Source: an uncultured Acetobacteraceae bacterium (GTDB lineage: Bacteria; Pseudomonadota; Alphaproteobacteria; Acetobacterales; Acetobacteraceae). Taken from it: a DNA stretch of 44,601 bases. The stretch spans positions 1 to 44,601 of the forward strand of contig CALFNB010000365.1 of NCBI GenBank assembly GCA_937902425.1, in the 5' to 3' direction. The notes under the pieces are model-generated. The model made no database searches and was not told the DNA's origin. It worked only from the letters and a program-made list of their open reading frames with translations. Shown here in pieces: positions 1-44,601 of the stretch; the stretch's first letter is position 1; each line of letters opens with the position of its first letter. The translations under genes were made by a program, and so were the position numbers.

Positions 1-54
1 GATGGTGCAAGACGCTGATAATAAGGGGTTTATTTTGGTGGGTGCTAAACATGG

Positions 55-336
55 GTTAACGTCCTGAAAACCAAGGGCTACAACCTGGAGCACAATTTCG
101 GCCATCGCGAACAGCATTTGGCGACGGTGCTCGCGATCCTCAATCTGCTGACCTTCGCCTGTCACACCGTTTGCGATTTGGGGGACAAGGCCTGGCGCGC
201 GGCCAGGCGGGAACTGGTGACCCGCCAGGGATTCTTCCAGAATCCGCGGACCATCACCACCTATCTGGTATTCCCGTCATGGGATGACCTGCTTGGGACA
301 TTGGCTTGCTGCCGCCCGCGACCGCTCGGGCCATGA
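55..336 (+). pseudogene. C-terminal remnant of a transposase (ISNCY-like)
   Basis: The reading frame open from about 49 to the TGA at 334-336 encodes a transposase tail: a KGYNLEHNFGHREQHL motif, then LAILNLLTFACHTVCDL and YLVFPSWDDLL. I recall this as the C-terminus of a transposase group often labelled ISNCY. No start codon or catalytic core is present. In-frame stops lie just upstream (16-24 and 46-48), so what remains is about 94 codons of a protein normally several hundred residues long. It is a dead fragment. The family label is from memory; that it is a transposase tail is fairly secure. No inverted terminal repeat was identified on its right side. Confidence 0.6.
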
Positions 337-546
337 GGGTTCCGCGAAAAACATCAGCCCGGTGGTCGGGATCAGCGCGTCAGACCAAAATGAGAACTGC
401 TGGTTCGATTTCCACATCGACGCCAAACACCGGATGCGGTCAGTATCGATGTCGCCGCGGATACCAACAATCAACGGTACAGCGCGAAACAGATCATTAA
501 CCAGTTTGCGGCAGTATGAAGTTCAATCGCCGGTCGACGATTCCCC

Positions 547-3306
547 ATGGCGATTTACGAGATCGACAACATGAGCCGCCGCCCCGGTGAATTAGCTACC
601 ATTGTCTCGGCATCGTCGCCGAAATCCGATGGCCTCGACCATGTTCTGGTCGAGGCCATCAGCCGCCATCACGCCGGTGATGCCCCCGAGGCGGAGAGAC
701 TTTATCGCGAGATCCTGGAGTCGCCCTCGGGTCATGCTGTCGCAAGCTATGGTTTCGGCCTGCTTTGCACCACGCAGGGCCGGCTGCCGGAGGCCATCGA
801 CGCTTATCGCCAGGCAATCGTCATGCGGCCTGATTTCGTCGATGCATACATCAACCTTGGAACGGCGGTTCTGGCACTCGGGCGGCCCGAGGAGGCGTTG
901 GCACTTTATCAGCGGGCCACGGAAATCAGTCCAGGAAATGCCATGGCGCATGGCAACCTTGGAAAGGCGTTGCAGGATCTTGGTCGAACCGATGAAGCCA
1001 TCGCCGCGTATCGCACAGCTATCGCCCTCGAGCCGGACAACGCCATCACCCACGCGAACCTTGGCGCCGTGCTGCTGGAGCGCCAGGTCTGGGGCGATTC
1101 AGAGACGATAACGAGACGGGCCATCGATCTGCGGCCAGACAACGGGATGGCGCACGCCAATCTTGGAACGGCGTTGATGAATCTCGGGCGCCATGAAGAG
1201 GCTTTGGCCGCATGCCGCCAGGCTATCGCACTGCGGCCACAAGGTGTCGCGATGCTCGCCAGCCTGGGTGGCGCGATGCTGGAACTGGGGGCATTGGAGG
1301 AAGCTGTAGCGCTCTGTCGCCAGGCCATCACTCTCGATCCGGCGCTGTCGAGCGCCCATTTCAATCTAAGCCACGCGCTCAAGGCGATGAATCACCTGGA
1401 GGAGGCGACGCTCGCCGCACGCGAGGCGATCGCACTGTCCCCCGGGTCGGCGGAGTATCATTTCCATTTGGCACATATTCTTCTGTTGCGAGGCGATCTG
1501 GCCGCGGGCTGGGTGGAATATGACTGGCGATGGAAATTGGCCGATTTTGCCTGGATCAGACAGCTGCACGGCGGCTTTTCGCAGCCGTTGTGGATTGGTG
1601 AGGACATCGCCGACAAGACACTACTGATCTACACGGAACAGGGCCTCGGCGACATCATCTTGTTCGCACGGTACTTGCCCTTGGCCGTGAGCAAAGCAGG
1701 ACGCGTGATCGTGGCCGCTCACCCGCGAATGCGCCGATTGCTGGAATCAATTGAAGGAATCACAATCGTCTCGATCCGGGCAGTTCCACTGCCAGATTTC
1801 GACGTGCATTGCCCGCTTTTGAGTCTACCGAGGGCGTTCGCGACCAGGCTCGACTGCATTCCGGCGACCGTGCCGTATTTGCGCGTCAACGCCGCGGAGC
1901 GGGCGCGATGGGATCGACGGATCGGTGGCGACTCACTGCGGGTCGGCATCGTCTGGGCCGGCAATCCCGCGACCAAACGCGATCGGTTTCGCTCCCCTGG
2001 CCTGACCAGCGTGGCGCCGCTGTTCTCAGTACCGGGCGTCGATTTCGTCGTCCTGCAGGTGGGCGAGGGCCGCGAGGAACTCGGTGCCAGCCCGTTGCCG
2101 TCTCATGTTCTCGATCTGGGCGAGGAGGTCGTGGATCTGGCTGACACGGCGGCCATTATGTCCGGACTGGACCTGATGATCAGTTCCTGCACGGCTCCCC
2201 TCCACCTCGCGGGGGCCTTGGGCGTGCGAACCTGGGCAATGATACCTTACGCGCCCTATTTTCCGTGGCTGCTGGAACGCTCCGATACACCCTGGTATCC
2301 GACTGTATGCTTGTATCGACAACAGCGAAGCGGGCTGGACTGGTCGGGAGTTGTCGATCGCATCGCCGCCGATCTCGCCGCTCTGGTGCGATCCAGGCCC
2401 CCCCGTTCTGGACCGCATTCGACCGAATTTCAGCCGGCCGCATCCCCGCGCGAACGGATCCAGTTGGCCGGGACCACGACTTCGAGACAGCAATCGCCGC
2501 ACCTTCAGACCGGCGGCTTTAACGAGCTGGCGTCCTGCCGCGGCGGTCTTATGCTCTACAATCGCAACGATACCTATATCGGCGCGAGCCTGCGCAAATA
2601 CGGCGAATTCTCCGGTGAGGAAGCCACGCTCTTTCAAATGATCGTTCAGCCTGGCAGGACGGTGCTGGATATCGGGGCGAACATCGGCGTGCACACCGTC
2701 GACATGTCACGTCTGGTGGGTGTGTCCGGAGTGGTGCATGCGTTCGAGCCGCAACGACTGGTTTTCCAGGTGCTCTGCGCCAACGTGGCACTAAACAGCC
2801 GCGGGAACGTGTTCACTCACCATGCGGCGGTGGGCGCTACCAGCGGCACTCTGCTGGTCCCCGCGCTGGATCCGGACGAGCGTCACAATTACGGTGGACT
2901 GTCGTTGCTTGACTCGCGGCCGGGCGAGCCGGTGTCGTTGGTCACTGTCGACAGCCTGCGGCTTCCCGACTGCCAGTTCATCAAGCTCGATGTTGAGGGC
3001 ATGGAGACCGAGGCCCTGCGCGGAGCGGTCGAAACGATCGGACGGTTCCGGCCGGTTTTATACGTCGAGAACGATCGTCAGGCTCGCTCGGCGGAACTGA
3101 TCGGCCTGCTTCAGGAATACGGCTACCGACTCTGGTGGCACCTGCCGCCGATCTATGGCGCGAACAACTTTCGTGCCGACACCGAAAATATCTTTGGCAA
3201 CAAGGTCTCGGTCAACATGCTCTGCATCCCGGCGGAGATACCACGGGTCTCCCTGACGAACCTGCGCGAGGTAACAGGCCCGAGCGACAGTGTAATTAAG
3301 TGGTAG
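547..3306 (+). CDS. TPR - glycosyltransferase - FkbM methyltransferase fusion protein
   Basis: This 919-residue protein has three parts. Residues about 31-320 are consecutive 34-residue TPR units (repeated G-x-A-L-x-x-L-G-R-x-E-E-A and A-x-x-L-x-P motifs). Residues about 330-610 resemble the GT-B glycosyltransferase that usually follows TPRs in such proteins; it has EQGLGDIILFARYLP, VGIVWAGNP and a late CTAPLHLAGALGVRTWA segment like the GT9 heptosyltransferase donor site. After a low-complexity linker, residues about 665-900 form an FkbM-type SAM methyltransferase, with DIGANIGVH near residue 709 and LDVEGMETEALRG near 813. TPR-glycosyltransferases usually modify proteins or surface glycans, and FkbM domains methylate sugar hydroxyls. 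The substrate is not visible in the sequence. The neighbouring methyltransferase and repeat-Hint protein suggest cell-surface glycan work. The start is uncertain: ATG 547 has a poor ribosome site and ATG 571 is an alternative. Confidence 0.85.
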   Translation: MAIYEIDNMSRRPGELATIVSASSPKSDGLDHVLVEAISRHHAGDAPEAERLYREILESPSGHAVASYGFGLLCTTQGRLPEAIDAYRQAIVMRPDFVDAYINLGTAVLALGRPEEALALYQRATEISPGNAMAHGNLGKALQDLGRTDEAIAAYRTAIALEPDNAITHANLGAVLLERQVWGDSETITRRAIDLRPDNGMAHANLGTALMNLGRHEEALAACRQAIALRPQGVAMLASLGGAMLELGALEEAVALCRQAITLDPALSSAHFNLSHALKAMNHLEEATLAAREAIALSPGSAEYHFHLAHILLLRGDLAAGWVEYDWRWKLADFAWIRQLHGGFSQPLWIGEDIADKTLLIYTEQGLGDIILFARYLPLAVSKAGRVIVAAHPRMRRLLESIEGITIVSIRAVPLPDFDVHCPLLSLPRAFATRLDCIPATVPYLRVNAAERARWDRRIGGDSLRVGIVWAGNPATKRDRFRSPGLTSVAPLFSVPGVDFVVLQVGEGREELGASPLPSHVLDLGEEVVDLADTAAIMSGLDLMISSCTAPLHLAGALGVRTWAMIPYAPYFPWLLERSDTPWYPTVCLYRQQRSGLDWSGVVDRIAADLAALVRSRPPRSGPHSTEFQPAASPRERIQLAGTTTSRQQSPHLQTGGFNELASCRGGLMLYNRNDTYIGASLRKYGEFSGEEATLFQMIVQPGRTVLDIGANIGVHTVDMSRLVGVSGVVHAFEPQRLVFQVLCANVALNSRGNVFTHHAAVGATSGTLLVPALDPDERHNYGGLSLLDSRPGEPVSLVTVDSLRLPDCQFIKLDVEGMETEALRGAVETIGRFRPVLYVENDRQARSAELIGLLQEYGYRLWWHLPPIYGANNFRADTENIFGNKVSVNMLCIPAEIPRVSLTNLREVTGPSDSVIKW

Positions 3307-3364
3307 CAGTGATCGCCATTACACGGCGGGACCCATCGGCCACCTCAGAACGGAACCAGGCACC

Positions 3365-4189
3365 ATGCATGAGATCTTAGCAGAGCAATTCGCTACGCCA
3401 CAGGTTCATTCGATCTCCGCGTCCGAGGACGCGGTCGGGATAACAGTGCCGCCCTCCGAGCAAACCGAGAGCGAACGCCACCACATCGTTCAGTCCACCG
3501 GCTACCAGTACGGCGTGCCGCTGACCGAGGTGCTCCGCACCGAACAACGGGATACGGCGGAAGTGCTTCATGTCGGATGCGGCGTCCACGACCCCGAAAA
3601 ACTGCCGCCGGTTTTCCGCCACCAGAGCTGGCGAGAAATTCGATTGGACATCGACCCCGACGTGCGCCCTGACTTCGTCGCGAGCATAACCGATATGCGC
3701 GTGATCGCCGACGGCGTGGTCGATGCGGTATATTCGTCCCACAACATCGAGCATTTGTATCCCCACGAAGTGCCCGTGGCTCTGCGGGAGATGCACCGCG
3801 TGTTAAAGCCGGCCGGTTTCGCATTTATAAAGCTGCCGGATCTGCAGGAGGTAGCCCGTCACGTCGCCGAGGGACGGCTCGAAGATCCGCTTTATATGTC
3901 CCCCATGGGTCCGATCGCGCCGCTCGACATCCTTTACGGTCATCGGGCATCCCTGGCGCGTGGCAACGTCTTCATGGCCCACCGCACTGGCTTTACAGGC
4001 GATACGCTGGGGGCCGCCTTGATTAAGGCCGGGTTCGCCGCCGTGATGGTGCAGCGCGATCCGTCGGCTTTCTGCCTGGACGCCATCGCCTTCCGAACCC
4101 GACCTGGCGAGGAACAGATAACAGCGGCACAGGCGCGAATGCTTCCCGCCCCGGATCGGCCCGCCGTCCTCTACACGTCCGTCGGGTGA
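3365..4189 (+). CDS. Class I SAM-dependent methyltransferase
   Basis: A 274-residue protein. The Rossmann-type methyltransferase core is visible as VLHVGCGVHDPEKLP (degenerate motif I, about residues 67-81), LDIDPDV (motif II, about 95), VDAVYSSHNIEHLYPHEV (about 118-135) and REMHRVLKPAGFAFIKLPD (about 142-160). This is the Methyltransf_11 pattern. The C-terminal part (MAHRTGFTGDTLGAALIKAGF) matches the end of similar proteins found near glycosyltransferases. It follows the TPR-glycosyltransferase-FkbM gene by 58 bp on the same strand, so the two are probably co-transcribed. The substrate is unknown; a sugar or small surface metabolite is inferred from context only. Confidence 0.75.
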   Translation: MHEILAEQFATPQVHSISASEDAVGITVPPSEQTESERHHIVQSTGYQYGVPLTEVLRTEQRDTAEVLHVGCGVHDPEKLPPVFRHQSWREIRLDIDPDVRPDFVASITDMRVIADGVVDAVYSSHNIEHLYPHEVPVALREMHRVLKPAGFAFIKLPDLQEVARHVAEGRLEDPLYMSPMGPIAPLDILYGHRASLARGNVFMAHRTGFTGDTLGAALIKAGFAAVMVQRDPSAFCLDAIAFRTRPGEEQITAAQARMLPAPDRPAVLYTSVG

Positions 4190-5059
4190 CGCCCCAAACG
4201 GGGTCAGAGAGCTCCGGGTATCCGTTAACGGACCCAGAGAAATCAGTAAGTCGCACACCGAACCGGATCCGGCCCAGTGGTCGGCGCACAGGCTGTTGAG
4301 GGCCATGCCACCTCTTTAAGAGCCTGGATGACCCGCGGAAAGCCCGCTCAATGATGAGCCGCCTGGCGATGGCATCTCACCTGACGCACGACGTCCTCAG
4401 TGTTAATCCATCGATGACACGAAGCCAACCGACATGATCCGACATGATCCGAGCACTCTGGCGCACGACTCCGCTCGGTTCTGACGGCTCCACGCATGAA
4501 GACCAAAAGTCGCGATTTAATACCAAAACACCTAATTATTGATTCGTTCAATCCCCGTCATGGCCTGGTCAGACCAGGCCCAACGTGGAGGGCGACAATG
4601 CCGTCCTGGAATTTTAATGAAGATGGCTCATTATCGTCCAATGAGCGTGAGGCATTATCGCCCTGTCTGCCTTTTGATAAGATTGACTCCTAAACGAAAT
4701 GAACTGGCAATGAAAACCGATCGACATCGTGACATGGCCGTGAACCGGTATAACCGTTCGCATCGATCAAGGTCCTACCCATGCCGATGTTCCCGCGAAG
4801 GCCGTATCGGTCGGAAAAAAGACCCGTCCCGGCATCACACAGGCGGGCTTCGTGATGACAAACGAACGCGACCACCCACGCTTCCCGCTGTTGACTGCTA
4901 CGTGAGGTCCGCTGACCCAGTACTGTAACCGCCGCGACCTTTTCCGGTCGTTCCGGGTCATGTTCCATCTGTTCGTTACGGCTTCTTAGGAAAAGATTAA
5001 GAATTCGCCGGTATTTTGGGCCTCCGTCCACCAAAAAAGTCGAACGGAAAAGGCACAGC
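4190..5059 (+). other. 870-bp gene-free interval with palindromes
   Basis: No convincing gene was found here on either strand; the short open frames lack recognisable motifs. Three items of structure are visible. There is a 12-bp perfect palindrome at 4221-4232, soon after the methyltransferase stop. A 10-bp unit (gacatgatcc) occurs twice in tandem at 4431-4450. A 9-1-9 perfect palindrome lies at 4562-4580. The second half is somewhat richer in A+T than the flanking genes. The region should hold the promoter of the repeat-Hint gene, but I cannot place -35/-10 boxes reliably. Confidence 0.5.
4562..4580. promoter_or_regulatory. Perfect 9-1-9 palindrome, GntR-like operator or REP-type repeat
   Basis: GGCCTGGTC-A-GACCAGGCC is a perfect inverted repeat with a one-base centre. 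Its core, TGGTCAGACCA, fits the TNGTNNNACNA pattern known for FadR-subfamily GntR regulators. It could equally be one copy of a dispersed palindromic repeat, because gtcatggcc followed by a self-complementary GC core is a common form of such elements in alphaproteobacteria. It lies about 480 bp upstream of the repeat-Hint gene, which is far for a simple operator. No GntR gene is present in the window. Confidence 0.35.
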
Positions 5060-7927
5060 ATGACCATTTACACCGTGACGTCGGGCGCCGTCAGCAGCGG
5101 CATCGTACTGAGTGGCGGCGATGAACTGAATGTGTTGTCCGGTGGCCTGGCCAGCTTCACCGTGGTGAGCAATGGCGGCGTCGCGAATATGTCCGCTGGC
5201 GGCGTGGCGAACGGAACTGTGGTCAGCAGCGGCGGTGCCGCGAACGTCTTCAATGGTGGGATCGCCAACTCCACGATCGTCAGCGGTGGCGGTGTCGCAG
5301 TCGTTTTCCGCGGCGGTGTGGCGAGCCTGACCCTCGTGAGCAGCGGTGGCATCGCGAACGTTTCCTCTGGCGGCGTGGCGCATGGCACGGTGCTCAGCAG
5401 CGGCGGTGCCGAATACGTCTACAGCCGCGGGCTCGCCAACTCCACCGTCATCAGCGACGGCGGCGCCGCGTTCGTCTACAATGGAGGTGTAGCCAGCGCG
5501 ACCGCGGTTCGCGGCGGCGGCGTGGAGTACGTCTACACCGGTGGCCTGGCCAGCGCCTCCGTGGTCGACAGCGGTGGCGCCGAGTTTGTTTACACTGGCG
5601 GCGCGGCGCGTGGCGCCATGCTGCTCGGTGGCGGATCGGGCTCCGTGTTCAACGGCGGCCTTGCCAGCCTGACCGTGGTGAGCAGCGGTGGCGTTGAAAC
5701 CGTGTTCTCGGGCGGCATGGCCAACGCCACCATGGTCACCACCGGCGGCACGCAGGCGGTGGTCGGCGGCGTGGCCACGGCCACGGTGCTGAATGGCGGC
5801 CTTCAGGTCGTGACCTCCGGGGGCGCGGCCAATGGCACAATGGTGAACCACGGCACTGAGGTGGTTGCGTTCGGTGGCCTGGTCAGCGGCACGGTCCTCA
5901 ACAGCGGTGGCACGGAGGTCGTGTCCTCCGGGGGGACCGCCAACAACACCGTGGTGAACAGTGGTGGTTTCGAAACCGTGTCGGCTGGCGGTGCGGTGAG
6001 TGGCACAACCGTGAGTGGCGGCGGCACCCAAAGCGCGGCAGGCGGTGTGGCCAGCGCTACAATCCTGATCGGGGGCACTCAGATCGTGGCCGCCGGTGGT
6101 ATGGCCAACGCCACCGTGGTGAACAGCGGTGGCAACGAAATCGTGTTGTCCGGCGGTGTCGCCGGCGCCACGATCGTCACCAGCGGCGGATCTCTGGACG
6201 TATCGGGTGGCTTCGGCAGCGGCACCATACTGAATCGCGGCGTCGAGTTCGTGGTCTCTGGCGGTTCTGTTGGTGGGACGGTGGTTAACAGCGGCGCTAC
6301 CGAGACCGTCTCGTCCGGCGGCATGGCGAGTTTCAGCACCGTCAGCGCCGGCGGGATCCAGATCGTGTCCGGTGGCATGGCCAGTGCCACCATCCTGAAC
6401 GGCGGCGTACAGACCGTGGCCGCGGGCGGCGTGGTGAACGGCACCGTGGTCAGCAACGGCGGTACCGCGACGGTTTCCTCGGGCGGAATGGCGAGCTCCA
6501 CGGTGGTCAGCGCCGGCGGTACCGAGGTCGTGGCGTTCGGTGGAGTGGCCACCGGAGCGGCATTAACGGGTGGCCAGCAGATCGTCGCCTCCGGCGGAAC
6601 CGATGCATTCGTCGTGGTGAGCAACGGCGGCACCGAGACAGTGTCCTCCGGCGGAGTGGCCAGGTTCACAACGGTAAGCAATGGTGGCAATCAGATCCTG
6701 ACGGGCGGCGTGGCCAGTGCGGCCATCCTGCGCGGCGGTGTTCAGACGTTGGCATCCGGCGGATTCGCCAGCGGTACCGTGGCGAGCAGCGGTGGTGTCG
6801 CGAATGTCGACGCCGGCGGATCGGCCGCCTTCGCCGTGATCAGCTATGGCGGCGCCGAGTTCATCTTCAGCGGTGGCGTGGCGAGCGGCACCACCGTGAG
6901 CAGTGGCGGGTCAGAGACGGTTGAGATCTTTGGCGTGGTCAGCGCGACGATCGTTGGCAGCGGCGGGGCGGAGTCAGTGCACTACGGCGGAACGGCGGGC
7001 GCTACCATTGTTCAGAGCGGCGCGAACCAATTTGTCTACTCGGGAGGCGCGGTCACCGGCAGCGTGATAGACAGCGGCGGTACTCAGGTTTTGATTTCTG
7101 GCGCCACGGCTGATGGCACGGTGATCGATGTCGGCGGTGCGATTGATGTACTCGGCCTTACTCTTAGCGGCGGCGGGTCGGCGACCCTGGACATCGGGAC
7201 GGACATCCTGACGGTCACCGAAGGTGCCAACCAATATCAGCAGACCTTGGCGGGAACATACGCGAATGTTTCGTTCCGTGTCGGTCCTGACACCGGCAGC
7301 GGCACTCTGGTCACGATGGACAGCACATTGCCCTGCTTCGTCACGGGCACGCGGATCGCGACCGATCGTGGCGAGATCGCGGTCGAAGCCCTGACGGTTG
7401 GCGATTCCATACGGCTGGTTGACGGACGGCCCGCTCCGATCAAGTGGATTGGCCATCGGCGGGTAGACTGCTTCCGCCACCCCAACCCGGAACTGGTCTG
7501 GCCGGTGCGGGTGGTGGCCGGCGCATTCGGGCCGGGAGCACCGCATCGCGATTTATTCCTCTCGCCTGACCATGCGGTGTTCGTCGAGGATGTGCTGATC
7601 CCGGTGAAATATTTGATTAACACAACGAGTATAGCCCAGATGAAGGTGCCGGAGGTAATGTACTATCACGTGGAACTGGCAGTGCATGACATTTTGATAT
7701 CGGAAGGACTACCAACGGAATCTTACCTCGATACCGGTGACCGTTCGAACTTCAGCAACGGTGGTGGCACAGTGATGCTGCATCCGAATTTCTCAACCCA
7801 TGTTTGGGAGGGGATGGGTCGCGCGAAGCTGGTCGTGGTTGGTCCAGAAATAGAAATTGTAAGGCATCGACTAAAGGAACGTGCGCGGCTTGTTTGTCGG
7901 AATACCCGGAGAAGTGATGCGGCCTGA
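5060..7927 (+). CDS. Strand-loop-strand (AIDA-type) repeat protein with C-terminal Hint domain
   Basis: A 955-residue, Gly/Ser/Thr/Val-rich protein. Residues about 7-695 consist of some 36 units of 19 residues, typified by VVSSGGAANVFNGGIANST. This is the autotransporter passenger strand-loop-strand repeat also seen in AIDA-I. Residues about 757-905 form a Hint_2 (hedgehog/intein-like) domain. It begins at Pro758-Cys759 with CFVTGTRIATDRGEIAVEAL and continues with LSPDHAVFVEDVLIPVKYLIN. Cys759 would be the self-processing nucleophile. There is no signal peptide and no C-terminal beta-barrel, so secretion is not by a classical type V route; type I or another route is inferred. A purine-rich stretch (ggaaaagg) precedes ATG 5060. 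Such repeat-Hint proteins are, to my knowledge, common in Acetobacteraceae. A cell-surface or extracellular structural role is likely but unproven. Confidence 0.85.
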   Translation: MTIYTVTSGAVSSGIVLSGGDELNVLSGGLASFTVVSNGGVANMSAGGVANGTVVSSGGAANVFNGGIANSTIVSGGGVAVVFRGGVASLTLVSSGGIANVSSGGVAHGTVLSSGGAEYVYSRGLANSTVISDGGAAFVYNGGVASATAVRGGGVEYVYTGGLASASVVDSGGAEFVYTGGAARGAMLLGGGSGSVFNGGLASLTVVSSGGVETVFSGGMANATMVTTGGTQAVVGGVATATVLNGGLQVVTSGGAANGTMVNHGTEVVAFGGLVSGTVLNSGGTEVVSSGGTANNTVVNSGGFETVSAGGAVSGTTVSGGGTQSAAGGVASATILIGGTQIVAAGGMANATVVNSGGNEIVLSGGVAGATIVTSGGSLDVSGGFGSGTILNRGVEFVVSGGSVGGTVVNSGATETVSSGGMASFSTVSAGGIQIVSGGMASATILNGGVQTVAAGGVVNGTVVSNGGTATVSSGGMASSTVVSAGGTEVVAFGGVATGAALTGGQQIVASGGTDAFVVVSNGGTETVSSGGVARFTTVSNGGNQILTGGVASAAILRGGVQTLASGGFASGTVASSGGVANVDAGGSAAFAVISYGGAEFIFSGGVASGTTVSSGGSETVEIFGVVSATIVGSGGAESVHYGGTAGATIVQSGANQFVYSGGAVTGSVIDSGGTQVLISGATADGTVIDVGGAIDVLGLTLSGGGSATLDIGTDILTVTEGANQYQQTLAGTYANVSFRVGPDTGSGTLVTMDSTLPCFVTGTRIATDRGEIAVEALTVGDSIRLVDGRPAPIKWIGHRRVDCFRHPNPELVWPVRVVAGAFGPGAPHRDLFLSPDHAVFVEDVLIPVKYLINTTSIAQMKVPEVMYYHVELAVHDILISEGLPTESYLDTGDRSNFSNGGGTVMLHPNFSTHVWEGMGRAKLVVVGPEIEIVRHRLKERARLVCRNTRRSDAA

Positions 7928-8063
7928 GCATTTCGTAACGTCTCCCACCGAAATGGCGCGGCGCTTCGAACGCCCGTGCGATTGACGAGGCCGTGACCGG
8001 CTGCCAGTCTGATCCGCGCAAGGTGAACGGCCGGCCTGATACGCCCGCGGCCTGCTGGAGGGA

Positions 8064-9314
8064 ATGATGACGAGTCCGATCCGACGGATCATGGCTGGTT
8101 TCGCACTGGCCATGTCAGTGTTTTGTGCGTGCCCGGCTGTGGCGGCCGATACGATCAAGATCGCGTATATTGATCCGTTTTCTGGCCCGTTCGCGTCAGG
8201 CGGCGACGAATTTCTGAAGATATTCAAGGTTCTGTTCGACCGGGTCAACGCGAAAGGCGGTGCGCTTGGCCGTCAGTTCGAACTGGTGCCGTTCGACGAT
8301 AAGCTGCAACCGGCCGAGGCATTGATCGCGCTCCAGAGCGTCACCGATCAGAACATTCCCTTTGTCATGCAGTGCACAGGCTCGAACGTCGGGGCGGCCC
8401 TGATCGATGGCGTGTCGAAGCACAACGCACGGAATCCCGACAATCGGGTCCTGTACCTGAACTGCGGCGCATTGGCGACCGAGCTCACCAATGAAAAATG
8501 CGACTTTTGGCAATTCCGTTTCGCCGGTAGCGTGGAGATGCGTGCGGCGACCCGGATCAAGGCTCTGCCGGAGTCGGTCAAAAAGGTCTATTTATTGAAC
8601 CAGGATTACCTCTTCGGGCAGTCGATCCGCGACGACACCATGAAATACCTGGCGAAACTTCGTCCAGATATCGAAATCGTCGGCAATGAGTTGATGCCCT
8701 TTGGCAAAGTGCAGGATTTCTCGTCCTATGTCACCAAGATCAAGGCATCGGGCGCGCAAAGCCTGATCACCGGCAATTACAACCGCGACCTTAATCTGCT
8801 GATCAAGGCGGCGGTGGATGAGGGGTTGAATGTGCGGTTCGACACCTTTTTGGCGCATTTGATCGGTGGCCCGACCGCGATCGGGGCGGCGGGGGAGAAC
8901 CGGCTCAGTTCAGTCATGGAATACAGCGCCAACGTGGCGGTCGATCTGAAAGCGACTGAAGCCGAGCAGTTCAGTGTCGAGTGGCGGAAGAACCACGACA
9001 CGGATTTCTCGACGATGAACTTTATGACGATGCTGGACATGCTGCAGACGGCGATCAACAAGGCTGGTTCGACCGATCCACTGAAGGTGGCTCTGGCGCT
9101 GGAAGACCTGCACGCGAAGGATCTCGTGGGCCAGGAAAACATCATGCGCAAGGACGACCACCAACTGCTGATGCCCTTTTACGCAGGTGTTTTCACCAAG
9201 GACGTGAAATACGATTCCGAGCATACCGGATTTGGCTGGAAAACCATCGCAACGGCCTCGGCGGCTGATCTGACACTGCCGACAACCTGCAAGATGAAAC
9301 GGCCCACGAGCTGA
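8064..9314 (+). CDS. Branched-chain amino-acid-type ABC transporter substrate-binding protein
   Basis: A 416-residue periplasmic binding protein of the Peripla_BP_6 (LivJ/AmiC-like) class. An N-terminal signal peptide (hydrophobic MAGFALAMSVFCACPAVAA) is likely cut before DTIKIAYIDPFSGPFAS, which is the usual start of mature proteins in this class. Later motifs include VYLLNQDYLFGQS and a C-terminal MPFYAGVFTKDVKYDSEHTGFGWKT segment. A strong GGAGGG lies at 8057-8062. Two ATGs follow (8064 and 8067), and the second has the better spacing. It is the first gene of a five-gene operon with permeases and ATPases. The class binds amino acids, amides or small aromatic acids; the exact ligand cannot be read from the sequence. 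Confidence 0.88.
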   Translation: MMTSPIRRIMAGFALAMSVFCACPAVAADTIKIAYIDPFSGPFASGGDEFLKIFKVLFDRVNAKGGALGRQFELVPFDDKLQPAEALIALQSVTDQNIPFVMQCTGSNVGAALIDGVSKHNARNPDNRVLYLNCGALATELTNEKCDFWQFRFAGSVEMRAATRIKALPESVKKVYLLNQDYLFGQSIRDDTMKYLAKLRPDIEIVGNELMPFGKVQDFSSYVTKIKASGAQSLITGNYNRDLNLLIKAAVDEGLNVRFDTFLAHLIGGPTAIGAAGENRLSSVMEYSANVAVDLKATEAEQFSVEWRKNHDTDFSTMNFMTMLDMLQTAINKAGSTDPLKVALALEDLHAKDLVGQENIMRKDDHQLLMPFYAGVFTKDVKYDSEHTGFGWKTIATASAADLTLPTTCKMKRPTS

Positions 9315-9336
9315 GCCCAGTACCGGTAGCGATCCG

Positions 9337-10284
9337 ATGGAGATCGTCGTCATCTCGCTGGTGAACGGGCTTGTCTACGGCATGTTGCTGTTCATGCTGG
9401 CCAGTGGACTGACGTTGATTTTCAGCATGATGGGCGTGCTGAATTTCGCCCATGCGAGCATTTACATGCTCGGTGCCTATCTGGCATTTCAGGTGAGCCA
9501 GGTGCTGGGATTTTTCCCGGCCCTGGTGATCGCGCCGATCCTGTGCGGCCTGATTGGCGCGGGCATCGAAGTGTTCGGTCTGCGCAAGGTGCATCACAAC
9601 GGCCATATCGCCGAGTTGCTGTTCACCTTTGGTCTCGTGTTCATCATCCAGCGTCTGGTGCAGATGACCTGGGGCATGCTGCCGATGGCGTATCGTGTGC
9701 CAGCGATGCTGGATTTTCCGTTATTCACGCTTTATGGCGCGAATTTTCCGGCTTATCGCGGCTTCATGCTGCTGGTCTCAGGCGGAATGCTGCTCGCGAC
9801 CTGGCTGCTGCTCAAGAAGACACGCATCGGATTGATCATCCAGGCGGCGCTGACCCATCCCGGGATGGTGTCCGCGCTTGGCCACAATGTGCCCATGGTG
9901 TTCACCACGGTCTTCGCCGGCGGCTGCCTGTTGGCGGGCCTCGCGGGGGTGATCGGCGGGAATTATCAGACCACGGAACCGGGCATGGCGGACTCCATGG
10001 GTCCCATCGTCTTCGTCGTCGTTGTATTTGGTGGTCTGGGCTCACTCGCCGGGTGTTTCATCGCATCGATCGTCATGGGCATGATTCAAACCGTCGCTGT
10101 CGTCATCGATTATTCGATCCTCGATCTCGTCCGTCCGCTTGGCATCACAACTCTGCCCGACAATCTTCTCGGCGAGTTCCTTTCGGTGCCGGTCGCGCGC
10201 ATCGGCGCTTTGCTGCCCTTCGCGATGATGGTGCTGATCCTGCTGTTCCGGCCGCGGGGCTTGATGGGGACGCGTGATACATGA
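9337..10284 (+). CDS. livH: ABC transporter inner-membrane permease, LivH type
   Basis: A 315-residue, strongly hydrophobic protein with about eight membrane segments. Its N-terminus (LVNGLVYGMLLFMLASGLTL followed by IFSMMGVLNFAHAS) is typical of LivH. The C-terminal GGLGSLAGCFIASIVMGMIQ segment carries the conserved GGxGSxxG loop near the ATPase-coupling region. It ends LLFRPRGLMG, as LivH proteins usually do. It starts 22 bp after the binding protein and its TGA overlaps the next ATG, indicating translational coupling. It forms the translocation pore together with LivM. Confidence 0.92.
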   Translation: MEIVVISLVNGLVYGMLLFMLASGLTLIFSMMGVLNFAHASIYMLGAYLAFQVSQVLGFFPALVIAPILCGLIGAGIEVFGLRKVHHNGHIAELLFTFGLVFIIQRLVQMTWGMLPMAYRVPAMLDFPLFTLYGANFPAYRGFMLLVSGGMLLATWLLLKKTRIGLIIQAALTHPGMVSALGHNVPMVFTTVFAGGCLLAGLAGVIGGNYQTTEPGMADSMGPIVFVVVVFGGLGSLAGCFIASIVMGMIQTVAVVIDYSILDLVRPLGITTLPDNLLGEFLSVPVARIGALLPFAMMVLILLFRPRGLMGTRDT

Positions 10285-11549
10285 AAGCGCGTGGCCTGTG
10301 GATCTTCGCCATAGTGCTGGCACTCGTGCTGCCCTGGCTGTTTTACGACTGGGGACATCATCGCCACTCCGGCTTCATGATCTCCATGCTCAGCCAGATG
10401 GGGATGATGATCATCCTGTCACTGTCCTACAACATGCTACTGGGCCAGGCGGGTCTGTTTTCGCTGTGCCACGCGACGTTTTTCGGCATCGGCGGTTATG
10501 CCACGGTGCATTTGCTGAACGGTATCGGCGATGGCGATGTCCCGCTGCCGATGGAAGTCGTTCCGATCGCGGCGGGCCTCGCCGGCCTCGCACTCGCCGT
10601 CGTGTTCGGCTACATGGCGACCAAGCAGCGCGCCACCGCGTTCGCGATGATTACCCTCGGCATTGGCGAGTTGGTCACAACGTCGGCCTTGATGTTCCAT
10701 CACTTTTTCGGTGGCGAGGGCGGCGTCACCACCAACCGCATGATCGACCACAGTCTGTTCGGTCTTAATTATGCGTCCGGCATTCAGGTCTATTATCTGA
10801 TTCTCGCCTGGACTTTGCTTTCGGCCGCCGCGATGCTGTTCCTGACCTATACACCGTTGGGGCGCATGGCAAACGCGACGCGCGATAATTTCGAGCGTGC
10901 GCAGTTCATGGGATATGACCCGCGCATGGTACGGTTCCTGCAATTCGTGCTGTCGGGTCTGTTCGCCGGGATTGGTGGCGGGCTCTATGCCATCACATAT
11001 GAGATCGTGACGTTCGACGCGTTGGCCGCGCCCTTGTCGGCGAATGCCTTGTTGATGGCTTATATCGGCGGCACGACGGTTTTCGCCGGACCTGTGCTCG
11101 GTGCGGTGCTGATCACCCTGTTGCAAAGTGGCGTAAGTCTGCTGTCGAATTCCTGGTTGGTTTATGTCGGCGTGATGTTCATCGCCATGGTGATTTTCGC
11201 GCCCGAGGGGCTCTCGGGCATGATCCTGGCGCATGGTCCGCTGGCGCGCGGCGGAAGGCTCGGACGCCTGACGATCCCCTATCTTCGGCTGGTTCCGTCC
11301 GGTGTCGCGGTTCTGTTGGGGTTCGTCGGATTGGTGGAACTGATGTCGTTCCTGACCATCGGCGCGGCGCAGGGTAAAAAGCTCGTGCTGTTCGGCGGCG
11401 CCATCGATGTCCATTCGTCGGTCCCTTGGGCTATTTCGATCGGATGCCTGGTGTTTGGCGGCGTGTGGCTGCGCTTCGAAGCCGCGAGCTTCCATAAGAT
11501 CTGGGAAGCGCTCACCGCGGATCTGAAACCCGCGGACGCGCGGCGGTGA
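10281..11549 (+). CDS. livM: ABC transporter inner-membrane permease, LivM type, with C-terminal extension
   Basis: A 422-residue permease. The family core is clear: LSYNMLLGQAGLFSLCHATFFGIGGYA, then ATKQRATAFAMITLGIGEL, and FSGLFAGIGGGLYA-like and IGGTTVFAGPVLGAVL-like segments. Ordinary LivM proteins are roughly 320-360 residues and end soon after a motif like FAPEGLSGM. Here about 90 residues follow it, including two further hydrophobic segments (near SGVAVLLGFVGLVELMSFL and WAISIGCLVFGGVWL). The role of that extension is unknown. It overlaps livH by 4 bp, and its stop overlaps the GTG start of livG. Confidence 0.9.
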   Translation: MKARGLWIFAIVLALVLPWLFYDWGHHRHSGFMISMLSQMGMMIILSLSYNMLLGQAGLFSLCHATFFGIGGYATVHLLNGIGDGDVPLPMEVVPIAAGLAGLALAVVFGYMATKQRATAFAMITLGIGELVTTSALMFHHFFGGEGGVTTNRMIDHSLFGLNYASGIQVYYLILAWTLLSAAAMLFLTYTPLGRMANATRDNFERAQFMGYDPRMVRFLQFVLSGLFAGIGGGLYAITYEIVTFDALAAPLSANALLMAYIGGTTVFAGPVLGAVLITLLQSGVSLLSNSWLVYVGVMFIAMVIFAPEGLSGMILAHGPLARGGRLGRLTIPYLRLVPSGVAVLLGFVGLVELMSFLTIGAAQGKKLVLFGGAIDVHSSVPWAISIGCLVFGGVWLRFEAASFHKIWEALTADLKPADARR

Positions 11550-12298
11550 CCGTCCCGGCGATCAGTCTACGGGATGTGCGCAAAAGCTTCGGCGCCACCG
11601 AAATCATCCGGGGTGTGACAATCGATATCGCGCCGGGCGAACGTCATTGCATCATCGGGCCAAACGGCGCGGGAAAAACCACCTGCTTCAACCTCGTCAG
11701 CGGCCGATTTCCCCTGTCCTCCGGCGAAATCCTGCTGAATGGCGAGCGGGTCGATCACCTGCCCCCGCACCGGATCAACCGGATGGGCCTGTCACGCAGT
11801 TTCCAGATCACATCGATTTTTCACCGCATGTCGGTGTTCGAGAATCTGCGCTGCGCCTTGCTCTGGAGCCGAGGTTATCGGTACTCCTTCTGGTCGCCGC
11901 TCTGGCGGCAGAAGGCATTGAACGAGGCGGCGGATTATCTGCTGGAACACCTCAACCTCGAAGATCGCCGCGATGTGCGGGCCGGGCTGCTATCCTACGC
12001 CGAGCAGCGCGCGCTTGAGATTGGTATGACGATCGCCGGCGGGGCCTCGGTTATTCTGCTCGACGAACCGACCGCCGGCATGAGCAACACCGAGACCGAC
12101 AACGCCATGGCGCTGATCCGCCGTGTCACCGAGGGCAAAACGTTGCTCATGGTCGAGCACGACATGAAAGTCGTTTTCGATCTGGCGGATACGATCACCG
12201 TGCTGGTCTATGGCCAGGTCATTGCCTCCGGCCCACCCGCCGACGTGCGCGCCAGCCGCGCGGTACAGGAAGCCTATCTGGGAGCGCTCGAAGGATGA
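11546..12298 (+). CDS. livG: ABC transporter ATPase, LivG type, with altered signature motif
   Basis: A 250-residue ATPase beginning with GTG at 11546 that overlaps the livM stop (GTGA). The Walker A motif GPNGAGKTT is intact, as are Walker B VILLDEPTAGMS and the switch His in MVEHDMKVVF. The signature loop reads LLSYAEQRALEIG, where the family pattern is LSYGxQR, so the conserved glycine is alanine (codon gcc near 11999). In an ABC dimer this loop faces the Walker A of the partner. The partner here, LivF, has a non-canonical Walker A, so the two changes meet in one composite site. The downstream ATGATG overlap couples translation to livF. Confidence 0.92.
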   Translation: MTVPAISLRDVRKSFGATEIIRGVTIDIAPGERHCIIGPNGAGKTTCFNLVSGRFPLSSGEILLNGERVDHLPPHRINRMGLSRSFQITSIFHRMSVFENLRCALLWSRGYRYSFWSPLWRQKALNEAADYLLEHLNLEDRRDVRAGLLSYAEQRALEIGMTIAGGASVILLDEPTAGMSNTETDNAMALIRRVTEGKTLLMVEHDMKVVFDLADTITVLVYGQVIASGPPADVRASRAVQEAYLGALEG

Positions 12299-12993
12299 TG
12301 CTCGAAGTGCGCGGCCTGCATGCGTATTACGGACAGAGCCATATTCTGCACGGCGTCGACCTGTCGGTGGACGAAGGCGAGATCGTCAGCCTTTTGGGGC
12401 GCAATGGCGTTGGCCGATCGACGACGTGCAAGGCGATCATGGGGCTGGTGCCGCCGCAAGGAGAAATTCGTTACCGCGGCAAGGATATCGTGGGGATGCG
12501 CAGCGACCTGATCGCGCACTCCGGGATTGGATACGTGCCCGAGGATCGTCAGGTGTTCCCGACGTTGACGGTGCGGCAGAACCTGGAACTCGGTCTGAAG
12601 CGCGCGGGCAAATTCGGCCGCTGGACCTTCGACGATGTGTTCCGGTTGTTCCCCAATCTCGCCGGGCGCCAGAACGTTCCGGCGGGCGTGCTTTCCGGCG
12701 GTGAGCAGCAGATGCTGACAATGTGCCGCACGCTGATGGGCGATCCCGATCTGGTGCTGATCGACGAACCGACCGAGGGGCTGGCGCCACTTCTGGTCGA
12801 GCAGGTCGGCGTGCTGTTGGCGGAAATCGCCAGCCGGGGCGTGGCGATTTTACTCGTGGAGCAGAAGCTTACGATCGCACTGAAGATTTCCCATCGGCTT
12901 TACGTGATGGGTCACGGTCATATCGTGTTCGAGGGCACGCCGGCCGACCTCAACGCCAATGCCTCGATCCGGCGGGAGTGGCTGGAGGTTTGA
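12295..12993 (+). CDS. livF: ABC transporter ATPase, LivF type, with Arg in Walker A
   Basis: A 232-residue ATPase of the LivF class: YYGQSHILHGVDLSV at the N-terminus, Q-loop region, signature LSGGEQQML, Walker B LVLIDEPTEGLAP and the H-loop position in LLVEQKLTIAL (Gln in place of the usual His, as is common in LivF). The Walker A motif reads GRNGVGRSTT, with cga (Arg) where Lys is nearly universal. I have a recollection of this variant in related importers, so it may be a subfamily trait rather than a lesion. It is the last gene of the operon and its stop is followed by a hairpin before the convergent FAH gene. Confidence 0.92.
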   Translation: MMLEVRGLHAYYGQSHILHGVDLSVDEGEIVSLLGRNGVGRSTTCKAIMGLVPPQGEIRYRGKDIVGMRSDLIAHSGIGYVPEDRQVFPTLTVRQNLELGLKRAGKFGRWTFDDVFRLFPNLAGRQNVPAGVLSGGEQQMLTMCRTLMGDPDLVLIDEPTEGLAPLLVEQVGVLLAEIASRGVAILLVEQKLTIALKISHRLYVMGHGHIVFEGTPADLNANASIRREWLEV

Positions 12994-13008
12994 CGCCTCC
13001 CCGTCGCA

Positions 13009-13037
13009 TCGCCCCCGGCCAACGCAACCGAGGGCGA
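13009..13037. terminator. Hairpin between convergent livF and FAH genes
   Basis: TCGCCCCCGG (13009-13018) and CCGAGGGCGA (13028-13037) form a 10-bp stem with one mismatch and a 9-base loop. It sits in the 55-bp gap between two converging genes and could serve both strands. No clear T-run follows on either side, so function as an intrinsic terminator is only plausible. Confidence 0.4.
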
Positions 13038-13048
13038 CCCATCGGCGG

Positions 13049-13894
13049 TCAGGCTTGCAGGATCCGCTGCGTCTGAATCCCCAGCCCCTCCACGCCCAAC
13101 CGCATCACATCCCCTGGCTGCAGGAACACAGGTTCCGGCTTCACGCCCAGACCGACGCCGGGCGGTGTGCCGGTGGCGATCACGTCTCCGGCATGCAGCG
13201 TAATGAAATGGCTGACATAGCTCACCAACTTCATCACGCCGAAGATCATGGTCGCGGTGTTGCCGTTCTGCATGCGCTTGCCGTTGACCTCGGTCCACAG
13301 CGCCAGCGCCTGCGGCTCCGGCACCTCGTCCTTGGTGACCACCCAAGGGCCGGTCGGGCCGAACGTGTCGCAGCCCTTGCCCTTGTCCCAGGTGCCGCCG
13401 CGTTCCAATTGGTACTCGCGCTCGGACACATCGTTGCAGACGCAATAGCCAGCAACGTGATCCAGCGCATGGCTCTCCGGAACCGAGCGCGCGGTCTTGC
13501 CGATGACGATGCCAAGCTCGACCTCCCAGTCCAGCTTCTTCGACCCGCGCGGTCGCAGCACGTCGTCGTTCGGACCGCTGAAGGCGCCAAGGGCCTTGAG
13601 GAAAATGATCGGCTCCTTCGGCACCGGCATGCCGGCCTCGGCGGCATGATCGGCATAGTTCAGTCCGATGCACACATGGTTGACCGGTCGCACCACGCAG
13701 GGGCCGATCCGCGGATTGCCCTCGACGCGAGGCAGCGACACTGGGTCGATCCCGGCCAGCATCTTCAATGACGCGGGTGACAGCGCGAAGCCGTCGATGT
13801 CTCGCAGCACGCCCCCGAGGCAGCGGATCGCCCCATCCTTATCCAGCATCGCGGGCTTTTCGGCTCCCGCTGGGCCATAACGCAACAGTTTCAT
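13049..13894 (-). CDS. Fumarylacetoacetate hydrolase-family protein, probable 2,4-diketo-3-deoxy-L-fuconate hydrolase
   Basis: A 281-residue FAH-family enzyme. The metal site is visible as LDWEVELGIVIGKTAR (the ExE pair) and YCVCNDVSERE (the later Asp). HVCIGLNYADHAAEAG and the C-terminal VIATGTPPGVGLG loop are also typical. The N-terminal MKLLRYGPAGAEKPAMLD resembles the FAH enzymes of the L-fucose/L-rhamnose non-phosphorylative routes, often annotated as ureidoglycolate lyase. These cleave a 2,4-diketo-3-deoxy sugar acid to pyruvate plus lactate. The upstream SDR gene (27 bp gap, same strand) supports this, since its relatives make that diketo acid. AGGGAAAA precedes ATG 13894. Acylpyruvase activity is an alternative. 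Confidence 0.8.
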   Translation of the reverse strand: MKLLRYGPAGAEKPAMLDKDGAIRCLGGVLRDIDGFALSPASLKMLAGIDPVSLPRVEGNPRIGPCVVRPVNHVCIGLNYADHAAEAGMPVPKEPIIFLKALGAFSGPNDDVLRPRGSKKLDWEVELGIVIGKTARSVPESHALDHVAGYCVCNDVSEREYQLERGGTWDKGKGCDTFGPTGPWVVTKDEVPEPQALALWTEVNGKRMQNGNTATMIFGVMKLVSYVSHFITLHAGDVIATGTPPGVGLGVKPEPVFLQPGDVMRLGVEGLGIQTQRILQA

Positions 13895-13921
13895 GACGTT
13901 TTCCCTGGTTCTCTGTAACGA

Positions 13922-14671
13922 TCAAATGGTCAGCCCGCCGTCGATCACGACGGCCTGGCCAGTGATGAATTGTGCCGCATCCGAGGCCAGATAAACAGCC
14001 AGCGCGGCGATTTCCTCCGGTGTGCCAAGGCGCCCCATCGGCTGCCGTGCGACGAACGCCGCCCGTGCCGCCTCGACGGATCCCGCCGCCGCCGCGTTCA
14101 CCGCGATCCGTTCATCCAAACTCGGCGTATGCACCGTTCCTGGGCACAGGCAATTGGCCCGAATGCCCCGCGTGACGTAATCCGCCGCCACCGAGCGGGT
14201 CATCCCGATCACCGCCGCCTTGGTGGCTGAATAGACGAACCGCGACGGCACGCCCTTCAGGCTCGACGCGACCGAGGCCATGTTCAGGATGACCCCGTGC
14301 CCGCGTTCCAGCATGCCCGGCAGGAAGGCGCGCATGGCACGGAACATCGAGCGGCAATTGAGCTCGAATGCGAACGACCACTCGTCCTCGGTCGCCTCCA
14401 GAACCGTGCCCTGATGCACGAACCCGGCGCAGTTGAACAGGATGTCCACCGCGCCGGCATCACGCGCGGCCCGCTCGATGTCGGCGGCGTGCAATACGTT
14501 CAGGCTGGCGATCCGGATAGTATCGGTGGCGAGACCTCGCACCTTCGCCTCGTCGACATCGGTGGCGATCACATGCGCCCCAGCGGCGGCGAAGGCGAGC
14601 GCGGTGGCCCGGCCGATCCCCTGGCCCGCGGCGGTCACGAATGCGGTCTTCCCGGCGAGTGTGGCGGTCAT
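13922..14671 (-). CDS. SDR dehydrogenase, probable 2-keto-3-deoxy-L-fuconate 4-dehydrogenase
   Basis: A 249-residue classical short-chain dehydrogenase. The cofactor loop is TAAGQGIGRATALAF, with VIATDVDEAKV marking an NAD-preferring Asp. The catalytic region has NMASVASSLKGVPSRFVYSATKAAVIG-type residues (Ser, then YSATK). CLCPGTVHTPSLDERI and the closing ITGQAVVIDGG resemble BDH2/DHRS6 and the bacterial 2-keto-3-deoxy-L-fuconate dehydrogenases. I chose ATG 14671 because AAGGGAGA lies just upstream and the protein then begins MTATLAGKTAFVTAAG; an ATG further upstream at 14719 would add 16 atypical residues. It is transcribed ahead of the FAH gene. Other hydroxyacyl substrates cannot be excluded. 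Confidence 0.8.
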   Translation of the reverse strand: MTATLAGKTAFVTAAGQGIGRATALAFAAAGAHVIATDVDEAKVRGLATDTIRIASLNVLHAADIERAARDAGAVDILFNCAGFVHQGTVLEATEDEWSFAFELNCRSMFRAMRAFLPGMLERGHGVILNMASVASSLKGVPSRFVYSATKAAVIGMTRSVAADYVTRGIRANCLCPGTVHTPSLDERIAVNAAAAGSVEAARAAFVARQPMGRLGTPEEIAALAVYLASDAAQFITGQAVVIDGGLTI

Positions 14672-14857
14672 GACGGTCTCCCTTTGCCTCGGCGAGATGC
14701 TGGCTGCGCCGTGATCCACCGGCGTTATAGGGCGCGATGGCCGGTTGGCGGAATATGGCTATCGCGGCTATCACGGATCACGGCCGGGATTGAACGGACC
14801 GTGTCCCATGCGCCTCACCAGTTCGAACAAACTCGCCGATCGTTCACCGGCGCCGGA

Positions 14858-15643
14858 TCATTTTGATTTAACGTTGACGACCGTGAGCCGTGGCGTGGCG
14901 GCGGACACGATCGCCGAGTCCAAGGAAGCCGCGAGACAGGCGTAACCGCGGTCGGAATGATGCAGGCCGTCCGGACCAATCATATCGCTCGCGGTTGGAT
15001 CGGCCGCTTGCCACGCGCGCATCAAGGCAGCTCTGGAGAACAGCGGGACCGAATGTGCCTGCGCCTCCCTGGCGATGATGGCACCGTAAACACCACGCGT
15101 CGCCTCGGGCGGCATCCTTGGCGCGATCTGATAATCCATCAGGACGACATCGCTCCCGATCGTCGCGAGCCGTCGGAGACCCTCGTCCAGTAGCGCGTCA
15201 AACCGCGCCGGGTCCATGCCGCGCATCGCTTCATTGGTGCCAACCTGCCAAATCACCAGTGTGGGCCGGACGGCGATCACGTCGGCCTCAATTCGTGGGA
15301 GAACGGCGTCGATGGTCTGCCCGCCTGTTCCGCGGTTCAGAATGATCACGTTCTTACCTGGCCAACTCGCATTCAGCAGGGCTTCAAGACGGGCCGGATA
15401 GGTCCGATCCGGGGTGCTCGCGCCCGCGCCCTCGGTGGAAGACGAACCCAATGCGACGATTGTGATGGGTTGGTCATGGGCGATCACGGCCCGGGTGACC
15501 GGTAGGTCGAGGCGTATTGGCAAAGCGTCGGGACATGGCGGTTCAGAGGCAAATGCTCCGCCCGCCATGAAAAGGATCAGGACGACGCGTCCGACCAGGA
15601 GCAAGGTGGAGATTATCCCAGGCCGGGTCTCAACGGACGGCAT
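14858..15643 (-). CDS. SGNH/GDSL-family hydrolase, exported
   Basis: A 261-residue protein with an N-terminal hydrophobic segment (LLLVGRVVLILFMAGGAFA) that would serve as signal peptide or anchor. SGNH blocks are complete: IVALGSSSTEGAG (Ser about residue 68), LNRGTGGQ (Gly), VIWQVGTNEAMRG (Asn) and MIGPDGLHHSDRG (Asp and His). Such proteins act as esterases or as O-acetyl transferases on envelope glycans. Its start overlaps the preceding degenerate SGNH gene by 14 bp, and that gene overlaps an OpgC-like acyltransferase gene, so the three are one operon. Role inferred: acyl transfer to or removal from a periplasmic or surface polymer. Confidence 0.82.
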   Translation of the reverse strand: MPSVETRPGIISTLLLVGRVVLILFMAGGAFASEPPCPDALPIRLDLPVTRAVIAHDQPITIVALGSSSTEGAGASTPDRTYPARLEALLNASWPGKNVIILNRGTGGQTIDAVLPRIEADVIAVRPTLVIWQVGTNEAMRGMDPARFDALLDEGLRRLATIGSDVVLMDYQIAPRMPPEATRGVYGAIIAREAQAHSVPLFSRAALMRAWQAADPTASDMIGPDGLHHSDRGYACLAASLDSAIVSAATPRLTVVNVKSK

Positions 15644-16355
15644 CGACGATTCCCTCGGTCAGTATTTCAGCCATGCAGTCGTAAAGCTTACGGGCTACCT
15701 GGACCCTGTCGTCGGCCTTCGTGCCGTCCAGGTCAAGGAAGTCGTTATCGCTCCAGAAGCGCATGAGTTCATAGCGGTCAAGCACCGGTACGCCGGCCAT
15801 TTCGCCAGCCCGCGTGACAGCCGACCGGTACGGGAAAAGGTTGATCACGCGCGCCACGCTTGGCGCGTATTGCAACGTCATCAGGATGAGGTCGGCGCCG
15901 GCCGTTCTGATTTTATTGATGGTCCCGGTGATGTCGCTGATGAACGTATCAAGATCGTCACCACGCCCGGCGGCACTGGCACCAGGCCCCCAAATCACCA
16001 GCGCGGGCTTCGCGGCCACCAACGCGGCATTGAGTTGTAGTTCGAGGTCGGCATTGGGTTGGCGAGCTACCGCGACCATTACGATCTTGACTGAGAGGCC
16101 GGGAAGCGCCTCGGTCAGGCGTGCCGCGAGCCGCGACGGATAGGTAAACTCCGCCCCACGCGCCGGCCCGCCCAGGGTGGCGGCGCCTCCCAAGGTCAGG
16201 ATGGTCAAAGTGTGTGTCTCGATCGCGGCTTTCGTCGCGGGGAGGGCACCAGATGGAATGACGAATGCGTCCGGCGCCGGACAACTCGCGGCCTGAACCG
16301 GCCGGACGATGCCAAAAAGCCCGGCTACCAGCAGCGCGCCAGCCCACTTCCTCAC
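15630..16355 (-). CDS. Degenerate SGNH-fold protein lacking catalytic residues
   Basis: A 241-residue exported protein (signal peptide ending about IVRPVQAA). The layout follows its downstream neighbour: TILTLGGAATLGG at block I, a YPSRLAARL helix, ALVIWGPGASAAGRG where the other has VIWQVGTNE, and LILMTLQYAPSVARV where the other has VVLMDYQIAPRM. The catalytic Ser is Ala, the block-III Asn is missing and no DxxH pair is visible near the C-terminus, which instead has DLDGTKADDRVQVARKL. It is therefore probably not an active hydrolase. It may bind glycan or support the active partner. The frame is intact and coupled on both sides (4-bp and 14-bp overlaps), arguing against simple decay. Confidence 0.72.
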   Translation of the reverse strand: MRKWAGALLVAGLFGIVRPVQAASCPAPDAFVIPSGALPATKAAIETHTLTILTLGGAATLGGPARGAEFTYPSRLAARLTEALPGLSVKIVMVAVARQPNADLELQLNAALVAAKPALVIWGPGASAAGRGDDLDTFISDITGTINKIRTAGADLILMTLQYAPSVARVINLFPYRSAVTRAGEMAGVPVLDRYELMRFWSDNDFLDLDGTKADDRVQVARKLYDCMAEILTEGIVDAVR

Positions 16356-17548
16356 GACACCTCTCGCGGGCGTGGAGCGTTCGGCAACCGGCCGCCCGCC
16401 TTGAACCAGGCCAGCAGCAGTCCGGCGCCAAACATGGTGACGATCCCGCTCAGATTAACAAGACATTGAACGAGGAGCCCGTAACCCGCAAGGTTGAGCA
16501 CGAAATTCGCCAGAACCGCGAGCAGGATGCTCAGACAGAACACCTGTAGCGAGTTCTGGCCGCACAGCACGATCCACCAACCCGCCCGGGACGTGAGGAA
16601 TCGTGCCTCTCGCGGGACATAGGTTCCCACCAGGACGGCCAGAGCCAGAACGCTCAACAACCGCGCCGGCGGCAGCATCGTTTTGTCGAACCACATTTCC
16701 GGCAGCATGATGAACTGAGGAATCCGATTGACCGCGTCGTGCAGCGACGACGACAGACTGAGCACGGCCGCGATGACCGCGAATACCAGGGCGCCGCGGG
16801 GTAGCCAACCCGAGGGCACCAGCAAGCGGCGTTCCGTCGCCCGGGTAAGCCCCAGGCCGACCGCGATGGCGAACAGGAACTGCCAGGCGAATGGATCGAA
16901 GTACCACAGCCGCCCCTCCGGGAAGCCGGGCATGTTCCAGCCGAACAGGATTGCCGCGAGCCAGAGAATGCCCGACGGCACCAGACCCAGGAGAACGTGC
17001 CGCCTGAGCAAAAGGACGAAGAACGGCAACGCCAGAAGCAGTGCGATATACAGCGGCAAAATGTTCAGCAGGGACGGTTGGAACTGCAACAACAGCACAT
17101 GGATGAACGCATCGCCCGGATCATTCAGATAGTCGCCAACCTGGAGTTCATCCGCGAACAATGGATTGTACAGGAACTTCAACGTGTAGCCGACTTCGGC
17201 GTTGAAGATCATGAACAGGCAAAGATGGGCGACATACAGCTGCCACACGCGGCGATAGATACGCGCGAACCCCATCGCCACCCCCTCTCTGTCGAATGCC
17301 GGAGCATAGGCGAGGGCAGCGGTGTAACCGGAAATGAAGATGAACACCTCAGCGGCGTCGCAGAAGGCAAAGGATCGCAGGGTAAAATAGCTGATCGTGT
17401 TGTCAGGGATGTGATCGATGAAAATGAAAAGCAGAGCGAGGCCGCGGAAAAAATCGAGGCGATAATCCCGATTGCCTCCTTTGCTGATCCTGGGCGTGGG
17501 AACCGCGTCGCTGTTGGTTCCGGATGCGGGCGCCGATTGGTCGGTCAT
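16352..17548 (-). CDS. OpgC-family integral membrane acyltransferase
   Basis: A 398-residue protein with about ten membrane segments. The N-terminal RDYRLDFFRGLALLFIFIDH motif, followed by FCDAAEVFIFISGYTAALAY and RRVWQLYVAHLCLF, matches the OpgC domain. That family includes the enzyme adding succinyl groups to osmoregulated periplasmic glucans and is related to acyltransferase-3 proteins. The His in FIDHIP fits the expected catalytic position. No opgG/opgH genes are in the window, so the acceptor is unknown. The two downstream SGNH-type genes overlap it, suggesting a cassette where this protein moves acyl groups across the membrane and a periplasmic partner completes transfer. A frame of about 30 hydrophilic residues precedes the conserved region; the start at 17548 is reasonable. 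Confidence 0.85.
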   Translation of the reverse strand: MTDQSAPASGTNSDAVPTPRISKGGNRDYRLDFFRGLALLFIFIDHIPDNTISYFTLRSFAFCDAAEVFIFISGYTAALAYAPAFDREGVAMGFARIYRRVWQLYVAHLCLFMIFNAEVGYTLKFLYNPLFADELQVGDYLNDPGDAFIHVLLLQFQPSLLNILPLYIALLLALPFFVLLLRRHVLLGLVPSGILWLAAILFGWNMPGFPEGRLWYFDPFAWQFLFAIAVGLGLTRATERRLLVPSGWLPRGALVFAVIAAVLSLSSSLHDAVNRIPQFIMLPEMWFDKTMLPPARLLSVLALAVLVGTYVPREARFLTSRAGWWIVLCGQNSLQVFCLSILLAVLANFVLNLAGYGLLVQCLVNLSGIVTMFGAGLLLAWFKAGGRLPNAPRPREVS

Positions 17549-17655
17549 TGATCCGACCGAATGTCATGGCAATGCTGGCGCCAGGCGGCTTGTGGCGCGG
17601 CGAATGAGGCGTCGTACGAAGCAGCACAAAGACGCTTACTCGCTGACGACATATT

Positions 17656-19629
17656 TTATTTCACTCGCAAACTTACTCGTGCCACGCCGCCGTCGCCGTC
17701 CAGTACGGTCAGTCGATAAAACCCAGGTGCCGGCGGCAGCCACGAAATCTCGCGCCGCGCGGGGTCGGTGCGCAACGGGGCACCGTTCATCAGGAACGTC
17801 AGTGGACGGCGTCCGCCCATCGCCCGCAGCGTCACCGGGCCATCCCCGCTCACCACCGCGTTCGGTGGCGGAAACAACAGCCGCAGCGCGTTGGAAGCTG
17901 ACACCGAGCCCGCCGCCGAGGGCCGGGCGATCACCGGGGGGTCACGCGGCGCGGCGGGCAATATCTCGAACACCCGGGCCACCAGCGGCAACGCGAGCGC
18001 CCGCCCGGTCGCGCCTGGCAGCGGTGTCCCGTCCGGCCGCCCAACCCACGCCCCGACGACCTGGGTCCGGTCAAACCCCACGGCCCAGGAGTCGCGGCCA
18101 CCCCAACTCGTGCCGGTTTTCCAGGCGATGCCGGGCAGGCTGGAGTCCGGGAACGGCTGCGTCAGCACCGCCGCGATCGCCTCCGCCGCTCTGGTCTGCA
18201 AAAATGGTCCGCCAGGCACCGTCCCCTCCGGCAGAATCCTCGGCGCACCCGCTGACCCGTCGGTGGCCAACGCAGCGTACATACCCGTCAGGTCCCGTAA
18301 CGTGATGCCCGCGCCGCCCAAAGCCAGTGGCAGAGATGGCGCCGCGCCAGGTGGCAGATGCAACGCGACTCCGGCCAGCTTCAGTCGAGCCGCGAACTGT
18401 GCCGGACCAAGTTGGTCCAGCAGCGCCACCGCCGGCAGGTTCAACGATCGCCGCAACGCCTCGCCCGCGGTCACGCCACCGGCGAAGCCTCGATCGAAAT
18501 CCTCGGGCGCGTAGGCACCGAAATGGCGGGGCAGATCCTCGACGTTGGTCTCTGGCCCGACGATCCCGCCTTCAAACGCCATGGCATAAATGAACGGCTT
18601 CATCGCCGACCCGGGCGAACGAACCGCTCGCGTCAGGTCCAACGCGCTCGAGCGCGCCTCACTCGTTTGTTCGCCGCCGGAAACGGCCGCGCGAATTTCC
18701 CGCGTGCGCGCGTCGACGACCAGCAGCGCCAGCGAAGCCCGTCCAGGTAACCGCCGCAGTTGGTCGGAGGCCAGGCGCTCGAGCGCGAATTGCAACGGCA
18801 AATCGATTGTCGTCGTGACCCGCGCCGGCCCGGCAAGCCGTGCCACCGCCTGAGGTGCGTGACGCGGGAACGGCAAACGCGACCGCGGAACGTCACCTCC
18901 ATCCGCCGCCAGAATTCGGTCCCGAACGGCGCGCGCCGCATCGCGATGGCGATCCGGCCGAAGCGCTTCCGGCCGCCGCGGAATTCCCACCAGCAACGCC
19001 GCCTGGGCCGCGTCGAGGTTCCGGACCGAGGCGCCGAACCATGCCATCGATCCCGCCCGGACGCCCTCCAGGTTTCCGCCATACGGTGCCAGTGTCAGCC
19101 AGATGCCGAGGATCTCGCGCTTGGAATAATGCCACTCAAGCTGGAAGGCACGCGCGATCTCGATCAGTTTCGACCGCACCGTTCTGGGCCGCGGCTCCAA
19201 CAGGCGCGCCGCCTGCATGGTCAGCGTGGAGCCGCCGGAAACAATTCGACCCGCGCGCAGGTCCTGCACCGAGGCGCGCAACAGCGACAGCGGGTTCACT
19301 CCGGGATGATGCCAGAAATGCCGGTCCTCGGTCGCCACCAGCATGTGCAGCAGTACCGGCGCGACGTCGTCGGCGGCGGTCCGGAACCGCCACACGCCAC
19401 CAGGCGCGGGGAACAGCGCGACCGTTCGCCCCTGACGATCCAGGATTTCCGTGCCGGTCGTAGCGATGCGGCTCAGGTTCGGCGGGAACAGCCGGTCGAG
19501 GGCAAGTGCGGCACCGGCCATCGCGACCAGCGCGAGGGCGGCACCGAGCCCCAAACGGATCGCAATGGTGCGGGTGCCTGGCGAGAACCCGCCGAGGCCA
19601 GTTGCATGGTGCTCTCGCCGTTCCGTCAC
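17656..19629 (-). CDS. pbpC: Penicillin-binding protein 1C, bifunctional transglycosylase/transpeptidase
   Basis: A 657-residue inner-membrane peptidoglycan synthase. One membrane helix (GLGAALALVAMAGAALALDRLF) is followed by a GT51 transglycosylase domain: LVATEDRHFWHHPG (catalytic Glu about 101), GGSTLTMQAARLL and KREILGIWLTLAPYGGNLEG. The transpeptidase domain has SAMK (Ser about 341), SLN (about 395) and KTGT (about 504). A C-terminal BiPBP_C-like domain (GDGPVTLRAMGGRRPLTFLMNG) ends the protein. I chose GTG 19629 because GGAAGAG lies about 6 bp upstream and this leaves it clear of the preceding macroglobulin gene (stop 19724); the open frame extends to 19824. It follows the macroglobulin gene on the same strand, as in yfhM-pbpC pairs. 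Confidence 0.9.
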   Translation of the reverse strand: MTERREHHATGLGGFSPGTRTIAIRLGLGAALALVAMAGAALALDRLFPPNLSRIATTGTEILDRQGRTVALFPAPGGVWRFRTAADDVAPVLLHMLVATEDRHFWHHPGVNPLSLLRASVQDLRAGRIVSGGSTLTMQAARLLEPRPRTVRSKLIEIARAFQLEWHYSKREILGIWLTLAPYGGNLEGVRAGSMAWFGASVRNLDAAQAALLVGIPRRPEALRPDRHRDAARAVRDRILAADGGDVPRSRLPFPRHAPQAVARLAGPARVTTTIDLPLQFALERLASDQLRRLPGRASLALLVVDARTREIRAAVSGGEQTSEARSSALDLTRAVRSPGSAMKPFIYAMAFEGGIVGPETNVEDLPRHFGAYAPEDFDRGFAGGVTAGEALRRSLNLPAVALLDQLGPAQFAARLKLAGVALHLPPGAAPSLPLALGGAGITLRDLTGMYAALATDGSAGAPRILPEGTVPGGPFLQTRAAEAIAAVLTQPFPDSSLPGIAWKTGTSWGGRDSWAVGFDRTQVVGAWVGRPDGTPLPGATGRALALPLVARVFEILPAAPRDPPVIARPSAAGSVSASNALRLLFPPPNAVVSGDGPVTLRAMGGRRPLTFLMNGAPLRTDPARREISWLPPAPGFYRLTVLDGDGGVARVSLRVK

Positions 19630-19723
19630 GGCGCGGCTCTTCCGTGCGACCCGACACGGCAGGTTGCGGATGGCCAAAACGACCCGCACGACGTCAAGAG
19701 GAAGGTCACTAACGCCGTGATCG

Positions 19724-22700
19724 TCATTCCGCGGACAACACCGTGATTCGTGCCACCGCCTGACGCGCGAACACGCCCGGTCGATACATGTCGCTCGCCT
19801 CCGCGCCGGGAAGCTCGAACGCACCGGGCGTGACCGCGCGCAGGCGAACTGCCACCCGGAACCCAGGAGCCTCCGATCCCACCGCCACTACCGCCGCGTA
19901 GCGATCGTCGGCGGCGGGCTGCGCCTCGGTGGCCGACAGCTTATCCAGCCAGGCCATGCCGGGCACCGCCCCCTCGTTAAAGCGTCCGACCACCTCCCAT
20001 CCGGCGGGGAGACCTTGGACGATCAGAGCGCGATGGTCCTGACCGTCCTCGGCGCGGCCCTCCAGCAGCAGCACGAAGGTGTTGTTCTGTCGTAACATGT
20101 CCAAATCGATCGGCGTGCCGTCCTCGTGCAGGAATTTTCGGGTGATCCGCATACCCGACCGGGCGGCCGGTGGCGCCTGAACCAGGACGCCGGTCACGGA
20201 GACCGACTGCCAGACCGCCCGCTCACCCAGATTGCGAATGGTCACCGGGCCGGTCAACGCCGAGGTCACGGACGCCGCCGCCGGCAGCTCTCGCGCGTCC
20301 ATTTGGATCCGCGCCAATTGCCCGTCCTTGCCGAGCGCGGCAGCCGCCGCGACCGCCCAGGCGGATTCCTGGGTGGAGAGGGCGTTCGGCGAAAGATCCG
20401 TGCCCGGTAGCGCGGCCGTCAATGCGGCTAACCGGTCCGGCGGCAATCCGCTCTCCTTCAGCAGAACCACGGTCGCCAATTGATCGCGCAACGCGGTGCC
20501 ATAATCCTTGTACCACCACTTGCGTGCCGGGGCGGCCAATGCCGCGGTAAACGCGGCCTCCGCCCGCGGCCGGTCGTGTGCCAGCATCAGCGCCGCGGCG
20601 AGTTGTGCCCTCGCGAGCGGTGTCGGCAACTGATCGAGGTCTTCGGCCAGCACCCTGGCGGCGCCGGGGCGTCCCTGGCCGGCACGCGCCAGCACGTACA
20701 GACGGTAAGCCTGGGCCACTTTGGCCTCCGGTTCGGAACTCTCCTCATCCGCTGCTTCCCGAAGGAATTTCAGCGCGTCCGCGAGGGCCTGATCCGGCAC
20801 CACCGCGCCGGCGGCCTTCGCGCGCAGCAGGAAATCCATCGCATAAGGGGTCAGCCAAGGCTCAGCCTCACCCGAGGCGGTCCACAGCGCGAACCCGCCA
20901 TCGAAACGTTGCCGGTCCAGCACCGAGGCAACCGCCCTCTGCAAACGGCCAGCCCGATCGTCGCCGGCCATCGGTCCGTCCGGCAGCACTGCCAGGGGAA
21001 AGCCTCGGCTCGTGGTCTGCTCCAGACACGACCACGGATAATCCGCCAGTTCCTGGGCGATACCGGCGGCGTCGTAACGAACCGGCCCGCCAAATCGCGC
21101 TGAGGCATGCCAGGTGCCTGGGATGAACTGGTCGGTGGCCGGCGCGACGCGTGCGCTTGCCCCTGGCGCCAGTTCCCCACTCAAGACGATCGAAGAGAGT
21201 CCACGCGATGGCCGCACCGTGATCGCCGTGTCACGCAACAGGTTGAAGCCGCCGGGGCCAGTGATCGAAAGCTTCACGATACCGCGGCCCGCGCCGGTGG
21301 CATGCAGGATCGTTCCCGGTACAGCACGCTGACCCGGTTCGAGCACGGCGGAGACCGTATTGGCGCCCATGATCGTCAACGGTCCTTCCGTGCTGATGAC
21401 GGCCTTCGCCTCACCCGCCGGCAGATCGATATTGTGAAGCAGGACCGCCAGCCGCGCGTCGTCGCCTGGGGCGAGGAACCGTGGCAGAAGCGCTTCGGCG
21501 ATCAATGGATCGCGCACCACCAGATCCACCGCGGCCGCGCCAATTCGACTGCCATGCCAGGCGACGACCATCAACCGCACCTGACCGTTGAAATCCGGGA
21601 TTTCGATCGGGACCGTCGCGGTGCCATCCGCGCCGGTCTGTACCGGCGGCGTGAACAGCGTGACCGTCCGGATCGGAATGTCTGGCAATGGCGTGCCATC
21701 ATCGTCGCCGCCCTGTTTCAGCAATGTCGGCTCCCCGTCCCCGGGCGCGATCAGCCGGCCCCAGTCGTCGCGAATATCCAGACCCAATCGCCGGCGAGCC
21801 AGATAATGCACCGCGGGATCAGGCGACGCGAAACGCGTGAGGCGTAGAATTCCCTCATCCACCACCGCCATTGTCAGCCATGCGCCCGGCTCGGCTTTCA
21901 CCGGCACCAGCAAGCGGCCGCGCGGCAGCGTCTTGTCCGGCACATTGATATTGACCGCCATCGTCCTCGCCGAAGGATCGACCCCGACCCATGTCAGGCC
22001 CAACGCGCGGGCCGGGCGCGTACCCGCGCCACCGCGGAAGACATGCACGGCGACGTAGGCACCCGGCCCCCAATTCGCCTCGACCGGGACATCGACGGTG
22101 ATTCCGCCCTCGGGCACCGTCAGGTTGCGCGACGCCAGCACTTTGTCGGACAGCACCAGCAGCGTTGCCTCACCCGCGAACGGCGGGGCGATGTGGATGC
22201 GAACCGATTGTCCCACCGGCACCGACTTCCGGTCGGCGGACACGTCGACACGGTCCGGCACATCGGGACTGTCGGACGACGCCCAACCGGCCCGGAAGCG
22301 ATACGATGTGATCGCCATCCCGCCGGCCTGCGCGACCTCGATCCGGTAACGGCCGAAATCCAGCTTTTCAGCGAAGTGCAAAGGCTGACCGTCCGAGATC
22401 GTGACATCCCGGGTCTCAACAGGTTCGTCTTTCCAGACCGTCTCGTACCGCGCGAGCGAGCCGCGCATGACCATCCGCCAGTCCGGCCGCTCCCGCACCA
22501 GGCGCAGTTTCGCCGCCATCGTGGTGCGGCTGCCATCCGGATTCACCGCGACGACGTCGAATGCCGCTTCCGCCTGAGCGTTCACCGCATTGTCGGGGAA
22601 GAGGGGCTTGATCCCGATCGACGGACCCGATGGCCGCACCGGGATCGATACGCTGGTCCGCGACGCTCGTCCGGAGGGATCGTCGACCTCGATGTCGATA

Positions 22701-24826
22701 TTCGCCTTCACCGGCCGCGTCACGTCGGGCGCCTGGTCGATCGCGACCGGGAGCGTCGTGTGACCTTCGGCGTCGGTATCCGCCATCTCCAGTTCGCGCG
22801 AATCAGGAGCATAGGTCTCGCTGACCAGGCCGATGTGGTACCCGGTCAGCGCGGGAAACGGATCCGGATCCAGCACCAGCCGCATCGTCGCCTTGCCGGT
22901 AAGGCCCGAGGCGGGCGCGCCATACAGAAACCGCGCGGAGACTGGAATCTCAGCCGTTTGGCCTGGGATCAGTACCTGCGGCAACGGCCCGGCCTCGACG
23001 GCCATGCGGTCGGGGACGAAGGCGTCGACACGAAAGTCCATGGAACCGATCGGCGGCGCCTTTGGATCGGCGTTGATCTCAACGTGCCAGGTCCCCGCCG
23101 CCGCGCCGGATGACAGGGCCACCGGCAGAAACAGTGACGCATCCCCGGTTCGCGGCGGCGTGGCCCGCAGGAACACCTGTCCATTCGGCCGTTTCACCGT
23201 CACCGTCGCGGGAATATCCAGCGGCATGCCCGCTGAATCGCGCAGCATCGCCATGACCTGAATTGTCTCGCCGGGCCGGTAAATCCCGCGATCCAACCAG
23301 ACAAATGCATCGAGAGGACCGGGATGCGGCACGCCCTCCACGCCGCGGTCGGACAGGTCGAACGACGCGACATTCAGGTCCAACGCCGCGAAATCATCAT
23401 CCGCCCCAAATGCATGCAGGGCAGCGGGAGCCTGCGGCCCTTCGCCCAACAACAGTGGCGCCGGGAAACGGGCGAAACCCTGGGCGTCCGTCCGCGCCTC
23501 GGCGAGAATGTCGTTGTTGTGTGCCAACAGCGCGAGCCGCACATCGGCGCGCGGTTTCGCGTCCGAGTAACCGCGGACCTGCACAGTCAGGCCATCAGAA
23601 CCACGCCACACCGTCGGTGCCAGATCGGTGCGCAGGATCATCTGCACCGCTGAGGAGTCGTCGTCTTTACTGGTCCCATCGCCTGGCGCGGCGATCAGCG
23701 CGTACAGGCCCGGCCCCGCTGAGGTGAGTGCGTCGGGGAACGGCAGCGCGGTGCGGGCGGGCTTGTTGGCATCCCATTTCGTCACTTGCGCCGTGCCGGT
23801 CCAAACCTCGCGGCCAGACTCATCGGCGAGGTTGTTCGCTCGCCAAATGTCGAGCGCCTCACCAAGTTTCGCTTCGCGGAGGTATTGCGCGACGTTGCGC
23901 TCGGTCAGCCGGATCAGCCGCAGCGAAACCGCGGAAAGGTTAACCGTCGTCAGCGTCATCGACGGCACCTGACCGCGCGGCAACACGAACACGCGCGAGT
24001 CGAATACGATGCGCCGCGGCAAGTTGGGGATAGCGATCGGCAACGCGGTCTCTTTGACCAGCGTGAGCCCGCCCTCTCCTGGCATTCCGGCACGCAGCGT
24101 GAGCCGCGTCGTCGTGCCTGGCGGAAGGCCGGAGACACAGATCTGATCGCCCTCCCGCGTCACGGCGCTGTCCGGCACCGGCGGGGTCAATCGAACCCAA
24201 TCCTCCGGCGCGAAGTCGGAGCGGCGGACAGGCGGGACGGTGAACTCCACGCAGGCGCGGGCCGGATCGGCGGCGGTGTCGGTATGCACTTTGCGTACGA
24301 GCACGCCCACCGCGCGCCGCATGTCATTCAGCGCCTTCTGATACGCTGGGTTAGCCGGCGCCCGGTCCACCACCGCCTGCCAAACCAGCACCGCCTGGCC
24401 GTCGCGATCCAGGGCATGCAGCGCATCGGCCACCAGGAGAAGCCCAGGGATTTCCGCCTGTCCGGCCTGGCTGTTGGTGACGGCCTGCCAGGCGGCGAAC
24501 AGTGACAGGCGCGGGTTGGGGGGCGACCGCCGAGACTGCGCCGTCGCCAGATCGAGATACTGCTTCGTCGTCGCATCACCCTGGGCGATGCGCGCTTCAA
24601 GCGCGGTCACCGCGGTCGGCCAGTCCTGTTTCGCGATGGCGGCGGCGGCCTGTTGCTCCGCGGTGCGCCGCGCGGCGGGCGTTCCTCCGGCGGGAACGCG
24701 TTTGGTCAGGCTGGCGACATACGCCTGCGAGTCACGCTGCAGACCAGGAAGGTCGAGGTTTTCGGCGCGCGACGACGCGAGACCCAACAGAATAAAGCTG
24801 AGCACAAGCAGAATGCGCACGTACAT
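19724..24826 (-). CDS. Alpha-2-macroglobulin family protein (YfhM-like)
   Basis: A 1700-residue periplasmic protein of the bacterial alpha-2-macroglobulin class, thought to trap proteases near the cell wall. The thioester motif is intact: WSCLEQTTSRG with Cys at residue 1267. Earlier segments show MG-domain signatures such as FVWLDRGIYRPGETIQV, and ALGLTWVGVDPSARTMAV with LRLTRFASPDPAVHY. The start ATG 24826 has GGGGAGA 6 bp upstream and gives a clean signal peptide (MYVRILLVLSFILLGLASSRA). The frame is open to 24928 but that adds 34 unlikely residues. No lipobox Cys is seen, unlike the lipoprotein form in E. coli, so the protein is probably soluble. It precedes pbpC on the same strand, the usual partnership. 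Confidence 0.92.
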   Translation of the reverse strand: MYVRILLVLSFILLGLASSRAENLDLPGLQRDSQAYVASLTKRVPAGGTPAARRTAEQQAAAAIAKQDWPTAVTALEARIAQGDATTKQYLDLATAQSRRSPPNPRLSLFAAWQAVTNSQAGQAEIPGLLLVADALHALDRDGQAVLVWQAVVDRAPANPAYQKALNDMRRAVGVLVRKVHTDTAADPARACVEFTVPPVRRSDFAPEDWVRLTPPVPDSAVTREGDQICVSGLPPGTTTRLTLRAGMPGEGGLTLVKETALPIAIPNLPRRIVFDSRVFVLPRGQVPSMTLTTVNLSAVSLRLIRLTERNVAQYLREAKLGEALDIWRANNLADESGREVWTGTAQVTKWDANKPARTALPFPDALTSAGPGLYALIAAPGDGTSKDDDSSAVQMILRTDLAPTVWRGSDGLTVQVRGYSDAKPRADVRLALLAHNNDILAEARTDAQGFARFPAPLLLGEGPQAPAALHAFGADDDFAALDLNVASFDLSDRGVEGVPHPGPLDAFVWLDRGIYRPGETIQVMAMLRDSAGMPLDIPATVTVKRPNGQVFLRATPPRTGDASLFLPVALSSGAAAGTWHVEINADPKAPPIGSMDFRVDAFVPDRMAVEAGPLPQVLIPGQTAEIPVSARFLYGAPASGLTGKATMRLVLDPDPFPALTGYHIGLVSETYAPDSRELEMADTDAEGHTTLPVAIDQAPDVTRPVKANIDIEVDDPSGRASRTSVSIPVRPSGPSIGIKPLFPDNAVNAQAEAAFDVVAVNPDGSRTTMAAKLRLVRERPDWRMVMRGSLARYETVWKDEPVETRDVTISDGQPLHFAEKLDFGRYRIEVAQAGGMAITSYRFRAGWASSDSPDVPDRVDVSADRKSVPVGQSVRIHIAPPFAGEATLLVLSDKVLASRNLTVPEGGITVDVPVEANWGPGAYVAVHVFRGGAGTRPARALGLTWVGVDPSARTMAVNINVPDKTLPRGRLLVPVKAEPGAWLTMAVVDEGILRLTRFASPDPAVHYLARRRLGLDIRDDWGRLIAPGDGEPTLLKQGGDDDGTPLPDIPIRTVTLFTPPVQTGADGTATVPIEIPDFNGQVRLMVVAWHGSRIGAAAVDLVVRDPLIAEALLPRFLAPGDDARLAVLLHNIDLPAGEAKAVISTEGPLTIMGANTVSAVLEPGQRAVPGTILHATGAGRGIVKLSITGPGGFNLLRDTAITVRPSRGLSSIVLSGELAPGASARVAPATDQFIPGTWHASARFGGPVRYDAAGIAQELADYPWSCLEQTTSRGFPLAVLPDGPMAGDDRAGRLQRAVASVLDRQRFDGGFALWTASGEAEPWLTPYAMDFLLRAKAAGAVVPDQALADALKFLREAADEESSEPEAKVAQAYRLYVLARAGQGRPGAARVLAEDLDQLPTPLARAQLAAALMLAHDRPRAEAAFTAALAAPARKWWYKDYGTALRDQLATVVLLKESGLPPDRLAALTAALPGTDLSPNALSTQESAWAVAAAAALGKDGQLARIQMDARELPAAASVTSALTGPVTIRNLGERAVWQSVSVTGVLVQAPPAARSGMRITRKFLHEDGTPIDLDMLRQNNTFVLLLEGRAEDGQDHRALIVQGLPAGWEVVGRFNEGAVPGMAWLDKLSATEAQPAADDRYAAVVAVGSEAPGFRVAVRLRAVTPGAFELPGAEASDMYRPGVFARQAVARITVLSAE

Positions 24827-25006
24827 CACACGTCTCCCCGGTTGGATCGCGCGTCCTATAGCAGAGCCTGAGATCGTCAGGGGAACGAACCTGGTGCCGC
24901 GCGCGCCTTGCCGCGGGATGTAATCCAAACGACTTCGCCGAGGTCGGCATCATCGGCGCTGTATTCGATACCGGTGGGTGCGACGCGCTTGTCCGCGGCC
25001 CTCGCT

Positions 25007-25810
25007 TCAGTCGTTCACCGGCGTTGGAGCGACCGGTGTCGTTGGCAATCCGGCGGCCTGCCAAGCATCACGGCCGCCGCGGTACCAATAGACATTGGTA
25101 TAACCCAGGTCGAGCGCGCGCAACGTGGCGTTGTGCGCGAGCCAGCACATCCGAGACGCGCAGAAGAACACCAGCGGGTGCGACTTGTCATGGCCGGTCA
25201 GCTGTGAAAGGTGAAAGTCAAACCAGGCCTGGACGTCGTCATCGAGATGGCGGCCCACGCCGGCGTCCCGCAACCAGATCGCGTTGGGCAGGCTGGCGCT
25301 CTGCTTGCCACCAATGACATCGACCAGCACCGGTGGCCGGTCAGAGGCCATCAAGTTTTCAAGTTCGAGCGTCGTGATTGTGTTGGCACCCTCGATCCGC
25401 GTCGGGGTCGGTGCGTCGAAATCCCGCAGGTGCAATGTATTGGTCGGTGGGATCCCGTAATCGACCGCTTCGTCGGCGAAAGTGGCGCGCGGATTTCTCG
25501 GCTCGGACGGAGTGTCGTTGCCTGATTGTGGCGGGTTGGCTTCTGGTCCTTGGGACCAGGACGCGGGTTCAGGTGGCCAAGAAGCCGGCTGTGGTGCGTA
25601 GAGCGCCGGGCGAGCCGACCAGGGCGCCGACGGAGGTGCGGAGAACCGCGTCTCAGACGCAGGCGGTGTGTTCCACCGTTGCGTATAGACCGACGGGTAC
25701 CCGGCCTGGGCATACGGCGAAGGTGTCCTACCCCAATAACCGGGTGGAGGCTGGACGACACAAGCAGAAAGGGTGAGGCTGGATACGACCACAAGAAGAT
25801 AGCGCGGCAT
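25007..25810 (-). CDS. Rhodanese-like lipoprotein of the PQQ-associated CXXCW family
   Basis: A 267-residue protein with a lipoprotein signal (LTLSAC, Cys17), a Pro/Ala-rich linker to about residue 120, then a rhodanese-like domain. The C-terminal VFFCASRMCWLAHNATLRALDLGY and NVYWYRGGRDAWQAAGLP closely fit the family called PQQ-dependent catabolism-associated CXXCW motif protein. TGHDKSHPLVFF and VLVDVIGG agree with this. Such proteins normally lie near quinoprotein alcohol dehydrogenases and act in the periplasm, perhaps in redox or sulfur handling. No quinoprotein dehydrogenase or pqq gene is in this window, so it is an orphan here. The long low-complexity linker is unusual for the family as I recall it. 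Confidence 0.75.
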   Translation of the reverse strand: MPRYLLVVVSSLTLSACVVQPPPGYWGRTPSPYAQAGYPSVYTQRWNTPPASETRFSAPPSAPWSARPALYAPQPASWPPEPASWSQGPEANPPQSGNDTPSEPRNPRATFADEAVDYGIPPTNTLHLRDFDAPTPTRIEGANTITTLELENLMASDRPPVLVDVIGGKQSASLPNAIWLRDAGVGRHLDDDVQAWFDFHLSQLTGHDKSHPLVFFCASRMCWLAHNATLRALDLGYTNVYWYRGGRDAWQAAGLPTTPVAPTPVND

Positions 25811-26334
25811 CTTTGTAACCCCCCGGTTCGCTCTGCGCGCGAATGTATCAGGAATTCAAGCGGTCAGCACGATATTTCGCGCCGAAAAGCTAAATGGTGA
25901 TCGCCGACTCCCCAGATCCCGCCTGCTTGCGGTGAGAACGCAACTTCTCGTCTCAGGGGAGCCTTGTCAGCCGTACATTAACATCGAGTTGCCTTCAGAT
26001 ACATTGTGTTTCCCCCTGGGCGGTGCGGATCTCGGTGCCGGAGGGTGGCGTTATCCCGGTCAGCACCGGAAGCGAAGACCGTTGTTTAACCAATATGAAT
26101 TATCTCGAAGGCAAAACGCTGCCGGTGTAAGGCAGCGTGTAGAATTATATGGCGGTTCTTGTTTGGCCCCGTGTGCTCTCCGGTATCCGCGGAACAATGC
26201 ATATCCTGCACTCCCGGTTGCCGCGCGGCGCCAGAGGTGCTGTAGTTTCACACGACGCGGCCGTTCTGACCCTCCATCTGGGGGAACCCGCACAACAAGT
26301 GTCGGGGTCCGCCGATGCGACAGGGAGAAGACGT
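25811..26334 (+). other. 524-bp interval between divergent genes, with one hairpin
   Basis: No gene is supported here. The interval separates the minus-strand CXXCW lipoprotein from the plus-strand binding protein and should contain both promoters. It has patches richer in A+T (about 26075-26155). A perfect 8-bp inverted repeat, ACGCTGCC-GGTGTAA-GGCAGCGT, occupies 26116-26138. An open frame running from 26149 into the binding protein gene lacks any signal-peptide or family sense before 26335. Confidence 0.5.
26116..26138. promoter_or_regulatory. 8-bp inverted repeat upstream of orphan binding protein gene
   Basis: ACGCTGCC (26116-26123) and GGCAGCGT (26131-26138) are perfectly complementary around a 7-base loop. 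The site is about 200 bp upstream of the start codon at 26335. It could be an operator or an RNA hairpin in a long leader. No T-run follows, so it does not look like a terminator. Confidence 0.3.
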
Positions 26335-27531
26335 ATGGCTATCAAGACAGGATTGACACGCCGTCATGCCATGGCGGGAGCGACAGGGCTGTTGGCCGCG
26401 CCGCTGATCGCTCGCCACGCGCTTGCCGCCACGCGAGGTGTCAGCGACACCGAAATTATCATCGGCAACATGACCGACCTGTCGGGCGTCACCGCGGTGC
26501 AAGGGACCAATAACGCCCAGGCGATGCGTATGGCGTTCGATGACGTCAATGCCAAAGGTGGGATCCACGGCCGCAAGATCCGCTTTGTCAGCGAAGACAT
26601 GGAATACATCGTCCCGAAAGCCGTGCAGGCGATGAACAAGTTGCTCAATCACGACAACATTTTCTTCGCGCTCGCCAATGGCGGCACACCGCACAACGAC
26701 GCGGTGATGCCGGCGATGCTTGAGAAGGGCGTGCCGAATGTATTCCCGCTGACCTGCGCCCGGTCGATGTATGAACCGTTCAACCGTCTTAAGTTCGGCC
26801 AGTTCGCGTCGTATTACGACCAGATGCGCGCGGGCGTGAAGTATTTCGCCGAGAAGCGCGGCAAGAAAGTCATCGGCTCGATGTACCAGGATACGGATTT
26901 CGGCAAGGACGTGCATGCTGGCGTCGTGGCGCAAACGGAAGCCATGGGGATGAAAGTCGCCGGCATCGCCGCGTCCCGGCCAACGGATACCGACTTCAAC
27001 GCCCCGGTGGCGAAACTCCGCGACGCCGGCTGCGATCTGATCTGCATGGGAACCATCGTCAAGGATACCACGATCATTCTGCAGACCGCGCGGAAGATGG
27101 GCTGGAACGTCGACTTCTGCGGTCAGTTCGCGAGTTACTCGACGGCGGTGGCGGAAGCGCCTGGCGAGCCGGCTGAGGGATTCTATTCGATGTCGCCGGG
27201 TCTTTACTCATATCCGGATGATCCGCGTCCCGCGGTGCAGGATGTCGGCACCCGGTACCGTAAACAGTTCGGGATCGATATTAATTATCTCGGCGAGGCG
27301 GGTTGGTCGGCCGCCACCTGCGTGATCGACGTTTTGCAGCGTGCCGGCCGCGACCTGACGTTGGACACTTTCATCGCCTCGCTGGAAAGCATGAACAAAT
27401 GGCGGGACATCTTCGGTTCACCGCCGCTGAGCATGAGTGCCAGCAATCACCACGCATCCAACCAGTCCTTCCTGTCGGTGGTGAAGGCGAAGCGGTGGAC
27501 CCCTGTTGAACCGGACCCGTTGAGCTACTGA
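26335..27531 (+). CDS. ABC transporter substrate-binding protein (HAAT class), orphan
   Basis: A 398-residue Peripla_BP_6 protein. ATG 26335 has AGGGAGAAG just upstream and gives a Tat-like export signal: TRRHAMAGATGLLAAPLIARHALAA-type residues with twin Arg. The mature protein starts with the class hallmark EIIIGNMTDLSGVTAVQGTN and continues with MRMAFDDVNAKGGIHGRKI and VIGSMYQDTDFGKDVHAG. It resembles binding proteins for amino acids or aromatic acids. No permease or ATPase gene adjoins it, so it may feed a transporter encoded elsewhere, possibly the complete system at 8064-12993. The ligand is unknown. Confidence 0.87.
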   Translation: MAIKTGLTRRHAMAGATGLLAAPLIARHALAATRGVSDTEIIIGNMTDLSGVTAVQGTNNAQAMRMAFDDVNAKGGIHGRKIRFVSEDMEYIVPKAVQAMNKLLNHDNIFFALANGGTPHNDAVMPAMLEKGVPNVFPLTCARSMYEPFNRLKFGQFASYYDQMRAGVKYFAEKRGKKVIGSMYQDTDFGKDVHAGVVAQTEAMGMKVAGIAASRPTDTDFNAPVAKLRDAGCDLICMGTIVKDTTIILQTARKMGWNVDFCGQFASYSTAVAEAPGEPAEGFYSMSPGLYSYPDDPRPAVQDVGTRYRKQFGIDINYLGEAGWSAATCVIDVLQRAGRDLTLDTFIASLESMNKWRDIFGSPPLSMSASNHHASNQSFLSVVKAKRWTPVEPDPLSY

Positions 27532-27555
27532 CGCCGCTTCGTCTCCTCCACGTTC

Positions 27556-27584
27556 TGACCCGGCCGGAACACCACGCCGGGTCA
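27556..27584. terminator. Bidirectional hairpin between convergent genes
   Basis: TGACCCGGC (27556-27564) pairs perfectly with GCCGGGTCA (27576-27584) across an 11-base loop. It lies 25 bp after the binding protein stop and about 50 bp past the stop of the converging SRPBCC gene, the place expected for a shared terminator. A T-rich tail is not evident on either side. Confidence 0.5.
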
Positions 27585-27636
27585 ACACGGGGAGCTGGAG
27601 TTAATCGTTACGCGCCGTGATAGCCGGCTGCCATTG

Positions 27637-28032
27637 CTATCCGGGCTCGAACGTCCGCTTCAGTGCGGCGACACCGGTGTCCATAAGCGGGCGAATGCGT
27701 TCCGCCGCCGCGTTTGGAAGCACGTCGCGGGTCCACACGAATCGGCACGTGCCGTTATCTCCCGGCACAACCTGCATTGACGCGCCGTGGTGTTCAAAAC
27801 CGCCGCTCAGCACCGTGTAGGCGATCCGACCATGCGCGGCATCGATGCTGATGATCCGCTCCCTGGCCACAAGACCGTTCGTGAACGTCGCGATCCGCAT
27901 GTCGTCCGCTTCGAGCCGGCAATCGGACAGCACGCCCGTGAAGACACGGTGCGCTTCACCGACATTTGACAGCGCGTTCCAAACTGTCTCGGCGGACGTC
28001 TGGACGCTGACAGCGATGATGATCGACGCCAT
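27637..28032 (-). CDS. SRPBCC-superfamily (polyketide cyclase/START-like) protein
   Basis: A 131-residue small protein. The N-terminal IIIAVSVQTSAETVWNALSNVGEAHRVFTGV is the typical opening strand and helix of the SRPBCC fold, and the C-terminal helix (AERIRPLMDTGVAALKRTF) closes the cavity. Members bind hydrophobic ligands or act as cyclases; many in such operons are of unknown role. Its ATG shares one base with the upstream VOC gene's TGA (TGATG), so the two are translationally coupled and probably controlled by the AraC regulator encoded ahead of them. Confidence 0.75.
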   Translation of the reverse strand: MASIIIAVSVQTSAETVWNALSNVGEAHRVFTGVLSDCRLEADDMRIATFTNGLVARERIISIDAAHGRIAYTVLSGGFEHHGASMQVVPGDNGTCRFVWTRDVLPNAAAERIRPLMDTGVAALKRTFEPG

Positions 28033-28397
28033 CAGCGTGTTTCCTCGTGGCAGACCGCCTCGACATTGTTGCCGTCGGGATCGATCAGAAACGCGACGAA
28101 GTAGGTTGGCCCATAGTCAGGACGCAAGCCGGGCGGACCGTTGTCCCGGCCGCCCGCGGCGAGCCCTCGCACGTGAAACGCTTCGACCGCGGCCCGCGTC
28201 GGGCTGGTAAATGCGATATGCACGCCATTCCGGGCCTTTCCGTGGCCGAGCCAGAGAGCGGGTGCCCCCGGCGGACCAAAACTCGCACTCGCCTCATCGC
28301 CTGGGCCTGGAACAAGACCCAATGGCTCCAGCGCGGCCGCGAAGAAGCGAGCGCTCGCCGCGATGTCGCTCACTTTCAATCCGATATGATCGAACAT
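28032..28397 (-). CDS. VOC-family (glyoxalase/bleomycin-resistance fold) protein
   Basis: A 121-residue protein with MFDHIGLKVSDIAASARFFAAALEPLGL at its N-terminus, HIAFTSPTRAAVEAFH in the middle and YFVAFLIDPDGNNVEAVCH at the end. This is the paired beta-alpha-beta-beta-beta pattern of VOC proteins with metal-ligand positions (His4, His about 74 and Glu about 115). The reaction cannot be deduced. It lies 24 bp after the AraC gene and overlaps the SRPBCC gene by one base, forming a three-gene unit. Confidence 0.82.
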   Translation of the reverse strand: MFDHIGLKVSDIAASARFFAAALEPLGLVPGPGDEASASFGPPGAPALWLGHGKARNGVHIAFTSPTRAAVEAFHVRGLAAGGRDNGPPGLRPDYGPTYFVAFLIDPDGNNVEAVCHEETR

Positions 28398-28421
28398 GGA
28401 ACCCTCCGTCGGTTTGGACGG

Positions 28422-29267
28422 TCAGGTTATGGCGGTCGCTGCCAGACGATCTTGGAGAATCTTGCGGTCCCCGCGGGAAAGCCGTCGATAGCGGCCAGGA
28501 GAGACCCCGGCCGCGCGTTTGAATGTGCGCTCGAAGTTCGACAGATCTTCAAACCCGGAGTCGAGCCCGATTTCCGTCACGGAATGATCCGGCCGCGCCA
28601 GCAGTTCCGCCGCACGCCGCAGCCGGCAGAGGATCAGGTACCGATGCGGCGTTGTTTGCATCACCTGAGCGAACAGACGCAGGAAATGGAGAGTGCTGAG
28701 GCCGACTTCCGCCGCGACATCTTCCAGTTTGACAGGGTCGCCCGCATGACCGTTGAGCCACATCGCGGCCTCGACACAACGTCGGCGGTCTCGGTCCGTG
28801 GCGCGCACCGGGATGCGCCGCTCGCCACGTGTCACGTCAACGAATCGGGCCGCCAACAGCATGCCGGCTTCATCGAGGCTGAGTTCCGAATGTCCATCAG
28901 CAACCGACTGCGCGAGCGCTCCGAGCATGGCAAGCGGGGCGATCGGCGGTATGGTGACGCGACGCCAGGCTTCCGTGTCCGCTCCAATTTCGTCCGCGAG
29001 TTCCGGCGAGAACTGAAACGACAGGCACTCGTCGCCGCCGTCGTGGTGGTCGTGCGTGCAGGTGAACGCGTCGCCGGGGAAACCGATGAAAAAACCGCCG
29101 GCCGCGAGTTCGAAACTGGAGCCATGCGCCCGGCAGCCGAAACTGCCGCGACGAACGAACGACAGCGAATGGTACTCGTGGACTTCTTCGAAAGGTGGAT
29201 CCGCCGCGTTCGCCAGGCACCGGTAATCGATCGCCATGAGATCACGTCGTCGCAGAAGAACTGTCAT
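28422..29267 (-). CDS. AraC-family transcriptional regulator
   Basis: A 281-residue regulator. The C-terminal 100 residues hold both helix-turn-helix units: VKLEDVAAEVGLSTLHFLRLF and VTEIGLDSGFEDLSNFERTFKRAAG, followed by SPGRYRR. The N-terminal half (LSFVRRGSFGCRAHGSSFEL) resembles a cupin-type effector-sensing domain. It is transcribed just ahead of the VOC and SRPBCC genes and probably controls them and itself. The start is only 9 bp past the rsfS stop. ATG 29267 and ATG 29237 are both possible; neither has a clear ribosome-binding site. Confidence 0.88.
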   Translation of the reverse strand: MTVLLRRRDLMAIDYRCLANAADPPFEEVHEYHSLSFVRRGSFGCRAHGSSFELAAGGFFIGFPGDAFTCTHDHHDGGDECLSFQFSPELADEIGADTEAWRRVTIPPIAPLAMLGALAQSVADGHSELSLDEAGMLLAARFVDVTRGERRIPVRATDRDRRRCVEAAMWLNGHAGDPVKLEDVAAEVGLSTLHFLRLFAQVMQTTPHRYLILCRLRRAAELLARPDHSVTEIGLDSGFEDLSNFERTFKRAAGVSPGRYRRLSRGDRKILQDRLAATAIT

Positions 29268-29276
29268 CGCGGGAAA

Positions 29277-29735
29277 TTATCCAGCGACCGCCTCGTCGAG
29301 ATCTTCGCCCCACATCTTCTCCAGCCCGTACATCGCGCGGGCGTCAGGTTTGAACAGATGCACGACGATATCTCCGGCATCAATCAAGACCCAGTCGGAA
29401 CCGCCCAACCCCTCGATCTGGACGCGCTTTTGGCCAGCCGTATGCAGCTTTTCCCGCAGATGCTGCGCCATCGCGGTGATTTGCCGGTCCGCGAGGCCCG
29501 AGGCGATCACCATCCGGTCGCAGAACATCGCTTTGCCGGTCAGATCCAACGTGACGACGTTCTCCGCCTTGTCATCCTCCAGGCTGGTCACGATCAGCTT
29601 CTGCATCGCGTCCAGCCGCGACGGCTCCGTCTTCGCCTTCGCCGACCGAGGCGCCGCCTTCTTTGGACCGGCGGCGATGGTTTTCTTGCGCGGGGAGCCT
29701 GGCGACACAGGGGCCTCCGCCAGCACGGGTTTCAC
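29277..29735 (-). CDS. rsfS: Ribosomal silencing factor RsfS (Iojap family)
   Basis: The C-terminal 110 residues are a full RsfS domain: LIVTSLEDDKAENVVTLDLTGK, CDRMVIASGLADRQITAMAQHL, DWVLIDAGDIVVHLFKPDAR and YGLEKMW. RsfS binds ribosomal protein L14 and blocks subunit joining. A basic Pro/Ala/Lys-rich N-terminal tail precedes it. The start is not obvious. The frame is open to 29891, inside nadD, without an ATG that makes sense. I chose GTG 29735 because GAGGAAG lies about 6 bp upstream, giving 152 residues. A strong AAAGGAG at the nadD end is followed only by ATC/ATA codons in this frame. ATG 29606 would give a minimal 109-residue form. Confidence 0.82.
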   Translation of the reverse strand: MKPVLAEAPVSPGSPRKKTIAAGPKKAAPRSAKAKTEPSRLDAMQKLIVTSLEDDKAENVVTLDLTGKAMFCDRMVIASGLADRQITAMAQHLREKLHTAGQKRVQIEGLGGSDWVLIDAGDIVVHLFKPDARAMYGLEKMWGEDLDEAVAG

Positions 29736-29797
29736 GGCGCGCTTCCTCGGTCTGGGCTGATGGCGCGCGGGTGAGGACGGCGGTTTGGGCGTCGAGG

Positions 29798-30424
29798 CTA
29801 TGATACGGCTCCTTTGATCCTCGTGGGGCGGCTGGCTTCGCGGATGGCGGTAGCGGAGGTGGCATTCTGAGGCGTGGGCAGGAACACCCATCCGGATCGC
29901 GAACGCGACAGGATCGGCGCTTCATGCGCCGGACGGCGGCTCCCGCGCAAGCACCGCGCCGCCTGGCCGGCCAAAGCGGGCGACGTGTAGCCTGGCCGCG
30001 GCAGCACCACGAACGCCAGATCGCGGGCGATCTCCCGCCAACGACGCCAGCGTGGCAGTTGTGTCAGGATATCGGCGCCCATGATCCAGACAAAGCGAAC
30101 CCTCGGAAAGCGCTGGCGCAGAACCCGCAGCGTGTCGACGGAATAGCGGGTGCCGAACGCAGCCTCGATCGCCGTGGCGATGACGCGCCGCCCATCGCCG
30201 ATCGCCGCGGCGCCAGCGAGACGATCGGCCAAGGGTGCCATGCAAGTACGGGGCTTGAGCGGATTGCCGGGAGAAACCATGAGCCAAACCTGATCCAGAC
30301 CAAGCCGTGCCAGCGCCAGTTCCGCCACGTGGCGGTGGCCTTCGTGTGCTGGGTTGAAAGACCCTCCCAGCAGCCCCACCGTCGTCCGCCGGCGGTCGCC
30401 GAACCGAGGCAGAGGATCAGGCAC
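29798..30424 (-). CDS. nadD: Nicotinate-nucleotide adenylyltransferase
   Basis: A 208-residue enzyme making deamido-NAD from nicotinate mononucleotide and ATP. The nucleotidyltransferase signature GLLGGSFNPAHEGHRHVAE contains the HxGH-type motif. LMVSPGNPLKP, FVWIMGADILTQLPRWRRW and the ATP-binding NATSATAIRE near the C-terminus are family features. It starts with GTG at 30424, inside the last codons of proA (8-bp overlap), and runs into rsfS. The proA-nadD-rsfS order is conserved in alphaproteobacteria. Confidence 0.93.
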   Translation of the reverse strand: MPDPLPRFGDRRRTTVGLLGGSFNPAHEGHRHVAELALARLGLDQVWLMVSPGNPLKPRTCMAPLADRLAGAAAIGDGRRVIATAIEAAFGTRYSVDTLRVLRQRFPRVRFVWIMGADILTQLPRWRRWREIARDLAFVVLPRPGYTSPALAGQAARCLRGSRRPAHEAPILSRSRSGWVFLPTPQNATSATAIREASRPTRIKGAVS

Positions 30425-31676
30425 GCACCTGGCCGTTCCCGCGGATCGTATAGCGATAGATGGTCAACTGCTCCAGGCCGACCGGGCCGCGCGCGTGAAT
30501 GCGGCCAGTGGCGATGCCGATTTCCGCGCCGAACCCGAATTCCCCGCCGTCGCAGAATTGCGTGGAGGCATTCCACAACGCGACCGCACTGTCGACGCTG
30601 GCCAGGAACCGCTCGGCGATGGCCGTGTCCTCGGTGATGATGGCGTCGGTATGGGAACTACCATGGCGGACGATATGCGCCAGCGCGGCGTCCAGCCCAT
30701 CCACGACGCTGACCGAGATGATCGCGTCCAGCCATTCGGTGTCGAAATCGGTATCGTTGGCGGCCGTCAGGTCCGGCACCACCGCGCGGGCCGCCGCGTC
30801 AGCGCGGAAATCGCAGCCGAGCGCGCGAAGATCGGCGACGATGCGCGGCAATTGTGCCGCGGCGATGGCGTGATCGATCAGCAAGGTCTCGGTAGCGCCG
30901 CAAACGCCGGTGCGGCGCATCTTGGCGTTGGCGACAATCGCCCGTGCCATGTCCGGATTCGCGGCGGCGTGGACGTAAGTGTGGCAGAGCCCCTCGGCAT
31001 GGGCGAGAACCGGAACCCGCGCCTCCCGCTGGACCCGCTCGACCAACGACTTGCCGCCGCGCGGGATGATCAGGTCGATCAGGCCCGCCCCCGCCAGCAT
31101 CGCCGCCACATACGTCCGGTCCGCGCTGGGTGGCACCTGGATGCATGCGGGCGGGAGACCCGCGGTCTCCAGCCCTCGCACCAGTGCCGTGTTGATCGCG
31201 CGCGCCGAGTTGAGACTGTCCGACCCGCCACGCAGGATCACCGCGTTGCCCGACTTGAGGCACAGCGCCGAGGCATCCGCGCCCACGTTCGGCCGGCTCT
31301 CATAAATCATGCCGATCACTCCGATCGGGGTGGCGATCCGCCGGATGCGCAGTCCGTTCGGCCGGGTCCAGTCGGCGAGGACTCGGCCCAGGGGATCGGG
31401 GAGGGCGGCGACCTCTTCGAGGCCGCGGGCCATGGCCTCGACGCGCGCGTCGTTCAGGGTCAGGCGGTCGCGGAACGCGTTGGTGCCATTGTAAGCTGCG
31501 AGGTCGGCGGCGTTGGCGGTCAGGATTTCCAGGCGATGATCGCGCAACGACGTGGCCATGATGCGTAGCGCGGTGTCGCGTCGCTCCGCACTCGCTCCCG
31601 CCAGCACGTGCGATGCCTCGCGCGCCGCGCGGGCTGCTCGCTGGAGATGTGCGGTGGCTTCTGTTTCGTTGGACAT
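30417..31676 (-). CDS. proA: Glutamate-5-semialdehyde dehydrogenase (gamma-glutamyl phosphate reductase)
   Basis: A 419-residue proline-biosynthesis enzyme reducing gamma-glutamyl phosphate with NADPH. The catalytic Cys259 sits in RRTGVCGATETLLID. Other family signatures are PIGVIGMIYESRPNVGADA, CLKSGNAVILRGGSDS, DLIIPRGGKSLV and the C-terminal NASTQFCDGGEFGFGAEIGI followed by ARGPVGLEQLT. Length is normal. It heads the proA-nadD-rsfS unit and is divergent from the P450 gene, with about 100 bp between them. proB, often just upstream in alphaproteobacteria, is not here. Confidence 0.95.
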   Translation of the reverse strand: MSNETEATAHLQRAARAAREASHVLAGASAERRDTALRIMATSLRDHRLEILTANAADLAAYNGTNAFRDRLTLNDARVEAMARGLEEVAALPDPLGRVLADWTRPNGLRIRRIATPIGVIGMIYESRPNVGADASALCLKSGNAVILRGGSDSLNSARAINTALVRGLETAGLPPACIQVPPSADRTYVAAMLAGAGLIDLIIPRGGKSLVERVQREARVPVLAHAEGLCHTYVHAAANPDMARAIVANAKMRRTGVCGATETLLIDHAIAAAQLPRIVADLRALGCDFRADAAARAVVPDLTAANDTDFDTEWLDAIISVSVVDGLDAALAHIVRHGSSHTDAIITEDTAIAERFLASVDSAVALWNASTQFCDGGEFGFGAEIGIATGRIHARGPVGLEQLTIYRYTIRGNGQVRA

Positions 31677-31777
31677 ACACGGATAATGGCGCGGAAGGCG
31701 GTTCGTTTCCAGAGGGTTTTGTTGACGGCGGGGACCGGCGCGTGCTGCGATGCCTCAAAACGCACGGGAGACCCGCC

Positions 31778-33025
31778 ATGAACGCGCCTGTCCACTACGA
31801 TCCGAGCAGCGACGCCTGGACGAAGCCTTTGGACCAGTTCGACGTCAGCGACCCGGTGCTCTACCAAAATGACACCTGGTATCCATATTTCGAGCGGCTG
31901 CGCCGGGAGGCGCCGGTGCATTACTGCCGCGACAGCCTTTACGGCCCGTACTGGTCGGTCACGAAATATAAAGACGTGATGAGCGTCGAGGTGAATCATC
32001 AAGTCTATTCCAACGAAAGCGGCGGCATCCAGATCGAAGACCAGCCGAAGGACATGCAGCGCCCCAGCTTCATCCGCATGGATCCGCCAAAACACGACGA
32101 ACAGCGGAAAGTGGCGAGCCCGATCGTGGCGCCTGGCAACCTCGCGAACATGGAAGGCCTGATTCGCCAGCGCACCGGCCGGGTGCTCGACAGCCTGCCG
32201 CGTGGCGAGACGTTCGACTGGGTCCAGCATGTGTCGATCAATCTGACGACCATGATGCTGGCGACATTGTTCGATTTTCCGTTCGAGGAACGGTCGAAGC
32301 TGACCTACTGGTCCGACGTCGCCATCTGCAATGTCCGCTCCCCCGATGCGCTGGTCCATTCGGAGGAGGAACGCCTCGTTGAGTTGAAGAAGATGGCCGA
32401 GTACATGCTCGGGTTGTTCGAGGAACGGAAGAAGCTGCCACCGAAGTTCGATCTTCTGTCGATGCTGGCGCACGGGGAATCGACCCGTGACATGCCGTTG
32501 ATGGAGTTCATTGGCAACGTCGTTCTGCTGATCGTGGGCGGCAACGATACGACAAGGAACTCGATGACCGGCGGTCTGATGGCGCTCAATCAATTCCCGG
32601 ACGAGTATCGGAAGCTGATCGGCGATCCGGACCTGGCGGAAAGCGCGGTATCCGAGATCATTCGCTATGTGACGCCGGTGATCCATATGCGCCGCACCGC
32701 GCTATGCGACGCCGACCTCGCCGGCCAGAAGATCAAGGCGGGCGATAAGGTGGTGATGTGGTACGTTTCAGCCAATCGCGATGAAGACGCCATCGGCGAT
32801 CCGAACCGGCTGATCATCGATCGCGCCCGCCCGCGCCAGCACGTGTCGTTTGGATTTGGCATCCATCGCTGTGTCGGCAACCGCCTCGCGGAATTGCAGT
32901 TAAAGATCCTGTGGGAGGAAATTTTGAAGCGCTTCCCAATGATCGAAGTCATGGGAGAGCCGAAGCGCATCTACTCCAACTTCATTCACGGGTTCAGCTC
33001 GATGCCGGTGCGAATTCCCGTTTAG
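31778..33025 (+). CDS. Cytochrome P450, CYP153-like
   Basis: A 415-residue soluble bacterial P450. The I-helix motif is LIVGGNDTTRNSMTGG (about residues 250-265), the ExxR motif is in SEIIRYVTP, and the haem loop is FGFGIHRCVGNRLAE with Cys365. ALNQFPDEYRKLI, DKVVMWYVSANRDED and IDRARPRQH closely match CYP153 enzymes, which hydroxylate terminal carbons of alkanes and fatty acids. The start ATG 31778 has GGGAG about 7 bp upstream and a conserved N-terminus; the frame also opens earlier at 31613, antisense to proA, which I reject. Ferredoxin and ferredoxin reductase partners, frequently adjacent to CYP153, are absent. Confidence 0.9.
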   Translation: MNAPVHYDPSSDAWTKPLDQFDVSDPVLYQNDTWYPYFERLRREAPVHYCRDSLYGPYWSVTKYKDVMSVEVNHQVYSNESGGIQIEDQPKDMQRPSFIRMDPPKHDEQRKVASPIVAPGNLANMEGLIRQRTGRVLDSLPRGETFDWVQHVSINLTTMMLATLFDFPFEERSKLTYWSDVAICNVRSPDALVHSEEERLVELKKMAEYMLGLFEERKKLPPKFDLLSMLAHGESTRDMPLMEFIGNVVLLIVGGNDTTRNSMTGGLMALNQFPDEYRKLIGDPDLAESAVSEIIRYVTPVIHMRRTALCDADLAGQKIKAGDKVVMWYVSANRDEDAIGDPNRLIIDRARPRQHVSFGFGIHRCVGNRLAELQLKILWEEILKRFPMIEVMGEPKRIYSNFIHGFSSMPVRIPV

Positions 33026-33030
33026 CCCGC

Positions 33031-33441
33031 TCAGTTCTCCAATCGTGTCAAGGTGAAGTGTAACCCGCACTGGCCATCCGTGACATCGCCCTGGATGATC
33101 GTGGTGTCATGGGTTCCCGTCAGTTGCACGCCGGGAAGCGAACCCGACACCGTGCCGTTATTCAGAATCGATACCTGGATGAACTGGCCTGCCCAGGGAT
33201 AGAACAAGGTGGCGTTGCGAACGCTGAGGCGTAGCAGGCCGGGCCGCGGGCAGGTCCGGCGCAGCACCTGAAATCGCGTGGTGCTGCCTCGATAATCGCC
33301 ATCCGCTGAAATGGTCGGGGCAACCGGCGTTACGCAGGCTCCCAGGGAAAGCAATGATGCCAGGACGATGGCGCGCACGGATGACTGGCGTTTCCGAAAC
33401 GGCCGCTCACGAGCCGGCATGATTGGCTTCGCGATCATCAA
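33031..33441 (-). CDS. Small predicted lipoprotein of unknown function
   Basis: A 136-residue protein with a lipoprotein signal: basic N-terminus, hydrophobic VRAIVLASLLSLGAC and lipobox Cys36. The mature part (GDYRGSTTRFQ, RRTCPRPGLLRLSVRN, GQFIQVSILNNGTVSGSLPG) looks like a small beta-rich periplasmic domain with Cys residues that could form a disulfide. I do not recognise the family. It converges with the P450 gene (5-bp gap) and its start overlaps the end of the molybdopterin oxidoreductase pseudogene. Translation could begin at 33441 or at the Met codon at 33420. Confidence 0.6.
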   Translation of the reverse strand: MMIAKPIMPARERPFRKRQSSVRAIVLASLLSLGACVTPVAPTISADGDYRGSTTRFQVLRRTCPRPGLLRLSVRNATLFYPWAGQFIQVSILNNGTVSGSLPGVQLTGTHDTTIIQGDVTDGQCGLHFTLTRLEN

Positions 33442-34516
33442 GACTCACCTGCACATAATTCGTGTTGTATGTTGTCGCCCCGCACGGCGCGGAGCGATCC
33501 ATGGCCAGCGCGTTCGCACACCCATTGGTATCGGTGCCCGTTTCGTCCGGCGCGAACCATGCGCCTTCCTTGATCGAGACGACGCCGGGTGCGATCCGGT
33601 CCGTCACGACGGCCGGCAGAACGGTGGCGCCCTGATTATTAAAGATGCGAACCAGTTGGCCGTTGGCGATGCCGCGCGCCGCGGCATCGCCGATGTTCAA
33701 CCAGACATCGTCGGGATCAACCCGCGCGAGGCCCGGCTGATTGCCGTGCGTCGAATGGGTTCGTGCCCGTGATTTCGGCGAGCAAAGCATCAGCGGGAAT
33801 GCCACGTTCGGCCCAGGAGGTGCGATCCAGGTGGGAATTGGCGGCATGGCGCCGAGGCCATACAAATCCGGTTTGGCGGCGAGAGTTGTTGAATAAACCT
33901 CGATTTTTCCGGATCGCGTGTTGAACCGATGATGTTCCGGATCGCGGATTTGCGCCGCGAAGGCGACTGCGCCCGACCACGGCACATGCACGTCGTTGCG
34001 TTCCCAGAAGGTGGTCGCGGGTAGCACGATATCGGCCATACGCACTGTCGGCGTCAGAAAGTGATCTTGCCCAACGATGAACTCGACCCCTTCGAGCGAT
34101 GCCGCGATCTTCCCCGCGTTCGGTGCCTGATTGAACAATCCGCCACCCGCCGAGTAAATCAGTTTGAGGTCGGCCGGGTAACCGCCCGCCTTGCCGCGCG
34201 CCAACGGATCCGCATCCAGTGCTTCGTCCCAGGTAATGCGTTCGAATTGTCCCGATCCGCGAGGGCCGGTTCGCCGCATCGGGCATCGCAGCCGGTCCGG
34301 GTGATACGTCCGCTCCATCTGCCCGACGCCGTGGGCGCAGGCGGGCAACGGAGGATGTTCCGGGTTCCAGCGTCGCATGTCGGTGCTGATACGGGTGATG
34401 CGCCCGTCGGTCACGTGCGCGTTGACCATGCAACGGCCACCGCGATTATGGCCGCAGGTGCTGGTGATCACCGTGTCACCAACTTTTGGGTCGATACGCG
34501 GGGCTTCGTAAACCAT
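33407..34516 (-). pseudogene. Molybdopterin oxidoreductase, internally deleted
   Basis: Three blocks of a DMSO-reductase-family enzyme survive in one open frame. First is the N-terminal Fe-S segment and LPACAHGVGQMERTYHPDRL up to RITWDEALD. Next is ADPLARGKAGGYPADLKLIYSAGG to FWERNDVHVPW. Last is FAAQIRDPEHHRFNTRSGKIEVYS to the molydopterin-binding C-terminus (LLCSPKSRARTHSTHGNQ-like, IKEGAWFAPDETGTD). Family members are about 750 residues; about 370 remain. The junctions after EALD and after VPWSGAV lack roughly 280 and 75 residues, including most of the cofactor core. One Fe-S Cys is Arg (TCGHNRGGRC). The frame extends to 34654 with non-family residues over a long inverted repeat. Almost certainly non-functional. 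Confidence 0.8.
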
Positions 34517-34568
34517 GGTCACCCGGAGATCGGGTATGAAATCTGGCACTGTCCGTTCTCCAGGTACA

Positions 34569-34641
34569 TCGTCTTCGCCCGGCTCGACCGGGTCGTCACT
34601 ACTCTCAAGGTCGATGGCCCAGTCGAGCCGGGCGAAGACGA
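34569..34641. repeat. 20-bp perfect inverted repeat with 33-base loop
   Basis: Bases 34569-34588 (starting TCGTCTTCGCCC) are exactly complementary to 34622-34641 (ending GGGCGAAGACGA). The structure sits 28 bp past the stop of the luciferase-like monooxygenase gene and just before the pseudogene. It may be a strong factor-dependent terminator or one copy of a dispersed palindromic element. No T-run follows on the minus strand. Confidence 0.6.
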
Positions 34642-34668
34642 GGTTGGTATGCAAGCATCAAGCGGCGA

Positions 34669-35832
34669 TCAGGCGGTTTTGAACGCCGGCATGACGCCCT
34701 TCGCGAACCATTCCAATTGTTCAAGGCAAAGTGACAAAGGCAAGCCGAGAGGTTGGGCGACCGTGACGCGGCTGAGGCCAGGGTAGCGCTTTTCCAGGGC
34801 CTTCAACTGCTCGATGATGTCGTCCGGCGTGCCGGTCAGGAAACCACCGGCTTTCACCGCGTCTTCGATTCGTGGCAGCTTCACATTCGGGACAAGGCGC
34901 GGATCACGCATTGCCTCGATCTGTTCATCCGACAGAGCTTTCACCAGCCGCAATTCGCCGAACATCTTCATGTTCTCTTCGTAATATTTCGCGGCCTCCT
35001 TCATGCCGTCCTCTTTGCTTTTCGCGATGTGGAACTGGAAGCCGACGGCCATGCGCTCGCCAAGCTCAATATTCATTCCGATCCGTTCGTGCGCCGCCTG
35101 CCATTCGCGCATGATCCTGTCGGTCGCCCCGCCTTCGGCCGAACCGCCGCCAATCACGCCCTGGATGCCGTGTCCCGCCATGAAGTCCAGCGCACGCGTC
35201 GTCCCGCCCTGGATCGGCTGCCAGCATTCGACCGGCAATTTCTTCGGCCGCGGCACCAATGTCAGTTCCTTCAACGTGTAGCCGCGATACGGCACCTCCG
35301 GCGGCAGCGTGTAGTACTTGCCCTTGTGCGAGAACGATTCGTTGTTAAACGCCTTGAAGATGATGTCGACCTGTTCCTCGAACAGTTCGCGATTCGCCGC
35401 CTGGTCCAGCAGGGGTGAGCCAAAGGTCTCGACCTCTCGCGAGTGGTAGCCGCGGCCGACGCCGAATACGACCCGGCCGTTGGTCAGGATATCGGCGACC
35501 GCGAAGTCCTCGGCCAGGCGCAACGGGTGCCACATCGGCGTGATGTTGAACCCGGTGTGAATCTTCAACCGCTTCGTGAGGTGTGTCAGGTGCACCGCCA
35601 ACAGGATGATGTTGGGCAGGCATTCGGTGCCTTCGGGCTGGAAATGGTGCTCGGCCATCCAGAACGCGCCATAGCCCAAACGATCCATCGCCTGCGCCTG
35701 GGCCTCGGCTTTGTGATGGGCGGTGATCAGCTGGTCGTTGCTGTAGTGCCGGGAATTCACCGGCGTGCCAAGGTAACCAACGTTTTCCAGGTCGACGTGA
35801 CCGGCATAGGAACTGTCGAATTGCTTGATCAT
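34669..35832 (-). CDS. LLM-class flavin-dependent monooxygenase (luciferase-like)
   Basis: A 387-residue protein of the bacterial luciferase-like superfamily (TIM barrel, reduced FMN or F420). Family features include AEAQAQAMDRLGYGAFWMAEHHF at the first strands, IILLAVHLTHLTKRLKIHTG, NITPMWHPLRLAEDFAVADIL, GRVVFGVGRGYHSREVETFG and the C-terminal FLTGTPDDIIEQLKAL. The substrate is unknown. It is divergent from lpxC (279-bp gap, which must hold both promoters). Downstream on the same strand lies only the decayed oxidoreductase. Confidence 0.88.
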   Translation of the reverse strand: MIKQFDSSYAGHVDLENVGYLGTPVNSRHYSNDQLITAHHKAEAQAQAMDRLGYGAFWMAEHHFQPEGTECLPNIILLAVHLTHLTKRLKIHTGFNITPMWHPLRLAEDFAVADILTNGRVVFGVGRGYHSREVETFGSPLLDQAANRELFEEQVDIIFKAFNNESFSHKGKYYTLPPEVPYRGYTLKELTLVPRPKKLPVECWQPIQGGTTRALDFMAGHGIQGVIGGGSAEGGATDRIMREWQAAHERIGMNIELGERMAVGFQFHIAKSKEDGMKEAAKYYEENMKMFGELRLVKALSDEQIEAMRDPRLVPNVKLPRIEDAVKAGGFLTGTPDDIIEQLKALEKRYPGLSRVTVAQPLGLPLSLCLEQLEWFAKGVMPAFKTA

Positions 35833-36111
35833 GGTGTTTTCCTCCGGGCGACCTCGCCCGCCAATCGTCTCACGGGTCCAATCTTCTCACGGGTATGGTA
35901 CTCCGCCTGACCGGGATGGCAACTCCGAAGCACCGGCATGCGTTATAATACTGGCGTCAAACTGCGCCGCGCCGCGGCAAGACGTGAAAAATCAATGAAT
36001 TGAACAGAAATACTCAGCAACAATCCTTGAATGGCCTGACCGGCCGGGGTGGCCTAGACAGGCTTTGAAGGCTGGAGACGGCTCAGGATCTCCGGCTACC
36101 GGTGGAACAGA

Positions 36112-37074
36112 ATGGGATCACGGTATATGAACGGACCGACGGGCCATACCGTGCCGGAGACCGGATCGTCGCTGTGGACGCAGCGCACGCTGAAATCCCG
36201 TATTCCCTGTGTCGGAATCGCCGTGCACTCTGGCCGCCGCGTCAGCCTCACCCTGCTTCCGGCACCCGCCGATCACGGCATCGTCTTCCGCCGCACCGAT
36301 CTCGGCCGCGATATCCCGGCGACATACAATCGCGTGGTCGACACCAAACTTTGCACAACCATCGGCGAAGGCTCCGCGCGCGTTGGCACGATCGAGCACC
36401 TGATGGCGGCCCTCGCCGGCGCTGGGGTCGATAATGTGCTGGTTGAGGTCGATGGCCCGGAAGTCCCGATCATGGATGGCTCCGCCGCGCCCTTCTCCTT
36501 CCTGTTGGAGTGTGCGGGCATCGTCTCACTCGAGACGCCGCGCAAAGTGATCGAGATCGTCCGCCCCGTACGGGTCACCGACGGCAAGGCCATCGCCGAG
36601 TTGCGGCCCTTTGATGCAAGCGACGGTCGCATCGCGGTTCCCACCTTGAACCTTGAGGTATCGATCGATTTCGCCGAGGCGGCGATCGGCCGTCAGACCC
36701 GTACCCTGCGCCTGACGCCAGAGAACTTCCGTGAGGCCGTGGCGCCGGCGCGCACGTTCGCATTGGCCAGCGATATCGATCATCTACGGGAACTCGGTCT
36801 CGCCAAGGGCGGCAGCCTGGACAACGCCATCGTGGTGGACGGCGCGAGGGTCCTCAACCCAGGCGGCCTGCGCATGAAGGACGAGTTCGTCGTGCACAAA
36901 CTGCTCGACGCCGTGGGCGACCTCGCTTTGGCCGGGGCGGCGCTGCATGGCCGGTTTATCGCCCATCGCCCAGGCCACAGTCTGAACAACAAGCTTCTGA
37001 GGGCTTTGTTCGCACGACGGGACTCCTGGGCCGATATCACCCGCGCGTCGCCGGCTGAGGCCGTCGCGGCCTGA
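36112..37074 (+). CDS. lpxC: UDP-3-O-acyl-N-acetylglucosamine deacetylase
   Basis: A 320-residue zinc enzyme for the first committed step of lipid A synthesis. Motifs: CVGIAVHSGRRV near the N-terminus, TIEHLMAALAGAGVDNVLVEVDGPEVPIMDGS-type segment with zinc ligand His96, and VVHKLLDAVGDLAL with His262 and Asp266. AHRPGHSLNNKLL contains the C-terminal His. GGTGGA lies 6 bp before ATG 36112; the extra N-terminal 20 residues are hydrophilic and ATG 36127 is an alternative start. It is followed by bamD and recN, the conserved alphaproteobacterial order, but ftsZ is not upstream here. Confidence 0.95.
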   Translation: MGSRYMNGPTGHTVPETGSSLWTQRTLKSRIPCVGIAVHSGRRVSLTLLPAPADHGIVFRRTDLGRDIPATYNRVVDTKLCTTIGEGSARVGTIEHLMAALAGAGVDNVLVEVDGPEVPIMDGSAAPFSFLLECAGIVSLETPRKVIEIVRPVRVTDGKAIAELRPFDASDGRIAVPTLNLEVSIDFAEAAIGRQTRTLRLTPENFREAVAPARTFALASDIDHLRELGLAKGGSLDNAIVVDGARVLNPGGLRMKDEFVVHKLLDAVGDLALAGAALHGRFIAHRPGHSLNNKLLRALFARRDSWADITRASPAEAVAA

Positions 37075-37118
37075 AAGCGGCTCTTCGCGTCGCGCCAGGG
37101 CGTGATATAAGCGCCCCG

Positions 37119-37994
37119 ATGAGCCGCCCCATGAACCCCCGTCTGAGTCAGGGTTACCGACCCTTTCGCAACCTGTCGCTTCTTTTCTGCCTCGCCGCGC
37201 CGCTGCTCAGTGGCTGTGGCGACTCGGACAAGGATAAGGCCGCCGGCGGCCCGGCGCCCCCGGTCGAAGTGTTGTACAACAACGGTCTCGATGCGCTGAA
37301 CACGCGTCGCTATTCGGAAGCCAACGATCAGTTCAATTCGCTTGAGCAAAATTATCCCTTCTCATCCTGGGCGGTAAACTCCCAGGTCATGCAGGCTTAT
37401 TCGGAGTATCTGCAGAACAAATACTCCGACGCGATCGCGACTCTCGACCGATTTATCCAGTTGCATCCGGCGCATCGAGAAGTCGCCTACATCTATTATC
37501 TGCGCGCGCTTTGCTATTACGAGCAGATCGCCGACATTCAACGGGATCAGAAAGGCACTGAGCAGGCCATGGCCGCGCTGCAGGAGGTCGTGACCCGCTT
37601 CCCGAACAGTCCCTACGCCAACGACGCGCGCCTGAAGATCGATCTCTGCCGCGATCATTTGGCGGGGAAGGAGATGGAGATCGGCCGCTATTACCAGGGG
37701 CAGCACTTGTATCAGGCAGCGATCGGCCGCTTCCAGAAGGTGGTGGACGACTATCAGACCACCGCGCATGTGCCCGAAGCGCTGGCCCGAATCGTCGAAG
37801 TGTATCTGGCCCTGGGTCTGCGCGATCAGGCGAAGAAAGCGGCCGCTGTTCTAGGGTACAATGACCCCGGGAGCGTGTGGTATCAGTACGCGTATAACGA
37901 CCTTGCGGCGTCCGGCGTGGTCTCGGAGGGGTTGCCGGCCCCATCGAATGAGTCACGCGGATTCCTCGGCCGTGCGTGGCACGCGCTGTTCTGA
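37119..37994 (+). CDS. bamD: Outer membrane assembly lipoprotein BamD
   Basis: A 291-residue outer-membrane lipoprotein of the BAM complex, which inserts beta-barrel proteins. The signal ends in LLSGC with Cys33 as lipidation site. The mature part is a set of five TPR-like repeats: EVLYNNGLDALNTRRYSEANDQF, LEQNYPFSSWAVNSQVMQAY, YSDAIATLDRFIQLHP, AMAALQEVVTRFPNSPYANDAR and IGRYYQGQHLYQAAIGRFQKVVDDYQ-type segments. It lies 44 bp after lpxC and 21 bp before recN. ATG 37131 is a possible alternative start. Confidence 0.95.
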   Translation: MSRPMNPRLSQGYRPFRNLSLLFCLAAPLLSGCGDSDKDKAAGGPAPPVEVLYNNGLDALNTRRYSEANDQFNSLEQNYPFSSWAVNSQVMQAYSEYLQNKYSDAIATLDRFIQLHPAHREVAYIYYLRALCYYEQIADIQRDQKGTEQAMAALQEVVTRFPNSPYANDARLKIDLCRDHLAGKEMEIGRYYQGQHLYQAAIGRFQKVVDDYQTTAHVPEALARIVEVYLALGLRDQAKKAAAVLGYNDPGSVWYQYAYNDLAASGVVSEGLPAPSNESRGFLGRAWHALF

Positions 37995-38015
37995 TGTCCT
38001 GACCGGCGCCGCGAA

Positions 38016-39707
38016 ATGCTGACGGCGCTTTCCATCCGCGATGTGGTGCTGATCGATCGGCTGGACCTGTCCTTTGGTCCCGGATTGACCGTCCTGACCG
38101 GAGAAACCGGCGCGGGCAAGTCGATTTTGCTGGACAGTCTTGGCCTCGCGCTTGGCATGCGGGCCGAATCGGGCCTTGTCCGTGCCGGCTGCGACCAGGC
38201 CAGTGTCGCGGCCAGTTTCTCCTTGTCGGTTGATCATCCGGTGCATGCGCTTCTGACCGACCAGGGGTTGGAAGCGGAGGACGAGATCGTATTGCGACGG
38301 CTGCTGACGAAGGACGGTCGCTCCCGCGCCTTCGTTAACGATCAACCGGCCGGGGTCGCTTTGCTGCGCCGGATTGGCGCTCTGTTGGTCGAGGTACAGG
38401 GCCAGCACGACCAGATGGGGCTCGCCGATCCGGCCAGCCACACGACGCTGCTGGATATGTTTGGGGTGCCGGCCGACTGCCGGGATGCCGTGGCGGGGGC
38501 CTGGCGAGCGTGGCGACAGGCGGCGTATCGGCTGGATTCGGCGCGAGCCGCGATCGAGGCCGCACGCCGCGACGAAGAATGGTTGCGTCATGCGGTGGAT
38601 GAGCTTGCAACGCTGGCGCCTCAACCGAACGAGGAAGACCAGTTGGTCGCGGACCGCCAACGTTTGCAACAGAATGAACGGCAGGCCGAGGCCATCGCCG
38701 CGGCGATCGCGGAGCTGACTCCGCGTGACCGGCGCGGGGGGGCGGGCCCGGCGTCGGTTCTGCGATCAGCCTCGCGGCTTCTGCAGCGACTGGTGCCGGC
38801 GCATTTCGTGGACCAGACCAACCCGGCGCGGGAGGCGCTTGCCGCTCTTGAACGCGCGGAGGAGGCGCTGGCCGAGGCCGACATGATCCTGGGCCGTCTC
38901 GCCTCGGACGCGGATGCCGATCCGCGGCTGCTGGAACAAACGGAAGAGCGGCTGTTCGCTTTGCGAGCCGCCGCGCGCAAACACAGTGTCGCCGTGGCGG
39001 AACTGCCGGCGTTGCTGAGCACCCTCAGTGGACGGTTGACGCATCTGGAGTCGGGAGAGGCCGAACTGATCGAACTGGATCGCGCCGCCCGTGAAACCCG
39101 AAGCCACTACGTTGTGTCAGCCAAGAACCTGACTTCTGTCAGGCGCGAAGCTGCCGCTCGGCTGCGTGACGCGGTGATGGCCGAATTGCCGCCGTTGCGT
39201 TTGGACAAGGCGCGGTTCTTCGTCGAGGTGACGGAGACAGCGGAAACCGGTTGGGGCGCGGGCGGCGCCGATCAGGTCCGTTTCCTGATCGCGACAAATC
39301 CGGGACAGGAGCCCGGTCCTCTGGCCAAAATCGCCTCTGGCGGCGAGTTGTCTCGACTGATGCTGGCTCTGAAGGTTGTGCTTTCGGCGGGCTCGACCGT
39401 TCCGACATTGGTGTTCGATGAGGTCGACTCGGGGGTTGGCGGTGCCACGGCGGCCTCGGTGGGCGAGCGGTTGGCGCGAGTCGCCGAATCGGTACAGGTG
39501 TTGGTGGTGACCCACAGTCCCCAGGTGGCGGCGCGTGGAGCCGCGCATTTCCGGGTATCGAAGGCGGCCAAAGGCGCGCGGACGGCGACGACCGTGGAAC
39601 CACTGACCAGGCGAGATCGGCGCGAGGAAATTGCACGGATGCTGGCGGGGGAAACGATTACCGCGGCGGCACGCGCGGCAGCCCAGGATTTGCTGGGCGC
39701 GGACTGA
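38016..39707 (+). CDS. recN: DNA repair protein RecN
   Basis: A 563-residue SMC-like ATPase for double-strand break repair. Walker A is GETGAGKSI (residues 29-37), the signature is ASGGELSRLMLALK (about 436-450), and Walker B is TLVFDEVDSGVGG (about 463-475), followed by VLVVTHSPQVAARG. The central part is a coiled-coil arm rich in Ala, Glu and Arg. Length is normal. It ends the lpxC-bamD-recN run. ligA, commonly next in alphaproteobacteria, is replaced by insertion-sequence debris. Confidence 0.95.
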   Translation: MLTALSIRDVVLIDRLDLSFGPGLTVLTGETGAGKSILLDSLGLALGMRAESGLVRAGCDQASVAASFSLSVDHPVHALLTDQGLEAEDEIVLRRLLTKDGRSRAFVNDQPAGVALLRRIGALLVEVQGQHDQMGLADPASHTTLLDMFGVPADCRDAVAGAWRAWRQAAYRLDSARAAIEAARRDEEWLRHAVDELATLAPQPNEEDQLVADRQRLQQNERQAEAIAAAIAELTPRDRRGGAGPASVLRSASRLLQRLVPAHFVDQTNPAREALAALERAEEALAEADMILGRLASDADADPRLLEQTEERLFALRAAARKHSVAVAELPALLSTLSGRLTHLESGEAELIELDRAARETRSHYVVSAKNLTSVRREAAARLRDAVMAELPPLRLDKARFFVEVTETAETGWGAGGADQVRFLIATNPGQEPGPLAKIASGGELSRLMLALKVVLSAGSTVPTLVFDEVDSGVGGATAASVGERLARVAESVQVLVVTHSPQVAARGAAHFRVSKAAKGARTATTVEPLTRRDRREEIARMLAGETITAAARAAAQDLLGAD

Positions 39708-39860
39708 GCGTCGCGTGCGGCGACCGATACGCAGCTCACCGTCGCACATGATGATTTGGGTGATCGCGCGCGGACCTGAAACGGAAATCCTCTTGTTGGC
39801 GATGAGCCGGTCCGGCCGTGAAGTTCCCCGCTGAGGGCCAGCCTGATCCGGAACCCCTAG

Positions 39861-40925
39861 CCCGCATTTCTCACCGGACTTCACCCGACCGTCCGCGCGG
39901 TTCCTTTTGAGAAGGTTGGATGGTGCGCGGGTGAGCTGATCCATTGGGAATGGCGGTTCTGACGGTTTCCGCGCGAGCGCTGTGGCCCGCGGCTATGTCG
40001 GCGGGAGCGGCGCGGTGATGTGGCGGCTCGCGGTGTCTGGTTCGCGCGGGCTCAGACCGACGCCTCTCGTAGTCGAAGATGCGCGGTGGCGAACGCCGCG
40101 CGCCATGGAAAGGCGGAAGCCATCGCCACACGCACGCGCCGGACGCTGACGGTGACCAGGGCGCCGATTTTCAGAAGCGCGGTGCGGATCGTGCCACATG
40201 TCGCCCTGGCGAACCGCGTGTCATCGAGCCCGATCCGGCGCAGCCCGTGCATCAGCACGTAGGCGAAGGACGTCAACCAAAGACGGAGCTGATTGGCCCG
40301 CATCGTCGTGGCCGAGGTGCGATCGGCGAACAGATCGAGCTGGCATTCCTTGATGCGGTTCTCCATATCACCCCGGGCACAGTAAACCCGCTCATACGGC
40401 CAGCGTGCCTTCACCTCGGACTTTTTCAGCGAGGTGACGATGAAGCGAGGATTGGCCTCGCCTCTCGTCCATTCCGCCTTGGCGATGACCCGGCGTTCGC
40501 GGCTCCAGCTTTCACGCGTCGACCAGCGGAAGTCACGGAAGCGGCGGGCGGGGTCGTGGCGCAATGTGTCGTGGTCGCACAGGTCTTCGTAGCCCAGCGC
40601 GATGCCGGTGATGCGTTGCATCAACAGGGTTTCCACCGGGTGCGCGATCAGAGCCTCGTTCCTCGCGTCGGTGAAGCAGGCCGCCAGTCGGCGGGTCAGA
40701 TTGAGCGCCCGATCCGTCTGGCCCAACAACAAGGCTCCGGGATCGCTGGTGATCCGACCGCCACCGAAGTCGGCGACCACGGCACGGGTCTCCACGCGTG
40801 GAAATTCAAACAGGTCCGGGATACACTCCGTGGGCATCGGGCATTCCCCCGCGTGACTGATATGTCGCAGAAGAACTTTCGCTCATTCGGAGGCCCGATG
40901 CACCTGATTCGGTGAGAAATGCGGG
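39861..40925 (-). mobile_element. IS1380-family element, internally deleted, with matching terminal repeats
   Basis: CCCGCATTTCTCACCG at 39861-39876 is the exact reverse complement of CGGTGAGAAATGCGGG at 40910-40925, and the enclosed 1065 bp contains an IS1380-type transposase pseudogene. Complete IS1380 elements are about 1.6-1.7 kb, so roughly 500-600 bp are missing. The four bases outside each end (ctag and ttaa) do not match, so no target duplication is preserved. The right end abuts an IS5-type remnant directly. Confidence 0.82.
40052..40837 (-). pseudogene. IS1380-family transposase with internal deletion
   Basis: 261 residues remain open. The N-terminal part (RAVVADFGGGRITSDPGALLLGQTDRALNLTRRLAACF, then EDLCDHDTLRHDP) and the C-terminal part (FRDFRWSTRESWSRERRVIAKAEW, CARGDMENRIKECQLDLFADRTS, TMRANQLRLWLTSFAYVLMHGL) fit IS1380 transposases. 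These normally run about 440-470 residues. The break falls at RHDPARRFRDF, where the central catalytic region with the first acidic residues is missing. It cannot be active by itself. Confidence 0.85.
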
Positions 40926-41350
40926 TTAAGACCGACCTCGAGTGCAATCCGCTCGATTTCCACCTGACCGGTGGCGAGGTGAGCGACACGACGCAATTCG
41001 AAACCTCCCTTGATCCCGGTCCTGACATCACGCCGCGTGTCGTGATGACCGACAAGGGATACGACAGCCGGCCAAGCGCGCGGCAGCCCGGACGCGAGGA
41101 TCACACCAATCATCCCGAGGAAGGGAAACTCAAAGGAGCGGGGGCGCTTCTTTCCGAAGAAGCTCTACAAGCTCCGGGCACGGATCAAGCAGACGATGGG
41201 CAAACTCAAACGCTTCAAGCGCATCGCCCTTCGATGCGAAAAAACCGCCATCTCCTTCTGCGCTCTCGCCAGCTTCGCCTGCGGCCTGATGCTTATCAAA
41301 TCCGTCCACAGGGCCTACAACGCCGAGTGTTGCCAATTGCGCCCTCCTGA
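40926..41350 (+). pseudogene. IS5-type transposase remnant, frameshifted
   Basis: Two pieces of a transposase of the IS5/IS427 kind are visible in different frames. The first is about 40926-41070 (NPLDFHLTGGEVSDTTQFE and PRVVMTDKGYDS, the latter carrying a catalytic Asp). The second is about 41148-41320 (FFPKKLYKLRARIKQTMGKL, KRFKRIALRCEKTAISF and CALASFACGLMLIKSVH, with the usual C-terminal signature). At least one frameshift and loss of the N-terminal half have occurred. The truncated left side coincides with the IS1380 end, so the IS1380 insertion or later recombination removed it. Confidence 0.78.
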
Positions 41351-41443
41351 ACCAAGATGCGGGGCCAGAGGCGACGTTCATCTGGAAAATGTCAGCCATT
41401 GGAGGAGACAGTCGTCCACATCGCGAAGCCGGGGAAGAAATGC

Positions 41444-42388
41444 ATGACGTTTGTAGCAGTGACCGCCTCTTTGTTGGAATCCGGTGTACTGACGAATCAC
41501 GTGGATTTCGCACTGCCGTTCAGATCGGCGAGAGCGATCAAGGATCCCGAGGTGTTGCACTTCCTCGACGAGGTCGGTCGAGGCAGCAATTTGAGTCTCT
41601 ATGCCGATGGCGACGAGAGTAGAATTAAATTTTTGAGCGATTTTCCAGCCTGGCTCTGTTCTTCATCGGTGAATAAACTGATAAACATTGATATGTTTCG
41701 ATTCTCCTCCTTCACGCATGGTACGATTCAGGCATTCGATGCTTTCTATTCGAGCAATCGGAAGCGCCGTTTCCGTTGCTTCAAGGGCGAATTTATGTAT
41801 CACGTCGCATGCTGGCGCGTCGGCTACGACTTCGCCTTCATCGAAGACGCTCCCGTCCAGCGGGGAGACGCGATAGTAATCTCGCTGCCTTTTTCCGACT
41901 CCGGGGGAAGGCATCCGTTGATGGATGAAGTTATCGCCGTCTGTAACAGGCTAGAGGTTCCCGTTCTGGTCGATTGCGCCTACATGAATATCAGTAAGGG
42001 CGTCGAATTCGACTTCAACCAGCCTTGCATTGATGTCGTCGCTTTCAGCCTCAGCAAGACATTTTACGGGCTGGCCAAGATGCGAATTGGCGTCCGATTG
42101 AGCAAGAATTTTACCGACGACTTTGTCCACGTCTTCAATACCGCTGGGATGGTGAACCAGTTTTCCTGCGCCCTTGGGTCGGCCTTCATCGAAAAGTTCG
42201 ACGTCGATTTCAACGTTACGAAGTATCGCCAACGTCAGATCGATGTGTGCCGCCAGTTGAATGTCGAACCCAGCGACTGCGTCATATTCGGCCTTGGAGG
42301 CGATGATTGGGCCGCTTACAATCGTGGTGGCGCATACAATCGGATTTGCGTGAATAGTATTCTCGAACAGGAGGGAAGCCATGAGTGA
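41444..42388 (+). CDS. PLP-dependent aminotransferase-like protein (fold type I)
   Basis: A 314-residue protein with aminotransferase class I/II features. The PLP lysine is Lys195 in VVAFSLSKTFYGLAKMRIGV; the R-x-G that follows (Arg204) is the usual phosphate ligand. VPVLVDCAYMNIS gives Asp167 and Tyr170, which contact the ring. GDAIVISLPFSDSGGRHPLMDEVIAVC resembles the N-P-x-x-P-x-G region but is altered, and NRICVNS near the end fits the carboxylate-binding Arg. It is shorter than typical members (about 380-400), chiefly at the N-terminus. GGGGAAG precedes ATG 41444. The last 8 bp overlap the oxygenase gene. Base composition is clearly more AT-rich than the chromosome around it, and insertion-sequence remnants lie on both sides, which suggests transfer. 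Substrate unknown. Confidence 0.72.
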   Translation: MTFVAVTASLLESGVLTNHVDFALPFRSARAIKDPEVLHFLDEVGRGSNLSLYADGDESRIKFLSDFPAWLCSSSVNKLINIDMFRFSSFTHGTIQAFDAFYSSNRKRRFRCFKGEFMYHVACWRVGYDFAFIEDAPVQRGDAIVISLPFSDSGGRHPLMDEVIAVCNRLEVPVLVDCAYMNISKGVEFDFNQPCIDVVAFSLSKTFYGLAKMRIGVRLSKNFTDDFVHVFNTAGMVNQFSCALGSAFIEKFDVDFNVTKYRQRQIDVCRQLNVEPSDCVIFGLGGDDWAAYNRGGAYNRICVNSILEQEGSHE

Positions 42389-43052
42389 CGCAGCCTGTGT
42401 CCCGCATTCTCGGGCTTTGGACCGAATTGTCCGAGAAGAAGAGGGATATTGGCATTTCGATCCTGGTAGGACCGGCCAGGACTACATCACGATCGGAAAT
42501 ATCCGGGATCAGGTTGGTACCCATTGGATGGATGTCGTGCGGTTCGCCCGTGAGATGGACCAGACAATAAAAAGCACGTCAGTGTTCGATTTTTCTCCTG
42601 ACAGCGATCACGAAATTATAAGGACCGCTTCACAGATCAGGGAGATGGGATACGATGACATCAGTACATCCCATCACAAGACGTATTCAGATTCTTGTCC
42701 TGATATATTTGATCCGATATTTCGTATTTTCCGAATAAAAAGTCCGATGGGAAGTATAATACATCAGAAGCCCGGGAAGGTTCTACCATGGCACTATGAT
42801 AGTTGCGCTTTTTACGCGAAAAAATTTAATGTGCCGGATCGCTCCAAGATTTCCCGCTTCCTCATTTTCCTGGAGGATTGGAGTTGGGGCCATTACGTCC
42901 TGATCGGGAATTCCGTAGTGCATCAGTGGAAGGCGGCCGACACGGTCACGTGGCCTTACCGTATGCGACATCTCACAGCGAACGCAGGATTGACGCCGAA
43001 ATTGACGATGCAGATCACTGGCCTGGCTCGGCTTCCCGCGAGCATCGGTTGA
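42381..43052 (+). CDS. Fe(II)/2-oxoglutarate-dependent oxygenase-like protein
   Basis: A 223-residue protein. KPGKVLPWHYDSCAFY gives a HxD iron motif (His138, Asp140). SRFLIFLEDWSWGHYVLIGN followed by VVHQWKAADTVTW and RMRHLTANAGLTPKLTMQITG matches the C-terminal half of small oxygenases of the kind seen in phages and marine bacteria (pattern FLxDWxxG, WxxGD, HxxxNxG, LQITG). His197 would be the distal iron ligand. The expected 2-oxoglutarate Arg is Lys207 here. ATG 42381 overlaps the aminotransferase-like gene by 8 bp with GGAGGGA upstream, so translation is coupled. The sequence is AT-rich with rare-looking codons. Activity and substrate are inferred only; hydroxylation of an amino acid or keto acid handled by the partner is a reasonable guess. 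Confidence 0.65.
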   Translation: MSDAACVPHSRALDRIVREEEGYWHFDPGRTGQDYITIGNIRDQVGTHWMDVVRFAREMDQTIKSTSVFDFSPDSDHEIIRTASQIREMGYDDISTSHHKTYSDSCPDIFDPIFRIFRIKSPMGSIIHQKPGKVLPWHYDSCAFYAKKFNVPDRSKISRFLIFLEDWSWGHYVLIGNSVVHQWKAADTVTWPYRMRHLTANAGLTPKLTMQITGLARLPASIG

Positions 43053-43090
43053 CTGAGGTGCCTGTGGTTTGTGACTGAATGGGACTCGCA

Positions 43091-43362
43091 GCGGTGGTCG
43101 CTGAAGCAGGTAGCAAATCGTGCCACCAACCCGATCGCTCGGTCTCTCGCTCCCAGCAGTAACCCGCCGGCATCCGACGTGATCGTGCCGCCATCGAATG
43201 CCGCCACCACCGCGCGGCTCTGTACGGGTGCAAATTCGAACAGCGTCGGGTTACCCTCTTTCGGCATCGGGGAACGCCTCCGCTTCAGCAAAAGTCCTTC
43301 CTGCAGAAGAACTTTCGCCAATTCAGAGCCCCGATGCACCTACCCAGTGTGAGATATACGGG
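43091..43362 (-). mobile_element. Truncated IS1380-family element, N-terminal end only
   Basis: The minus strand from 43267 to about 43091 encodes the first 59 residues of an IS1380 transposase (MPKEGNPTLFEFAPVQSRAV, then FDGGTITSDAGGLLLGARDR and VARFATCFSDHR), after which the frame leaves the family. The outer end, GTGTGAGATATACGGG to 43362, resembles the right end of the copy at 40925 (GTGAGAAATGCGGG) but differs at several bases, so this is a different element. It ends exactly beside the lysE-family stop codon (43363-43365). Confidence 0.75.
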
Positions 43363-43980
43363 CTAGCCGCGGGCTGAGGCGATCGCCTGTAGGCCAAAGC
43401 CCAGAAAGATCACGCCGGACGCGCGCGTGACCCATAACGCATGCCGGCGATACCATCGGCGTACCAGGCCGGCGCCGATGATTGTGACCAGAATGATGTC
43501 GGCAGCGACGAATCCCGCGCAGGCTGCCGCGAGCAGGCGTGGCAACGATGTCCAGTCCAACTCCCTCGCGTGCCCGGCCAGCAGCGCGGTGAACATTGCC
43601 ACCGCGACCGGATACGCCTTCGGGTTCAACATCCCGAAGGCAAGCCCTCGCCGGAACGGATCGCGCGGCGCGAATGTCGTCGATCCGTCGTCGCGCCGCT
43701 TTGTCGTCACCGCGCGATAACCCAACCAGCAAAGATACGCGCCGCACACCAGATCGAGCACACTGAAGATCGTCGTGCCAATCGTTTTGGCCCCGATGAT
43801 CGCGACCAGGGCGAGGGTCGCCCAGCATACGTCACCCGCGAAATGGCCGGCGAGGAACCACGCGCCGGCGCGCCGCCCACTGCCGGCACCAATCCCAAGC
43901 AGCGCGAGGAACGCCGGACCCGGTGCCAACGTGTAGGCACCGCCCGCGACGGCGGACGCGAGCAGCAGGGCCGGCGTCAA
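43363..43980 (-). CDS. LysE/RhtB-family amino-acid exporter
   Basis: A 205-residue inner-membrane protein with about six hydrophobic segments. AGGAYTLAPGPAFLALLGIGAGSGRRAGAWFLAGH at the N-terminus contains the family's xPGP motif. FRRGLAFGMLNPKAYPVAVAMF is the conserved central NPK region. It probably exports amino acids or related metabolites; the substrate is not predictable. Its start overlaps the stop of the upstream metallo-hydrolase gene by 4 bp. The stop lies exactly next to the end of the truncated IS1380 copy, yet the length is normal for the family. Confidence 0.88.
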   Translation of the reverse strand: MTPALLLASAVAGGAYTLAPGPAFLALLGIGAGSGRRAGAWFLAGHFAGDVCWATLALVAIIGAKTIGTTIFSVLDLVCGAYLCWLGYRAVTTKRRDDGSTTFAPRDPFRRGLAFGMLNPKAYPVAVAMFTALLAGHARELDWTSLPRLLAAACAGFVAADIILVTIIGAGLVRRWYRRHALWVTRASGVIFLGFGLQAIASARG

Positions 43981-44601
43981 CCGCCGAACGCCTGATCCCA
44001 GGGCTCAGGCAGCATCCGGTAGCCGTCACCATCGCGCACCAGCCGCGCGAAGCCCGGGAAATGCACGTGCATTCCCGCGATCAACTGGCGGTCGGTGGCG
44101 ACCATGTCGAACGTGCGTTTGCGGGTCGCGGCGGCTTGATGCGGATCAGTATCGAATTCAATCGTGACCTCAGGCCGCGGCACCTGGATTTCCGGCACAT
44201 GGATCATGTCACCCCAGATCAGCAACGAATCCTTGCCGGAGCTGACCATATAGCCGCTGTGGCCCGGCGTGTGGCCGTGCAATGGCACCGAGGTCACGCC
44301 GGGAAACACTTCCTCGGCCCGAGCGAACGTGCGGGTGACGTTGTGATACGGCGCGATTTGCTCGCGTGCACATTGGAAATATAGCTTCTTCGCACGTTCG
44401 CTGGCGCGGCTCATGGCGCCGTCATCGCGCCAGTGTTTGGGTTCGTTTTCGTGCACGACCAATTCGGCGTTGGGAAAGAACTTGCGGCCGGTTTTCGGAT
44501 CGGTCAGCCCGGCGGAATGATCCGGGTGCATGTGCGTCAGGATCACCGTGTCGATGTCGGCCGGATCGACGCCGGCCGCCTTCAGGTTCTGTTGCAGCTT
44601 G
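43977..44601 (-). CDS. Metallo-beta-lactamase-fold hydrolase, partial (5' end outside window)
   Basis: At least 207 residues, continuing beyond the window edge. The zinc motif TVILTHMHPDHSAGL (HxHxDH) is present, then SVPLHGHTPGHSGYMV (third His), LLIWGDMIH (bridging Asp) and GMHVHFPGFARL (last His). This is the MBL pattern seen in lactonase- and N-acyl homoserine lactonase-like hydrolases. The mature protein probably has an N-terminal signal that cannot be seen here. An internal GTG at 44546 is not the true start because homologous sequence continues upstream to 44601. Translation is coupled to the LysE-family gene. Confidence 0.85.
   Translation of the reverse strand, partial: KLQQNLKAAGVDPADIDTVILTHMHPDHSAGLTDPKTGRKFFPNAELVVHENEPKHWRDDGAMSRASERAKKLYFQCAREQIAPYHNVTRTFARAEEVFPGVTSVPLHGHTPGHSGYMVSSGKDSLLIWGDMIHVPEIQVPRPEVTIEFDTDPHQAAATRKRTFDMVATDRQLIAGMHVHFPGFARLVRDGDGYRMLPEPWDQAFGG

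Follow-up and report, generated by a model that had tools for sequence, protein, structure and literature searches.

A short PLP enzyme and a small 2OG-type oxygenase are encoded by two overlapping genes in a stretch of 44,601 nucleotides from an uncultured Acetobacteraceae bacterium (hereafter the window), and the question arises how this pair came to its place, whether the two enzymes form a true partnership and what they may produce. The first-pass annotation had described two genes with an 8-bp overlap, of lower GC than the surroundings and enclosed by insertion-sequence debris, and it proposed hydroxylation coupled to transamination with the LysE-family exporter as a possible outlet. The features of the locus are the following.

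41444..42388, plus strand: PLP enzyme gene, fold-type-I, class I/II aminotransferase-like, 314 aa
42381..43052, plus strand: oxygenase gene, 2OG-Fe(II)-type, 223 aa, with His138-Asp140-His197 and Lys207
42381..42388, plus strand: 8-bp overlap of the PLP and oxygenase ORFs
39712..43369, no strand: inserted stretch between recN and lysE, 3658 bases between blastn ends (blastn and tblastn)
40052..40837, minus strand: IS1380-type transposase remnant (PF13701, E 6.3e-80 in two stretches; shortened to 261 aa, model length 435)
40919..41350, plus strand: frameshifted DDE transposase remnant (PF01609, E 2.6e-5)
about 43073..43341, minus strand: second IS1380-type fragment (PF13701, E 6.5e-10; profile positions 2-54, N-terminal part only)

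The pair is located in an inserted stretch between recN and lysE. At the locus of a sister species (L105) the recN-side and lysE-side blastn matches end 54 bases apart, while the corresponding ends in the window, 39711 and 43370, leave 3658 bases (3.66 kb) between them; the length of this spacer varies, since in another relative (L110) recN and lysE are separated by about 870 bases, and recN was absent from the fetched 3.6 kb of the 9 other sister loci compared. When the relatives set was searched, its 97 further genomes yielded neither gene of the pair, apart from a single weak oxygenase match in G045 (28% over 91 residues, E 0.009). The overlap and the low GC stand as first described: GC is 0.514 in the PLP gene and 0.499 in the oxygenase gene against 0.60–0.67 in recN, bamD, lysE and the MBL gene, and GC3 is 0.64 and 0.55, respectively, against 0.74–0.80 in these four neighbours. 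Transposase debris was likewise found on both sides, but the insertion reaches beyond the span first given for the pair, to about 39712–43369. The DDE remnant is taken by us to be IS5-like; the two IS1380-type fragments differ from each other (over about 160 bases their DNA is 72% identical), and the longer of the two has IS1380-annotated plasmid matches, for the most part from Acetobacter (47 of 117 records), a hint at Acetobacteraceae. Horizontal acquisition of the pair, with its foreign composition and transposase debris on either side, is the best reading of these data.

The exporter gene belongs to a native flank of the insertion. The lysE gene is present in 25 of 31 genus-set genomes, the own genome included, the pair was not found in the others, and of the 11 sister loci that were compared 9 have the MBL gene next to lysE, in genomes where the pair was likewise not found; LysE was therefore rejected as the partner of the pair. 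Elsewhere in the window two further features were seen by eye: a molybdopterin-oxidoreductase-like ORF that lacks its central part and may be a pseudogene formed by deletion (33407–34654, minus strand), and a 955-aa protein with many glycine-rich repeats of about 20 residues and a Hint-like C-terminal part (5060–7927, plus strand).

Both enzymes are intact, and the assignment to a fold-type-I PLP enzyme and an HxD...H oxygenase is borne out by Pfam for the former and by AlphaFold models and fold searches for both, with no decay of the active site in either gene and the family-invariant residues in place. The PLP protein matches Aminotran_1_2 (PF00155) just above the threshold (E 3.5e-5, 23.6 bits against a cut-off of 19.7) and did not match DegT/DnrJ/EryC1 (PF01041) in the Pfam search. 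Its AlphaFold model (mean pLDDT 90.7) is a fold-type-I aminotransferase, and its nearest folds by Foldseek belong to HisC, CobD, MppP and further enzymes of fold-type-I; the TMq values to solved structures are modest, 0.52–0.66 among the matches listed (50 of 1331), where MppP and Pad-1 reach 0.65–0.66, the next value is 0.63 and GntC (8fft) is also present. The protein shares the fold and the catalytic Lys, Asp and Arg with class I/II aminotransferases such as HisC, CobD and MppP, and differs from them by its bare passage of the family cut-off, by a conserved RCFKGE-type block in the family alignment and by the short length of family members, about 283–314 aa. Of the two in-frame ATGs of the ORF, at 41357 and at 41444, the N-termini of relatives favour the latter; counted from it the catalytic residues are Asp177, Lys205 and Arg214, so that the PLP numbers given at first (167/195/204) are 10 too low, as would be expected for a TTG start at 41474, while those of the oxygenase (His138, Asp140, His197, Lys207) were correct. 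Among 39 aligned PLP sequences 21 positions are invariant, including these three, Arg294 and Arg300. The roles of Lys205, Asp177 and Arg214 are assumed by analogy with fold-type-I enzymes, and Arg300, in an NR-I/L motif, is presumed from other aminotransferases to bind the alpha-carboxylate, by which its invariance points to an amino- or keto-acid substrate.

The oxygenase, whose ATG is closely preceded by AGGAGG, matched no Pfam family at E up to 10. Its model (mean pLDDT 81, residues 1–33 below 50) has the 2OG-type double-stranded beta-helix, with 2OG oxygenases as fold neighbours (TMq 0.34–0.53 among the matches listed). His138, Asp140 and His197 are invariant across 26 aligned rows and Lys207 in all 8 aligned members of the nearest oxygenase group; the lysine in place of arginine is, by this alignment, a feature of the lineage, and from its position it may serve as the basic residue for the 2OG carboxylate. 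The HxD...H residues are shared with Asp_Arg_Hydrox (PF05118), annotated in phages such as Mosig and matched by 4 of 25 aligned oxygenase members at E up to 0.01; however, the window protein has Lys207 where Arg is usual and no match to the profile, and its membership in PF05118 was rejected. Single-protein PDB sequence searches with the PLP protein and the oxygenase gave no credible match to any enzyme whose substrate is known, profile searches of the PDB returned weak partial matches only, and in PHROGs nothing was significant for the PLP and oxygenase proteins of the window or the relatives tested (best E 0.15).

The partnership recurs outside this genome and is real; with the intact active sites, both outcomes that the first-pass annotation had named as refuting it are contradicted. 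A profile of the PLP proteins from the window and the viral locus L006 matched viral contigs in 98 stretches, of which 80 were kept, and genome contigs in 2; 85 PLP ORFs outside the window (4 from two contigs fetched twice) were reduced at 85% identity to 40 loci; IMG/VR supplied 37 of these, one is from a phage isolate (L008) and two are cellular (L090, L091). A broad-profile oxygenase is immediately adjacent in 29 of the 40 loci (25 with the tighter A6 profile) and within 8 genes in 37 (36 with A6). The broad profile matched 30 of 78 genes at ±1 against 38 of 474 at ±2 to 8 (binomial p 9.5e-14, a value to be taken only as a guide since the loci share ancestry). Where it matched nothing, L013 has a PF13640 oxygenase immediately downstream, L030 has a member of the same cluster as this oxygenase two genes upstream, and L022 has a protein weakly resembling 2OG-FeII_Oxy, below cut-off. 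Gene order and orientation differ (oxygenase first, PLP first, divergent, convergent), and the pair stays together; in L006 the PLP gene precedes the oxygenase gene with the same 8-bp overlap as in the window (5752–5759) and a second oxygenase upstream, and L007 carries the same genes.

In the reverse direction a profile of 8 oxygenases gave 216 relatives, of which 80 were kept and 79 analysed (L052 was left out), resulting in 48 distinct oxygenases. Thirty of the 32 close ones (E below 1e-60) lie within 150 bp of a complete PLP ORF, and for the other two the fetched DNA ends 169 and 231 bases away, with the start of a PLP-family protein readable by eye after both. Among the 16 weaker relatives 7 have a PLP gene and 9 have none within 150 bp, which indicates that the partnership is specific to one oxygenase group, related oxygenases occurring also without a PLP gene. 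This search is partly circular and not independent, because its profile was made from PLP-adjacent oxygenases and the PLP set already contained the contigs of 22 of the 80 loci. A viral scan with the single oxygenase protein led to L004/L005, where the matched ORF looks terminase-like by eye, and these were dropped. In plasmids tblastn found no match to either protein, and in phage records a single weak match to each. No description of an oxygenase and PLP enzyme pair of this kind was met in the searched portion of the open-licence literature. The recurrence of the pair in many viral contigs and a few microbes argues that it is a real metabolic module.

Three further cellular genomes contain the pair or a pair-like locus. 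In an uncultured alphaproteobacterium (AG-414-E06, L090) the genes are divergent and their stretch has 23–28% GC, the rest of the locus having 31–37%. The second of 2 matches in 162 genomes of the same order (L195/L196) has a convergent pair, within a run of consecutive genes for DegT aminotransferase, GT2, the PLP enzyme, the oxygenase, an epimerase and GDP-mannose dehydratase. In a Nitrosopelagicus MAG (L091:6855–8696) an amino-acid-kinase domain (PF00696) is fused to the PLP domain, and an oxygenase-like ORF adjoins; as a single case this fusion was set aside as evidence on the substrate. Among 398 genomes of the phylum there was no match at E 1e-15 except in the own genome, and among 31 genomes of the archaeal genus the L091 genome alone matched. 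In the tree of 47 PLP proteins the cellular rows are ungrouped and at least two changes of label are forced, L090 and the viral L006 are a sister pair (100/99), and the window stands on a lone branch without resolved placement. The scattered cellular rows, the label changes and the grouping of L090 with L006 suggest that genes passed between viruses and cells more than once, and spread of the module by phages is strongly suggested.

The counts for the neighbourhood are approximate, as clusters were formed by single linkage and one member of each was tested. Within 8 genes of the PLP gene radical SAM proteins occur in 31 of the 40 loci, an unassigned family (c2) in 26, a cluster with an epimerase as tested member in 19 and a cluster with an Mtd_N tail-protein domain (tested member) in 8. 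An amidinotransferase cluster is present in 24 loci, all from IMG/VR and always downstream at +1 to +5, and is a third gene of phage loci; the one member tested is StrB1-type (best PDB match 1bwd, E 5.2e-88). It had no match in the window's own genome (G000, 89% complete), while the query matched 5 of 6 records elsewhere; the genomes of L090 and L196 encode an amidinotransferase away from the pair, and the L091 genome gave no match. FolE, QueE-like or DpdA-like clusters lie within 8 genes in 6 loci, FolE being assigned by PF01227, while the names DpdA and QueE, for which Pfam gave no match, are our own presumption. Such genes surround the pair in L006 (103–8762), possibly a setting of 7-deazaguanine DNA modification. 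In the viral L197 a C-methyltransferase and epimerases precede the PLP gene, and the same 352-kb contig has a second, diverged pair (4251–5676) between a gene that looks DNA-polymerase-like by eye and one that we take to be DpdA-like. A protein of L054 (5744–7189, minus strand) is AMP-binding-like below cut-off (E 3e-4); its cluster occurs at 5 of the 40 loci and could serve to activate an acid that the module produces.

According to these data a horizontally acquired, mainly phage-circulating module of a hydroxylase and a PLP enzyme, which tailors an amino-acid-type substrate, its product most probably becoming a surface-glycan decoration, is preferred as a serious but tentative reading. The oxygenase would hydroxylate a small substrate of amino-acid type and the PLP enzyme would transaminate or rearrange it, the reverse order of steps being also allowed for, and the product would end on a surface glycan; in many phages the amidinotransferase, a gene not found in this genome, probably adds an arginine-dependent step. 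Transamination coupled to hydroxylation, as proposed at first, remains a plausible proposal. The glycan destination is favoured by the L196 cluster, the sugar genes of L197 and the epimerase-type cluster in 19 of 40 loci; against it, no glycan gene was recognised, partly by eye, beside the pairs of the window and L090, and 6 of 40 loci lie near FolE, QueE-like or DpdA-like genes. The preferred reading as a whole is also weakened because no enzyme with a known substrate was matched by sequence and because the TM-scores are modest. In related background, the host-recognition region of pelagimyophages was described to hold many genes related to LPS (PMC7029224).

The same glycan-type neighbours would fit a sugar-modifying pair, in which the PLP enzyme would add an amino group to a nucleotide-keto-sugar and the oxygenase would act on the sugar by oxidation. 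This is considered unlikely, as Pfam places the PLP protein in Aminotran_1_2 with no match to DegT/DnrJ/EryC1, the presumed role of the invariant Arg300 suggests a carboxylate substrate, and L196 has a separate DegT enzyme.

A more doubtful alternative is a maker of a guanidino amino acid resembling capreomycidine or enduracididine, where the oxygenase hydroxylates arginine and the PLP enzyme cyclises or deaminates it. Pairs of 2OG and PLP enzymes for such chemistry exist, and the 2OG-dependent arginine hydroxylase VioC with its PLP partner VioD is one of them (PMC10367076, PMC8399532), so that the initial remark, in which no described pathway of just these two enzymes was known, needs qualification, while kinship of the present pair to that one was not found. 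VioC/VioD for capreomycidine and GntC for enduracididine resemble the proposed scheme in hydroxylation followed by a fold-type-I PLP enzyme, theirs acting on arginine, and differ in that PDB sequence searches showed no kinship to them and no peptide-antibiotic cluster was seen. The leading fold matches among those listed, MppP and Pad-1, with GntC present, and the downstream amidinotransferase in the phage loci are consistent with this route; however, the TM gap to other aminotransferases is small, PDB sequence searches gave no match to such enzymes, and the amidinotransferase is unmatched in the own genome with a query effective elsewhere. VioD itself may not be among the solved structures, since in the GntC paper it is modelled with AlphaFold.

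Improbable, in turn, is hypermodification of phage DNA together with 7-deazaguanine genes, with the pair stranded in this bacterium as a relic. The FolE, QueE-like or DpdA-like clusters of 6 loci and the position of the second L197 pair agree with it, but 34 of 40 loci are without these clusters within 8 genes (some loci being short), no gene of these kinds was recognised beside the pair in the cellular L090 and L196, and two of the three names lack Pfam matches. A passenger role of the DNA, functionless in this bacterium, or an error of assembly, to which the transposase debris, the absence of the pair from other genus-set genomes and the draft state of the assembly (667 contigs) might point, is very improbable, as both frames are intact with family-invariant residues and a single contig holds the pair with both native flanks.

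Beyond the preferred reading, it is an unlikely but consequential idea that a hitherto undescribed, phage-spread module, with the hydroxylase and the PLP enzyme as its core and often an amidinotransferase in addition, makes a hydroxylated or guanidino amino acid and attaches it to host surface glycans or phage DNA, by which rival phages or restriction would be blocked, and that bacteria have captured it; if so, they would gain a ready-made surface-variation or anti-phage trait. In summary, an odd pair of genes becomes a recurrent enzyme partnership, found in many viral contigs and a few microbes, among which no characterised member was found, and the window clearly exemplifies the insertion of such a module into a bacterial chromosome. 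In cyanophage genomes 2OG-Fe(II) proteins whose role is unsettled are numerous (PMC3037559), and the pair offers a testable unit for the chemistry of some of the many phage 2OG oxygenases of unknown role.
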